NCBI GenBank assembly: GCA_947164995.1
Contig: CAMUYU010000004.1
Span: 1-53,982 of the forward strand
Length of the DNA: 53,982 nucleotides
Source of the DNA: an uncultured Clostridia bacterium
GTDB lineage: Bacteria; Bacillota; Clostridia; TANB77; UBA1234
Direction: 5' to 3'
A model generated the notes under the pieces. The model was given only the letters and a program-made list of their open reading frames with translations. It had not been told where the DNA came from and did no database searches. Below are positions 1 through 53,982 of this stretch, one piece after another; positions within the stretch are counted from its first letter, which is position 1, and each line of letters starts with the position of its first letter. A program made the position numbers and the translations under genes.

Positions 1-12
1 TTTTTGTGAATT

Positions 13-39
13 TTAGCACTCTACTATTGACAGTGCTAA
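13..39 (+). promoter_or_regulatory. CIRCE operator (HrcA binding site)
   Basis: The inverted repeat TTAGCACTC, nine spacer bases, CAGTGCTAA differs from the consensus CIRCE element by one base at the start of the right arm. CIRCE is the operator of the heat-shock repressor HrcA. It covers the -35 box of the hsp20 promoter, so bound HrcA would block RNA polymerase. The match is seen directly; regulation by HrcA is inferred from the known family. Confidence 0.93.
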
Positions 40-54
40 TTTTTGAACTATAAT
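27..54 (+). promoter_or_regulatory. Sigma-A promoter of hsp20
   Basis: A perfect TTGACA (27-32) and a perfect TATAAT (49-54) are separated by 16 bases. The -35 box lies inside the CIRCE element. Transcription would start near 61 and leave an untranslated leader of about 85 bases before hsp20. Confidence 0.85.
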
Positions 55-144
55 GAAGTTGTAAGTTAAATAAAAAGACTTACAAATAGAAAAAAGTCAT
101 GTAACGGCGATAGTAAATCGCCATAAATAGAAAGGGTGGTTTAT

Positions 145-585
145 ATGTTTATGATACCTAGAAAAAATAACGAGTTAGATTTGTGGGATGACATTTTTGA
201 TGATCCATTCTTCACAAGTAACAGAGGATTTGGAAGACGCGAAGAAAATCGCATAATGAAAACAGATATAAAAGAATTGAAAGATAAATTCGAAATATCT
301 ATTGATCTTCCAGGATATGAAAAAGAAAACCTTGAGATGTCAATTGAAGATGGATACTTAACTGTTCATGCTAAAACATCTAAAGAGAAAAATGAAGGTG
401 AGGAAGGAAAATTTGTAAGAAAAGAAAGATTCTTTGGAGAATGCTCAAGAAGCTTCTATGTTGGTGAAGACGTAACAGAAGAAGAAATTAAAGCATCTTT
501 CAAGAATGGTACTCTTACAATTGATGTTCCAAAGAAAGAAGAGAAAAAAGCTCTTCCAGAAAAGAAATTTATCAATATTGAATAG
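145..585 (+). CDS. hsp20: Hsp20 small heat-shock protein
   Basis: This is an ATP-independent holdase chaperone of the alpha-crystallin family, about 146 residues long, acting in the cytoplasm. The N-terminal arm carries the Asp/Phe-rich segment DDIFDDPFF. The alpha-crystallin domain includes DLPGYEKENLEMSIEDGYL and ends with the strand FKNGTLTIDVPKKEE, which holds the usual A/G-x-L-x-V/I signature (NGTLTID). I chose the ATG at 145: the GTG at 136 lies inside the ribosome binding site AAAGGGTGG, and the ATG at 151 is also possible. The gene is alone between its own CIRCE-controlled promoter and a strong terminator, so it is probably a single-gene heat-shock unit. Confidence 0.93.
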   Translation: MFMIPRKNNELDLWDDIFDDPFFTSNRGFGRREENRIMKTDIKELKDKFEISIDLPGYEKENLEMSIEDGYLTVHAKTSKEKNEGEEGKFVRKERFFGECSRSFYVGEDVTEEEIKASFKNGTLTIDVPKKEEKKALPEKKFINIE

Positions 586-603
586 AGTCATATCACTTCC
601 CCT

Positions 604-637
604 AAAAAAAGCGTGCCAGTAATGGCACGCTTTTTAT
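604..637. terminator. Bidirectional terminator between hsp20 and cobW-like gene
   Basis: The perfect 8-bp stem GCGTGCCA / TGGCACGC (611-618, 623-630) has loop GTAA. It is preceded by seven A and followed by a T-run, so it can stop transcription from both strands. It ends hsp20 and, on the minus strand, sits directly after the out-of-frame tail of the CobW-like gene. Confidence 0.92.
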
Positions 638-638
638 T

Positions 639-756
639 TTACTCAGCTAGTAAACTATTCATTTCATCTATTATTTTTTTCTTATCCATATTCTTTCCAA
701 TGAATACTAATTTTATCATTTTATCACTTTCAAAATGTGAAAAATTTTCCCAAAAA
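639..756 (-). pseudogene. Out-of-frame C-terminal tail of the CobW-like gene
   Basis: Minus-strand codons from 749 down to the TAA at 639-641 read ENFSHFESDKMIKLVFIG and then KNMDKKKIIDEMNSLLAE. The part from MIKLVFIG onward is the usual end of CobW-family proteins. It is one base out of frame with the upstream gene, and deleting a single base around 757-765 would join them. The motif ATGATAAAATT occurs twice, 52 bases apart (709-719 and 761-771), so a partial tandem duplication may have caused the break. The terminator at 604-637 begins right after this tail, which supports 639 as the ancestral gene end. Confidence 0.7.
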
Positions 757-1899
757 TTACAATTTTATCATTCTATCTCCAACTTTTTCATCCCACTCTT
801 GAAGAGCCTCTGGAGCTTCTTTTAGCATTTTTTCAAGTTCATCTTTTGGCGCAGTTGCAAGCCAAAAACCTGCTTCAGTTAATTTCATTTGCTTTCCAGC
901 TTGTTCAAATAAGTATGACATATCATAATCATTTGCAAACCAAACTAGACCTTTTGCACGAATTACCTCTTTTGGAAATTTGTTATTAACATATTCCTCA
1001 AATTTTTTCGAATTAAATGGTTTTCTAGACATATACACAAATGTAGAAATACCATACTCCTCCGCTTCACCTTCATCTTCATTATGACTATGGTCATGGT
1101 GATGTTCATGATGGTGTTCGTGTTCGTCATGGTCATCATCGTCGTCATCCTCATCATGGTCATCAATAACTTTATCTAAATTTGCTACCCAACCAGCAGA
1201 AGAAGCTGTTTTTTCAAAATCAAAATTACTTGTATCAATAACCATTTTTACATCAACTTTTGCATAATTGGTTTCAATTATTCTAGCTTGTGGTTGCAAG
1301 TTTCTAATAACAGCTTTTACTTCATCTAATTGCTCTCTTGATACTTCATCAATTTTATTTAGTATTATCAAATTGCAGAATTCTATTTGTTGAATTAGAA
1401 GATTTTCAATATCATCTTCATCTAAGTCTTCTTTTTCTAAGTCTTTTCCTGAACCAAATTCATCTACTAATCTTAATGCATCTACTACTGTAACAACATT
1501 ATCTAGTCTACATATTTTTCTTCCAGCTTGTTTTTCTAAATTATCTTCCAAGAAAGAAATTGTTTGTGCGATTGGAAGTGGTTCGCAAATACCAGAAGCT
1601 TCAATTAGAATATAATCAAATTTTCCAGTTTTTAAAATATCTATAATTTGATTTAGCAAATCTTCTTTTAATGTGCAACAAATACATCCATTTGAAAGTG
1701 GAACTACATTTCCTTTATCTTCTTCTTTAACAAATCCACCATCTGCAATTAATTTTGCATCAATATTTACTTCTCCAATATCATTAACAATAACTGCAAC
1801 TTTATAACCTTCTTGATTAGTTAATATATGATTCATTAAAGTTGTTTTTCCTGCTCCTAAATATCCTGTAAGTACAGTAATTGGAACTGCTTTATTCAT
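757..1899 (-). CDS. CobW/COG0523 metallochaperone GTPase, 3' end frameshifted
   Basis: This is a G3E-family P-loop GTPase of the CobW/YciC/ZigA group, which loads metals (often zinc) onto target proteins. Visible motifs are the P-loop GYLGAGKTT near the N terminus, the metal-binding GCICC, and NKID for guanine specificity. A long Asp/His-rich stretch near residues 245-275 is a likely metal-binding loop, followed by a CobW C-terminal domain. The start is supported by GGAGGAG nine bases upstream and by a TTGACA/TAGAAT promoter. The frame stops at MIKL. The expected family ending (LVFIGKNMD and onward) follows in another frame at 639-749, so the gene appears frameshifted close to its end; 380 residues remain. 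It may still work, since only the last strand and helix are lost. Confidence 0.9.
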   Translation of the reverse strand: MNKAVPITVLTGYLGAGKTTLMNHILTNQEGYKVAVIVNDIGEVNIDAKLIADGGFVKEEDKGNVVPLSNGCICCTLKEDLLNQIIDILKTGKFDYILIEASGICEPLPIAQTISFLEDNLEKQAGRKICRLDNVVTVVDALRLVDEFGSGKDLEKEDLDEDDIENLLIQQIEFCNLIILNKIDEVSREQLDEVKAVIRNLQPQARIIETNYAKVDVKMVIDTSNFDFEKTASSAGWVANLDKVIDDHDEDDDDDDHDEHEHHHEHHHDHSHNEDEGEAEEYGISTFVYMSRKPFNSKKFEEYVNNKFPKEVIRAKGLVWFANDYDMSYLFEQAGKQMKLTEAGFWLATAPKDELEKMLKEAPEALQEWDEKVGDRMIKL

Positions 1900-1938
1900 A
1901 TGTTACATCTCCTCCAATTTTTAATTTAAGCAACCGTA

Positions 1939-1967
1939 ATTCTAGCACGCAAACGATTTTTTGTCAA
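1939..1967 (-). promoter_or_regulatory. Promoter of the cobW-like gene
   Basis: On the minus strand, TTGACA (1962-1967) and TAGAAT (1939-1944) are spaced by exactly 17 bases. The promoter lies just after the stop codon of the upstream carboxypeptidase gene, so the GTPase has its own transcription start. Confidence 0.8.
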
Positions 1968-1969
1968 TT

Positions 1970-2986
1970 TTACGTCAAACTCATTTCAAGGCTTCCTTTT
2001 CCAGCTTTACTTATAAATCTTCCTTTAGCTCCATTAATTACACTAAATGCGGGCTTTACGTGGCCTATATCTGCTTCCATAATAATAGGAACCTCTTTTC
2101 CAAGAGCTCTAGTAACAGCATCTTCATAAGAAAGTCCTGTTTCTGTCCCCTCAAATAAAGTTTTTCCAAAAACAAAACTTTTAGCATATTTAAACCAGCC
2201 AGCTTCTTTCATCTGCCAAAGTGTGAAGTATAAATCTTCTGTTTTAAGTGCAAAATTATCGAAATACCAAACTATTCCATCATCTTTATATCTTTCAATA
2301 AATTCTTTCGTATAATCATACTTAGTACCAATTAAATATTTTAAACAGTCTATACATCCACCGATTAATCTTCCAGAAATATCTACATCACCATTTGGAG
2401 TTTTCCAAATATCTGGTGTATTTAAAATATAACTTCCATCTACTCTATTTTCTTTCTCTTCAAAAGAAACTCTTTCACACTTTTCAAAACTTTCTTGAAC
2501 AGTAATTTCGCCTTTAATAATACTTAGTGCATCTTTTAAATTTCTATATAAGTACTCTTGATCAAAGCTTCCTGCATTTGTACCATAAAGTGTTGCTACA
2601 TCAAATTTTGTAGTTAAATAATATAAAAGCGATGTTGGGTCTGAGTAACCAGCAAACCACTTTATATTTCCATTTGATATTTTTTCTTTAATTAACTCTT
2701 CATCAATATGTGGTAAAATTTCCATTAAAAAATCTCCACCTGATGCAGAATATATAAAATCAATATCTTCATTTTGCATTAGTTCATTAAATTCTTTGGC
2801 CCTTGTTACTGCATCAGCAGATGGTAATTTTCCACTTCTAACATTTGCACTTTCAAAAACATTATAGCCTTGATTTTTAAAAGCATTAATAGCTAAGTCA
2901 AAGCTTACATCTTCTGGGTCTATTCCTCTACTTGGTGCACAAATACCAATTTTGTCATTTGGTTTTAAAAATTTTGGATAAATCAT
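1970..2986 (-). CDS. LD-carboxypeptidase (peptidase family S66)
   Basis: A 338-residue serine peptidase of the LdcA/MccF family. Members cut the L-lysyl (or Dap)-D-alanine bond of muropeptides during cell-wall recycling, and some inactivate microcin C-type peptides. The N-terminal domain starts with the family pattern GICAPSRGI. The nucleophile serine lies in FAGYSDPTSLL. The C-terminal domain has LIGGCIDCL and the catalytic histidine region DIGHVKPAF. No signal peptide is seen, so it acts in the cytoplasm. The ATG is preceded by GGAGGGC. It is the last gene of a run with the SseB-like and acyltransferase genes. LdcA-like and MccF-like roles cannot be separated here. Confidence 0.88.
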   Translation of the reverse strand: MIYPKFLKPNDKIGICAPSRGIDPEDVSFDLAINAFKNQGYNVFESANVRSGKLPSADAVTRAKEFNELMQNEDIDFIYSASGGDFLMEILPHIDEELIKEKISNGNIKWFAGYSDPTSLLYYLTTKFDVATLYGTNAGSFDQEYLYRNLKDALSIIKGEITVQESFEKCERVSFEEKENRVDGSYILNTPDIWKTPNGDVDISGRLIGGCIDCLKYLIGTKYDYTKEFIERYKDDGIVWYFDNFALKTEDLYFTLWQMKEAGWFKYAKSFVFGKTLFEGTETGLSYEDAVTRALGKEVPIIMEADIGHVKPAFSVINGAKGRFISKAGKGSLEMSLT

Positions 2987-2998
2987 AAATGCCCTCCA

Positions 2999-3400
2999 TT
3001 ACGCTTGTTTGCTTCTTTCTAAAGATGATAATAGTTTTCTGCAATATTCTTTATTTAAGATAACAGGATTACCGCTATCGTTATGATTCAAGCACATTCC
3101 ACTACACATTGGTGTCATTACTGCATACTCTAATATCTCCTTGATTGTAAGATATACAAATGTGACACCCTCTTCCTTTTGTGAATCATCAGTACATGCA
3201 ATTAAATATTTGCCACCATCATCACCAGTTAGAGTTTTGATATCATATCCATCTCCACTTTCTTTGCATGGTAAGTAAAGACCAAGATTTTTCTGAGTAC
3301 ATTCATTAAGTTGTAAAATAATCTCACTATAGTTATCTTGAATACTATTGCTTTTATAGATTTCAATTAATCGATCAAGTTCTTTTAGTTCTTCTTTCAT
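2999..3400 (-). CDS. SseB-like domain protein
   Basis: A 133-residue cytoplasmic protein resembling the SseB N-terminal domain. The middle segment KYLIACTDDSQKEEG followed by VYLTIKEILEYA matches the SseB layout, where a strand with a short 'FT-ss-E' motif is followed by a helix. The later NPVILNKEYCRKLL matches the closing 'NP-l-l-e' pattern. SseB was named for serine sensitivity in Escherichia coli, but the biochemical role of this domain is not settled. AGAGG lies five bases before the ATG. The gene is 12 bases upstream of the S66 peptidase and 16 bases after the acyltransferase, suggesting one transcript. Family assignment is by pattern only. Confidence 0.55.
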   Translation of the reverse strand: MKEELKELDRLIEIYKSNSIQDNYSEIILQLNECTQKNLGLYLPCKESGDGYDIKTLTGDDGGKYLIACTDDSQKEEGVTFVYLTIKEILEYAVMTPMCSGMCLNHNDSGNPVILNKEYCRKLLSSLERSKQA

Positions 3401-3416
3401 AAATACCTCTTTATTA

Positions 3417-4496
3417 TTAATATAGTTTTATCATTTTTTTAAAGATTAAATCTCTTATCCAAATCCAAATTCTCGCACTTAAAAACGTACAAACAAGTAC
3501 AATTCCAACTGTTTCAAAATAACCAAATTCCTTATAGTCGTAATAAAGGATTTTATCAAAAATACTTGAGAATAAATACATATCAAATGAGCATATTGCT
3601 ATTTGCGAAATTAGTTTTGAAACTATAGGTATATTAAGCTTAATTGTATATAGTGCCAAGAATAACGAAGTTGCTACAAGCGCATTTGTAATAGTACCAA
3701 ATCCATTACATACATACCATGCATATGCTCCTTGTTCTTGAGAAATAAAATAACAACATAAAACAGGAATGGCAAGTGAAACAACCACTAATAAAAGTCG
3801 CAAAATAATGTTAAATGTTGGTCTATAATCTCTTATATATTTTCCAATAAAAAACAACGCCAATGGGTACATTATTTTCCAGTAATCCGGAGCAACATCA
3901 AGCCAACCTTCTAAATTCTTTCCTTCTATCCAATCAAATCTAATACCTTCTAAAGTTCTAGGAATCATGGTTAAAAAGACCAATGATACAATCAAAATTA
4001 TTTTTTCTTTTTTTGTTTTTATATTGTTCCAAAGAATATTTAAAAATGGAATTAATAAAAACAATCCTATGTACATTTCAAAATACCATGCATAAGAATT
4101 TTCAGTAAAGTTAAAAAATCTTATTATCTCAACGAGCCAATTAATAAGTTTTAAATTATCTGGCATATATTGTGTTTTTCCATCTGCATAAACAAATATA
4201 GTTGTTCCTATTAACTCTAGAAAACTAATAAAAACGTATGAAATAATTAATGGAATTATTTTTTTATAATGCTTTGAATTAGCTTCAGAAGTTTCATTTA
4301 AAAAACCTGTTAAAATAATAAACAGCGGAACACAACTTAATGCTAAAAATCTAAGCACAAGAATATAACTCCATTCGGTAGTTTCAACCGATTGATATAG
4401 CAATTCTTTGTACTGAATTCCATGTGTAAAAAACACAAATAAAATTGCAAAAACTCTAATTAAATCTAATCCAAATTGACGTTCTTTTTTTTCCAT
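3417..4496 (-). CDS. Membrane acyltransferase (acyltransferase 3 family)
   Basis: A 359-residue polytopic membrane protein with about ten hydrophobic segments. It starts with RQFGLDLIRVFAILFVFFTH, the family hallmark in which an Arg-containing helix with a His lies at the start of an Acyltransferase_3 domain. WYFEMYIGLFLLIPFLN is the other recognisable block. Family members O-acetylate surface polysaccharides, peptidoglycan or teichoic acids from inside to outside the membrane. AGGAG stands before the ATG. The ileS terminator lies only about 25 bases upstream, leaving no room for a separate promoter, so expression must come by readthrough or from inside ileS. The substrate is unknown. Confidence 0.85.
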   Translation of the reverse strand: MEKKERQFGLDLIRVFAILFVFFTHGIQYKELLYQSVETTEWSYILVLRFLALSCVPLFIILTGFLNETSEANSKHYKKIIPLIISYVFISFLELIGTTIFVYADGKTQYMPDNLKLINWLVEIIRFFNFTENSYAWYFEMYIGLFLLIPFLNILWNNIKTKKEKIILIVSLVFLTMIPRTLEGIRFDWIEGKNLEGWLDVAPDYWKIMYPLALFFIGKYIRDYRPTFNIILRLLLVVVSLAIPVLCCYFISQEQGAYAWYVCNGFGTITNALVATSLFLALYTIKLNIPIVSKLISQIAICSFDMYLFSSIFDKILYYDYKEFGYFETVGIVLVCTFLSARIWIWIRDLIFKKMIKLY

Positions 4497-4513
4497 TTTA
4501 ACTCCTATTTAAA

Positions 4514-4548
4514 AAGAATAATGGCGGGCATTTCTGCCCGCCATTATT
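4514..4548 (-). terminator. Terminator of ileS
   Basis: An 11-bp perfect stem AATGGCGGGCA / TGCCCGCCATT (4520-4530, 4535-4545) has a 4-base loop. On the minus strand it is followed by a T-rich stretch (ATTCTTTTT). Confidence 0.88.
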
Positions 4549-4556
4549 ATACCACA

Positions 4557-7500
4557 TTATGCAAGTCTTACCAACTTAACATTAACTTTTTCTCCATTAA
4601 TATCAAGCTCAACTGCGCCGTCTTTTTTTTCTTTTTTAACAACATCAGCAAGTGTTTCACTAGCGATTTGCTCTTTGTTTTTCTCAATGATTTCAGCTAG
4701 TTTTTCACTTCCAGAATAGTACATTTCAATATGATTTTGAACTTCAAAATCTGACTCTTTTCTTAAGTTTTGAATCTTTGAAATATACTCTCTTACAAAG
4801 CCTTCTTCAATTAATTCATCATTTAATTCAACATCAAGAACTACTGTTAAATCTCCACCTTGAGCAGATACATATTTTTCAGATTTAGCAGTTTCGATTA
4901 GCATATCTTCTTCTAGAAGTGTGTACTTTGTACCTTCTAGTTCGATAACTACTTTTCCGTTTTCTTTTAATTCAGCAACGAATTTAGTTCCGTCTGTTTC
5001 GTTAAGATATGTTCTTAATTTTTGTAAGTCTTTACCAAATTTTGGTCCGCAAGTCTTTAAGTTTGGTTTAACATTGTATGAAACAAATGCACTTGCATCT
5101 TCAGTAAATTCAACTTCTTTAACGTTTAATTCTTCTTTGATGATATAGTAATATGCTTCATCTAAATGTCTCTTTGTACCAACAAATGCTTTAGCCAAAA
5201 CTTGTCTATTTTTCATATTAGATACATTTCTACATGTTCTACCTAGTGTAACAATATTTAATACTAAGTCCATGTTTTGTTCTAATTTAGCATCAATGTA
5301 TTTTTCATTTGCAACTGGGAAGTCACAAAGGTGAATGCTTTCAGCGGCATTTTTATCTAAACCTACAACTAAGTTTTGATAAATGCTTTCTGTCATAAAT
5401 GGTACGAATGGTGCAGATACTTTTGCAAGTGTTATTAAGCATGTATATAACGTCATATATGCATTAACTTTATCTTGTTCCATTCCCTTTGCCCAGAATC
5501 TTTCTCTAGAGCGTCTTACATACCAGTTTGAAAGTTCATCTGTGAAATCTTGAATTGCTCTAGCACTTTCAGTGATTCTATATGCTTGCATGTTTTCATC
5601 AACATATTTTACTAAGCTATTTAATTTTGAAAGTGCCCATTTATCCATTTGAGAAAGCTTATCATATTCAAGCTTATAATCATTTGGATTAAAGCTATCT
5701 ATGTCTGCATATAGTACATAGAATGCATATGTATTCCAGAAGGTACCAATGAATTTTCTTTGATATTCAGAAACACCTTCATCATAGAATCTTGTTGGAA
5801 GCCATGGTGCTGAAGAAGCTGAGAAATACCAACGTACAGCATCTGCACCTTGTTTATTTAATACTTCCCAAGGATCTACAACATTTCCTTTGTGCTTGCT
5901 CATCTTTAATCCATCTTTATCTTGAACGTGTCCTAATACTAAGCAGTTTTCAAATGGTGATTTATCAAATAAGCAAGTAGAAACTGCCATAAGTGTGTAG
6001 AACCATCCTCTTGTTTGGTCGATAGCTTCTGAAATAAATTGTGCTGGGAAATATTTCTCAAACAATTCTTTATTTTCAAATGGGTAGTGGAATTGTGCAA
6101 ATGGCATTGAACCTGAATCGAACCAACAGTCAATAACGTATGGAACTCTGTTCATTGTCTTTCCACATTTTTCACACTTAATGTGAACTTCATCAATGTA
6201 TGGTTTATGAAGTTCTATATCATCTGGAACATCTTCACCTAGCTTCTTAAGTTCTTCGATAGAGCCTATTGTATGGTGATGTCCACAGCTACACTCCCAA
6301 ACTGGAAGTGGTGTACCCCAATATCTAGAACGTGATAGTCCCCAGTCAATTACGTTTTCAAGGAAATTACCAAATCTTCCTTCTTTGATATTATCTGGAT
6401 ACCAATCAACTGTATTATTATTCTTTACTAGTTTGTCTCTTAATGAAGACATTCTAATAAACCATGTGTCAATTGCATAATATAGAAGTGGTGTATCGCA
6501 TCTCCAGCAGAATGGATATGAGTGCTCAAATGGAATTGCTTCAAATAGCAATCCTCTTTCTTTTAAATCATCAAGAACAAGTTTATCTGCATCTTTTACA
6601 AATGTACCAGCCCACTTACCTGTTTCTTTTGTGAAGTTACCTTCTTCATCAACTAATTGGATAAATGGTAAATCGTTATCTTTACCAACTCTAGCATCGT
6701 CTTCACCAAATGCAGGAGCAATGTGAACTATACCAGTACCATCTGTAAGTGTAACGTAATTATCTGCAATTACAAACCAAGCTCTACCATCTGGTTTTGC
6801 AAATGGATAAAGTGGTTCATAATCCATTTGAACTAAATCTTTACCAATACATTTTCTTACTACTTCAAATTTTTCTTTTAAAACAACATCAGCAAGTGCT
6901 TCAGCCAAAATATATTTTGTGCCATCAGCAACTTTACATACAACATAGTTTTCGTTTGGATTTACGCAAAGAGCTGTATTTGAAGGAAGTGTCCATGGTG
7001 TAGTTGTCCAAGCTAAAATATATGTGTCTTCTTCGTTTTTAACTTTAAATCTTACTGTACAAGATGTTTCTTTAACATCTTTATATCCTTGTGCAACTTC
7101 ATGGCTTGATAGTGATGTACCACATCTTGGGCAATATGGTACTACTTTGTGTCCTTTATATAATAGGCCTTTTTCATCAATAGTTTTTAATGCCCACCAA
7201 ACTGACTCAATGTAATTATTTTCGTATGTGATATAAGGGTTATCCATATCAGCCCAGAAACCAACTCTTTCTGACATTTCTTCCCATTCACCTTTATACT
7301 TCCAAACACTTTCTTTACATTTTTTGATAAATGGTTCAACACCATATTCTTCAATTTGTGGCTTGCCGTTAATACCAAGCATTTTTTCAACTTCAAGTTC
7401 TACTGGAAGTCCATGTGTGTCCCAACCTGCTTTTCTTGGTACTTCATAGCCTTTCATAGTCCAGAATCTAGGAACAACATCTTTAAATACTCTTGTTTCT

Positions 7501-7682
7501 ACGTGACCTATATGTGGCTTACCATTAGCTGTTGGAGGGCCATCATAAAACATAAATGATTTATGCCCTTCTCTTGTTTTCATACTTTTTTCGAAGATTT
7601 TATTCTTCTTCCAAAATTCGATGATTTCTTTTTCTCTATCAACAAAGTTAAGGTCTGTTGATACTTTTTTGTAAAGTCCCAT
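4557..7682 (-). CDS. ileS: Isoleucyl-tRNA synthetase, IleS2 (eukaryotic-like) type
   Basis: A class I aminoacyl-tRNA synthetase of 1041 residues that charges tRNA-Ile. The HIGH motif is PHIGHVETR near residue 57 and the KMSKS motif is LKMSKHKGN. The connecting editing insert follows YCPRCGTSLSSHE and contains the threonine-rich AWTTTPWTLPSN. The C-terminal anticodon-binding region begins near WALSKLNSLV. The length and the VETRVFKDVVPRFWTMKGY block fit the IleS2 group, which is about 1040 residues long, not the 920-residue IleS1 with a C-terminal zinc finger. IleS2 enzymes are known to tolerate mupirocin. GGAGG precedes the ATG and a T-box leader with an ATC specifier lies upstream. Confidence 0.96.
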   Translation of the reverse strand: MGLYKKVSTDLNFVDREKEIIEFWKKNKIFEKSMKTREGHKSFMFYDGPPTANGKPHIGHVETRVFKDVVPRFWTMKGYEVPRKAGWDTHGLPVELEVEKMLGINGKPQIEEYGVEPFIKKCKESVWKYKGEWEEMSERVGFWADMDNPYITYENNYIESVWWALKTIDEKGLLYKGHKVVPYCPRCGTSLSSHEVAQGYKDVKETSCTVRFKVKNEEDTYILAWTTTPWTLPSNTALCVNPNENYVVCKVADGTKYILAEALADVVLKEKFEVVRKCIGKDLVQMDYEPLYPFAKPDGRAWFVIADNYVTLTDGTGIVHIAPAFGEDDARVGKDNDLPFIQLVDEEGNFTKETGKWAGTFVKDADKLVLDDLKERGLLFEAIPFEHSYPFCWRCDTPLLYYAIDTWFIRMSSLRDKLVKNNNTVDWYPDNIKEGRFGNFLENVIDWGLSRSRYWGTPLPVWECSCGHHHTIGSIEELKKLGEDVPDDIELHKPYIDEVHIKCEKCGKTMNRVPYVIDCWFDSGSMPFAQFHYPFENKELFEKYFPAQFISEAIDQTRGWFYTLMAVSTCLFDKSPFENCLVLGHVQDKDGLKMSKHKGNVVDPWEVLNKQGADAVRWYFSASSAPWLPTRFYDEGVSEYQRKFIGTFWNTYAFYVLYADIDSFNPNDYKLEYDKLSQMDKWALSKLNSLVKYVDENMQAYRITESARAIQDFTDELSNWYVRRSRERFWAKGMEQDKVNAYMTLYTCLITLAKVSAPFVPFMTESIYQNLVVGLDKNAAESIHLCDFPVANEKYIDAKLEQNMDLVLNIVTLGRTCRNVSNMKNRQVLAKAFVGTKRHLDEAYYYIIKEELNVKEVEFTEDASAFVSYNVKPNLKTCGPKFGKDLQKLRTYLNETDGTKFVAELKENGKVVIELEGTKYTLLEEDMLIETAKSEKYVSAQGGDLTVVLDVELNDELIEEGFVREYISKIQNLRKESDFEVQNHIEMYYSGSEKLAEIIEKNKEQIASETLADVVKKEKKDGAVELDINGEKVNVKLVRLA

Positions 7683-7726
7683 CTTTTTAAATTCCTCCTT
7701 TTATATATATAAATTTTAATAATTTA

Positions 7727-7984
7727 AAAAACAAAAAACTCGTCCAAAACAAAATTAGTTTCGGACGAGTTATATAATCATAATATAATCGCTATACCAC
7801 CTACATACTAACATATGGGCTCTTTGTAACGTAAGAGAAACGTTGAAAGCTACTTAAAAGTTCACTTTCAAAACTCAAAGGTGATATCTAATATTTTACT
7901 TAACTACTAGGCTTGCACCTTCCCTAGCTCGCTAAAAGTATTTTCAAATAATAGCATGTCCTTATCAGCGTCATTATCAAACTG
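7727..7984 (-). promoter_or_regulatory. T-box riboswitch, isoleucine-specific
   Basis: Read on the minus strand, the leader has the Stem I AG-bulge and distal-loop pattern AGCGAGCTAGGGAAGGTGCA. The specifier-loop candidate GATATCACC carries the Ile codon ATC at 7883-7885. The conserved T-box TAGGTGGTATAGCG lies at 7790-7803, and its TGGT would pair with the ACCA end of uncharged tRNA-Ile. The terminator (7737-7771) follows. Uncharged tRNA-Ile should favour the antiterminator and turn ileS on. All elements are in the expected order. Confidence 0.93.
7733..7771 (-). terminator. T-box-controlled terminator before ileS
   Basis: The stem AACTCGTCC / GGACGAGTT (7737-7745, 7763-7771) extends inward with one mismatch. 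On the minus strand it is followed by TTTTTTG. It is the conditional terminator of the ileS T-box. Confidence 0.88.
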
Positions 7985-7989
7985 CGATT

Positions 7990-8018
7990 ATTTTAGCACC
8001 TTTTAATATAAAAATCAA
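7990..8018 (-). promoter_or_regulatory. Promoter of the ileS T-box transcript
   Basis: On the minus strand, TTGATT (8013-8018) and TAAAAT (7990-7995) are 17 bases apart. This puts the start near 7983, just before the first T-box Stem I bases. Confidence 0.65.
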
Positions 8019-8039
8019 CACCTATTTATAGTATTAATT

Positions 8040-9485
8040 TCATTCCCTTAGTCTAGCAATGTCTATGCTAAATGATCTTGCCAAAATTGAGGTAGATAGT
8101 AAGTCATTATCACCTACAACATAGCCATTTCCGGCATAATCTTCAATATAAATTACTAATCTACTTTCATCTGTGCTTCCATTTAAATCTTCTAAATATG
8201 CATATTGTTTCTTTAGTTCTTCCAATTCTCTATTATAATCTGCTAAATAAGATAAATGTGCAGCCCTTTTAGCATCTGCTTCAGATTGAAGAACAATAAT
8301 TCCGTCAACTGGGTGCTCATCTTCCCATCTACGATATGATTCGTTTTCCTCATCTATAGCATTTAGTATTTCGCTTTTTCTAGTTAGATAATCGGTAATA
8401 ACACCTTCAAATTCATATATCAAGTCCGTTCCATATCCATCCATCAAGAAATAGTCAACTTTGTTTCTTGCTTCAGCATTTGGGTCTCCACCACTTGCCG
8501 CTTCGCTTTGTGCTTGTGCAACATTAGCTCTATATTCATTTAAAGTTTTATATTTAATAAACTTTATTCCTGTTTCATTATCAAATGCATTAATTGTCCA
8601 TCCTTCATCAGTAAATATCGAAGATGGCGATCTATCATCAATCTTTGTAACATTTATTTTTTTAATTGTAACATTGCCAGTATCTGGTTCTTTAACATAA
8701 ATTGTATAAATACCATTGCTCTTTACAACAAGTTTTTCACCATACTTAAAGTTTCTTCTTGTATCTGTTTCAGGAATATTTTCTAATTCTTCTTGAGTTT
8801 TTGGACCTAAATCCCATTTAAATGTCCATCTATCCCAATCACTTTGGGTTAAGCTTCTCTTTGGTAAAACAACTCTAATACTTGCATCTTTAACCCAGTT
8901 TTGAGGATTGCCAACTATAACCACATCTTCTTCAAGAGTAGTATAATTGTCTTGCCCATTAACTAATCTAGAAGTTAGAGTATAATATGTAGTGCCTTGG
9001 TTATCGCCTTTTGCTTTATACTTTACTCCTTTTTCAACATATACTTTTAGCGAGCCTTCATTTACTATATAGCCATTATCTTGTATATTAGCATCTTTAA
9101 GGCTTTGAATTCCTCTATAGGTTTCCTTTAAAGACAAACCTTTTAATTGATTTAAATCAACTATATAGTATTTATCGCTATCATATTGCGATAATTGAGA
9201 AAGAAAAACATCTCTTTGATCCGTTCCAGCATTTGCTCCAATGTAATCAGCCATAGTATAAATATCTATTGCTTCATTTGAAGTTGTAGGCAATGTTCCT
9301 GTTTCAATATAGTAACTTTGAACTTTATCAGATATAGAATTTAAATCATAAATAAAATTCATAATTTCTGTTCTTTCACGAGAGCTACTTAAAGTAGAAA
9401 TTGAAACACCAGCTAGAATAAGGATTACGACAATAGCTATAATTAATACTATCATTGAATAACCTTTATTGTTCTTTTTAATCAT
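8040..9485 (-). CDS. Prepilin-like surface protein
   Basis: A 481-residue protein with an N-terminal type IV prepilin-like signal: basic KKNNKG, then YSMIVLIIAIVVILILAG. A prepilin peptidase would cut after the Gly; the residue at +5 is Val and not the usual Glu. Residues 45-70 (IYDLNSISDKVQSYYIETG) continue the pilin-like helix. The remainder is a large extracellular portion with no family I recognise, including a Glu-rich helical stretch near residues 375-445. Such proteins are common in gut clostridia, often without a nearby secretion cluster, as here. AGGAGG precedes the ATG. It is the last gene of a run of closely spaced minus-strand genes. It may be a minor pseudopilin or a membrane-anchored surface protein. 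Confidence 0.65.
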   Translation of the reverse strand: MIKKNNKGYSMIVLIIAIVVILILAGVSISTLSSSRERTEIMNFIYDLNSISDKVQSYYIETGTLPTTSNEAIDIYTMADYIGANAGTDQRDVFLSQLSQYDSDKYYIVDLNQLKGLSLKETYRGIQSLKDANIQDNGYIVNEGSLKVYVEKGVKYKAKGDNQGTTYYTLTSRLVNGQDNYTTLEEDVVIVGNPQNWVKDASIRVVLPKRSLTQSDWDRWTFKWDLGPKTQEELENIPETDTRRNFKYGEKLVVKSNGIYTIYVKEPDTGNVTIKKINVTKIDDRSPSSIFTDEGWTINAFDNETGIKFIKYKTLNEYRANVAQAQSEAASGGDPNAEARNKVDYFLMDGYGTDLIYEFEGVITDYLTRKSEILNAIDEENESYRRWEDEHPVDGIIVLQSEADAKRAAHLSYLADYNRELEELKKQYAYLEDLNGSTDESRLVIYIEDYAGNGYVVGDNDLLSTSILARSFSIDIARLRE

Positions 9486-9503
9486 AGTACTTCCTCCTAT
9501 TTT

Positions 9504-10742
9504 TTAATTCATTCCATGTTTTGCTAAATATAGTTTTCTAGCAGTTTCTGGGCTGTCATTTCCTGTTGCGTTTTTTATAGGTGCAAAGCAATCTTCTCTT
9601 TTGTATCTTAAAACACCCATCTTGTCTAATCTTTCAAAAGCATCAAAAATAAATGTTTCAAATTTATATGCATTTGGATTTTCTGGAACGTGAACATTTC
9701 CTTCTCTATCCATCATATTACATTTTTTATGTGCAACATGATATGGTAATTTTTCTTTAGAAATTCCAAGAATAACATCACAATTAAATAAGTTCATCAT
9801 TATATGTGCTTCAGAAAGAAGAAGTTCACCATTTTCCTTTTTTGCATATCTTAAATCATCTGTAAGTTCTGTATATTCAACTACAGAAGGCCTGCCATCT
9901 TTGTAACAAAGCATTCCAACTTTTTCATCTGGATTTTCCTTTATACATGAAATTGAAGTTGCCATATAATTATTCTTTTTTGAATAACCAAGTAATAGTG
10001 GATCTACCATTGGTGCTAACACATTATCTACACCACAAGTAAATACCCATTCAATTCCAGAATCTTGCAGTTCTTGCAAAATGCCATTCTTAACTAGTGC
10101 TTCAAATACGCCTCCGTGGCCATTTGCAGCTTCTTTGATTAACCCATTTTCATCAAGAATTAATTTTCCATCTTCGTCCAGCATTGGTAATTCACTCTGA
10201 CTAAAAAATGTTTTAATACCTTCTTCATAACCAAAGTAATTATTATTCTTGAAGAATTCTACTGTAGAATTATTGTTTTCTCTACTAGTCATAATGTACC
10301 ATGGCACTGCCACTCCATATTTTTCTTTTGCTATTTTAAACTGATCAACATATGTTTCAAATATTGTTTTGTGATTTGGAAGTCCAAAATCAAAAGTGCC
10401 TTTTGGTCCGTAATGTCCTAGTCTAGTGCCTTGTCCTCCCGCCATCATAATTATAGCAACTTTCTTGTTTTTAATAATGTCTTCTCCTATTTTAATTAAC
10501 TCATTTTTCTCTTCCTCAGAAAGAGCTTCCGCATCCTGAGCATTAATAGGTTCAATATTAAAATTATCAAATCCTCTAAATGATTGCGTTAAAGAATATA
10601 ATTCTTCGATTTCCTCAAAGTTCATATTAGCAACTTGAGAGATTAAAAAAGCTTTCTTCTCATCACTAGCAAGTTCGTATTGCCTAATTACATGCTCCTG
10701 ATTGTGTTTTTTCAACACTTCAAAAAATTCTTCTTCGTTCAT
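9504..10742 (-). CDS. UDP-sugar pyrophosphorylase, eukaryotic UAP1/UDPGP type
   Basis: A 412-residue nucleotidyltransferase of the UDPGP type 1 family. Family members make UDP-GlcNAc, UDP-GalNAc or UDP-glucose from UTP and the sugar 1-phosphate. The nucleotide-binding motif MMAGGQGTRLGHYGPKGTFD near residue 98 is the family signature. Downstream blocks include NGHGGVFEAL and FTCGVDNVLAP, typical of UAP1-like enzymes. It differs from bacterial GlmU and GalU. The substrate cannot be fixed by eye. It could supply activated sugar for wall polymers or, if it makes UDP-glucose, for the polyglucose genes 10 kb away. It is 18 bases downstream of the radical SAM gene on the same strand. Confidence 0.87.
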   Translation of the reverse strand: MNEEEFFEVLKKHNQEHVIRQYELASDEKKAFLISQVANMNFEEIEELYSLTQSFRGFDNFNIEPINAQDAEALSEEEKNELIKIGEDIIKNKKVAIIMMAGGQGTRLGHYGPKGTFDFGLPNHKTIFETYVDQFKIAKEKYGVAVPWYIMTSRENNNSTVEFFKNNNYFGYEEGIKTFFSQSELPMLDEDGKLILDENGLIKEAANGHGGVFEALVKNGILQELQDSGIEWVFTCGVDNVLAPMVDPLLLGYSKKNNYMATSISCIKENPDEKVGMLCYKDGRPSVVEYTELTDDLRYAKKENGELLLSEAHIMMNLFNCDVILGISKEKLPYHVAHKKCNMMDREGNVHVPENPNAYKFETFIFDAFERLDKMGVLRYKREDCFAPIKNATGNDSPETARKLYLAKHGMN

Positions 10743-10760
10743 TTTCTTACCCCACTTAAA

Positions 10761-11627
10761 TCAAATTTTGGAACATATTCTTCTTCGTGTTCCCCGAAGT
10801 TCTTGAACGTAACCATTTTCAAAGTTTTGTATTAAATCTAATACTATTTCATATTCTTTCTTGGTAATTTTTCTATTTATCAAATCATCTTCTTTTGCTT
10901 TATATGTTGGAAAATATTGGGCCATAATACTGATATAAACATCCTTAGGTAGCTTTTCTTTAATCCACTCTAAAACTTTTCGCGTTTGTAAAACATTGCC
11001 CGGAATAATAAGGTGCCTAATTATCAATCCCTTTTTTATAATTCCGTTTTCATCAAATTGTGCTTTACCAACTTGCCTTTGCATTTCCAAAACAGCTTCT
11101 TTTGCGGTTTCAAAATAGTGTGGTATTTTCGAATATTTTAATGCAACTTCATCATCATAATATTTAAGGTCTGGTAAATAAATATCTATTAATCCATCTA
11201 GCATCTTGATAGTTTCCACGCTATCATACCCATTGGTGTTATAAACCACTGGAATTGTAAGCCCATTATTTTTAGCAATTTTGAGTGCTTCAGCAATTAC
11301 TTTTGCATATGGTGTCGGTGAAACAAGGTTGATATTATGAACTCCTTTTTCCTGTTGTTCAATAAATATTTCAGCCAGTCTTTCTATTGAAACCTCTTCT
11401 CCATATCTTTCTTGACTTATTTCATAGTTTTGACAAAAGATGCATGAAAAATTACATCCTGAGAAAAATACTGTTCCAGAGCCTTTAGTTCCTGAAATGC
11501 ATGGTTCTTCCCAGTTATGAACTGAAACTAATGCTAGTTTTGGTAAAACTCCACATTTACATACACCTAGTTTTTCTTCTCTATTAACATTACATCTAAA
11601 ACCACAAAGATTACATTTTTCTTCCAT
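10761..11627 (-). CDS. Radical SAM protein, PflA-like (COG1313)
   Basis: About 288 residues. GCNFSCIFCQNYEIS carries the CxxxCxxC cluster that binds the SAM-cleaving 4Fe-4S centre. An N-terminal Cys-rich segment (CNLCGFRCNVN and GVCKCG) is typical of this subgroup. The rest fits the TIM-barrel of PflA-related proteins (YNTNGYDSVETIKML, DIYLPDLKYYDDE). Homologs are annotated as pyruvate formate-lyase activase-like, but no glycyl radical enzyme lies nearby, so the target is unknown. I chose the ATG at 11627, preceded by AGGAAG, over a TTG at 11642 that overlaps the stop of the HD-GYP gene. The close spacing suggests translational coupling. Confidence 0.87.
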   Translation of the reverse strand: MEEKCNLCGFRCNVNREEKLGVCKCGVLPKLALVSVHNWEEPCISGTKGSGTVFFSGCNFSCIFCQNYEISQERYGEEVSIERLAEIFIEQQEKGVHNINLVSPTPYAKVIAEALKIAKNNGLTIPVVYNTNGYDSVETIKMLDGLIDIYLPDLKYYDDEVALKYSKIPHYFETAKEAVLEMQRQVGKAQFDENGIIKKGLIIRHLIIPGNVLQTRKVLEWIKEKLPKDVYISIMAQYFPTYKAKEDDLINRKITKKEYEIVLDLIQNFENGYVQELRGTRRRICSKI

Positions 11628-11638
11628 TTTACTTCCTA

Positions 11639-12592
11639 TCAAATTGCATTTTTCCCAAAAATTTTAACGTTCCATTCTCTTCTTTTTATTAGCTTATATG
11701 CTTCTTTGCTTTGCCATGTTAATTTTTCTATTTCGCTTTTTTCTTCAGCTAACTTTTTTTCTAAGCTTTCTAATTTTGAAATATTTCTTGATAAAAGATT
11801 TGAATTTGTAGTCATATCATATCCTGGTGCTAATTCATATCTATCTAGTTTTTTAGATAACGAACTCGTGTAGCCTCTATCATATATTTGTTTGTAAATT
11901 TTATCTAATTCTTTTAATGTTTCTATATCTTGCTTTGTTTTTTGATATTCAGTAACATCACCATTATATGTTTCTTGTAATTCTTTTATTACACTTATTA
12001 ATAAGAAATACAGATATTTGGCTCCTGTTTTTCCTTTTCTAATATCTTCTAAAATTATTTCAACCGCTTCGCTTTTTGCAAATCCTTCTTTGTATTGTCT
12101 TTTTTGTGTAAGTGCATCATATATATCTGCAATTTTGATTAACTTAGTTTCTTCTGTTATTTCTTTGTCTGTTAATCCATCTGGATAACCGCTTCCATCA
12201 AGGTTTTCATGGTGTCCACGCACTATAGGTGCTAAATATTTAAATTGATCATAACCCATAACAATCTCATACCCATAGATTGTGTGCATCTTCATTATTT
12301 CATACTCTTCTTCGGTAAGTCTTTCTTGCTTTTGAAGAATTGCTGATGGAATCTTAATTTTTCCTACATCATGTAAATATGCACTTAGCATACATTGTTT
12401 TGTTGTTTCATAATCTAGGTCCATAGCTTCACATATTTTTTGAGTATTATTTGCTACACCAATAATATGTGCACTTGTAAATATATCCAATCCTCCAAGA
12501 ATAGCAAGCTCAACTTTAAGCTCTTTATCTAATTCAGCATAATTTATTTTATTTCTGTCTAAGACATTAATCTTTTTTATTTTATTAAACAT
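11639..12592 (-). CDS. HD-GYP domain protein
   Basis: A 317-residue protein with an HD-GYP phosphohydrolase domain. Motifs in order are HDVGKIKIP (HD and metal ligands), HHENLDGSGYPDGL (the HHExxDGxGYP core) and DIYDALTQKRQYK. HD-GYP enzymes usually break down the second messenger c-di-GMP. No sensor, receiver or membrane segment precedes the domain. The C-terminal third is charged and helical (ESLEKKLAEEKSEIEKLTW), probably a coiled coil. AAAGGAG precedes the ATG. Its partner diguanylate cyclase is not in the window. Activity on c-di-GMP is inferred from motifs only. Confidence 0.88.
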   Translation of the reverse strand: MFNKIKKINVLDRNKINYAELDKELKVELAILGGLDIFTSAHIIGVANNTQKICEAMDLDYETTKQCMLSAYLHDVGKIKIPSAILQKQERLTEEEYEIMKMHTIYGYEIVMGYDQFKYLAPIVRGHHENLDGSGYPDGLTDKEITEETKLIKIADIYDALTQKRQYKEGFAKSEAVEIILEDIRKGKTGAKYLYFLLISVIKELQETYNGDVTEYQKTKQDIETLKELDKIYKQIYDRGYTSSLSKKLDRYELAPGYDMTTNSNLLSRNISKLESLEKKLAEEKSEIEKLTWQSKEAYKLIKRREWNVKIFGKNAI

Positions 12593-12611
12593 TACATTCT
12601 CCTTTGTTTAG

Positions 12612-13415
12612 TTACAAAATAAAATAATATCCCTCAACTAAGTCAAAATCTATATAAGTATTTCCGTTCTTTAAAATTAAGTGAAATTCTTTTTCTCCAA
12701 AGTTTAAATCTAAATGATTTACAAAATAAAAGATTTCATTGCTCAATTCATCAAAAGAATTAAATTCTTTGTATCCAGAATAAACTATCTCTGCAAAAAT
12801 ATAGTTGTAATCAAACTTTTGATAATCATCAAATTGCTTTCTAATTTTTTCAAAAAGTTTGTTCTTTATTTGAATTACTTCTTCTTCTGTAAATTTTTCA
12901 TCACGTACAGCTTCAACCTTAACCGTACCATTGTTTTCTGGATAAGTTTTTATTCGACTCGAATACTTGCTTTGGTCCATATATTCTTTTAATCTTTGCC
13001 CATTTAGTTTATATGCCACAATATCTGTATGAACCTTCTCTGCCACCCAATCATTACTTGTGTATATTCTTGTGATTTCTATTCCATAACTTGCTCCATC
13101 TTTGGAAAATTCAAAGTCTGGAGTTTCTGTCTTTTTTATATAACCAGTAGTGATATTTAATTTTTCAAAAAATCTAAAAAGTTGATTAAATTCTCTAATC
13201 TCTTTGTAAAAAGTCGAGTTCTTTTTAATTTCTTTTGTAATATTTGCATTGTAATAATTAACATCTATGCTTGATGCTTTAATCTTTGAAACCTTTAATG
13301 TATATTTATTAAATCTAACAAGATTATCATCAATTATTGTCACACCAGCATTTTGCTCTATCATTCCTTTACTTTTGTGACAAGAAATAATCTCATTAAT
13401 GTATTTTTTTGACAT
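12612..13415 (-). CDS. Protein of unknown function
   Basis: A 267-residue soluble protein rich in Lys, Asn and Tyr that I do not recognise. The segment TPDFEFSKDGASYGIEITRI has an acidic residue, then a strand ending in E-x-T. That faintly resembles a PD-(D/E)xK nuclease core lacking the usual Lys, so this is a hint only. No signal peptide or membrane segment is seen. I chose the ATG at 13415: the GTG at 13424 falls within the ribosome binding site AAAGGTG. It is the first gene of the minus-strand run that continues with the HD-GYP gene 19 bases downstream. A weak TTGAAA/TAACAT promoter candidate lies about 70 bases upstream. Confidence 0.55.
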   Translation of the reverse strand: MSKKYINEIISCHKSKGMIEQNAGVTIIDDNLVRFNKYTLKVSKIKASSIDVNYYNANITKEIKKNSTFYKEIREFNQLFRFFEKLNITTGYIKKTETPDFEFSKDGASYGIEITRIYTSNDWVAEKVHTDIVAYKLNGQRLKEYMDQSKYSSRIKTYPENNGTVKVEAVRDEKFTEEEVIQIKNKLFEKIRKQFDDYQKFDYNYIFAEIVYSGYKEFNSFDELSNEIFYFVNHLDLNFGEKEFHLILKNGNTYIDFDLVEGYYFIL

Positions 13416-13585
13416 TTTTTTCACCTTTTCATTGGTATTTGGGCATACTCCCTCATAATTTATGTTATTTTATTGTTATTGATTTTTCAATAGAATTAAC
13501 TAAATATTAAGATTTTTGAAATGTTGTTGTTAAATCTTGCCAAAACAGCTCTTTTTGTTCACAAAAAATACACATTTTTAATCTT

Positions 13586-13614
13586 TTTTATTCACATAAG
13601 TTTTATATTATAAT
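13586..13614 (+). promoter_or_regulatory. Possible promoter of htrA
   Basis: A perfect TATAAT (13609-13614) stands about 95 bases before the htrA start. The -35 region (13586-13591, TTTTAT) is weak. Apart from this and the weak minus-strand candidate, the 295 bases between the unknown gene and htrA hold nothing I recognise. Confidence 0.4.
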
Positions 13615-13710
13615 ATCGTAATTAGGCGAACAATGTTCGCTAAGAGCACAAATAATTTTTATTTTTATATGGCAAGTATTATAATTAGGCTATTGAAAGG
13701 AAGGATTATG

Positions 13711-15027
13711 ATGTCATTAGAAAATCAAGATTTTAATACTGAAAATTTAAATAGTGTTCCAAATCAAAGTTACAGCAGTTCTTACACACCTTATACACCA
13801 CCTACTCAAGACCCAGTATCAAAAAGTAAAAGTGAGAACTCTTCAATAGGAGCAAAAATTGTCACAAGCATATTGTTTTTATGCATTGGTTTTTCTGTTG
13901 GAACTATATATATGGCTTCAATAAACAAAAATCCAAGCGAAACAAAAAGCACTTCCTATATTTCAACAGTATCTTCAAACACTCCAGCTACAATTGTTAA
14001 CAAAGGTGATGCACTTTCTATAAAAGAAGTTGCTGCTATGAACCAAGATTCAGTTGTTGAAATAGAAATTGAAGCTCAAGGAAGAAGCTTTTTCTACGGA
14101 AATTACACTACTACAGGTTGTGGAAGTGGAATTATTATTTCTGCTGATGGCTATATTCTTACAAACAACCACGTAATTCAATCTGCAACTAAAATTAAAG
14201 TTCGTTTACATGATGGTACAGAATATGCTGCAACCGTTGTTGGTTCAGATGCAAAAAATGATATAGGTATAATTAAAGTAGATGCTAAAAACTTGAAACC
14301 TGTTACTATTGGAGATTCATCTAAATTATCTGTTGGAGATACAGCTATAGTAATTGGTAACCCACTTGGACAATTAGGTGGAACCGTTACAGATGGTATT
14401 ATTAGTGCATTAGAAAGAGAAATGAACATTGAAGGAAAGAAAATGAATTTGATTCAAACAAATGCTGCTATTAACCCTGGTAACTCTGGTGGTGGATTAT
14501 TTAATTCAAACGGAGAGTTAGTTGGAATAGTAGTTGCAAAGTCTTCTGGACTTGATGTTGAAGGATTAGGTTTTGCTATACCAGTAAATGATGTAACAAA
14601 TGTTATTAACGATATTCTTAAATTAGGATATGTTTCAGGAAGAGCTTATTTGGGAGTTTCTCTTGCAGATTCTAAGCAAGAACAAAGAGAATCTATGGGA
14701 GATGACTCTTTATGGAATTTCTTCTATGGCGGAAATATAGGTGGCACATTTACTACTACTTCTTATGGTGCATATGTTACTGCTGTTGAAGACGGTAGCG
14801 CTGCTGACGAAGCAGGAATTAAAGTTGATGATCAAATTATTTCTATAGATAACAATATGTGTTCTTCTTCATCTGATGTTTCTGCTGCAATTGCAGAACA
14901 TAGCGTTGGTGATAAAGTATCAATTGTTATTGTAAGAGATAATAAAATGCAAACTTTATCTGCAACACTTAAAGAATATAAAGGCCCTGCAAAAGAAGAA
15001 GAAGAAACAAAAACAAGTGAATCTTAA
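13711..15027 (+). CDS. htrA: HtrA/DegP-type serine protease with PDZ domain
   Basis: A membrane-anchored trypsin-like protease of 438 residues for quality control of exported proteins. The cytoplasmic N-terminal tail is rich in Ser, Thr and Pro. One membrane helix (IVTSILFLCIGFSVGTIYMA) follows. The protease domain shows TNNHVI (catalytic His), NDIGIIKV (Asp) and GNSGGG (Ser). A single C-terminal PDZ domain begins near RAYLGVSL, and its core is AADEAGIKVDDQIISI. I prefer the second ATG of an ATG-ATG pair (13708, 13711), placed six bases after GGAAGG. A longer frame upstream begins at 13633 but has no ribosome binding site. It is followed by a bidirectional terminator and stands alone. Confidence 0.94.
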   Translation: MSLENQDFNTENLNSVPNQSYSSSYTPYTPPTQDPVSKSKSENSSIGAKIVTSILFLCIGFSVGTIYMASINKNPSETKSTSYISTVSSNTPATIVNKGDALSIKEVAAMNQDSVVEIEIEAQGRSFFYGNYTTTGCGSGIIISADGYILTNNHVIQSATKIKVRLHDGTEYAATVVGSDAKNDIGIIKVDAKNLKPVTIGDSSKLSVGDTAIVIGNPLGQLGGTVTDGIISALEREMNIEGKKMNLIQTNAAINPGNSGGGLFNSNGELVGIVVAKSSGLDVEGLGFAIPVNDVTNVINDILKLGYVSGRAYLGVSLADSKQEQRESMGDDSLWNFFYGGNIGGTFTTTSYGAYVTAVEDGSAADEAGIKVDDQIISIDNNMCSSSSDVSAAIAEHSVGDKVSIVIVRDNKMQTLSATLKEYKGPAKEEEETKTSES

Positions 15028-15040
15028 TTTTAATAAATAA

Positions 15041-15077
15041 TAAAAAGCGTATGCCATTTTGACATACGCTTTTTTAT
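15041..15077. terminator. Bidirectional terminator between htrA and the HIT gene
   Basis: The stem AGCGTATG / CATACGCT (15046-15053, 15063-15070) is flanked by A-runs on the left and T-runs on the right. It serves converging transcription from htrA and the HIT-thioesterase-alaS operon. Confidence 0.87.
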
Positions 15078-15082
15078 ATTAA

Positions 15083-15469
15083 TTATAATATTTTTTCTCC
15101 TAATTCTTTTCCTGCAAGCATGTGAAAATGTAAGTGCATTACACTTTGTCCAGCATTTTTTCCACAATTAGAAATTATTCTGTATCCGCTTTCAGATACC
15201 CCTTTTATTTTAGCTACTTCTTTTATAGCCTTAAATATTTCTTTTATATATTTACCATCACATGGAGCTTCTTTTTCTTCTCCATCGTGGTGACAATTAC
15301 CTTCACCAAAATGTAAATCTTCAATATTTTCTATATGCTTTTTAGGAACAATAAGTGTATGAACTGGTGCTTGTGGATTTAAATCATCAAATGCTGCAAC
15401 AAATTCATTTTCATAAATCAATGTTCCAATTTCTCCATTTGCAATTTTACAAAAAATACAATCTTCCAT
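15083..15469 (-). CDS. HIT family protein (HinT-like)
   Basis: A 128-residue histidine triad nucleotide hydrolase. Proteins of the HinT branch cleave adenosine 5'-monophosphoramidates. The triad is HLHFHML near residue 113, and an N-terminal CIFCKIANGEI is typical. Compared with the usual 110-115 residues, it has an insertion near residues 53-72 containing CHHDGEEKEAPCDGKY. That insertion is rich in Cys, His and acidic residues and could bind metal. AAAGGGG lies ten bases before the ATG, inside the end of the thioesterase gene six bases upstream. It is the last gene of the alaS operon. Confidence 0.92.
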   Translation of the reverse strand: MEDCIFCKIANGEIGTLIYENEFVAAFDDLNPQAPVHTLIVPKKHIENIEDLHFGEGNCHHDGEEKEAPCDGKYIKEIFKAIKEVAKIKGVSESGYRIISNCGKNAGQSVMHLHFHMLAGKELGEKIL

Positions 15470-15475
15470 TTCGAT

Positions 15476-16183
15476 TTATCCCCTTTCAAATACTACATAA
15501 AAACAGGTTTCTCCAGCTTCATTTTTTATACGAGCACAACCTTCGCCGTATGATATATATACTATTTCTTTGTACATTATTTGCTTCTTATAAAAACATT
15601 CAAAACCTTTAACTTTTAAGTCATCTGGTAAAACTTCAGATATTAAATCAAAGTATCTTGCATTATTTAAGTGATGATTTGTGTCTATGTCTCTTTTGCC
15701 AATTTCAAATACTTTTTCTGTTTCTATCACGTCATTATCTTTTGCTTTTCCAGTTTCCTCGCCTTCAAATACTTCTTTGTCTAATTTGCTATAAGCATTT
15801 TGCATTTCTTCTGGAACTCTCATTAGTTTTTGATTTTCTAAATCAAATAGTGCCCAGTTTGAGGAGCCTATAAACAATTTTTCTCCATCTTCACTAAAAA
15901 CTTCATAATCTCTTTTGGCAGTTACTCCTTTAAGTCCTCTGCTCCAAGTTCTACATTCTATTTCTTTATCTGCAACTGGATATTTAAAAATTCTAACTTT
16001 CATAGATGTAACAAGCCAAGCTTCTTTTAAATCCATCATTGCTTTTGTACCATATCCAAGTGATTCAGAATGAATTGTTGCGACGTTTTGTAGGTAATCT
16101 AAAATTTTAGACAATCTACATTTATCATTGGAATCAACATCGCTATATCCAACGTAAAATTTCTTTGCACATTGATATTCCAT
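15476..16183 (-). CDS. Acyl-ACP thioesterase (FatA/FatB type)
   Basis: A 235-residue hot-dog-fold thioesterase that releases free fatty acid from acyl-ACP. The N-terminal repeat begins YVGYSDVDSNDKCRLSKIL and includes WLVTSMKVRIFKYP. The second repeat holds DIDTNHHLNNARYFD, the family's conserved Asn/His block (N-x-H-x-N). The typical length of bacterial members is about 240. AGGAG precedes the ATG. The gene is 22 bases after alaS and just before the HIT gene. Fatty acid synthesis genes plsX and acpP are elsewhere in the window. Chain-length preference cannot be told. Confidence 0.88.
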   Translation of the reverse strand: MEYQCAKKFYVGYSDVDSNDKCRLSKILDYLQNVATIHSESLGYGTKAMMDLKEAWLVTSMKVRIFKYPVADKEIECRTWSRGLKGVTAKRDYEVFSEDGEKLFIGSSNWALFDLENQKLMRVPEEMQNAYSKLDKEVFEGEETGKAKDNDVIETEKVFEIGKRDIDTNHHLNNARYFDLISEVLPDDLKVKGFECFYKKQIMYKEIVYISYGEGCARIKNEAGETCFYVVFERG

Positions 16184-16205
16184 TTTGCTTTTTCTCCTAA
16201 GTTAA

Positions 16206-17969
16206 TTATTTCTCTAATACTGCTTTTATTCTTCTAATACCAGATGAAACAGCTTCTTCTTTTTTTATCTTAAAGTGTCCCATATCTCCAGTATGTTCTA
16301 CGTGAGGTCCTCCACAAATTTCTTTTGAGAAATCTCCAATTGTATATACTTTTACTTTATCACCATATTTATTTTCAAATAAACCTGTTGCACCTGATTC
16401 TCTAGCTTCTTCTAAAGTCATTTCTTCACATGTTACTTTTAAATCTCTTTGAATTTGTTCGTTAACAATATCTTCTACTTTTTGCAATTCTTCTGGTGTA
16501 AGTTTAGTTGGATTTGCAAAGTCAAAACGTAATCTTTCAGCCGTTAAGTTAGAACCTTTTTGTGTTGCATGTGGTCCTAATACTATTTGTAATGCTTTGT
16601 GAAGCAAGTGTGTGGCTGTATGATAAGCTGTTGTTTGCTCACTATGGTCTGCTAAACCACCTTTAAATTTTTGTTCTGCTCCAGCTCTTGATTTTTCCTG
16701 ATGCTCTTTAAATAATTCATTAAATGCATCCATATCTATTGTCATATCGTTTTCTTTTGCAAGCTCATCTGTAATTTCTGGTGGGAAACCAAATGTGTCA
16801 TATAGTCTAAATACAACATCACCTGGAAGTTTAGTTACTCCTTGTTCTTTAAGTTTAGTAACATTTTTACTAAATTCTTTTTCACCATTTTCCAAAGTCT
16901 TAATAAATTTATCTTTTTCTGCAGTTATAACCTCGATAACAGTTGCTTTATTTTGAACTGTTTCAGGATACATTTCAAATAGAATTTTATCTATAAATGT
17001 TTCAATAAGTGTACCAATTTCAGTCGTATCTAATTCAATCTTTCTCATGTGACGAATTGCTCTTCTAAGTAATCTTCTTAAGATATAACCTTGGTCGACA
17101 TTTGAAGGACGGACTCCATCAATTATCATAAAGATAGATGTTCTTAAATGGTCAGCAATTATTCTTGCGCTTTGTTCATTTGAATTTTTAGCAAGTTCAT
17201 TAATCTTATTAATTTCAGCTTCAAAAAGTTCTGTCTCATATACAGATTTTTTGCCTTCCAAAAGGCCAATAACACGCTCTAATCCCATACCTGTATCAAC
17301 GTTCTTTTGCTTTAATGGTTCATATTTACCATCTTTTGTTTTGTTGTATTGCATGAAAACGTTGTTCCATATTTCAAGATATTTTCCACAGCTACAAGAA
17401 GGATCACAATTTGGTCCACAAGCTTCTTTTCCTGTGTCGAAAAAGATTTCTGTATCTGGGCCACAAGGACCTGTTTCACCAGCAGGGCCCCACCAGTTGT
17501 GCTTTCTACCTAGGAAATAAATTCTTTCTCTTGGAATGCCAGCATCGATCCAAAGTGAAGCTGCTTCTTCATCTCTAGGAATGCCTTCTTCTCCTTCAAA
17601 GCATGTAACTGATATTTTATTCATGTCAAATCCTAGTCTTTTTTCAAGAAGTTCATAACTCATAGAGATAGCTTCTTTTTTGAAGTAATCTCCCAATGAC
17701 CAGTTTCCAAGCATCTCAAAAAATGTAAGGTGGCTTGAGTCTCCAACATCTTCTATATCACCTGTTCTAATACATTTTTGATAGTCTGTAAGACGTGTAC
17801 CTTGTGGATGTGGCTCACCTAGTAAATATGGTACAAGTGGGTGCATACCAGCAGTAGTAAATAGTACTGTTGGGTCGTTTTCTGGAACTACTGGCGCACT
17901 AGGAATTTCTTTATGTCCATGTTCTTTAAAATATTCAATAAATTTTCTTCTTAATTCAAAAGCTGTCAT
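16206..17969 (-). CDS. alaS: Alanyl-tRNA synthetase, unusually short form
   Basis: A class II synthetase charging tRNA-Ala, with an editing domain that removes mischarged Ser and Gly. The start MTAFELRRKFIEYFKEHGH and TTAGMHPLVPYLLG are typical of the catalytic domain. The editing domain shows HTATHLLHKAL (HxxxH) and EICGGPHVEH (CxxxH), which together hold zinc. The protein is 587 residues against about 870-880 normally. It stops right after SSGIRRIKAVLEK, so the whole C-Ala dimerisation part is missing. The linker before HTATHLLH is also very short, so the beta-barrel that usually starts the editing module is absent. I chose the ATG at 17969 with AAAGGGG upstream; an earlier frame start at 18008 has no binding site. 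The next gene begins 22 bases later, so this is not a recent break. Confidence 0.93.
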   Translation of the reverse strand: MTAFELRRKFIEYFKEHGHKEIPSAPVVPENDPTVLFTTAGMHPLVPYLLGEPHPQGTRLTDYQKCIRTGDIEDVGDSSHLTFFEMLGNWSLGDYFKKEAISMSYELLEKRLGFDMNKISVTCFEGEEGIPRDEEAASLWIDAGIPRERIYFLGRKHNWWGPAGETGPCGPDTEIFFDTGKEACGPNCDPSCSCGKYLEIWNNVFMQYNKTKDGKYEPLKQKNVDTGMGLERVIGLLEGKKSVYETELFEAEINKINELAKNSNEQSARIIADHLRTSIFMIIDGVRPSNVDQGYILRRLLRRAIRHMRKIELDTTEIGTLIETFIDKILFEMYPETVQNKATVIEVITAEKDKFIKTLENGEKEFSKNVTKLKEQGVTKLPGDVVFRLYDTFGFPPEITDELAKENDMTIDMDAFNELFKEHQEKSRAGAEQKFKGGLADHSEQTTAYHTATHLLHKALQIVLGPHATQKGSNLTAERLRFDFANPTKLTPEELQKVEDIVNEQIQRDLKVTCEEMTLEEARESGATGLFENKYGDKVKVYTIGDFSKEICGGPHVEHTGDMGHFKIKKEEAVSSGIRRIKAVLEK

Positions 17970-18008
17970 TTTTATTTCCCCTTTATTTTGAATTTTCCAT
18001 AATTGCAA

Positions 18009-18037
18009 ATTTTACTACAAAAATCCTTATTTTGCAA
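18009..18037 (-). promoter_or_regulatory. Promoter of the alaS operon
   Basis: On the minus strand, TTGCAA (18032-18037) and TAAAAT (18009-18014) are spaced by 17 bases. The promoter lies just after the FAD oxidoreductase stop codon. Confidence 0.6.
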
Positions 18038-18040
18038 TAC

Positions 18041-20086
18041 TTATAGCTTTTCTCTTACTATAAAATCTTTAAATCCTATAAGTATTTCATATACTCTCGA
18101 AGTGGTTAAATCTTCCGTACTTTGAGGCACTACAATATTTAAAAAGTTTTCTATATCTTCTTTTTTGCCTTCATCATCAATTTTGTATGTTGTAATATCA
18201 TAAATAATCTCTTTGATTCTATTAGGTGTAATCTTTCTATCTTGTGGAATATCTAGCAAATTAATGTGGTCTGTATTCCAAAGTTCTTCTCTTATAAAAC
18301 TTCTCTTTAAATAAGTTTTTGTAAGTACTATAAACTCGCTTTCTGACATTATTTTATTTGCATCAAATTGATTATTGTACCCTAAAGATAATAACCCTAA
18401 TTCTGTCATTTCAATAATTTTTGAATAATTCCTATCTGTTTTATCTATAACTGGTTTTGATTCTTTACTTATAACTCCACCTGTTATTGTTATTTTATTT
18501 TGTAAGTCTGTCATATAATTTGTAGTGTTATATATTTCTTGGAATGAAACATTTCTTTGCTTTGATAAAAGTGCCGCCATTGCTCCAGCTTCTGCAAGTG
18601 ACATTCCAGTTGGAACAACTCTTGCAGAGCCTGCTGCTATCGAAGAATATGAAGCACATCTGCTACACGTTAATAAATTTGAATAACCTTGCGGTATAAC
18701 ACATCCAAAAGGAATAAAGTACTGCTTTGGATTTGCTATTATATAACCCCAATCATAAATACTTGTTGTTTGAACATCAATTGGATATGAACCCATAGCA
18801 ACATCTTTTGATGAACGTCTTGAAAGTAAAATATCTTCAACAGTTAATTTTTGTTCTCCCACAATATGTCTTGTTTCTCTTACATAAAGCTCATCTGCAA
18901 CACCTGCAAATTTTGCTTTTTCAAAGCCAGGAACATTATCTATTAAAAACTTTGAAAAACTTTCCGCTTCTTTTTTACTCTTTTTATATGCAGTTTGTTT
19001 TTGATTTTCATCTAATGTATTTACTTCCATTACTTGCAATGCATTGATTAGTATGCTTCCATCATTTTGTTTTCCAATATTTAAGGCTTTAAGTCTAAAA
19101 TGCGGTTGTGTAGGAACATATTGTTTTGTAAATTCACCAAATGCCCATATTGCTTCATCATTATATCCACTAACAGATGATGGATTTTTATCTATGTAAT
19201 CAGTCATTTCTTTCCAATTAACATTTTCCATTTTTATAACTAGAGTTGCTGACATTGATCTATTCTTCTCGTTGATATCTTCCCAACCTATTGTATATTT
19301 CGCTCCTGCAGCAACTGTAATATCTGCATCTTCAGTACAATCAATATAATTAAGTGCACTATACTTTTTGCCATCAATCATGACATACTTAATTGTTCTA
19401 TATTCGTCATCACTTAATACTTCACCAGATTTTAATTTAAGTGCGGGGTCATCTATATATATTTCAATATCTTTTGCGTTATACATTGTCTTAAGATTTT
19501 TTTCAGCTTTTATCATGTTGTTAAGAACTTTTTTACATGTTTCAACATCAAAAGTATTTCTACTTCCAATTTTTTCATAGAATTCTTTAAAAATACCACC
19601 GTTTAGTATTTCACCATTAGTTCCTGTATTCATATCTATTGTATTTAACATTCCGTAAGTAAATAAGCCACCAGGACCATCTTTATCTTCAACTAATAGT
19701 GTTTTAAGTCCAACTCTACTTGCCGCTACTGCTGCCGCAATTCCTTCTGGCTCAGCTCCAAACACAATTAAGTCAAATGTTTCTTTTGGTTTAACTGTAT
19801 CAAGGCTTGGCTCAACTTTAATTTCTTCTTGAACAATTGCCGTTTCAGAAGCTATTTGCGTAAGCTTTTCGCCACTTTCATCTATATATTTATCCTCTTC
19901 TTTCTCTTCTTCCTTAACTTCACCACTTGAAACTATTACTTCACCTGATTTTGAAGGCTTGTTGACAATTTCAGTTGGAGTATTCACAACAATATTTTCT
20001 TCTTTTGTCATTTGATATACTAATGCACTTGCAAGAGCAATTACCAAAAGTATTAAAACAAAAATAATAGCTGTAGTTTTCTTCAT
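18041..20086 (-). CDS. Membrane-anchored FAD-dependent oxidoreductase
   Basis: A 681-residue protein of the FAD_oxidored type. An N-terminal membrane helix or signal anchor (TTAIIFVLILLVIALASALV) is followed by an acidic Ser/Glu/Lys linker to about residue 100. The FAD-binding start is FDLIVFGAEPEGIAAAVAAS, then VGLKTLLVEDKDGPGGLFT; the dinucleotide motif is in the GxxPxG form of this family. YIDCTEDADITVAAGAKY is another family block. The last 130 residues include ELGLLSLGYNNQFDANKIMS and a second similar unit, which look like degenerate SLH repeats. That would fit an enzyme outside the membrane. AAGGAG precedes the ATG. The substrate is unknown. Confidence 0.8.
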   Translation of the reverse strand: MKKTTAIIFVLILLVIALASALVYQMTKEENIVVNTPTEIVNKPSKSGEVIVSSGEVKEEEKEEDKYIDESGEKLTQIASETAIVQEEIKVEPSLDTVKPKETFDLIVFGAEPEGIAAAVAASRVGLKTLLVEDKDGPGGLFTYGMLNTIDMNTGTNGEILNGGIFKEFYEKIGSRNTFDVETCKKVLNNMIKAEKNLKTMYNAKDIEIYIDDPALKLKSGEVLSDDEYRTIKYVMIDGKKYSALNYIDCTEDADITVAAGAKYTIGWEDINEKNRSMSATLVIKMENVNWKEMTDYIDKNPSSVSGYNDEAIWAFGEFTKQYVPTQPHFRLKALNIGKQNDGSILINALQVMEVNTLDENQKQTAYKKSKKEAESFSKFLIDNVPGFEKAKFAGVADELYVRETRHIVGEQKLTVEDILLSRRSSKDVAMGSYPIDVQTTSIYDWGYIIANPKQYFIPFGCVIPQGYSNLLTCSRCASYSSIAAGSARVVPTGMSLAEAGAMAALLSKQRNVSFQEIYNTTNYMTDLQNKITITGGVISKESKPVIDKTDRNYSKIIEMTELGLLSLGYNNQFDANKIMSESEFIVLTKTYLKRSFIREELWNTDHINLLDIPQDRKITPNRIKEIIYDITTYKIDDEGKKEDIENFLNIVVPQSTEDLTTSRVYEILIGFKDFIVREKL

Positions 20087-20132
20087 ATTTTCAACTCCTT
20101 AAAAATAATCATAATAATTATACGTTTTTGGT

Positions 20133-20161
20133 TTTATTATATCAATAAAATATGGTATAAT
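20133..20161 (+). promoter_or_regulatory. Possible promoter of the tagA-like gene
   Basis: TATAAT (20156-20161) stands 45 bases before the start codon. The -35 at 20133-20138 (TTTATT) is weak at a 17-base spacing. Confidence 0.4.
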
Positions 20162-20205
20162 TTCTCTAGTTAAAGGATTCAATCCCTACGGAAATGAGGT
20201 ATTTT

Positions 20206-20955
20206 ATGGATAAAGTTGAAGTATTAGGTGTTTATTTTGATAATGTAAATATGACAGAGGCTGTAGAAAGATGCGAGCATATGCTAAATGGTGAAAAAGC
20301 TAATCTTTTGGTAACGCCTAATCCAGAAATTGTAATGAAAGCAAAAGAAGATAGTGAATATAAAGATATTATTAATAATCGTGCATCCCTAGTTATCCCC
20401 GATGGAATAGGAATTATTAAAGGGGCAAAAATTTTAGATACTCCTCTTAAGGAACGTGTTGCTGGATACGATTTAATATGTAACTTATTAGAAAAATATA
20501 AAAATGGTGAAAAGACATTTTATTTTTGGGGTAGCAAACCTGGTGTTGCAGATATTGCAAAGCAAAAATGTGAAGAGAAATATCCCAATATTAAAATAGT
20601 AGGAACTGACGACGGCTTTTTTGATGATGCAAAAAAAGAACAAATAATAAATAAAATTTCAGAATTAAAACCAGATATTCTTCTTGTCGGAATTGGATTT
20701 CCAAAACAAGAAAAACTAATTAATAGTTTATTAGATAAAAACATTTTCAAACTTGCGATTGGTTGTGGTGGTTCAATTGATGTACTTTCTGGAACAGTTA
20801 AACGTGCTCCAAAACTATTTATAAAACTTCATATTGAATGGAGTTGGAGATTAATAAAGCAACCTTCTAGAATAGGCAGAATGATGGTGCTTCCAAAGTT
20901 TTTAAGTGAAGTAAAAAAAGAAGCAAAAGCAAAGAAAAAAGGTTCAAGCAAATAG
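20206..20955 (+). CDS. WecG/TagA/CpsF family glycosyltransferase (GT26)
   Basis: A 249-residue glycosyltransferase. TagA-type members add N-acetylmannosamine to undecaprenyl-PP-GlcNAc to make the linkage unit of wall teichoic acid or secondary cell-wall polymer. Family blocks seen are NPEIVMKAKED, PDGIGIIKGAKIL with RVAGYDL, FYFWGSKPGVAD, LLVGIGFPKQEK and IGCGGSIDVLSGTVKRAP. I chose the ATG at 20206, six bases after GAGG; an ATG at 20194 overlaps that site. It is a single gene. The sequence encoding its last residues forms one arm of its own terminator. Together with csaB in this window it points to a pyruvylated wall polymer. Confidence 0.9.
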   Translation: MDKVEVLGVYFDNVNMTEAVERCEHMLNGEKANLLVTPNPEIVMKAKEDSEYKDIINNRASLVIPDGIGIIKGAKILDTPLKERVAGYDLICNLLEKYKNGEKTFYFWGSKPGVADIAKQKCEEKYPNIKIVGTDDGFFDDAKKEQIINKISELKPDILLVGIGFPKQEKLINSLLDKNIFKLAIGCGGSIDVLSGTVKRAPKLFIKLHIEWSWRLIKQPSRIGRMMVLPKFLSEVKKEAKAKKKGSSK

Positions 20956-20970
20956 CTTGAACCTTTTTAT
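20937..20970. terminator. Bidirectional terminator overlapping the tagA-like stop codon
   Basis: The stem GGTTCAAGC / GCTTGAACC (20941-20949, 20955-20963) has the loop AAATA, and the stop codon TAG spans the loop-stem junction. A-runs lie on the left and T-runs on the right, so it also serves the converging short phosphorylase gene. Confidence 0.87.
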
Positions 20971-20986
20971 TTTTAGAAATTATTAA

Positions 20987-22639
20987 TTAATATTTTCCTT
21001 TAGGATAAGGAGCATTATAGAGATATCTATAATAATCTCTTACCATTCTGTCTGTGGAGCACTCTTCATAAGCGGTATAAATAGAACTAAACATCATATC
21101 AGTCCAAAGATCTTTGTCGTTATAACTAGGCAAAACTTTTTCTTCAAGAACTCTATAAAGATATTGTGCATCTACACTCTTGTCGTGAGATTTAGTTTCT
21201 CCAATAATCCAACCATTTACGGCATATCTGCAACTCTTGTACCACCAGCCATCAGCAGTAGAAAGGTTAAGTACACCATTACATGCTGCCTTCATACCTG
21301 ATGTTGAGCAAGCTTCAAGAGGAATTTCAGGGTTACCGAGCCAAACATCGCAACCCTTGGTCATAAGTCCAGCAATTTCTACATCATAGTTCTGAAGGAA
21401 AACAACATTTTGAGGATATCTTTGTGTCATCTCAAAAAGTCGCATCAAAATAGCTTTACTATTAAAATCTTTAGGATGAGTTTTTCCAGAGAAAATGATT
21501 TGGAAATTGTGTTCTCTAATGAGTCTTTCGAATCTTGCAATATCTTCAAAAATAAGATCTGCTCTCTTGTACTGAATAACACGTCTTGCAAAGCCTACAA
21601 TAATAGAATCTTTATTAAGCGTTACACCATTTCTTTTTTGAACTTCTTCAATAAGTTTTTCTTTATTCTTATCATGGTAAAATCTAAGCATCTGCGTGTT
21701 ACCAAGTTCGTATGCTTTTCGAATATTTTTATCTTGCCAATACTCAATATCTACACCATTATCGATGTACATGATAGGGCATGCACCAGAAACATGGCTC
21801 CAAAGCTCATGAGACGTAGACTGGTGACGAAGTGCAACTGCGTTTGCAATCTTAGAAAGTCTAAGAGCTGCAGTCGTAGAACCAAACATGGTTCCTGTAT
21901 CATCTCCACCAATTGCTTTAAGTTCGTCATAACTTAAGTCAAGGTTTGCACCAAGTTTCATAATCATGTCGATAGGACGACTCTTATTTCCTGCCCAAAT
22001 AGGTGTATGAGTAGTGAAAACAGTCTTTTCTTTAACCATCTGCCAAGCGGTGTTAAAATCATGTCCATTCTTTTTGTAATCAGAAATAAGCTTAAGGGCA
22101 GCAAAAACACCATGGCCTTCGTTTAAATGAAGAACATCAAAAGGATAATTAAGCTTTTCACAAATACCTATTGAAGCAACTCCAAGAAGTACTTCTTGCA
22201 TAAGTCTTTGAGCTTCACCATCATATCCACCTACACCATTTTCACCATAAAGGTTATTAGTGATGTAAGCAAAATCTCCGTTTTCGGGAAGAAAAGAATC
22301 TACACCATAGCAATTGGAAAGAGTCTTGTGTTTCCAAATCTTAACTTTAAGTTGTCTTTGCAAAAGTGGAACATCTAATACTATACCAGTATATAAGTAG
22401 TCATCTTCAAACCTTTGTTCAGGATATTCATCGATGACTCCATCTTTTGTAACGGTTTGACGCACATAACCATTCTTATAGATAGGGGTAACAGCCAAAA
22501 AAGATGCTCCCAACCGATTCATGGTTCGAGTTGTGTCCCCATAAAGAGCCCCAAGTCCACCAGAATAGTTTCTACCACCTGCCGTTGTCTCCATGCAAAC
22601 GGAAAGCACCCGTTTGCTATTCAACAGTGAAGAACTCAC
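20987..22639 (-). CDS. glgP: Alpha-glucan (glycogen) phosphorylase, short form (GT35)
   Basis: A 550-residue PLP-dependent phosphorylase that releases glucose 1-phosphate from alpha-1,4-glucan. N-terminal blocks are ETTAGGRNYSGGLGALYGDT and LHLNEGHGVFAAL. The PLP-lysine site is TSGMKAACNGVLNLSTADGWW. It is shorter than the 854-residue paralog at 35411 and lacks that protein's N-terminal DUF3417-like part. I chose GTG at 22639, seven bases after AAAGGAGG; the TTG at 22657 is upstream of that site. Hand counts of four 60-base lines (21301-21360, 21781-21840, 22501-22620) give about 48-52% GC, against about 25-30% in the neighbouring GT4 and long phosphorylase genes. This suggests transfer from another genome. 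Confidence 0.9.
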   Translation of the reverse strand: MSSSLLNSKRVLSVCMETTAGGRNYSGGLGALYGDTTRTMNRLGASFLAVTPIYKNGYVRQTVTKDGVIDEYPEQRFEDDYLYTGIVLDVPLLQRQLKVKIWKHKTLSNCYGVDSFLPENGDFAYITNNLYGENGVGGYDGEAQRLMQEVLLGVASIGICEKLNYPFDVLHLNEGHGVFAALKLISDYKKNGHDFNTAWQMVKEKTVFTTHTPIWAGNKSRPIDMIMKLGANLDLSYDELKAIGGDDTGTMFGSTTAALRLSKIANAVALRHQSTSHELWSHVSGACPIMYIDNGVDIEYWQDKNIRKAYELGNTQMLRFYHDKNKEKLIEEVQKRNGVTLNKDSIIVGFARRVIQYKRADLIFEDIARFERLIREHNFQIIFSGKTHPKDFNSKAILMRLFEMTQRYPQNVVFLQNYDVEIAGLMTKGCDVWLGNPEIPLEACSTSGMKAACNGVLNLSTADGWWYKSCRYAVNGWIIGETKSHDKSVDAQYLYRVLEEKVLPSYNDKDLWTDMMFSSIYTAYEECSTDRMVRDYYRYLYNAPYPKGKY

Positions 22640-22716
22640 GTTGAATCCTCCTTTCAAAATATAAAGTGTCTATATAAATTAGCACACCTTGATGTTAAAG
22701 TCAACACCACTAAATG

Positions 22717-22772
22717 AAAAAGGCAATATAAAATTGCCTCCAAAAAAGAAAGACGGGCATTGCCCGTCTTTT
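22717..22772 (-). terminator. Terminator of the GT4 gene
   Basis: Two hairpins are seen. AAGACGGGCA / TGCCCGTCTT (22749-22770) is followed on the minus strand by TTCTTTTTT and is the main terminator. AGGCAAT / ATTGCCT (22721-22727, 22733-22739) comes next as a likely backup. Confidence 0.82.
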
Positions 22773-22784
22773 ATTAATCAATAA

Positions 22785-24137
22785 TTAGTTATTTAATGCT
22801 TTCTTTAATTTTCTTAATGGATTTGCTGGAATTCTATCTCTAATTTCACTATCTGTAGTAGATGTAGTAATTGTGTTATCTTCCATTGCAACAAGTGGAG
22901 CTTCTGCTGAAAGCTTTTCGTTTTCAATTTTACTTTCTTCAAATTTAACTTTAACAGCTTGAGCTTTTGCTTCTTTAATTGTTTCTTTATATACATCCAT
23001 AGTCTTCTTTGCAATTACATCCCAGTTGTACTCAGTAACAACTTTTTCATGAGCATTCTTTGCAATTTGTTTGCATAAATCTTGGTTGAATAAAACTTCT
23101 AGAATTGAATCAGCTAAACTATTGCAATTTCCAGCATAAGATTTCATTCCATCGATACCATGAGAAACTATTTCATTTAATCCACCTGTATCAGAAACAA
23201 CTGTAGCAGCACCTGCTAGCATTCCTTCTAGAGCAACTATACCAAATGGCTCATATAAACTTGGGAATACTGCAACATCAATTGCTTTATACATCTTTGT
23301 AATTTGAACATCATTTAGATATCCTGTAAAGTATACTCTATTTGAAATTCCAAGTCTTTCTGCTTGTGCTTTTAAATCGTCTAGACAAGGGCCACGACCT
23401 GCAATTACAAATTTAACATCATTATAATTTTGTAAAATTTTAGGAGCAGCATCAAGTAAAACTTGAATACCTTTTTCATATACTATACGTCCAGCAAAGA
23501 AAACAATTTTTTCATTATCTGAAGCATAATTTCTACGAAAATCCCAATCTCTCTCTTTACCATCAAATTTATTTATGTTAATTCCATTTGGAACTACGTG
23601 AATATTTTCAAATGGTTTTCCAAATAAATTTCTAATTTCGTATTTCATGTACATACTGTTACAAATAACATTTGATGCTTCATATGTAAGAAGCCATTCA
23701 ACGTCGTTAACATAACCTTGGTTTTTGTCATGAATACCTTTATTTCTTCCACTTTCTGTAGCATGTATTGTAGCAACAAGAGGAATTTTATATGAGTTTT
23801 TAAGCGTTCTTGCAGAATATGCAACAAGCCAATCATGTGCATGGATAACATCAAATTTTCCAAACTTTTTGATGACATCTGCTGCCTTTTCAATTACGCA
23901 AAAATTAAATTGCATAACCCAATCTATAAGATTGTTGGCATTAATTGGATAAGTTTCAATTCTATGAACAAAAACTTCTCCATCTTTTTCAAATTCTTTT
24001 GTATTTCCCTCTTTATATGTGATGACATGAACTTCATGACCTTGTTTTGCAAAAACATGTGATAGATCATGAACAACCCTTGCAATACCACCAACTATTC
24101 TTGGTGGGTATTCCCAAGTAAGCATCATAATTCTCAT
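22785..24137 (-). CDS. GT4 family glycosyltransferase, probable glycogen synthase-like
   Basis: A 450-residue GT-B glycosyltransferase. The N-terminal domain starts LTWEYPPRIVGGIARVVHDL and includes VIHAHDWLVAYSA. The C-terminal domain has FFAGRIVYEKGIQVLLDAA and the GT4 acidic motif FPSLYEPFGIVALEGMLAG, whose E-x7-E holds the nucleotide sugar. The last 50 residues are a low-complexity tail. It lies head-to-head with a DUF4912 and a GH57 branching-enzyme gene and next to a phosphorylase, so a role in alpha-glucan synthesis is likely. The sugar donor (ADP- or UDP-glucose) is not shown by the sequence, and no glgC is in the window. AGGGGG precedes the ATG. Confidence 0.85.
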   Translation of the reverse strand: MRIMMLTWEYPPRIVGGIARVVHDLSHVFAKQGHEVHVITYKEGNTKEFEKDGEVFVHRIETYPINANNLIDWVMQFNFCVIEKAADVIKKFGKFDVIHAHDWLVAYSARTLKNSYKIPLVATIHATESGRNKGIHDKNQGYVNDVEWLLTYEASNVICNSMYMKYEIRNLFGKPFENIHVVPNGININKFDGKERDWDFRRNYASDNEKIVFFAGRIVYEKGIQVLLDAAPKILQNYNDVKFVIAGRGPCLDDLKAQAERLGISNRVYFTGYLNDVQITKMYKAIDVAVFPSLYEPFGIVALEGMLAGAATVVSDTGGLNEIVSHGIDGMKSYAGNCNSLADSILEVLFNQDLCKQIAKNAHEKVVTEYNWDVIAKKTMDVYKETIKEAKAQAVKVKFEESKIENEKLSAEAPLVAMEDNTITTSTTDSEIRDRIPANPLRKLKKALNN

Positions 24138-24641
24138 TTCGTTATTTCCCCCTATTTTTTCTTTTGATTTTTATTTAAAAAATTAATCTGCTAAAAAGTG
24201 GCATTTTTGAAAACTTTTTTCGAAAAAAAGTGACATGTAATATGCTATTTGTAGGCTTTTTATATACAAAAATTTCAAAGCAAATAAATTTCAAAAAAAA
24301 TAAAGTTTTTTCAAAAAAATGTTTAAAAATAATTGCTAATTTGATAAAATCTTTGTAGACAAAAATCTCATTTCCACTTTCCATAATCAATTGTATATAA
24401 TTATAATTTAGTTGTAAACAATTATTAAAAAATTTAAAATAATTGTAACTTTTGAAGAGATTTTGGTTTACATATTATGTTTTTAGAATGATAATTTACA
24501 AAAAAATTACAAATTTTAAAAAGTATTGTAAATGGCTTTTCACAAGAGTAAAATCTTATGTATTGGATATTAATGGGTGTATTTTGTTTTTTGGTCAAAA
24601 TACAGCTACTATTTTAACTAAAGAAAAGGGGGTTATGTAGC
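24138..24641. other. AT-rich divergent intergenic region of the polyglucose genes
   Basis: About 500 bases separate the GT4 gene (minus) from the DUF4912 gene (plus). It holds a plus-strand promoter candidate, TTGTAA (24412-24417) and TAAAAT (24435-24440) with 17-base spacing. An inverted repeat, ACAATTATT / AATAATTGT (24418-24426, 24438-24446), overlaps it. A direct repeat AAAAAGTGRCAT occurs at 24193-24204 and 24225-24236. A leader hairpin, GTATTTTG / CAAAATAC (24579-24586, 24596-24603), lies before the ribosome binding site. Two short open frames here (71 and 62 codons) lack convincing starts, and I do not call them genes. Confidence 0.45.
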
Positions 24642-25220
24642 GTGCAATTATTGAAATCAGAATACTATGAACTACCTACAAAATATAATCGTACAGTAAT
24701 TCGTTTGCTTGTGCAGTCGCCTACACGTATGTTTGCATACTGGGAAGTTTCTGAAGATACAATTAAAAATTTCAATAAGAACAATCCTAAATATGGGGAT
24801 TGTATTGCAGTGCTTAAAGTTACAAACCTTACTAAGAATTATTCTTACAACATTCCTGTCAATCCATATGCAGATAACTACTACATAGACGTTGACGATC
24901 CTGGATGTAAGTATCAAGTAGAACTTGGAAGAATGGCAAAGAAAAAATTTGTTAATTTATACACTTCAAATGTTGCTTCTGTTCCTTCTAACCATCCTGC
25001 TACTCCACTTAATGTTCTACAAGATGAGATTTTATTTGCTAATTATTTATGCATTGGAGACAAGCGTAAAATTAAACTTTATGGTGATAGAGAACAATAC
25101 AAATACTTTAACAATCAAAATCATACAGCATTCGAAAGAAAAAGATTTCTTGGAAGCTCAGAAAACGAATTTGGTTTTGAATTCCCTGGTAGCTCTGATC
25201 TTTCTATGCGATTATCATAA
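24642..25220 (+). CDS. DUF4912 domain protein
   Basis: A 192-residue protein of the DUF4912 family, whose members are often found beside alpha-glucan genes. The typical block is LLVQSPTRMFAYWEVSEDT near residues 23-41. YYIDVDDPGCKYQVELGRM lies in the middle; both suggest a beta-sandwich like a carbohydrate-binding module. There is no signal peptide. The start is GTG, nine bases after AAAGGGGG; an ATG at 24635 is followed at once by a stop. The gene is first in an operon with the GH57 gene but is separated from it by a hairpin terminator. The function is unknown; a glucan-binding or accessory role is inferred from context. Confidence 0.8.
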   Translation: MQLLKSEYYELPTKYNRTVIRLLVQSPTRMFAYWEVSEDTIKNFNKNNPKYGDCIAVLKVTNLTKNYSYNIPVNPYADNYYIDVDDPGCKYQVELGRMAKKKFVNLYTSNVASVPSNHPATPLNVLQDEILFANYLCIGDKRKIKLYGDREQYKYFNNQNHTAFERKRFLGSSENEFGFEFPGSSDLSMRLS

Positions 25221-25254
25221 AAAACGGAAAATCTATTTAGTTTTCCGTTTTATT
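25219..25254 (+). terminator. Terminator or attenuator between the DUF4912 and GH57 genes
   Basis: An 11-bp stem AAAACGGAAAA / TTTTCCGTTTT (25221-25231, 25241-25251) is followed by ATTATT. It lies within the 56-base gap and could lower GH57 expression relative to DUF4912. Confidence 0.7.
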
Positions 25255-25276
25255 ATTCCCATGACGGAGGTAAAAC

Positions 25277-26860
25277 ATGCCTAAGGGTTACTTAAATTTT
25301 GTATTGCATGCCCATCTTCCTTATGTACGCCACCCAGAAAGCGAACTATATATGGAAGAACGTTGGTTATTCGAAGCAATATCAGAAACTTATATTCCTT
25401 TAATTAAATACTTTCAAAAACTAATTGATGAAAATATTCCTTTTAAAATAACAATGAATATTTCTGCACCACTTATTACAATGTTACAAGATGACGTTCT
25501 TCAGCATCGTTCTCTTCAATATTTAGTAGAAAGACTTTGGTTATCTCACAAAGAAATTAGAAGAACTAAAGGTCATAATGATATGAACAACTTAGCTCAT
25601 TTCTATTATGAAAGATATAAAGAACAATACACAATTTTTAAAAGGCAATACAATTGCAATCTAATTCCAGCATTTAAAAAATTTCAAGATATGGGAGTTC
25701 TAGAAATTGTTGCATGTCCTGCAACTCATGGTTTTTTGCCTCTTCTTAACGTTACTCCAAATGCCTCTCGTGCACAAATTGCAAACGGCATTAAAGTTTA
25801 TGAAGAAGCTTTTGGAAGACATCCAAATGGCATGTGGCTTTCAGAATGCGCATATATTCCAGAATTAGAAGATGCATTAAAAGAATTTGGAATTAGATAT
25901 ATATTTTTAGAAACACATGGTATTACAAATGCAGACCCTACTCCTATTTATGGAACATTAAGTCCTATTATTTCACCAAATGGAATTGCAGCTTTTGGAA
26001 GAGACCTAAAAAGTAGTGAACAAGTTTGGAGTTCTATCACAGGTTATCCTGGTCATCCAAACTATAGAGAATTTTATAAAGACATTGGATTTGAATCTGA
26101 TTGGGAATATATAAAACCATTTGTTGCAAAATCTGGACATAGAGTTGATACTGGTCTTAAATATCATAGAATCACTGGTAAAACAAACAACAAAGATTTT
26201 TATCATCCTGATTGGGCAATGGAAATTGCTGAACAGCAAGCAGACCACTTCATGTATTCTAGAGTAGACCAAATAAATCAATCAGCTCCAAACATGATTA
26301 TTCCACCAATAATTACATCACAATATGATGCAGAATTATATGGACACTGGTGGTTTGAAGGTCCTTATTGGTTGTATGTATTATTTAAAAAGATTCATTA
26401 TAATCAAGATACTTTTGAATTGATTACACCTTCTGAATACTTATCTAAATACCCTACTATTCAGCAATCATCACCAGCTATTTCAACTTGGGGTGCACAT
26501 GGTTATTCAGAAGTTTGGATTAATCCTGGTAACGACTATATGTACAAACATCTTCATGCGGCAGGAGAAAGAATGACCTATTTAGCAAGATGTATTACAC
26601 AACCTACTGAGCTAGAAAGAAAAGCACTTAATCAATGTGCAAGAGAATTATTACTTGCACAAAGCAGTGACTGGCCATTTATTGTTACTATGAATACCAT
26701 GGTAGAATATGCTCACAAGCGATTAAAAGACCATATAGGGCGTTTTAATGCACTTGCAGACATGATAGATAAGCATGAAATAAATGAAGACTATTTAGAA
26801 AATGTTATGTATAAAGATAAGATTTTTCCAAATATAGACTATTCAATTTATGCAAAATAA
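25277..26860 (+). CDS. GH57 1,4-alpha-glucan branching enzyme
   Basis: A 527-residue glycoside hydrolase family 57 enzyme of the branching-enzyme type, which makes alpha-1,6 branches in glucan. The N-terminal motif FVLHAHLPYVRHPE opens the barrel. MWLSECAYIPELEDAL carries the catalytic Glu. YGHWWFEGPYWL and a C-terminal DUF1957-like helical part (SSDWPFIVTMNTMVEYA) follow. The length matches characterised archaeal-type enzymes of about 530 residues. It is cytoplasmic. CGGAGG precedes the ATG. It works downstream of the GT4 synthase and together with the two phosphorylases. Confidence 0.92.
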   Translation: MPKGYLNFVLHAHLPYVRHPESELYMEERWLFEAISETYIPLIKYFQKLIDENIPFKITMNISAPLITMLQDDVLQHRSLQYLVERLWLSHKEIRRTKGHNDMNNLAHFYYERYKEQYTIFKRQYNCNLIPAFKKFQDMGVLEIVACPATHGFLPLLNVTPNASRAQIANGIKVYEEAFGRHPNGMWLSECAYIPELEDALKEFGIRYIFLETHGITNADPTPIYGTLSPIISPNGIAAFGRDLKSSEQVWSSITGYPGHPNYREFYKDIGFESDWEYIKPFVAKSGHRVDTGLKYHRITGKTNNKDFYHPDWAMEIAEQQADHFMYSRVDQINQSAPNMIIPPIITSQYDAELYGHWWFEGPYWLYVLFKKIHYNQDTFELITPSEYLSKYPTIQQSSPAISTWGAHGYSEVWINPGNDYMYKHLHAAGERMTYLARCITQPTELERKALNQCARELLLAQSSDWPFIVTMNTMVEYAHKRLKDHIGRFNALADMIDKHEINEDYLENVMYKDKIFPNIDYSIYAK

Positions 26861-26895
26861 AAAAAGAGAAGTGATTAAATCACTTCTCTTTTTTA
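26861..26895. terminator. Bidirectional terminator between the GH57 and SLH genes
   Basis: A 10-bp stem AGAGAAGTGA / TCACTTCTCT (26865-26874, 26880-26889) is flanked by A-run and T-run. It serves the converging branching-enzyme and SLH-protein transcripts. Confidence 0.88.
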
Positions 26896-26897
26896 TA

Positions 26898-28394
26898 TTA
26901 TTTTTTAAGCTCTGATAACCTTTGCATCATGGCTGCAGTTTCTGCTCTTGTTGCAGTTCCTGTTGGAGCAATAGTATCTTTTGTTCTACCATTCATGACG
27001 CCAGAACCGATTGCCCATTGAATTGCATCTTTTGCATATTCTGCAACTTCGTTTTTATCTTCAAATGATGATAGGTCTTTCTTTTTACTTATAGAAATCT
27101 TTTGAGTTTTTGCAAACCTGTATAATATAGTAACTAAATCTTGTCTGGTGATGCTAACTTCTGGGTCAAATTTATTATCTCCTACTCCGTTAACAATTCC
27201 CTTTTCAGATGCCCAAGCTATAGGTGATGAATAATACATATTTTCATCAACATCTGCAAACTTTGATTTTTTAGTAGTCTTAGCCTCCGCATATCTATAT
27301 AATACCGTAACTAACATTCCTCTTGTTAATGAACCATTTGGTGCAAATTCATCATCTGTAACTCCCTTAAATAAGCCTTTGTCCACTACATAGTTAACAT
27401 TATCAAAAAACCAATCATCTGTGTCAACATCTCTAAAGTTACTTACTGCTTTTATCTTCCATTGAGCAATAAATGGTCCACCCGCTATTCTCTTATTGGG
27501 AGAAATATCGATTGTATCACCTACTTTAAATATTTTATCATTGGCATCTTTCCAACCAATAAATGTATATCCTTCTCTAGTTTGTGGGAGTACTTTGTAT
27601 TTTCTATAATAACTACTTGTATATCTTCCATTTGGAGTTTCTCCATCATTATTGTAGTTAAATTCCAAAATAACAATTCCATTTGCAATTGCACCATTGG
27701 TTGGAGTGTAACTACTTACTAATTCAAATACTTGGTCAAAGTTTTCTGTATCATAATAAGTAACATCAACTGTTCCATTTTTTGTAATATTTCTAATTAT
27801 ATAAGAACCATCTTCTTCTTGATATAGCACTTTATTATCATACATAACCTCAGCAAGATAATCAGATTTTATAGTAAATTCTAAATTTTCTCCAGCTTCT
27901 ACTTGAACTTTGCCATTTGGTGATACTTCACCCCATTTTTGAGAATCAATAGTAATAGTATATTTTGTTCCAGCCATTATCCATAGTGCTGTAATGCTTT
28001 TTGGAAGACTTTTCCCATCTAAATAATCTCCGACTTCTGCAACACTTCCATCTGAATTCATAAGCCAACCATTGCAAACTTTTTTACCATCAAAATCCCA
28101 ACCTCTAAAAATGTAACCATCTCTAGTAGGAATTGATAACCTATATAAGTAATCAGTTTTTGCAGTGTAATACTTAACACCGCTTCCATCACCCATATTA
28201 ACTTCAATAGTCTTTTCTATAGCTTTTCCCTCAATATGAAGATGTGTATCTACTTCAAATAATTCTTCGATCGATGCTATTCTAGTATCCTTTTCAGGGA
28301 CAGAAATTAAATCAGCATATACACAAGAAAAACATCCAAGCAAAAATACTATGCCCAACAAAAGTAATACAAATTTTTGATTACTCTTTGTCAC
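26898..28394 (-). CDS. Secreted protein with InlB-type repeats and three SLH domains
   Basis: A 498-residue surface protein. The signal peptide ends near LLGCFSCVYA. Two Listeria-Bacteroides (InlB B-repeat) units follow: YRLSIPTRDGYIFRGWDFDG and YKVLPQTREGYTFIGWKDAN. A beta segment lies between them. Three C-terminal SLH repeats begin FRDVDTDDWFFDNVN, FADVDENMYYSSPIA and FEDKNEVAEYAKDAI; each has the TRAE/TRGM/TRQD-type motif. SLH domains bind pyruvylated secondary wall polymer, which the csaB gene in this window would supply. I chose GTG at 28394, eight bases after AAGGAG. That site overlaps the stop of the giant gene upstream, so the two are translationally coupled. Confidence 0.88.
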   Translation of the reverse strand: MTKSNQKFVLLLLGIVFLLGCFSCVYADLISVPEKDTRIASIEELFEVDTHLHIEGKAIEKTIEVNMGDGSGVKYYTAKTDYLYRLSIPTRDGYIFRGWDFDGKKVCNGWLMNSDGSVAEVGDYLDGKSLPKSITALWIMAGTKYTITIDSQKWGEVSPNGKVQVEAGENLEFTIKSDYLAEVMYDNKVLYQEEDGSYIIRNITKNGTVDVTYYDTENFDQVFELVSSYTPTNGAIANGIVILEFNYNNDGETPNGRYTSSYYRKYKVLPQTREGYTFIGWKDANDKIFKVGDTIDISPNKRIAGGPFIAQWKIKAVSNFRDVDTDDWFFDNVNYVVDKGLFKGVTDDEFAPNGSLTRGMLVTVLYRYAEAKTTKKSKFADVDENMYYSSPIAWASEKGIVNGVGDNKFDPEVSITRQDLVTILYRFAKTQKISISKKKDLSSFEDKNEVAEYAKDAIQWAIGSGVMNGRTKDTIAPTGTATRAETAAMMQRLSELKK

Positions 28395-28406
28395 AATAAT
28401 CACTCC

Positions 28407-31400
28407 TTATTTTCCTTTTTCAAAGTCTTTAATAATGCCTTGTGCATTTCTCTTAAGTTTTCCATCTAAAGCATTTACTTTGTCTTTAAGTGAAGTAAGT
28501 TGCTCAGGTGTTAAAATCTTAAGTATTGCTTCAATTTCAACTCTTTGTTCTGTAGAAAGATTATCTCTGCCAAAGATATTTAATGCCTGTTTCATAAGTA
28601 GCATGTCAACACCAGCAATTACTTCTGCGCTATAGCTTGGTTTTGCATTTGGATCTGTAAAGAAATTATCTGCAGATAATGTTCTTTCTTTATAGTAATT
28701 TTCAAGCATTAATTTTTCATATTGCAATAAAGTTTTAAGATTCAATAACTCACTTGGATCTTTTAGTTTCTTATCTTGTAGTTTAATTTCAATTATCTCA
28801 AGCTCTGCTAAATTCTTACCTCTATCGCTAATATACCTTGCCTTTTCCATATCTTCTATAGTTTTATCTATGAAGTAATCTGTAAGTGTAATAGCTTTTC
28901 TTTGTTGTAGCTTTCCTAATAGTTTATCAGATAACTCTGAAGAAGTAATACTTTCAAAAATCTTAAGTAGGTTTGCACCTGTTCTATCTCTTGTAATAAT
29001 TCTATTAAGACCTGCTTTAATAGTTTCTTTTTCATCAACCATTAATTTTTCAACTTCAGAATAATCAAAAGAAGTACTTCCTGATTTATAAGCTTCTCCA
29101 GATTGTCTTATGATAGTAATGATTTGGTCATTAATATCATTTAATTTATTTATTGTCTTCTTTTCACCATTAGTAAGTTGCATTGCTCTAGCAAGACCTT
29201 TTAAGAATTCATCTGTAAATTCAACTGGTTCTTCTGTGTCTTCTTCAGCAACTTCTGCATTTTCTGCTTCCTTACTTTCTTGTTCTTCCATAGCAGCTTT
29301 TTCTTCTTCTGTCATAGTATTAGCAAATGGATTAACAAGTTCCTTTTCTTTCTCTTCTTCTTCACCTTGAAGAACTGCATTAGAGAATATTACTTTTACT
29401 TCATTTTCATTATCGTTTTCAGAAATAGTAATCTCATAAGGTTCTGTTTTTTGATATCTCCAAATTTCGTTTGCATTATAAATAACTTTATTTGCAATCC
29501 TTGGTGAGAACTTAGAGCCAATTTGAGCTTCTTGGCTTTCATTAGCTTTAAGAATATTTCCTTGTTCATCAACATACTTAATAGTAACTCTAGCTTTCTC
29601 TTCTTGATAAATAACAGTTACAATATTGTTGATACTTCCAACTGTAAGATTTAGAGGTTTAACATCAAGCATATGCCATTTTCTATTTTCTTGGTCAAAT
29701 ACAATTTCTTCAGGTGAAGCATTGTATTCAGCGCCTACTTGAAGTGAAACTTTTTCTTCTTCTTTAATAACAATGCCATCCATGTTTACAAATCTTATAA
29801 CAACATCTGCTTTAGCAACATCATAAGAATATGTAAGAACATTTTCATTTGAATTTTCAAAGACAACTACTTCATCTCTCTTAGCATTTACTAATTCCCA
29901 CTCATTTCCCTTTTTATCTTTAATGAATTGGGCAGGCTCTGGATTATATTTTGAGCCAACTTGTAAATGAACTTTTTCTTCATCTCTTAACAAGTTACCA
30001 TCTAAATCTACACAACGAATAATCATATCACTATTAATTGGTTCAAACTTAGCAGTAAATTCGTTTGGAGTCTTACTAGAACCAATAGCTAAGTCTTTTA
30101 TCTTAAGCTCTTCTGGTGATACAGACTTAAATCTAAATAGTTTTCCTTCTTTATCATTAAAGTCTTTTGATATTTCCGGTGTATATATACTTCCTAATTG
30201 ACCTTTTAATTTTTTTGGTTCTGAGATTTCGTTGTCCCACAAATCTACGTAATTTACAAGCACTTCAATAGTTAATGGAATATAGATTAAAGTAATAATG
30301 TTTTCACTGTCTTCCTCACTAACTTCAATAGACTCTCTATCTCTTTCATGATATTCCCAAACACATTCATTATCGTCAGTAATAATAGAATCATATTGTG
30401 GTATAAAGTGACCACCAATTTGACAAAGCTGTGTATATGGCTCTTTAATTTCATCTCCTTTATCATTTACATACTTGTATGTAACAGTAGCTTTTTCTTC
30501 TTCATATGTAAGAAGAACATTGTTTTGATCAACATCTTGTGTAATAACAAAGTCTTTTTGATTCTTTGGATTGTATGCCCATTTGTTTCCTAAAGAATCT
30601 GTAATCTTTGGTGGAACATCTTCACTGAATACTGTACCAATTTGAATCTTTCTAGTTTCTTCAGTTTTGATTTCTTTACCAACACTATCAACATATTTAA
30701 CATGAACTTCAATTAGTTTTGGCTTATATTTAACATATGTTACATTCTTTTCTTCGTCTGCAGAAATTATAATTGGATCAATTTTATACTTAGATACGAA
30801 AATTGAGTTATCTGTACCAAACGCTTGTAACCAGTGTCTACCTTGATCATCAATTACAGTTTCTTTAATCTTAACTTGATATGTGCTACCAACTTGATGT
30901 TGTGATATTTCTGGTTCTACTAGTTCTTCATCTGTTTCAAAATGAACACATTTATCATATACATTAACCATATATTCATCATATGAAACTATAAAATTAT
31001 TTTTATCTTTTTCAGGCGAAATAACTACGTCAAGAGTATTTGATTCTGATACTTTCCAATAAAGTTTCTTAGCATCTTTTAATACTTCCTCAGGAGCTAA
31101 ATTATATTTGCTTCCAATTTGAAGTTTAACTTGTCTATTATTTGCTAGTAGTTCACCTTTATTAGTAGCAAAAGTAACAACAACATCTATCATTTCTTTA
31201 TCATAGAAATAACTAATAATGTTCTCACTTTCATTTTCTTGAATCTTAATTGTATCTCTTGAATTCTTCTTAAAGATCCAGTATTTGCCTTCTTCATCTA
31301 TGATTCTTTCTTTTTGTTTAGCTGAATAAATAGTTCCAACTTGAATTTCTTCTACTTCATCAGTAACAATCTTGTTGTGTTCTGAATCAAAATAAGAATT

Positions 31401-34400
31401 TGTGACATTGCTTAACAAAGGAACGTATTTAATATTAACCTTATTAGGTCCTTCTACGATCTTTAATGTTTCTACATTAATCTTAGAATATTCCCAAACT
31501 TTGCCAATATTATCTGTAACTTTATCAAGAATTACAGGATTAAATGATACACCAACTTGAACTTGTTCAGATTTACTAGATGCTAATTCATTACCATTAT
31601 CATCAATGTACCTTGTAACAACTTCTGTCATCAATGGAACATAGTCTGAAATAACCATATTCTTGGTATCATCTTCGTCAACTTCCAAAGAATGTCTTGT
31701 CATTCTAAGAAGCTTCCATCCCATACCATTTTCTTCAATTAGTTTTTCATATTCTGCAATAGCAATTACATTACCTATTTGCTCTTGCTTAATGACATCT
31801 TCATGAACCAATTGACCAGCTTCATTTTCATATCTTAATGTAACATTAACCATATCTGGTTCATACTTTAGCATAATAATGTTTTCTTGATCATTCTCTT
31901 TGGCAACGATGCTCATTGCTGGCTCGCCACAATATGTCCATCTTAGTTTATTCTTATCAAATATTTTTTGTTGAATATTTGGAACAAATACACCACCAAG
32001 TTTTGTAGTAATCATTATATCATTGATAATTGGTGAACCATCACTGATATTAATACATTTAACAGTAACACGAGCTTTAATTTCATCATATATTAAAGTA
32101 AATCTACTATTTTCTCTAACAAATAATCTTTCAGGCTCAGTTCTTGCAATCATAAGTCGTTCGCCATTATCTGCTGTAACTCTTTCATAAAGTAAAGGAC
32201 TATATTCACTACCAATTTGTCCTTCAACAATTAAATCTTGTTTAATAGTCATTCCGTGGATGTTTCTAAATGATAGTGTAATGTTAACCATTCTCTTTTC
32301 GTATTGAACAATGAATGTATTTTCTTCAATGTGTTTACTTGTTCTAAACGATCTAGCATTAGAAGGAGAAACAATCCATCCTCTTTCATCATCAGATGTA
32401 ATTGATGCAATATAATCTGGTGAAACAAGACTACCTGCTTGAATTCTCATTTGCTTATTAGGTATTAATTCGATACCTTCATCATTAACATACTTAAATG
32501 TTGCCGTAGTGATTAAAGGCTCATATTGATATGTTATTCTGTTTTGAACTTCACTTCTAGAAATCAATAATGACTTTTTCTTATCAATACAAGTCCAAAC
32601 AAGTCCATTACTATCTTCAATTTCACTAATAGTTGCTGGAGTATAAGTTGTACCGATTTGTGCTTCTTCTATAATATCATCTTTAATTCTAGAACCTTGA
32701 TCATTAAGCATAGAAACGATAATTCTGCTTACAACTTTTTCGTATGAAACTATACAAATGTTTTGTGTTTCATCTCTTGAAACTGTAATTTGTTGTCTAT
32801 CAATTCTAGAAAATTCCCAACACTTGCCATAAATATCGGTATAATCTCTTTCAAATTTTGGCGCAAATTGTTTACCAATTTGAACAAAATCAACAACGTC
32901 ATCTTTAATTTTTATACCTTCTTCGTTAATAAACGAAGTAACAACTTTAGCTTTCTTTTCATCGTAGAATAATTCAACTAAGTTTAACTCGTTTTCAACT
33001 ACTGAAATAACACTCTTTGAATCTGTACCAAACTCCCATACAAGTCCATTATTATCAATAATCTCCAAAGGTGGGTCAGCAGCAAAATCTTTTGTAGCAA
33101 TTGCTGATATTTTTTCTTGTGGTTTTAATTCAATACCTGCACGAGTCTTATATGAAATAAATACATCAGTTTTAATAACATCATAAATCAAAGTAATAAC
33201 GTTAGTTGACTCAACATCTGAAATAGCAAGTCTTGCAGGATTGCTTTGATATAAACTCCACTCTACGCCTTGAGTATCAACAAATTTATTTGCTTCAACC
33301 AAATCAAAATTTTCACCAACTTGCATATTTTTAATAACAGGCGGATGAATTTCTTGGCCTTGTTTATTGATGTAGTTAATTCTAACTCTAGCAATTCTTT
33401 TAACGTATCTAACTTCAACCTCATTTTGAGTATTATCAGCTGAAACTTGTATGCTTGGCATTTGATTAGATTCAGTAATCCAATCTCTACCTTGTCTATC
33501 ACTAATAATTGGTATCATTTCTGGAGTATAAATACTTCCAACAACAACATCTCTTACAACATTTTCCTTAAGTGTTTCTCCATCTGAATTTAAATATTTA
33601 ACAACAACATATTTTTCATTAGGATCACGAGGTCTTGAAACAGATGTATTATTAATAGGAGCCATACCAATTTCACCAAATGAAGTCTCTCCATCGCCTC
33701 TTGCAAGTTCAATGGCAGTGCCATTGTACATTTCAACGTCTCTTCCTATGCAAGCAAGCTCTGGAAAATAAAACACAACTTCAACACTTGGAACTGGAAG
33801 CATATCTGTTCCTGAAGCATCCATATCTTTGTATATATATCCCATTAATTGAGGAATAGAACGATTATCTATGATTGTTTCTCTTTTAATAACTGCAGCA
33901 TTGTAGTTAATATTGAAATCTGCTACAGATTGTTTTCTAATAAAGTTTCCTGCAGCATCAGAATAATTAAGCTTATTACCAATTGTAAGGTAAATACCAC
34001 TTAGTTTTTCAACATATCTAAATTTATAACGACCATTTAGATTATTTTCGATAGCATTGTAAAGAATATTTTCAAATTCTTTTCTGCTTTTCATAACAGT
34101 AAATTTATATCTAAGAGGTTCGATATATTCGTAACTTTCTTGAGTATGTTTCCTTATAAAATCTAAAGGAAGAACGATTAACTCTTTATTAAGTTTTTTT
34201 AGAACAGAAGCAACGTATTGACGAGAAACAGCATATCCAACTTCTGAAGAAAATCTAATACTGCATCTATCAACTTCAGTTTTTAAAGCAGGATCTTCTT
34301 TGTAATCTAGAAGGTCCCTATATGTGTTTTTGTTGTAACGTTCAGAAGCTGTATAAATTGCAAGTTCTTCTTGATTAGCTTCGTTAACAATCCATGCATA

Positions 34401-35180
34401 AGTAGGCTTTGTAAGTGAAAAATCTGCACATTGGTTAACCTCAGATAAACGTAAATATGGGTCATTAGAAATATTACCGATTTTTACGCCTGAACCTTTA
34501 TATTTAACTTCAACTATTTTTTCGACATACTCAATACGATTAATTCTTCTATTGATATATTTATAACGATAATTTGTAATTATTTCCGCAAATTTTTGTG
34601 CATTATCATATAGTTTTAAACGTGGATTTAGATTATTGATAAGAATCATGTCTATGACATATTCCGCCATTAAAGAATAAAGAATATCTTTGGCTTTAAG
34701 ATTTGGCACTCTGCCATTAGAAGTTAAAGCTTGATAGTAGTCATTTGCTTCGTTTTCTCTTTCTTCTCCATAAATCTCCTCGTATGTTCTACCAGCAAAC
34801 CTGTAAGTAGCTTCACGCGATGGCGTATAGCAAAGAATAGCAATATTTGCATCTGCTGTTACACCAATAATACATAGCTTATCTGAAAGACTATAATCGC
34901 AAATCATGATTTGACTTCCGACAACAGAAAGTTTGGCAAAAGTATCTACCTTGCCATCGAATACAAATCTATCAATAAAGTTATATGATATATTAAGATA
35001 AAATCTTGGGATATCTGCATTTGGCTCATCAAATTCTATAACCTCAACCTTTTGCATTAATTCCCCTTCAGTATATTTACTAGCATCTACGGTTACTGGA
35101 AAATCGCGAAGTTTTTGTTCAACAAAACCCGCTCCATATCCGAGTGAGACTAGTTTATTCTTTAGTACACGTTTAATCAT
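28407..35180 (-). CDS. Giant protein with 19 MucBP-like repeats, no visible export signal
   Basis: A 2257-residue protein. Residues 1 to about 520 are a non-repeated domain I do not recognise, rich in Tyr and charged residues. Residues about 521 to 1930 hold 19 divergent repeats of 71-80 residues. Each follows a plan of V-x-V-x-Y-x-N/D-x-x-G near the start, QIGSxYxP in the middle, D-x-x-G-x-x-W, and a final strand ending YE. This resembles MucBP domains of surface proteins. An acidic linker follows (about 1935-1985), then a helical C-terminal domain of about 270 residues (AITLTDYFIDKTIEDMEKA, LNLKTLLQYEKLMLENYYK). I see no signal peptide, membrane helix, LPxTG or SLH domain. It is first in an operon with the SLH gene and has a strong promoter. 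Function and location are unknown. Confidence 0.85.
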   Translation of the reverse strand: MIKRVLKNKLVSLGYGAGFVEQKLRDFPVTVDASKYTEGELMQKVEVIEFDEPNADIPRFYLNISYNFIDRFVFDGKVDTFAKLSVVGSQIMICDYSLSDKLCIIGVTADANIAILCYTPSREATYRFAGRTYEEIYGEERENEANDYYQALTSNGRVPNLKAKDILYSLMAEYVIDMILINNLNPRLKLYDNAQKFAEIITNYRYKYINRRINRIEYVEKIVEVKYKGSGVKIGNISNDPYLRLSEVNQCADFSLTKPTYAWIVNEANQEELAIYTASERYNKNTYRDLLDYKEDPALKTEVDRCSIRFSSEVGYAVSRQYVASVLKKLNKELIVLPLDFIRKHTQESYEYIEPLRYKFTVMKSRKEFENILYNAIENNLNGRYKFRYVEKLSGIYLTIGNKLNYSDAAGNFIRKQSVADFNINYNAAVIKRETIIDNRSIPQLMGYIYKDMDASGTDMLPVPSVEVVFYFPELACIGRDVEMYNGTAIELARGDGETSFGEIGMAPINNTSVSRPRDPNEKYVVVKYLNSDGETLKENVVRDVVVGSIYTPEMIPIISDRQGRDWITESNQMPSIQVSADNTQNEVEVRYVKRIARVRINYINKQGQEIHPPVIKNMQVGENFDLVEANKFVDTQGVEWSLYQSNPARLAISDVESTNVITLIYDVIKTDVFISYKTRAGIELKPQEKISAIATKDFAADPPLEIIDNNGLVWEFGTDSKSVISVVENELNLVELFYDEKKAKVVTSFINEEGIKIKDDVVDFVQIGKQFAPKFERDYTDIYGKCWEFSRIDRQQITVSRDETQNICIVSYEKVVSRIIVSMLNDQGSRIKDDIIEEAQIGTTYTPATISEIEDSNGLVWTCIDKKKSLLISRSEVQNRITYQYEPLITTATFKYVNDEGIELIPNKQMRIQAGSLVSPDYIASITSDDERGWIVSPSNARSFRTSKHIEENTFIVQYEKRMVNITLSFRNIHGMTIKQDLIVEGQIGSEYSPLLYERVTADNGERLMIARTEPERLFVRENSRFTLIYDEIKARVTVKCINISDGSPIINDIMITTKLGGVFVPNIQQKIFDKNKLRWTYCGEPAMSIVAKENDQENIIMLKYEPDMVNVTLRYENEAGQLVHEDVIKQEQIGNVIAIAEYEKLIEENGMGWKLLRMTRHSLEVDEDDTKNMVISDYVPLMTEVVTRYIDDNGNELASSKSEQVQVGVSFNPVILDKVTDNIGKVWEYSKINVETLKIVEGPNKVNIKYVPLLSNVTNSYFDSEHNKIVTDEVEEIQVGTIYSAKQKERIIDEEGKYWIFKKNSRDTIKIQENESENIISYFYDKEMIDVVVTFATNKGELLANNRQVKLQIGSKYNLAPEEVLKDAKKLYWKVSESNTLDVVISPEKDKNNFIVSYDEYMVNVYDKCVHFETDEELVEPEISQHQVGSTYQVKIKETVIDDQGRHWLQAFGTDNSIFVSKYKIDPIIISADEEKNVTYVKYKPKLIEVHVKYVDSVGKEIKTEETRKIQIGTVFSEDVPPKITDSLGNKWAYNPKNQKDFVITQDVDQNNVLLTYEEEKATVTYKYVNDKGDEIKEPYTQLCQIGGHFIPQYDSIITDDNECVWEYHERDRESIEVSEEDSENIITLIYIPLTIEVLVNYVDLWDNEISEPKKLKGQLGSIYTPEISKDFNDKEGKLFRFKSVSPEELKIKDLAIGSSKTPNEFTAKFEPINSDMIIRCVDLDGNLLRDEEKVHLQVGSKYNPEPAQFIKDKKGNEWELVNAKRDEVVVFENSNENVLTYSYDVAKADVVIRFVNMDGIVIKEEEKVSLQVGAEYNASPEEIVFDQENRKWHMLDVKPLNLTVGSINNIVTVIYQEEKARVTIKYVDEQGNILKANESQEAQIGSKFSPRIANKVIYNANEIWRYQKTEPYEITISENDNENEVKVIFSNAVLQGEEEEKEKELVNPFANTMTEEEKAAMEEQESKEAENAEVAEEDTEEPVEFTDEFLKGLARAMQLTNGEKKTINKLNDINDQIITIIRQSGEAYKSGSTSFDYSEVEKLMVDEKETIKAGLNRIITRDRTGANLLKIFESITSSELSDKLLGKLQQRKAITLTDYFIDKTIEDMEKARYISDRGKNLAELEIIEIKLQDKKLKDPSELLNLKTLLQYEKLMLENYYKERTLSADNFFTDPNAKPSYSAEVIAGVDMLLMKQALNIFGRDNLSTEQRVEIEAILKILTPEQLTSLKDKVNALDGKLKRNAQGIIKDFEKGK

Positions 35181-35210
35181 TATCTCACCTCATATAATAA
35201 GTCACTATAT

Positions 35211-35239
35211 ATTATATTAAAATACTACTTTTTTTTCAA
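35211..35239 (-). promoter_or_regulatory. Promoter of the giant repeat protein operon
   Basis: On the minus strand, TTGAAA (35234-35239) and a perfect TATAAT (35211-35216) are spaced by 17 bases, about 30 bases before the ATG. Confidence 0.8.
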
Positions 35240-35316
35240 GAAATTTTGCGTTTTATATCTTACATTTATGTTACAAAAAACTAATAAAAAAATAATTTTT
35301 GAGATATCATTTTTAT

Positions 35317-35345
35317 TTGACTTTTACAACATTTTGAATGATAAT
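35317..35345 (+). promoter_or_regulatory. Promoter of the long glgP and pyk genes
   Basis: TTGACT (35317-35322) and GATAAT (35340-35345) are spaced by 17 bases. The predicted start near 35352 gives a 59-base leader before glgP. Confidence 0.7.
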
Positions 35346-35410
35346 TAATATGATATATTTTATTTTTTTAGCATGAATTTTTATGCGTTTTACCAAGGAG
35401 GAAATTTGTT

Positions 35411-37975
35411 ATGTACGTATTTGGAAAAATTAATGTTAAGCCACAACTACCTGAAAGAATTGCTGGTCTTTATGATTTAGCCAATAACCTATGGTGGTCA
35501 TGGTATACTTATGCATTAAGATTATATGATTATATTAATTCAGATTTATTTAAAAAGGTTAATAAAAACCCTATCAAATTTTTAGCTGAAGTTAATCAAA
35601 AAAGGCTTTTAGAAATCTCTAAAGACGAAGAATTTCTTAAAGAATATGATTTGGTCATGGAAAACTTTAATGGTTATATGTCAGCTTCTGAAACATATTT
35701 TTCAAAAACATATCCCCAATTTAAAGATGCTAAAATAGCATATTTTAGTGCCGAATATGGATTAGATGAAGTATTGCCTATCTATGCTGGTGGTCTTGGA
35801 ATTTTATCAGGCGACCATTGTAAGTCAGCTTCAGACTTAGGTATTCCTTTCTATCCTGTTGGGTTATTATACAAAGATGGTTATTTCAACCAATTAATCA
35901 ATAAAGATGGTTCTGAAACTTTTGAATATTCAAGAGCTGATATGGACGACCTTCCAATACTTCCTGTTAAAAATGAAGATGGCTCAAACTTAACAATTTC
36001 AGTTACTCTTCAAAACAGAATTGTATACTTAAAAGTTTGGAAAATTCATATTGGAAGAATCACTCTTTACTTAATGGATACAGATATTGATACAAACTCT
36101 GAACAAGATAGAGCTATCACTTTAAAGCTTTATGGTGGAAACCAAGAAACGAGAATTCAACAAGAAATAATTCTAGGAATTGGTGGTATGAAGTTGTTAC
36201 AAACTCTTGGCATCAATCCTACAATTTATCACATGAACGAAGGTCACTCTTCATTTGTTGTATTTGAAGTTATTAAAAAACTAATGGCTGAGAAAAACGT
36301 TTCATTTAAGACAGCAAAAGAAATGGCTTCTTCATGCACAATATTTACCACTCATACTCCAGTTCCTGCTGGAAACGATATATTCCCATTAGACTTAATG
36401 GATAGATATTTTGCAAATTATTCAGAAACACTTGGCGTTTCTAGAGCAGACTTTTTAATCATGGGTTCTAGAGATGAAAACCTTCCAGTAAATGGATTTG
36501 ATATGGCTGTTCTAGCACTTAAAGTTGCTGGAAAAAGAAATGGTGTATCAAAACTTCATGGAGATGTTTCAAAAAGATTATTCTCTACTCTATGGCCAAA
36601 CACAGCATTAGAAGAAGTTCCAATAGATTACGTTACAAATGGAGTTCATACATGTACATGGCTTGCTCCTAACTTAAAAGAATTATACAACGCATATATG
36701 CGTCCATTCTGGCAAGAAAAAGTTCATGAAAGAGATATTTGGAACGACATAGACAACATACCAGATGAAGAACTTTGGAAGATTCACCAAGAGCAAAAAA
36801 TGAAATTAATCAAGATGGTTCGTGAAAATATTAGAAATCAAAAAATTAGAAATAACGAATCAATTGATGAAATAAATGAAGTAGACAATCTATTAGATCC
36901 AAAAGCTCTTACAATTGGTTTTGCAAGAAGATTCGCAACCTACAAAAGAGCAGATTTAATTTTTAGAGATATTGAAAAGATTACTCAACTACTTAATAAC
37001 CCTTCTCGTCCAGTTCAAATTATATTTGCAGGAAAACCACATCCTGCAGATCTTCAAGGGCAAGAATTAGTTAAAGAAATTTATGAATTTTCAAAGATGC
37101 CACAATTTAAAAATAAAGTAGTAATTCTAGAAAACTACAACATGTTTGTTTCAAGATATTTAATTAGTGGTGTTGATGTTTGGTTAAATAATCCTAGAAG
37201 ACCTCTTGAAGCATCTGGTACATCTGGTGAAAAGGCTGGTTTAAATGGTGTGCTTAACTTTAGTATACTAGATGGTTGGTGGTTTGAAGGTTACGAACAA
37301 GGTAAAAATGGTTGGGCAATTGGAGATAATACAGAATATACCAACTACGAATTACAAGATAATGCAGATAGCAAGAGTATTTATCAAATACTAGAAAATG
37401 AGATTATGCCTTTATACTACAGTAAGGATCAAAAAGGCATCAACAAAGATTGGATTAGAATGATGAAAAATTCAATCAAATCTGTTGGTGGAAATTATAA
37501 TACAAATAGAATGCTTTGCGATTACTTAGAAAAACTATACATTCCTCAAATTTCTGCAATAGAAGGCGAATATTCAAATGTTGAAAAAGTTGAAGAATTT
37601 AGTAATTGGAAAGACAAAATTAAAAATTGTTGGAAAAAAGTAGAAATTGAAGCTCCTTCAATTTCTGAAGAAGTATCAATGAAAGCTGGAGACGCTCTAG
37701 ATTTAATTTGTCAAGTAGATTTAGGTACTATTTCTCCATCTTCAATCGTATGCGAAGTATTCTATGGAAAGTTCCTAAATGGCGAAAAGCTTTCTGGAAG
37801 TTTTTGTAAAGAAATGGAGCTATCTAATGACTTAGGAAATGGAAAATTTGAATATAAGACCACTATAAACATAGACAATGGTGGAAATTATGGTTATACA
37901 TTCCGCGTACTTCCTCGTCATGAAATGCTTATTAACAAACAAGATATGTCGCTTGTTAAGTGGATAGAAAACTAA
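35411..37975 (+). CDS. glgP: Alpha-glucan phosphorylase, long form (GT35)
   Basis: An 854-residue PLP enzyme that phosphorolyses alpha-1,4-glucan to glucose 1-phosphate. The N-terminal region (PERIAGLYDLANNLWWSWYT) is the DUF3417-like part seen in Thermotoga-type enzymes. YFSAEYGLDEVLPIYAGGLG and YHMNEGHSSFVVFE mark the catalytic domain. The PLP-lysine site is SGTSGEKAGLNGVLNFSI. A C-terminal beta domain of about 100 residues follows. AAGGAGG precedes the ATG. It is followed by pyruvate kinase on the same strand. It is a second, clearly different phosphorylase besides the short one at 20987. Confidence 0.95.
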   Translation: MYVFGKINVKPQLPERIAGLYDLANNLWWSWYTYALRLYDYINSDLFKKVNKNPIKFLAEVNQKRLLEISKDEEFLKEYDLVMENFNGYMSASETYFSKTYPQFKDAKIAYFSAEYGLDEVLPIYAGGLGILSGDHCKSASDLGIPFYPVGLLYKDGYFNQLINKDGSETFEYSRADMDDLPILPVKNEDGSNLTISVTLQNRIVYLKVWKIHIGRITLYLMDTDIDTNSEQDRAITLKLYGGNQETRIQQEIILGIGGMKLLQTLGINPTIYHMNEGHSSFVVFEVIKKLMAEKNVSFKTAKEMASSCTIFTTHTPVPAGNDIFPLDLMDRYFANYSETLGVSRADFLIMGSRDENLPVNGFDMAVLALKVAGKRNGVSKLHGDVSKRLFSTLWPNTALEEVPIDYVTNGVHTCTWLAPNLKELYNAYMRPFWQEKVHERDIWNDIDNIPDEELWKIHQEQKMKLIKMVRENIRNQKIRNNESIDEINEVDNLLDPKALTIGFARRFATYKRADLIFRDIEKITQLLNNPSRPVQIIFAGKPHPADLQGQELVKEIYEFSKMPQFKNKVVILENYNMFVSRYLISGVDVWLNNPRRPLEASGTSGEKAGLNGVLNFSILDGWWFEGYEQGKNGWAIGDNTEYTNYELQDNADSKSIYQILENEIMPLYYSKDQKGINKDWIRMMKNSIKSVGGNYNTNRMLCDYLEKLYIPQISAIEGEYSNVEKVEEFSNWKDKIKNCWKKVEIEAPSISEEVSMKAGDALDLICQVDLGTISPSSIVCEVFYGKFLNGEKLSGSFCKEMELSNDLGNGKFEYKTTINIDNGGNYGYTFRVLPRHEMLINKQDMSLVKWIEN

Positions 37976-37982
37976 TTAATTA

Positions 37983-37999
37983 AGGCGACCTATGGTCGC
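37983..37999 (+). other. Hairpin between glgP and pyk
   Basis: The 7-bp stem GGCGACC / GGTCGCC has the loop TAT and is followed by ATTATATT and not a clean T-run. It may be a weak terminator or an mRNA-processing element in the operon. The pyk binding site lies 20 bases further on. Confidence 0.45.
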
Positions 38000-38026
38000 C
38001 ATTATATTATGAAAGGATTGAACAAA

Positions 38027-39466
38027 ATGAGAAAGACAAAAATTGTTTGTACTTTAGGTCCTGCAGTTGATGATTATCAAACATTAGTAGCACTTTGTAA
38101 AGCTGGCATGAATGTTGCAAGAATAAATTTTTCACATGGTGATTATGAAGAACAAAAAAAGCGAATTGACTTATTTAAAAGAGTTCGTGAAGATTTAGGC
38201 CTTCCTATTCCCCTTATGTTGGATACTAAAGGACCAGAAATTAGAATTGGAAAATTTTCTGAAGATGAAGTTAATTTACAAGAAGGTAATGAATTCACTC
38301 TAATGCATGAAGAATGCTTAGGAGATGAAACTCATGTATATGTAAATTATGCGGACCTTTATAACGATGTTAATGTTGGAAGTAGAATACTAGTAAACGA
38401 TGGTTTAATTGAACTTGAAGTTCTAGAAATAAAGGACAAAAATATTAGATGCCTTATTAAAAATGGTGGAAAATTATCAAACAGAAAATCAATTAATGTT
38501 CCTGGATTAATACTAAACCTTCCCCTACTAAGCGATAAAGATAGAAAAGATATAATTTTTGGAATTCAAAATGAATTCGATATTATTGCCGTATCTTTTG
38601 TTAGAAAGCCTGAAGATATTACAGCAATAAGAGATGTATTAAGAGAATATAAAGCAGATTATATTAAAATAATATCTAAAATTGAAAACGTTGAAGGTGT
38701 TGAAAAATTTGATCAAATCCTTGATGTTTCTGATGGAATAATGGTAGCACGTGGAGACTTAAGTGTAGAAATACCAATGGAACAAGTACCAATGCTACAA
38801 AAGAAGTTTATACAAAAAAGCTTAGATCAGGCAAAACAAGTAATAGTTGCAACCCAAATGTTAGAAAGTATGATGTCTAACCCTCGCCCAACAAGAGCAG
38901 AAGTTAGCGATGTTGCAAATGCTGTGTTAGATGGCACATCAGCAATAATGCTTTCTGGAGAAACAGCATCAGGAAAATATCCTGTTGAATGTGTAAAAAT
39001 GATGGGGAAAATCGCAGAACAAATAGAAGCTCAAATGGATCACTGGTTACTACTTAATAGAAAAACCAGAAGTGGTGATTTAAAAAATGTTACATCTGAT
39101 TTAGTAGTTGGACATGCACTTTGTGAAATAGCAATGCAAATAGATGCAAATGCAATCTTTTCTTTATCAGAACATGGTAATACTCCAAAAGCAATTGCAT
39201 CATTTAGACCTTATTGTGATATAGTAGCAATTACTCCAAACAAATTAACAGCAAGACAAATGAATCTTTTCTGGGGTGTTACACCAATATATGTAGATAA
39301 AGATTATGCCGATAAAATGGTAAATTCTGGTATTAGTTTTTCAAAAGATATGGGAATAGTAAAAAGCGGAGATATTGCAGTTATTGGTGGTTCTGACACG
39401 TACGATTATCATAATAAATCAGCATTTAATTCGTACAAGACTTTAGGTGGAATTTGTACAATATAA
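38027..39466 (+). CDS. pyk: Pyruvate kinase
   Basis: A 479-residue glycolytic enzyme that converts phosphoenolpyruvate and ADP to pyruvate and ATP. The start RKTKIVCTLGPA, the ARINFSHG motif, MLDTKGPEIR and the active-site lysine region IKIISKIENVEGV are all present. MVARGDLSVEIP and the signature VATQMLESMMSNPRPTRAEV follow. The C-terminal domain is of normal size, and the extra PEP-utiliser domain of some Bacilli is absent. I chose the ATG at 38027 after GAAAGGATT; an ATG at 38009 overlaps this site. Co-transcription with glgP would couple glucan breakdown to the last step of glycolysis. Confidence 0.96.
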   Translation: MRKTKIVCTLGPAVDDYQTLVALCKAGMNVARINFSHGDYEEQKKRIDLFKRVREDLGLPIPLMLDTKGPEIRIGKFSEDEVNLQEGNEFTLMHEECLGDETHVYVNYADLYNDVNVGSRILVNDGLIELEVLEIKDKNIRCLIKNGGKLSNRKSINVPGLILNLPLLSDKDRKDIIFGIQNEFDIIAVSFVRKPEDITAIRDVLREYKADYIKIISKIENVEGVEKFDQILDVSDGIMVARGDLSVEIPMEQVPMLQKKFIQKSLDQAKQVIVATQMLESMMSNPRPTRAEVSDVANAVLDGTSAIMLSGETASGKYPVECVKMMGKIAEQIEAQMDHWLLLNRKTRSGDLKNVTSDLVVGHALCEIAMQIDANAIFSLSEHGNTPKAIASFRPYCDIVAITPNKLTARQMNLFWGVTPIYVDKDYADKMVNSGISFSKDMGIVKSGDIAVIGGSDTYDYHNKSAFNSYKTLGGICTI

Positions 39467-39477
39467 ATACAAAAAAA

Positions 39478-39518
39478 TTTAAGGACGTCCATTAAAAAAT
39501 AATGGGCGTCCTATTTTT
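39478..39518. terminator. Bidirectional terminator between pyk and the BspA-like gene
   Basis: The stem AGGACGTCCATT / AATGGGCGTCCT (39482-39493, 39501-39512) has one mismatch. It is flanked by an A-run on the left and TATTTTT on the right. Confidence 0.82.
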
Positions 39519-39530
39519 GTTTTAATAATT

Positions 39531-42500
39531 TTAGTCATTTACTTCGACAATGATTGCTTCTTCAGAATATTCTTTATTTGCTTGATCTTTAAGTACCATT
39601 CTAATTTTGTATGAGCCATTAGCAAGTCCTGTTAAGAAATCTATTTGGATTTGTTCTTCTTCAGCAACATCGTTTAATCTGTATGATTGATGATTTTCCG
39701 AATCTGTTGAATTTACAACACTTAAATTCACATTATCTTTCAAATCTTTTATTTTAATTACATTGCTCAAATTAGATATATATTGATAAATTCCAGTACC
39801 ATTTTGATTTACACCATTCTTTTTCATCAAGCTTATTTCCAAATATGGTTCATCTATTTCGCCTAAATATCCAGTTCCCAGTTTAATTAGATGATTTGAA
39901 GTTTTTGAAATTTGTAAAATGTCATTTTGTATTGCTCCTACATTACTTGTAATATCTGAATAAATAACTCCATAAGGTTCATCACTACAAATAACATTTC
40001 TACGTACTGTTGCAATAGTTGAACCTATTCCATTTACGGTTCTTACTAAGTTGTAATCTACATATGCTTCATCACCATTATTATAAAGAACTATTGGAAG
40101 GCCATTTGTAATAATTGAATATCCTAATTCTGTATAAATAATATTATTCGTATCTGTAATAATTGAAGCACCTGCTACTTTAACACCAGCATCATTAGCT
40201 TGCGTGTAATTTCTGCCAATTCTAACTTTATAAGGATTATTTCCAACTAATTCTAATATTGGCCTTACTCTATATAAATCTGCACCGTTATCTCTACTAT
40301 CTGCAAAAATTGTTGAGTAGTTTGTTGCAGATTCATAAAAATCTTCAGATGTAGTATTTGGAACATATAAAATTGCATTTGGTAAATTTGACAAATCATT
40401 TTCTATTCCTATATTCAAAGCATCATTAGAATTAGATATATCTTTGGTTACAATAATAGAGCGAAGAGAAGAACAATTTAGGAATGTATTATTTCCATAT
40501 AATTTGTCAAATTTATCACCTAATACTATTGTTTTCAAAGAAGAACAATTTCTAAACATCTCAAATAAACTTGTTAAATTCGACGTATCCCATTCAGATA
40601 AATCAATATACTCTAACGAACTACACTCTTTAAATATACAATGTGCCGCTTGAGACTCATTATTTTCATTTGCTAAATGTGTTAAGCTATCAAATTTAAA
40701 ATTACTAACATCTAGTGTATTTACACTAGAGCACTTATAAAACATATTATTCATTACTGTTGCATTTTCAGTATTAAAGCCGCTTACATCAATAGTTTCA
40801 ACATTACAACAATTTGAAAACATATAGGCAAAATTTCTTGCATTATGAGTATCAAAATTTGATACATCCAGAGTTGTTAATGCTTTGCAGCCAGCAAAAA
40901 GAAATTCAAAACTATTTACTTTTTCAGTATTAAAGTTTGAAACATCTAGTACTCTTGCTTTTGTGCAACCATTAAACATGCCATACATATATACCACATT
41001 AGATGTATTGAAGTTCGAAACATCTATATCAATTAGTTCACTACAATTACTAAACATATGATTCATATCAATAACCATTTGAGTATTAAAGCCTGATAAA
41101 TCTAGATACTTAATTGCATTACAAGCACTAAACATAAAAGACATATCTGTGACTTTACTTGTATTAAATCCCGAAACATCTATTGCAGATAAAACATTAC
41201 AAAATGAAAACATTCCAGCCATATTTGTTACATTAGAGGTATCAAAGCCTGATATATCTATTTCCTCTAAAGCAACACAAACTTCAAACATACCTTGCAT
41301 AGAAATTACATTTGATGTATTAAAATTAGTCACATCCAATGACGTTATTTTTTTACAACTATTGAACATATCTCGCATATTAGCTACATTACTTGTATCA
41401 AAATTAGAAACATCCAATTCCTCCAGTAAAATACACGAATTAAACATTGAAGTCATACCATCAACCATAGAAGTGTTAAAAGAAGAAACATTGAGATGCT
41501 CTAGTTTTGAAGCATGATCAAACATATATGACATATCACGAACTTTTGATGTATCAAAACTGGTTAAATCCAAGTTTTTAATTGCTGAATATGAAAACAT
41601 TTTTCTCATAGATGTGACTTTTGAAGTATTAAACGAAGAAGTATCTAGCTCTGTCAAATTATCACAATGTAGAAACATTGAGTTCATATCCGTAATATCA
41701 CTTGACCAAGCATTAGTACCTGTAGTAAATGATGTCAAATTTTTACACATAGAAAATGCATATGAATAAGAATGCAAAACACCCAATTGTTGCACAGAAA
41801 TTATGTAATTAGTAAACGAGTAATAAACTCTATATGTATTACTTTTAGTTACTGTATTTCCGTCTGAATATCCAAACATATGAACATTTCCACTAACTTT
41901 GATTGTATAATTTGTTTCAGTAGTATTTGTATATTTATGTTGCGGAAAATATGCAGAGTTATCAAACATTTCTATTGAACTTCCATCTCCCCAATCAACC
42001 ACAAAAGAATTGGTAGAAGCAGATGATATAGGAAGTTCAACATACGTACCACTTCCGCTTGAACCTTCTACCCAATTTCCAAAGCCAGTTTCACTCTTGT
42101 TTGCTAATCCTCCCGCATTTGCAGGTATCTTCCACTCCATTATAAGGGCATTTGCTTCATCAACACCAACACCAGATTGAAGGTTTCTCGTCACAATCAT
42201 TCCAGTTTCTTCTGTACTATTTACATTCCTCTTCAAAGTATAAGTAACATCTCCAGTAGAATTTGATGTTAATGTAATTGGTAAGCCTGATGTTTCTACA
42301 CTATATCCAAAATCAGTAAATACTGCATTATCACTTTCAGTTTTAAACGAGTATCCTGCTACACTTGCACCTTCATCTTGTGCTAATGTATAAGTAGTTC
42401 CAGCATTTATTGTTTTTGGGTTATCACCAACCACTTCCAAAATAGGTCTTACTCTATAAAGGTCAGAACCATTATCTTGTGTACTAGAAAATACTGAAGC

Positions 42501-44684
42501 ATAATCTGTTGACGCTTCATAGTATCCTTCACTTGTTGTGTCAGGAACGTAAAGGATTACATTTTCAAATCCGCTAAGATTATTATCTGTACTTACAAGT
42601 AGAGCATCTGCTGAGTCAGATATATCACGCAATGTAATAATTGCTTTTATATTACTACATCCAGAAAATTGATATTTTCCATTTAATTTGTCAAAATTTT
42701 CTCCAAGCAAAACTGTTTCAAGATTATTACAACCTTGAAATAATCCATATGGTTTATTAATAATACTTGTATCCCATGTTGAAAGATCTAATGTTTTAAG
42801 GCTCTTACAATCTCTAAACATGAGATCTATATCTATTGGCCAATATCCAATCAATGATATACCACAAGTTGAATGATTTAAACTATCAAACCTAAAACTA
42901 GATACATCAATGCTTTCTAATTTTTCACATCCATCAAACATCGCAACTAAATACTTACATTTTGATGTATCAAAACCGCTTACATCTAAATACTCAATGC
43001 TTCTACAAGAATCAAACATTGAAACCATACTTGTAACTTTTGAAGTATTAAAACCTGAAACATCTAATTGAGACAAGGCATAACAACCATTAAACATTCT
43101 TTCTAAAGTAGTAACATTTGAAGTGTTAAAGTTACTAACATCTATACTAGAAATCCTATAACAATATTCAAACATTAATGCCATTGTTGTTACACTATGT
43201 GTATCAAAAAGTTCCAAACCTTCAATACTTAATAATCCATAACACTCTTCAAACACTCCGTACATATTTGTAACATTTGAAGTATTAAAATTGGTCATTT
43301 TCACACTTGTTAAAAGTTCTGAATGTCTAAACATTTCCTGCATATTAGTTAATTGTGGTGTATCAAAACTACTTAAATCAAGTGTTTTATAGTCAGAATA
43401 ATAAAACATCTTGTACATATTAGTAACTTTTCTAGTATCAAAACTTGATAAATCAATAGTATCCATTCCTTTTGCACCAGAAAACATTTCTCTCATATTA
43501 GTAACATTCGCAGTATTAAAGTGTGTCAAATCTAAATTAGAAACTCTTATGGAATCAAACATACATGACATATCTCTTACTTGCGCTGTATCAAAATTAG
43601 ATACATCTAAAGCAGTCAATGATGAACACATTTCAAACATAGATGACATATTTGTAACTTTTGAAGTATTAAAATTAGAAACATCAATTGACGTAAGCAT
43701 TTTACAGTGATCGAACATATCGCTCATATCTGTAACTTTTGATGTATCGAAATTAGATACATCTAAAGATGTTAATTTTTGACAAGAACCAAACATACTT
43801 CTCATATTTACTACATTATGAGTTTTAAAATTGTTTGAAAAAACAATATTTGTAATTTCGCTACAAAGATAAAACATAGCTTGCATATCAGTAACATTTG
43901 ATGTATCAAAATTTGAAAGATCTAATGATTGTAATTTTCTAGCATTACCAAACATTTCTGTCATTTTAGTAACATTAGAAGTGTTAAAATTACTTAAATC
44001 AAGTGTGGTAATTTTACTACAACCACAAAACATATGTGTCATATCTCTTATATTAGTGGTATCAAACACTGAAACATCAATGCTTTCCAAATTTGCACAA
44101 CTTAAAAACATTGCTTCCATTGATCTCAAATTACTTACGCAACCACTATTATGAGCAGTAAAAGAAATCATATTTTTACAATATCCAAACGAAAGCTTTG
44201 CATAATTTAAAGTTCCTAATTGTAAAACTCTATATAAGTACTCACAGAATGTATAATAGTCCTTATAAGTATTAGTTGCTGTTGGTACCGAACCAGTACC
44301 AAAATAACCAAGCTTATATACCGTTCCACTTACTTTAATTGTATAAATAGTTTCTTCACTATTTGTGTATTCATGACTAGGAAAATTTGTATTTCCATCA
44401 AATTGTGCAACGGCACTCCCATCTCCCCAATCAACAGCATACGAATGAGTATAGCCCGAAGGTATTGGAAGCATTAATGTAGTTCCCGTTCCATCTGTAT
44501 CTGCATTTGCTGGTATTTTAAATTCCATTATTAATGCGTTAGGCTCATCTATAGTTGCTGCGAACGCAGTGTTAATGCAAAATACAGTTCCTAAAATATA
44601 TAATAGCAAACACAATAGTAATATCTTTTTAAGAACACTATTTGTTATTAAATTATCACTAAATTTGTTTAAAACTTTTCCCAT
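39531..44684 (-). CDS. BspA-like DUF285 surface protein with duplicated module
   Basis: A 1717-residue secreted protein. The signal peptide includes ILLLCLLLYILGTVFC and ends near NTAFA. It holds two copies of a module of about 800 residues. Each starts with EPNALIMEFKIPANA or EANALIMEWKIPANA and a VDWGDGS segment. Each continues with many 23-residue DUF285 leucine-rich-type repeats (LDVSNFNTSKVTNM...MF-x-x-C). Each ends with LYRVRPILEVVGDNP or LYRVRPILELVGNNP and a small beta domain. A final region of about 150 residues follows. No LPxTG, SLH or membrane anchor is seen. Relatives are bacterial and protozoal adhesins. I chose the ATG at 44684 ten bases after GGAGG; an earlier ATG at 44711 has no site. 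Confidence 0.9.
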   Translation of the reverse strand: MGKVLNKFSDNLITNSVLKKILLLCLLLYILGTVFCINTAFAATIDEPNALIMEFKIPANADTDGTGTTLMLPIPSGYTHSYAVDWGDGSAVAQFDGNTNFPSHEYTNSEETIYTIKVSGTVYKLGYFGTGSVPTATNTYKDYYTFCEYLYRVLQLGTLNYAKLSFGYCKNMISFTAHNSGCVSNLRSMEAMFLSCANLESIDVSVFDTTNIRDMTHMFCGCSKITTLDLSNFNTSNVTKMTEMFGNARKLQSLDLSNFDTSNVTDMQAMFYLCSEITNIVFSNNFKTHNVVNMRSMFGSCQKLTSLDVSNFDTSKVTDMSDMFDHCKMLTSIDVSNFNTSKVTNMSSMFEMCSSLTALDVSNFDTAQVRDMSCMFDSIRVSNLDLTHFNTANVTNMREMFSGAKGMDTIDLSSFDTRKVTNMYKMFYYSDYKTLDLSSFDTPQLTNMQEMFRHSELLTSVKMTNFNTSNVTNMYGVFEECYGLLSIEGLELFDTHSVTTMALMFEYCYRISSIDVSNFNTSNVTTLERMFNGCYALSQLDVSGFNTSKVTSMVSMFDSCRSIEYLDVSGFDTSKCKYLVAMFDGCEKLESIDVSSFRFDSLNHSTCGISLIGYWPIDIDLMFRDCKSLKTLDLSTWDTSIINKPYGLFQGCNNLETVLLGENFDKLNGKYQFSGCSNIKAIITLRDISDSADALLVSTDNNLSGFENVILYVPDTTSEGYYEASTDYASVFSSTQDNGSDLYRVRPILEVVGDNPKTINAGTTYTLAQDEGASVAGYSFKTESDNAVFTDFGYSVETSGLPITLTSNSTGDVTYTLKRNVNSTEETGMIVTRNLQSGVGVDEANALIMEWKIPANAGGLANKSETGFGNWVEGSSGSGTYVELPISSASTNSFVVDWGDGSSIEMFDNSAYFPQHKYTNTTETNYTIKVSGNVHMFGYSDGNTVTKSNTYRVYYSFTNYIISVQQLGVLHSYSYAFSMCKNLTSFTTGTNAWSSDITDMNSMFLHCDNLTELDTSSFNTSKVTSMRKMFSYSAIKNLDLTSFDTSKVRDMSYMFDHASKLEHLNVSSFNTSMVDGMTSMFNSCILLEELDVSNFDTSNVANMRDMFNSCKKITSLDVTNFNTSNVISMQGMFEVCVALEEIDISGFDTSNVTNMAGMFSFCNVLSAIDVSGFNTSKVTDMSFMFSACNAIKYLDLSGFNTQMVIDMNHMFSNCSELIDIDVSNFNTSNVVYMYGMFNGCTKARVLDVSNFNTEKVNSFEFLFAGCKALTTLDVSNFDTHNARNFAYMFSNCCNVETIDVSGFNTENATVMNNMFYKCSSVNTLDVSNFKFDSLTHLANENNESQAAHCIFKECSSLEYIDLSEWDTSNLTSLFEMFRNCSSLKTIVLGDKFDKLYGNNTFLNCSSLRSIIVTKDISNSNDALNIGIENDLSNLPNAILYVPNTTSEDFYESATNYSTIFADSRDNGADLYRVRPILELVGNNPYKVRIGRNYTQANDAGVKVAGASIITDTNNIIYTELGYSIITNGLPIVLYNNGDEAYVDYNLVRTVNGIGSTIATVRRNVICSDEPYGVIYSDITSNVGAIQNDILQISKTSNHLIKLGTGYLGEIDEPYLEISLMKKNGVNQNGTGIYQYISNLSNVIKIKDLKDNVNLSVVNSTDSENHQSYRLNDVAEEEQIQIDFLTGLANGSYKIRMVLKDQANKEYSEEAIIVEVND

Positions 44685-44802
44685 ACTTAAATTACCTCCA
44701 AAATATGGCATTTAACATTTAGGGGCAAACCTCCCCATTAAGATTTTACCATTTTTAAGAGGTATTTTTTTGAATGTAACAATTCTTTAACATAATTGTT
44801 AA

Positions 44803-44836
44803 CTAAAAAACAGCCTATTTCTAGGCTGTTTTTTAT
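44803..44836 (-). terminator. Terminator of the ftsEX-hydrolase operon
   Basis: The stem AAAAAACAGCCTA / TAGGCTGTTTTTT (44805-44817, 44822-44834) has the loop TTTC. The T-run on the minus strand makes a strong terminator. The BspA-like gene, about 120 bases downstream, must therefore have its own promoter, and I find only a weak candidate. Confidence 0.88.
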
Positions 44837-44845
44837 CTTTATTTA

Positions 44846-45973
44846 TTAATTTACTTTAATGTATCCTTTTCCTATTGGATCTACATATTTACCATTTTCC
44901 CTTACTTCAAAGTGAAGATGTGGACCTGTTGAATATCCTGTAGTTCCAACTTTCATTATTTCTTGTCCTGCTTTAACTTTATCTCCTACTTTAACTTCTA
45001 ATTTGCTTGAGTGAGCGTAAAGAGTGGTAATTCCACCACCATGGTCTATTACAACATAATTACCATATGCTGAATTATATTGAGCAACTATTACTGTTCC
45101 TGCAGCCGCAGCAACTACTGGTTTTCCATTTACTCCAGCTCCTGCTATATCTACACCTGTGTGAAGCTTATAAACCTTTAAAACTGGATGTAATCTATTG
45201 CCAAAAGGTGATGTAATTGTGTATGCGCCTGGAAGTGGCCATACCATTTTTCCACCAACATATTTCGTATTTTTGGCAGCCGCAGCAGCAATTTCTTTTG
45301 TAAGTTTATCTGCTTCTGCGTTCATTTTATCTACTGATTTTTCAAGTTCTTCATGATTTGTTTCTAATACGCTTAAATAATTTTTACGTTTCTCTTTTGT
45401 GGTATTTAGTGCTGCAAGTTTAACTTCTAAACTTTCTTTAAGTGATGCCAAATTCTGTTTTTGTTCATCTAATTGAGCTTTTTTCTCTTCAAGTGCTATT
45501 CTTTGCCTTTCTAACATATTGATAAGTTCTGTATCATAAGCAACTACTTTTTCTATTGCTTTTTCCATATACATCCTATCTGGTTCATTGTCAATTTTAG
45601 ACACTGATTCTTCTAAAGAAACACTTCCCACTTTGTAATATGCTACCATTCTGTCTTTTCTAAGCTCATAGTTTTTATCATATTCAGCTTGTTTTACTTG
45701 TATATCTGCTTCAGTATTTTTGATATTACCTTCTACTGTTGAAATTTGTTTTCTTGTGCTTTCTATCTCATTTTCAGTAGTATTAATTGATGTTTCAAGA
45801 TTGTTAATTTCACCTAAAACATTTTTTTGCTCTTTTTCATTTTGTTTAATTTGATTTTTAGTATCTGTTATTTGTTGCTTTGTATTCTTTAATTGCTCCT
45901 CTTTCGTCGCAGCAATTGAAAATGTAGGTAATAGCATAGATACTACTAACATAAAACAAATTAACTTTTTCAT
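44846..45973 (-). CDS. Murein hydrolase (EnvC-like), coiled coil plus M23 domain
   Basis: A 375-residue exported protein. The signal peptide is KKLICFMLVVSMLLPTFSIAA. A long coiled coil spans about residues 25-230 (KQQITDTKNQIKQNEKEQ and onward). The C-terminal LytM/M23 domain has HTGVDIAGAG and GPHLHFEVR, the H-x3-D and H-x-H zinc ligands, so it should be an active endopeptidase. The layout is that of EnvC/PcsB partners of FtsEX, which cut septal peptidoglycan when activated through FtsX. It directly follows ftsX, 49 bases away, supporting that role. AAGGTG precedes the ATG. Confidence 0.92.
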   Translation of the reverse strand: MKKLICFMLVVSMLLPTFSIAATKEEQLKNTKQQITDTKNQIKQNEKEQKNVLGEINNLETSINTTENEIESTRKQISTVEGNIKNTEADIQVKQAEYDKNYELRKDRMVAYYKVGSVSLEESVSKIDNEPDRMYMEKAIEKVVAYDTELINMLERQRIALEEKKAQLDEQKQNLASLKESLEVKLAALNTTKEKRKNYLSVLETNHEELEKSVDKMNAEADKLTKEIAAAAAKNTKYVGGKMVWPLPGAYTITSPFGNRLHPVLKVYKLHTGVDIAGAGVNGKPVVAAAAGTVIVAQYNSAYGNYVVIDHGGGITTLYAHSSKLEVKVGDKVKAGQEIMKVGTTGYSTGPHLHFEVRENGKYVDPIGKGYIKVN

Positions 45974-46022
45974 TGGTAACTTTCACCTTCTTTTCTTGCG
46001 GAACAATTTGCGTTCCATAACT

Positions 46023-46910
46023 TTAAACATCTAAGTATCTCTTCATCGATGCAGTGCTTCCTACCATTCCTATAAATATACCAATTGATACTAGTATAAT
46101 TAATAAGTTTTGATATAACACGTCAAAAGATATAAAACTAAAACCATTTTCTAGTGTTGTCATTGAACGAATAAATGCAGGATATGCAAAATTAATTAAC
46201 AGCATTGTAAGTCCAACAGCTACAAGTCCTGTAAATACTCCTTGTATTGCAAAGGGAGCTCTAATAAAATTATTCTTTGCTCCAACATATTTCATGATAG
46301 ATATTTCTTTTCTCTTTGAGAACATCATTAGTTTTGTAGTATTCATCATTAAGAAAATTGAAAATTCAACTATATAAATAACCGCAACAATTGCAATAGC
46401 TTTATATATTTCTGCATCTCTTGCCTTTTCTGCTGCATATTTATTTACTGTTATTTCTTCTATTCCATTTTGCTTGCTAATACTATTAACTATGACATCT
46501 ACAAGCGATACATCATCAAAAGTAATAACAAAATATGCAGGATAAATTGTTTTTAAAACTTCATCCGAAAAGCCTTCTACCATAATTGGATTCATACTTT
46601 TAGCAAGATTAATTGCATAATCTTTATCTCTATATGTATTTGATGTAACACCAACTATATTTTCTATTTCATATCCAACTTTTTTAGCATCTTCATCAGA
46701 CATATTAACATCAACATATGCTACGATATTTGAACTTCTATCTTTTGTATCATCAATTAGTTTATTTTCATTAACATATACAAGATATGCAACAGCTATT
46801 AATAGCATTGTAGCAAACATCGTGCCTAACGAAATTAAAGTGTTTTTAATATCTTTTCTCATACCATGAAAAGAATCTTTAATAAGATAACCCATTGTAT
46901 TAAAACTCAT
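46023..46910 (-). CDS. ftsX: Cell division protein FtsX
   Basis: A 295-residue membrane protein of the FtsEX ABC-type complex, which transmits FtsE ATPase activity to a murein hydrolase. Four membrane segments are seen: one near residue 30 (ATMLLIAVAYLVYV), then three in the C-terminal half (IYKAIAIVAVIYIVEFSIF, VFTGLVAVGLTMLLI and LLIILVSIGIFIGMVG). A large extracellular loop lies between the first and second segments. SKRKEISIMKYVGAKNNFIR is the family block. It begins two bases after the ftsE stop codon, with its AGGTG site inside ftsE, so it is translationally coupled. Confidence 0.95.
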   Translation of the reverse strand: MSFNTMGYLIKDSFHGMRKDIKNTLISLGTMFATMLLIAVAYLVYVNENKLIDDTKDRSSNIVAYVDVNMSDEDAKKVGYEIENIVGVTSNTYRDKDYAINLAKSMNPIMVEGFSDEVLKTIYPAYFVITFDDVSLVDVIVNSISKQNGIEEITVNKYAAEKARDAEIYKAIAIVAVIYIVEFSIFLMMNTTKLMMFSKRKEISIMKYVGAKNNFIRAPFAIQGVFTGLVAVGLTMLLINFAYPAFIRSMTTLENGFSFISFDVLYQNLLIILVSIGIFIGMVGSTASMKRYLDV

Positions 46911-46912
46911 AG

Positions 46913-47683
46913 CTAAACACCTGCCTTTCTTCTAGACCAAGGAAAGTTGTGTTTGCTTAAATGAGAATAGTCTGTAGGATTTTCCATAATTCCATTGCCA
47001 TGTTCTTCTATATATCCGCCAGTTTCTTTATCGCTGACAACCATACCATTTTTAATTGCAATAACTCTCTTTTGCATTTTATCTACTATGTCTTTTGCGT
47101 GTGTTGCAACAACAACTGTAGTACCTCTACGATTGATATCAGATAATAAGCTCATAATCTCCCATGCAGTTTCTGGATCTAGGTTTCCTGTAGGTTCATC
47201 AGCAATTAGTACAGAAGGATTATTAACTATTGCACGTGCTACTGCAACTCTTTGTTGTTCTCCTCCTGAAAGCTGGTCTGGATAAACATCTGCTTTATCT
47301 AATAATCCTACTAGAGATAAAACATTTGGTACTTGTCTTTTAATAACTTTTGGATCTGCTTCTATAACACGCATTGCATATGCAACATTTTCATATACTG
47401 TTTTATCTGGAAGAAGTCTAAAATCTTGGAAAACAATTCCCATGCTTCTTCTAAGATTTGGAATTCTTCTTTTTGAAATTCTAGTAATATCTATACCATT
47501 TACAAAGATATGTCCACTATTAGGTTCAACTTCTTTCATTATCATCTTCATAAGTGTAGATTTACCACAACCGCTTGCACCAACAATGAAAACAAACTCC
47601 CCTTTTTCTATATACAAACTTGTATTATTGACGGCTGCAATGCCGGTTGAATACACCTTTGTAACATTTCTAAACTCTATCAT
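46913..47683 (-). CDS. ftsE: Cell division ATP-binding protein FtsE
   Basis: The 256-residue ATPase of the FtsEX complex. The Walker A motif is GASGCGKST, the ABC signature is LSGGEQQRVAVARA, and Walker B is VLIADEPTGNLDP. The switch His is in VVVATHAKDIVD. It is about 28 residues longer than usual because of a C-terminal tail (IEEHGNGIMENPTDYSHLSK). GGAGG precedes the ATG. It is first of a three-gene operon with ftsX and the M23 hydrolase. Confidence 0.95.
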   Translation of the reverse strand: MIEFRNVTKVYSTGIAAVNNTSLYIEKGEFVFIVGASGCGKSTLMKMIMKEVEPNSGHIFVNGIDITRISKRRIPNLRRSMGIVFQDFRLLPDKTVYENVAYAMRVIEADPKVIKRQVPNVLSLVGLLDKADVYPDQLSGGEQQRVAVARAIVNNPSVLIADEPTGNLDPETAWEIMSLLSDINRRGTTVVVATHAKDIVDKMQKRVIAIKNGMVVSDKETGGYIEEHGNGIMENPTDYSHLSKHNFPWSRRKAGV

Positions 47684-47771
47684 TTATATCCTCCAAATAA
47701 TATTACTTTTGGTTGCTTTTTTTGCTTGATTTATGTATACTTTCTTGTGATGCGCCCATTTAATCACTATG

Positions 47772-47800
47772 ATTGTAACAATAGAATGCATATTAATCAA
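47772..47800 (-). promoter_or_regulatory. Promoter of the ftsEX operon
   Basis: On the minus strand, TTGATT (47795-47800) and TACAAT (47772-47777) are spaced by 17 bases, about 90 bases before the ftsE ATG. Confidence 0.55.
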
Positions 47801-47852
47801 CATTTAGACCTAATAAGTCACAAAAAAGTTACAATCTAGTAATGTTTAGAGG

Positions 47853-47888
47853 AAAAAAGAGAACTTTGTGTTTTCCAAAGTTCTCCCT
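47853..47888 (-). terminator. Terminator after the transketolase genes
   Basis: The 10-bp stem GAGAACTTTG / CAAAGTTCTC (47859-47868, 47876-47885) is followed on the minus strand by TTTTTTCC. Confidence 0.87.
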
Positions 47889-47896
47889 TTTAATTT

Positions 47897-48877
47897 TTAT
47901 CCTTTTACAACTTTTATAATATCTTCTGCAACTAATCCTTCTTTTTCAAGAAGTTCATGCCATTTGCCTGAACCACCAAATTTATCTTTAACACCCATTC
48001 TTGTAACTTTTACAGGGTAATTTTCAGATAAAACTTCACAAACAGCAGAACCCAATCCGCCTATTACACTGTGATCTTCAATAGTTATAATTTTGTTAGT
48101 TTCTTTGGCGCATTTTATTATTGCTTCTTCATCAATTGGCTTAATTGTGTGGATATCTAAAACTCTAACATTTATTCCTTCTTTTAAAAGACTTTCTCTT
48201 GCTTTTAATGCTTCTTGAACTTCAACACCAGTTGCAATTATTGTTGCATCTTTTCCACTTCCATGAATTACCGCTTTTCCAAATTCAAATTTAGGCTTTA
48301 TATTTCTTTTTTGAATTTTTGTAGTTTCTTTTTCATCAAATCCATTAACAATTATTTCCGCATTTTCACCATATATATTTTCAACTTTGGGTCTAGTTAA
48401 TCTTAAATAAACAGGGCCTTCATACTTTGATGCAAAGTCAACTGCCCACTTTGTTTCTTCTTCATCACAAGGAGAAAGCACTACCATATTTGGCATTGTA
48501 CGCATTAAACTAATATCTTCTATTGCTTGGTGTGATGCACCATCTTCTCCAACAGTGAGGCCTGCATGAGTACCTACTACTTTTACATTTAATTTTGGAT
48601 ATGCTATTGCATTACGAACTTGTTCATAAGCTCTTCCACAAGCAAAAATTGCAAATGTACTTGCAAAAGGAACTTTACCAGAAATAACGAGTCCTGCTGC
48701 AGTTCCCATCATATCTTGTTCTGCAATTCCCATATCAAAAAATCTTTTTGGATATTCTTTTTTAAAATGTTTTGTCATTGTTGCACCTGCTAAATCAGCA
48801 TCTAAAACAACAATGTTTTTATTCTTCTTTCCAAGCTTTGCAAGCTCTTCACCATAAGCTTCACGAGTTGCTTTCAT
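47897..48877 (-). CDS. Transketolase, C-terminal subunit
   Basis: A 326-residue subunit carrying the pyrimidine-binding and C-terminal domains of a split transketolase. FFDMGIAEQDMMGTAAGL holds the Glu that activates thiamine diphosphate. THAGLTVGEDGASHQAIED and the C-terminal TIEDHSVIGGLGSAV are typical. Together with the N-terminal subunit just upstream it moves two-carbon units between pentose phosphate pathway sugars. GAGGTG precedes the ATG, and only 14 bases separate it from its partner gene. Confidence 0.94.
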   Translation of the reverse strand: MKATREAYGEELAKLGKKNKNIVVLDADLAGATMTKHFKKEYPKRFFDMGIAEQDMMGTAAGLVISGKVPFASTFAIFACGRAYEQVRNAIAYPKLNVKVVGTHAGLTVGEDGASHQAIEDISLMRTMPNMVVLSPCDEEETKWAVDFASKYEGPVYLRLTRPKVENIYGENAEIIVNGFDEKETTKIQKRNIKPKFEFGKAVIHGSGKDATIIATGVEVQEALKARESLLKEGINVRVLDIHTIKPIDEEAIIKCAKETNKIITIEDHSVIGGLGSAVCEVLSENYPVKVTRMGVKDKFGGSGKWHELLEKEGLVAEDIIKVVKG

Positions 48878-48891
48878 TTAATCACCTCATT

Positions 48892-49686
48892 TCATGCAAG
48901 TTCTTTCATAGCATTTTCATATTGTTCTTCATTTGGTGCTTTTCCATGCCAGCTAACTTGATTTTCCATAAAGCTTACGCCTTTTCCCTTAACTGTTTTT
49001 GCTATTATCATATTTGGCTTTTTACTTTTTTTAGCTTTTTCAATTGCTTCATTTATTTGATTAAAATCATGTCCATCAATTACTTGCACATTCCATCCAA
49101 ACGCTTTAAACTTTTTATCTAGTGGTTTGCTTTTCATAACCTCATCATTTGTTCCATCAATTTGCAAACCATTATTATCTAAAAATGCAATTACATTATT
49201 AAGTTTATAATGTGCTGAAGTCATTGCTGCTTCCCAAACTTGCCCTTCAGCAATTTCTCCATCACCTAAAATAACATATATTTTGCTATCTTTATCTTTG
49301 TTTAATTTGTAACCCATTGCAATTCCATTTGCAATAGAAAGTCCTTGTCCTAATGACCCTGAAGAAACATCCACTTTATCTAGTTTTCTAGATGAAGGAT
49401 GACCTTGAAGCCTTGTGTTATATTTTCTAAAAGTTTTTAACTCTTCTTTAGGTATTTCACCTTTTTCTGCAAGTACTGCATAAAGAGCTGCAGAAGCATG
49501 TCCCTTAGATAATACAACTTTGTCGTTTTCATTTTTGTGATTAAAATAAATCGTAGTTAGAATATCTGCACAAGATAGAGCTCCTCCAGGGTGCCCAGAC
49601 TGAGCTTCATATATTTGAATAAGTATATCTTTTCTAACTTCTTTAGAGGTTTTTGTTAGGTTGATAATTATTTCTTGAGATAACAT
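48892..49686 (-). CDS. Transketolase, N-terminal subunit
   Basis: The 264-residue thiamine diphosphate-binding half of a split transketolase. YEAQSGHPGGALSCADILT opens the fold. GDGEIAEGQVWEAAMTSAHY is the ThDP motif beginning GDG, and its downstream NN occurs in AFLDNNGLQIDG. Split transketolases are common in archaea and clostridia. AAAGGAG precedes the ATG. It follows csaB by 10 bases on the same strand. Confidence 0.94.
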   Translation of the reverse strand: MLSQEIIINLTKTSKEVRKDILIQIYEAQSGHPGGALSCADILTTIYFNHKNENDKVVLSKGHASAALYAVLAEKGEIPKEELKTFRKYNTRLQGHPSSRKLDKVDVSSGSLGQGLSIANGIAMGYKLNKDKDSKIYVILGDGEIAEGQVWEAAMTSAHYKLNNVIAFLDNNGLQIDGTNDEVMKSKPLDKKFKAFGWNVQVIDGHDFNQINEAIEKAKKSKKPNMIIAKTVKGKGVSFMENQVSWHGKAPNEEQYENAMKELA

Positions 49687-49696
49687 TTTTTCTCCT

Positions 49697-50785
49697 TTAC
49701 GAAATCTCAGCGATTATACGCTCTAGTGTAGCTTCGCCAGCTTCTTTAAATTCTTTAATTTTTTCTTCGTAATTGCAGTTTCCTTCTTGAAGCATTCTTC
49801 CAACTTCATCTGCAATCTTTTTACTATCTATTTCTTCGTAGGTACAAACCGCATTGGAATCTAACATATCCATAAATCCATCAACTTTTGGATCATAAGA
49901 AATACCTATTGTTGGCACATTGCTTATTGATGAAAAAATAAGTGAATGTAATCTTACACCAATGTTTACATTCATTCTTCCCATAGCACCTAAAATTTCA
50001 GATGGCAAATATCTGTTGGGCATAAGCGTACATTTATCTTCGTGTTTCATTTTATGCATTATTATTTTACTAATTTCTGCATCTTTAGGTTTATGAAATG
50101 GGAAAAACACGATTCTTGCATTGTATCTTTCAACTATTAAATCACAAGTTTCTGCGAGTTTGTCCGTTCTATCTTTGTCTTTCCATTCTCTAACTGAAAT
50201 ACCAATTAATTTTTCGTTATCTTGTAGATTAAGAACGTTATCATTTATTATCTTATCTATTCTTTCTTTTGCTGGAGGTTTCATCATAAAAATCATATCT
50301 GATGAGAAAACTATTTTGTTTTCTTTTATTCCAATTTTTTTGGCGTATTCAATTGCTTGATTATCTCTCATTCCAACAAACTTAACACTCTTTTTATTTA
50401 AAATACCTTTTGTCATTCTACGATAAAATTTTGTATCGATTGGACCCATTCCCTGATATGCAACAACTACTTTTTTTCTATATAACTGAGCAAGCTTTAT
50501 GATACCTAAATAGTACCAAATACTTTTTTTGCTTGTTATATCTTGAAACAAAGTACCACCACCAGAGATTACTAAGTCAGCTTTTTTTATTGCTTTTGTG
50601 ATTTCTTTTAGTTTATATCTATCGTATGCATGAACATTATATAATTCTTTAGTTTTATCTGGATTTGAAGATAATACTGTAAGAGAGCAATCTCTTTTTG
50701 CAAGAAGAGTAGCCATCGTTTCAATCATTGCTTCATCGCCAGTATTATTAAAGCCATAATACCCTGAAATTAAAATATTTTTCAA
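49697..50785 (-). CDS. csaB: Polysaccharide pyruvyl transferase CsaB
   Basis: A 362-residue pyruvyltransferase that adds ketal pyruvate to the secondary cell-wall polymer. SLH domains need that modification for binding. The N terminus KNILISGYYGFNNTGDEAMI is the family hallmark. Other blocks are DLVISGGGTLFQD, VAYQGMGPI and GVRLHSLIFSS. I chose TTG at 50785, seven bases after AGGAG; the GTG at 50794 overlaps that site. It begins just after rnc. With the SLH protein at 26898 and the TagA-like enzyme at 20206 it makes a coherent S-layer anchoring set. Confidence 0.92.
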   Translation of the reverse strand: MKNILISGYYGFNNTGDEAMIETMATLLAKRDCSLTVLSSNPDKTKELYNVHAYDRYKLKEITKAIKKADLVISGGGTLFQDITSKKSIWYYLGIIKLAQLYRKKVVVAYQGMGPIDTKFYRRMTKGILNKKSVKFVGMRDNQAIEYAKKIGIKENKIVFSSDMIFMMKPPAKERIDKIINDNVLNLQDNEKLIGISVREWKDKDRTDKLAETCDLIVERYNARIVFFPFHKPKDAEISKIIMHKMKHEDKCTLMPNRYLPSEILGAMGRMNVNIGVRLHSLIFSSISNVPTIGISYDPKVDGFMDMLDSNAVCTYEEIDSKKIADEVGRMLQEGNCNYEEKIKEFKEAGEATLERIIAEIS

Positions 50786-50796
50786 AGCAATCACTC

Positions 50797-51465
50797 CTAT
50801 TTAGTTTGAATATGAAGAGCATTTTTTGCTGCATCCATTTCAGCTTCTTTTTTGCTTAGGCCTTCACCTTTTCCTAAAACTTCACCATTACACAAAACTT
50901 CAACATCAAATACTTTTGCATGGTCAGGTCCTCTTTCACCTATTAGTTTATACTCAATTTTAACGTTACCATGTACTTGAAGTTTTTCTTGTAATCTTGT
51001 TTTGTAATCTTTTCCACCATTTTTAATATAGTCCTCTATTTGAGGAATAATATTAGGAAGAATAAACTCTTTTGCATTTTCTATATTTGAGTCTAAATAA
51101 ATTGCTCCAATTGTAGCTTCTACACTATCTGCTAAAATTGAATTTCTATATCTACCATTTACTTTAGACTCACATTTTCCTACTCGTAAGAAATCACTAA
51201 AGCCAAACTTATTTGCCACTATACTTAAAGAATCTTCACAGACTGCATAAGCTCTAGTTTTAGTCATTTCTCCTTCTGGCATTCTAGGATACTTATTAAA
51301 AAGATATTCACTTGAAATTAATTCTAAAATTGCGTCACCTAAAAACTCCAGTCTTTCATTACTCTTTTTTCCTTTGTGCTCATTTGCATATGAAGTATGA
51401 TTCATAGCAGTTTCAATTAACTTTTTGTTTGTAAAAGTGTAGCCTATTTTTTCTTCTATTGTCAC
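50797..51465 (-). CDS. rnc: Ribonuclease III
   Basis: A 222-residue double-strand-specific endoribonuclease for rRNA and mRNA processing. The signature NERLEFLGDAILELI holds the metal-binding acidic residues, and a second set lies in ILADSVEATIGAIYLD. The C-terminal dsRNA-binding domain begins near DYKTRLQEKLQVHG and ends KKEAEMDAAKNAL. I chose GTG at 51465, seven bases after AAAGGAGG; an ATG at 51510 is upstream of that site. It lies downstream of acpP, beyond a terminator, with its own TATAAT at 51518-51523. Confidence 0.95.
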   Translation of the reverse strand: MTIEEKIGYTFTNKKLIETAMNHTSYANEHKGKKSNERLEFLGDAILELISSEYLFNKYPRMPEGEMTKTRAYAVCEDSLSIVANKFGFSDFLRVGKCESKVNGRYRNSILADSVEATIGAIYLDSNIENAKEFILPNIIPQIEDYIKNGGKDYKTRLQEKLQVHGNVKIEYKLIGERGPDHAKVFDVEVLCNGEVLGKGEGLSKKEAEMDAAKNALHIQTK

Positions 51466-51559
51466 CTTCTCGCCTCCTTTATTAGTGCCCTTTCGACTAG
51501 CAATAGTCATCGTAATTATTATACATCATTTTTATTAAAAAATATATAAAAACAAATAA

Positions 51560-51585
51560 AAAAAGCGTCGCACTTGCGACGCTAA
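51560..51585 (-). terminator. Terminator of acpP
   Basis: The 9-bp stem AGCGTCGCA / TGCGACGCT (51564-51572, 51575-51583) has a two-base gap. On the minus strand it is followed by TTTTTTTATTTG. Confidence 0.88.
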
Positions 51586-51595
51586 AAAAGCTATT

Positions 51596-51835
51596 TTATT
51601 GATTACTTTTGATATATTCTATTACATCACCAACTGTAGCAATTTTTTCTGCTTCACTATCTGGAATTTGAAGATCAAATTCTTCTTCAAGAGCCATAAT
51701 AAGCTCAACGATATCCAAAGAATCTGCTCCTAAATCATCGATAAAAGAAGTTTCTGGATTAATTGCTTCATCTTCAACGCCAAGTTGGTCAACAATTACC
51801 TCTTTAACTTTTTCAAATATTGCATCTGGATTCAT
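51596..51835 (-). CDS. acpP: Acyl carrier protein
   Basis: The 79-residue carrier of fatty acyl chains in fatty acid synthesis. The phosphopantetheine serine is in [20 protein letters not shown], the canonical DSL motif. I chose the ATG at 51835; the GTG at 51844 is part of the binding site AAAGGGTG. The gene lies downstream of plsX with a 218-base gap holding its own promoter. Confidence 0.96.
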
Positions 51836-51942
51836 TAAATTCACCCTTTCTTTTTGAATCTGTATTTAAAACAATAAACTATTTTAATATCGGTATTTTA
51901 TTAAAATGTAGTCTACAAATTGGTATTCGCACTACCATTATT

Positions 51943-51971
51943 ACAATAATATATAATTAAATTATTGTCAA
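51943..51971 (-). promoter_or_regulatory. Promoter of acpP with possible operator
   Basis: On the minus strand, a perfect TTGACA (51966-51971) lies 17 bases before TATTGT (51943-51948). Just downstream, over the expected start, is the small inverted repeat TGGTA / TACCA (51921-51937 region), which could bind a lipid-synthesis regulator. It does not match the FapR consensus well. Confidence 0.5.
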
Positions 51972-52052
51972 TTATATTTATTTATTTTTCATAAAATTCT
52001 TTGCAAAAACGTGTAAAAAATGCTGCAAAATAGCGACTTTAAGCACCTTTTA

Positions 52053-53072
52053 TTATTCTGTAATTGCTTGTTTAATTGTCTCTACAACTTGTCCTTTTAC
52101 AAAATTTTCTGCTTGCTTTAATACAATTTTTACATCCTTTTCTTTACCACTTCCATGACATTTTACAATAGGTTTTTGCACACCTAAAAGCAATGCTCCA
52201 CCATATTCAGAATAATCTATTCTCTTTTTAAAAGAATCAACTGCGCCAGATAATTTTAAAAGTCCAGCACCAATTTTTCTAAAAAATGTACTACTAAATT
52301 CTTCTTTAATCATCTTACCAATTGTAAGTCCAATTCCTTCTGCAGTTTTTAATGCAACATTTCCAGAAAATCCATCTGCAACAACTACTGAAGCTTTACC
52401 TGAAAACATGTCTCTTCCTTCGATATTTCCAATAAAATTAATATTTTTTTGCTCTTTTAATAATTCATAACTTTCTTTTGTAAGAGTAGTTCCTTTTTCT
52501 TCTTCTTCACCAATATTTAATAATCCAACTGCTGGCTCTTTAAATCCAAAAGCTTTTTCCATATAAATGCTTCCCATTATACCAAATTGAAGTAAATTAA
52601 TTGGCTTGCAATTTGTGTTTGCTCCAGCATCTAATAAAAGCACTCCTTTATGATCTATTGTTGGAAGAATTCCACAAAGCGCCGGTCTATCTATTCCTTT
52701 GATTCTACCAACTTTAAGAAGTCCTCCCACCATAAGTGCACCTGTACTTCCTGCAGAAATAAAGCAATCTCCTTCATCTTTTTTTAGCATTTCAAATCCT
52801 ATATTCATTGAAGAATCTGGTTTAGCTTTTAAAGCTTCTGTTGGTGACTCATGATTTGTTACAACTTCAGTTGCATTTTTTATAAACAATCTATCTGATA
52901 TTTCTTCTAAATTTTTATTGTAGAATTTCTTAATTTTTTCTTTTATTATTTCTTCATTTCCAATCATTGTTATTTTAGTGTCAGAATCTAAATTTTTAAT
53001 TCCTTCAATAGCTCCTTTTATAAATTCATCCGGAGCATTGTCGCCACCCATAACGTCTAATAATATATTCAT
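52053..53072 (-). CDS. plsX: Phosphate acyltransferase PlsX
   Basis: A 339-residue enzyme that makes acyl-phosphate from acyl-ACP, the first step of phospholipid synthesis with PlsY. The start NILLDVMGGDNAPDEFIKGA, the block SAGSTGALMVGGLLKVGRI and DGFSGNVALKTAEG are characteristic. AAAGGG precedes the ATG. It lies upstream of acpP, as in many Bacillota, but fapR and fabD are not adjacent here. Confidence 0.96.
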   Translation of the reverse strand: MNILLDVMGGDNAPDEFIKGAIEGIKNLDSDTKITMIGNEEIIKEKIKKFYNKNLEEISDRLFIKNATEVVTNHESPTEALKAKPDSSMNIGFEMLKKDEGDCFISAGSTGALMVGGLLKVGRIKGIDRPALCGILPTIDHKGVLLLDAGANTNCKPINLLQFGIMGSIYMEKAFGFKEPAVGLLNIGEEEEKGTTLTKESYELLKEQKNINFIGNIEGRDMFSGKASVVVADGFSGNVALKTAEGIGLTIGKMIKEEFSSTFFRKIGAGLLKLSGAVDSFKKRIDYSEYGGALLLGVQKPIVKCHGSGKEKDVKIVLKQAENFVKGQVVETIKQAITE

Positions 53073-53183
53073 AAAAATCCCTTTCGTTTTTAGCTTTCTA
53101 TTTAAACTACACTAAATAAAATTATATTATACACATATTTTGTTTTCAAGTAATTATACCAAATTGAAGGCTTAATTTTAGGC

Positions 53184-53220
53184 AAAAATAATGACGATTA
53201 TTATAATTATCGTCATTATT
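53184..53220 (-). terminator. Terminator of the 190-residue membrane protein gene
   Basis: The 12-bp stem AATAATGACGAT / ATCGTCATTATT (53187-53198, 53209-53220) has a T-rich tail on the minus strand. The stem begins at the gene's stop codon. Confidence 0.75.
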
Positions 53221-53792
53221 TAATAACCTATATTTCCTAGAGAATCCCTAACCTTGTAGTAAGATATATCTGGTGTATCTCTTACTACAATTAAAGTATT
53301 TTCTATTCTTGATACAATTGTATAACAGTTTTGATCTGGAGAACGCACAATATATCTATTAAAATTATTTCCACTAGTTTCTTTAACAAAGTCTGATTGT
53401 TTTGTTAGCATAATCAATTCGTGGTTAGCTTTGTTAATAAAATAACGTTGTTTTGCTGCCACACATTCTCTATTAAATGAACTTAAAGCTTTATCTCCAC
53501 TTTCATATTCTAGGTAAGTAATTTCTATATTTAATGTATCTATTTCTGCAGAAACTTTTACGTGCAATCCATCTCTTTCTACGGTATCAACAAATTCACC
53601 ACTTGTGTATTTTAATCCTGAAATAATGTAGTAATCGTTTGTAGCCATATAATTCATAAATTTTTCAGGTGTAATAGGACGCCTATATTCACAGGCCTTA
53701 AAGCCAAGTGTTACTAGCCCGGCAAATAATAAAACAAATATAACAAATATTTTAATTATCCTAATAACACTCACCTCTTCTTTAGTAGACAT
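53220..53792 (-). CDS. Small membrane-anchored protein of unknown function
   Basis: A protein of up to 190 residues. One N-terminal membrane helix (IIKIFVIFVLLFAGLVTLGF) is followed by an extracellular or lumenal part with alternating beta segments (IVRSPDQNCYTIVSRIENTL). I do not recognise a family. The start is uncertain. The ATG at 53792 has no binding site and lies only about 15 bases from the -10 box. A good AGAGGTGAG lies inside the frame near 53775, but no normal start codon follows it in frame. It has its own promoter and terminator. Confidence 0.6.
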   Translation of the reverse strand: MSTKEEVSVIRIIKIFVIFVLLFAGLVTLGFKACEYRRPITPEKFMNYMATNDYYIISGLKYTSGEFVDTVERDGLHVKVSAEIDTLNIEITYLEYESGDKALSSFNRECVAAKQRYFINKANHELIMLTKQSDFVKETSGNNFNRYIVRSPDQNCYTIVSRIENTLIVVRDTPDISYYKVRDSLGNIGY

Positions 53793-53806
53793 AATAACTT
53801 TATTGT

Positions 53807-53835
53807 ATTATACTTGAAAAACACAAATTTTTCAA
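53807..53835 (-). promoter_or_regulatory. Promoter of the 190-residue membrane protein gene
   Basis: On the minus strand, TTGAAA (53830-53835) and a perfect TATAAT (53807-53812) are spaced by 17 bases. The predicted start leaves almost no leader before the ATG at 53792. Confidence 0.7.
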
Positions 53836-53867
53836 CGATATGCAAAATTCGAAACATAAATTTAACA

Positions 53868-53908
53868 ATAAAAAAAGACCATATTTTTTAAAAAATATGG
53901 TCTAATTT
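53868..53908 (-). terminator. Terminator of tuf
   Basis: The 14-bp perfect stem AGACCATATTTTTT / AAAAAATATGGTCT (53876-53889, 53890-53903) is followed on the minus strand by TTTTTTTATTG. It probably folds with a small loop at the A/T centre. Confidence 0.85.
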
Positions 53909-53930
53909 TTTTATAAATTATTTATAAAAA

Positions 53931-53982
53931 TTATTCAATAACTTCTGTAACGATACCAGAACCTACTGTTCTACCGCCTTCA
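53931..53982 (-). CDS. tuf: Elongation factor Tu, C-terminal end (partial)
   Basis: The last 16 codons before TAA read EGGRTVGSGIVTEVIE, the nearly invariant C terminus of EF-Tu, the GTPase that brings aminoacyl-tRNA to the ribosome. The rest lies beyond the window. A terminator follows directly. Confidence 0.93.
   Translation of the reverse strand, partial: EGGRTVGSGIVTEVIE

Follow-up and report, generated by a model that had tools for sequence, protein, structure and literature searches.

The window analysed here, a 53,982-nucleotide stretch of DNA from an uncultured Clostridia bacterium, carries at 28407..35180 on the minus strand a gene for a giant MucBP-repeat protein of 2257 amino acids, with an ATG start, and this is exactly the open reading frame that an earlier note on this DNA had described. 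Three bp downstream, on the same strand, is a gene for an SLH/List_Bact_rpt surface protein with a signal peptide (26898..28403). A GH57 alpha-glucan branching enzyme gene (25277..26860, plus strand) is a conserved neighbour that converges on the giant gene, and an alpha-glucan phosphorylase gene (glgP; PF11897 and PF00343; 35411..37975, plus strand) diverges from it. The giant gene has a sigma-A-like promoter, TTGAAA-N17-TATAAT (35211..35239, minus strand), 30 nt upstream of the ATG and followed by a strong GAGGTGA ribosome-binding site. That site overlaps an in-frame TGA: the start region reads TGA GGT GAG ATA ATG, which places a stop 12 nt (4 codons) before the start. A longer start is thus impossible and no signal peptide has been missed, which excludes the upstream start that the earlier note had allowed for. 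An in-frame stop precedes the start in all 13 orthologs that we describe below, as does a sigma-A-like promoter (TTGAAA, a spacing of 16-17 bp, then TATAAT or close variants) that is significant by a shuffle test (p<=0.04) in 10 of the 13, these being related and AT-rich sequences.

Four segments, all encoded on the minus strand, are delimited by alignment, Pfam and AlphaFold2 models. A mixed alpha/beta N-terminal domain (residues 1-520; 33621..35180) is followed by a rod of 19 MucBP-type repeats (residues 526-1933; 29382..33605), an acidic disordered linker (residues 1934-1985; 29226..29381) and an all-helical C-terminal domain of about 270 residues (1986-2257; 28410..29225). A profile search, the check proposed earlier for the repeats, bears out their assignment: the protein matches Pfam PF06458 (MucBP) at 136.7 bits (E 4.2e-40, cut-off 23), seven stretches pass the cut-off individually, and the predicted fold agrees. 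Repeats 1, 18 and 19, the ones modelled with AlphaFold2, adopt the MucBP/beta-grasp fold, and repeats 18-19 resemble the known structures of YwfG (Z 10.0), Amy12 (Z 9.3) and lmo0835 (Z 8.4). When the repeats are placed in register by their central W or its equivalent there are 19 of them, spaced 72-84 residues apart. The number nineteen and the divergence claimed in the earlier note therefore stand, and its size range of 71-80 residues does not quite hold, as one spacing is 84 residues.

The repeats are unusual in how little they resemble one another and how constant they are between species. In every one of the 13 orthologs the repeat region spans 1393-1411 residues with 19 repeats in register, and just 1.9% of the columns of the window protein are gapped in any species. 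Mean identity is 24% among the repeats of one giant protein and 41% when a given repeat is compared across species, which gives every repeat a fixed identity. On average over species, a repeat resembles its counterparts elsewhere more than it resembles any repeat of its own protein in 212 of 247 cases. Because repeats match their counterparts across species, all 19 must predate the split of the family, with no gain or loss since. The most conserved of them is repeat 8 (31860-32063, minus strand).

The two end domains are, by profile search, found in this family only. As the earlier note had stated, the N-terminal domain is unrecognised, having no convincing match in Pfam, PHROGs or PDB sequences. 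Its most conserved stretch lies at about residues 390-490 and includes the motifs KQSIADFN, IP.LLGYIY, LPVPSIEV and MYNGT. An AlphaFold2 model of residues 1-600 (mean pLDDT 79.6), built like our other models of this protein from 12 sequences, is confident to about residue 370 and worst in the conserved stretch. A surface that forms an interface only upon assembly would fit this pattern, but the shallow alignment explains it equally well. A Foldseek search with the N-terminal model returned matches to the first MucBP repeat and low-score fragments, with nothing better than E 0.03, although searching with a whole 600-residue model is a weak test. The linker and helical domain are likewise as first described. 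Residues 1934-1985 hold 20 D/E against 4 K/R in 52 residues, and it is in this linker that the length of the protein varies most between species. The C-terminal domain is modelled as all-helical with pLDDT mostly at 85-95 (mean 83.6 for residues 1786-2257); it has no convincing match in Pfam or among the sequences of solved structures, nor any by fold search, again a weak test since the whole model was used.

The giant protein is restricted, among the genomes sampled, to one family of gut Clostridia. It is present as a single copy in all 13 genomes of the family sample, which covers four genera, and its orthologs share 34-58% identity with the window protein. A search of 57 related genomes gave end-to-end matches throughout the same family and matches to the MucBP repeats alone in one other. 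A profile of the N-terminal domain found nothing further among 274 additional genomes of the order and no relative in a sample of the phylum, and in a sample of the class it gave one chance match; matches to a C-terminal domain profile were confined to the family. One candidate for a distant relationship, scoring 21 bits in genome G438, proved to be a repetitive, beta-helix-looking protein sharing only a short chance match. A scan of a contig collection recovered 11 loci, all of them known orthologs from MAGs assigned to Clostridia, Bacillota or Eubacteriales, and several of the giant-bearing MAGs come from sheep and roe deer gut. We also considered a phage or plasmid origin and rejected it, as searches did not find the N-terminal domain in viral contigs, phages or PHROGs, or the C-terminal domain in viral contigs or plasmids.

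The gene is under purifying selection. For the closest pair of genomes, G004 and G009, pairwise dN/dS is 0.08, and 0.07 for the repeats; in more distant pairs the synonymous sites approach saturation, which makes their ratios rough. The order has many MucBP surface proteins, and it could be supposed that the giant is a former adhesin that has decayed or been truncated, losing its export and anchor parts. This is scarcely credible given that the orthologs of the 12 other genomes have the same ends, that 12 of 13 have an uninterrupted reading frame (the G010 gene has a single frame break, near residue 102, that splits it) and that dN/dS is well below 1.

Signals for export are missing throughout. 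The highest mean Kyte-Doolittle hydropathy over 19 residues is 1.60 in the whole window protein and 0.53 in its first 60 residues. None of the 13 orthologs has a hydrophobic segment that could serve as a signal peptide or membrane helix by this hydropathy measure, LPxTG is absent from all 13, and Pfam detects no SLH or other anchor domain in the window protein. Hydropathy, LPxTG and Pfam checks thus agree with the earlier statement that all these features are lacking, and the clear anchors in homologs that would have marked this copy as a truncation were found in none of the 12 other orthologs. The cell nevertheless has ordinary routes to its surface, namely signal peptides, SLH domains and a polysaccharide pyruvyl transferase of the SLH-anchoring kind, and the giant uses none of them.

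Other MucBP proteins of the same order look very different. They are common, occurring in 53 of 114 genomes including the family's own 13, and were located through Pfam hits, our repeat profile having missed most of those in sister families. We read the complete or almost complete sequences of nine, of which eight come from sister families and one from family genome G010. A hydrophobic signal stands at the N-terminus of eight (the open reading frame of the ninth is truncated at the 5' side), and a C-terminal membrane anchor is likewise present in eight. In the one protein that we measured, 16 repeats share a mean identity of 72%, reaching up to 100%, as is typical of surface rods that vary in length (PMC8201768). 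The giant is the opposite of these surface proteins in signal, in anchor and in repeat similarity. The comparison extends to better known systems. With the MucBP surface adhesins Lactococcus YwfG and Listeria lmo0835 the giant shares the repeat family and fold (PF06458 E 4.2e-40; VIA-align Z 10.0 and 8.4), but unlike them it lacks a signal peptide, any anchor in wall or membrane and a ligand-binding head of known type, and its repeats are divergent and constant in number. Periscope proteins such as SasG, Rib and SHIRT are exported rods whose near-identical repeats vary in number and hence in length (PMC8201768). Like them, the giant consists of folded domains in tandem that should, by prediction, make up a long rod (SHIRT 7avh, Foldseek E 7.8e-05), but its repeats are 24% identical and fixed at 19 in 13 of 13 orthologs.

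Composition points in the same direction. We trained a composition classifier on 25 exported and 116 cytosolic proteins encoded at the same loci (cross-validated AUC 0.85), which scored the exported MucBP proteins at 0.80-0.996 and the giants below 0.5 in 12 of 13 cases, with one at 0.65. By part, the N- and C-terminal domains of the giants scored lowest and the repeat region alone was ambiguous (0.30-0.71). The cytosol-like composition of the end domains supports a cytosolic location without proving it. Cysteine content (0.22-0.86%) does not discriminate, and is useless for location, since a neighbouring surface protein (39531-44711) has 41 cysteines. Together, the absent signals and the composition suggest that the giant would reside in the cytosol. 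Against such a location count the small set of 25 exported training proteins, the one giant at 0.65, the ambiguous repeat region and the fact that known MucBP domains otherwise belong to exported proteins, and a literature search for cytosolic MucBP proteins found no papers.

The earlier note had left two options, export by an unusual route or a cytoplasmic scaffold, and of these the scaffold is now favoured. In the export scenario the giant would reach the surface or the medium without a signal peptide, through cell lysis, an unknown exporter or a step of the holin kind, and would serve there in adhesion or glycan binding as other MucBP proteins do. Giant secreted proteins without signal peptides are known among clostridia, the repeats are MucBP by both Pfam and fold, and the relatives live in the gut. 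Against this, WXG100 scores above its cut-off in just one of the 13 family genomes, so type VII systems are not general in the family, which disfavours type VII export of the giant. Surface proteins nearby and in sister families carry ordinary signal peptides with SLH or membrane anchors, and a constant number of divergent repeats is the reverse of what length-variable surface rods display (PMC8201768). Unusual export loses ground, then, for want of an obvious type VII marker, because the flanking domains are cytosol-like, and because the exported MucBP proteins of the order use ordinary signals. We regard it as unlikely.

The setting of the gene among polyglucose genes raises a separate idea, in line with the granule or glucan role that the earlier note had thought worth testing: within the cell, the rod might organise granules of the glycogen type by tethering them, or tether the phosphorylase and the branching enzyme. 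The setting itself is real and conserved: gene-order comparison across the family places glgP and pyk on one side of the giant in 13 of 13 genomes (glgP directly or across ytxC) and GH57 and DUF4912 on the other in 11 of 13. It is not an operon, however. The giant converges on GH57 in all genomes but G010, where that block is inverted, diverges from glgP and has its own promoter, and the SLH/List_Bact_rpt gene at its 3' side is an insertion in the window genome alone, absent from that position in relatives. In 9 of 12 loci from sister families, DUF4912, GH57 and ytxC form a contiguous block, and no gene separates GH57 from ytxC. As these loci are intact without the giant, its gene must have entered the GH57-ytxC interval in the ancestor of the family, and the linkage seen today can be inherited from one insertion. 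An insertion into a pre-existing locus, by a gene with its own promoter, means that linkage to glucan genes is not strong evidence of a glucan role. The giant is also kept in G007 and G012, where GH57 was not found (both genomes are about 89% complete). A further argument comes from Ruminococcus bromii, in whose starch enzymes MucBP domains do occur; that of Amy12 matches the giant's repeats (Z 9.1-9.3, rmsd 2.3-2.4 over 70-71 residues). Amy10 and Amy12 share a glucan context with the giant, but they are amylases and the giant has no GH domain; the Amy proteins are moreover extracellular, and glucan binding by their MucBP domains is putative. The conserved linkage to glgP and GH57 thus lends weak support to a granule or glucan role, and we think it distinctly improbable that tethering is what the rod does.

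Sporulation offers yet another explanation for the missing signal peptide. Coat proteins have no signal peptides, as their assembly takes place in the cytosol, and the giant might be a spore-coat or other mother-cell protein, an identity made attractive by ytxC, which adjoins it in nine genomes, and by spoIVA, which lies a few genes away in several. Yet SpoIVA and SASP are absent from all four genomes of the window's genus and ytxC is missing from the giant locus there, and the giant is intact and under selection in that very genus; its promoter is, besides, sigma-A-like. A genus that keeps the gene without SpoIVA or SASP means that the giant is not a sporulation-only protein, and leads us to reject its identification as a coat component. 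We accordingly give a role in the spore or mother cell very little credence.

A protein that is intact, constant in length and free of export signals across a whole family is better explained as a strut or ruler in the cell than as an adhesin, and we think that the giant probably works in this way. Fixed length, divergent repeats and strong conservation suggest a structural role in which distance matters. We put at roughly 55% the probability that the giant is a cytosolic structural strut of fixed length, in which an N-terminal hub is joined by a rod to the helical C-terminal domain. The 520-residue N-terminal domain would serve as the docking or assembly hub, and the 19 MucBP/beta-grasp domains would form a stiff rod, which at an estimated 4 nm or so each would measure about 75-80 nm. 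The flexible acidic linker would carry the helical C-terminal domain, which may bind a putative second partner. By keeping the two ends a set distance apart, the rod could provide growing cells with a scaffold or ruler. The analysis establishes the gene, the fold of the modelled repeats, the lack of export signals, the constant number of repeats, the purifying selection, the sigma-A-like promoter and the restriction to one family; the stiffness, the scaffold or ruler role, the cytosolic location and the two partners are features that we infer. Mycoplasma HMW proteins are large internal proteins thought to act as struts, and the giant is like such cytosolic scaffolds by analogy alone, in the strut role. 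The protein probably arose in the family ancestor, when MucBP repeats of the surface-protein type came to lie between two new domains in a chain lacking a signal peptide, and purifying selection has acted on it since.

MucBP repeats are usually treated as a mark of surface adhesins, and automatic annotation would for that reason label the giant a secreted mucin-binding protein. Our broader suggestion, which we hold somewhat short of even odds, is that it is an internal ruler or cytoskeletal strut that defines its lineage, a family of gut Clostridia with small genomes, with adhesin-type MucBP repeats recruited to the cytosol, their length selected, and two undescribed domains at its ends. If confirmed, it would give this family a rare bacterial giant internal ruler, along with two new domain families to study.

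Directly beside the giant gene, 3 bp from its 3' end and on the same strand, lies a gene at 26898-28403 (-) for a surface protein with a signal peptide, an SLH domain and List_Bact_rpt repeats. We take this gene to be an insertion of recent date, because all relatives lack it at the corresponding place, and it may share a transcript with the giant. In G010, another genome of the giant's family, a break in the reading frame near residue 102 divides the giant into two overlapping ORFs (locus L036, 12311-12690), which reflects either an error of assembly or a genuine frameshift. Very large MucBP proteins, with open frames of 4500 to >7400 residues, are encoded in three sister genomes (G018, G088 and G093), several of them in G093.

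Elsewhere in the window, a 1726-residue PARCEL/DUF285 protein (39531-44711, -) carries 29 TIGR02167 repeats, a signal-like N-terminus and 41 cysteines, an unusually high number for a Gram-positive exported protein. A 481-residue protein (8040-9485, -), which lacks cysteines and matches nothing in Pfam, begins like a prepilin (MIKKNNKGYSMIVLIIAIVVILILAGVSI), and N-termini of a similar kind are seen again at sister-family loci.

Among the glucan enzymes, an odd arrangement is seen at 20987-22657 (-), where one protein joins an N-terminal GT5-like match to a C-terminal phosphorylase-like match and its gene adjoins a GT4 glycogen-synthase-like gene. Several relatives have a GH57 branching enzyme gene that is split or contains a gap (loci L029 and L034, and sister-family genomes G022 and G026): it forms two ORFs in G003 and G008 and two separate matched pieces in G022 and G026, possibly through assembly errors.

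In the four genomes of the window's genus (G000-G003), neither SpoIVA nor SASP was found and ytxC is missing from its locus. Judged from gene content, sporulation appears to have been lost in this genus and kept by sister genera.
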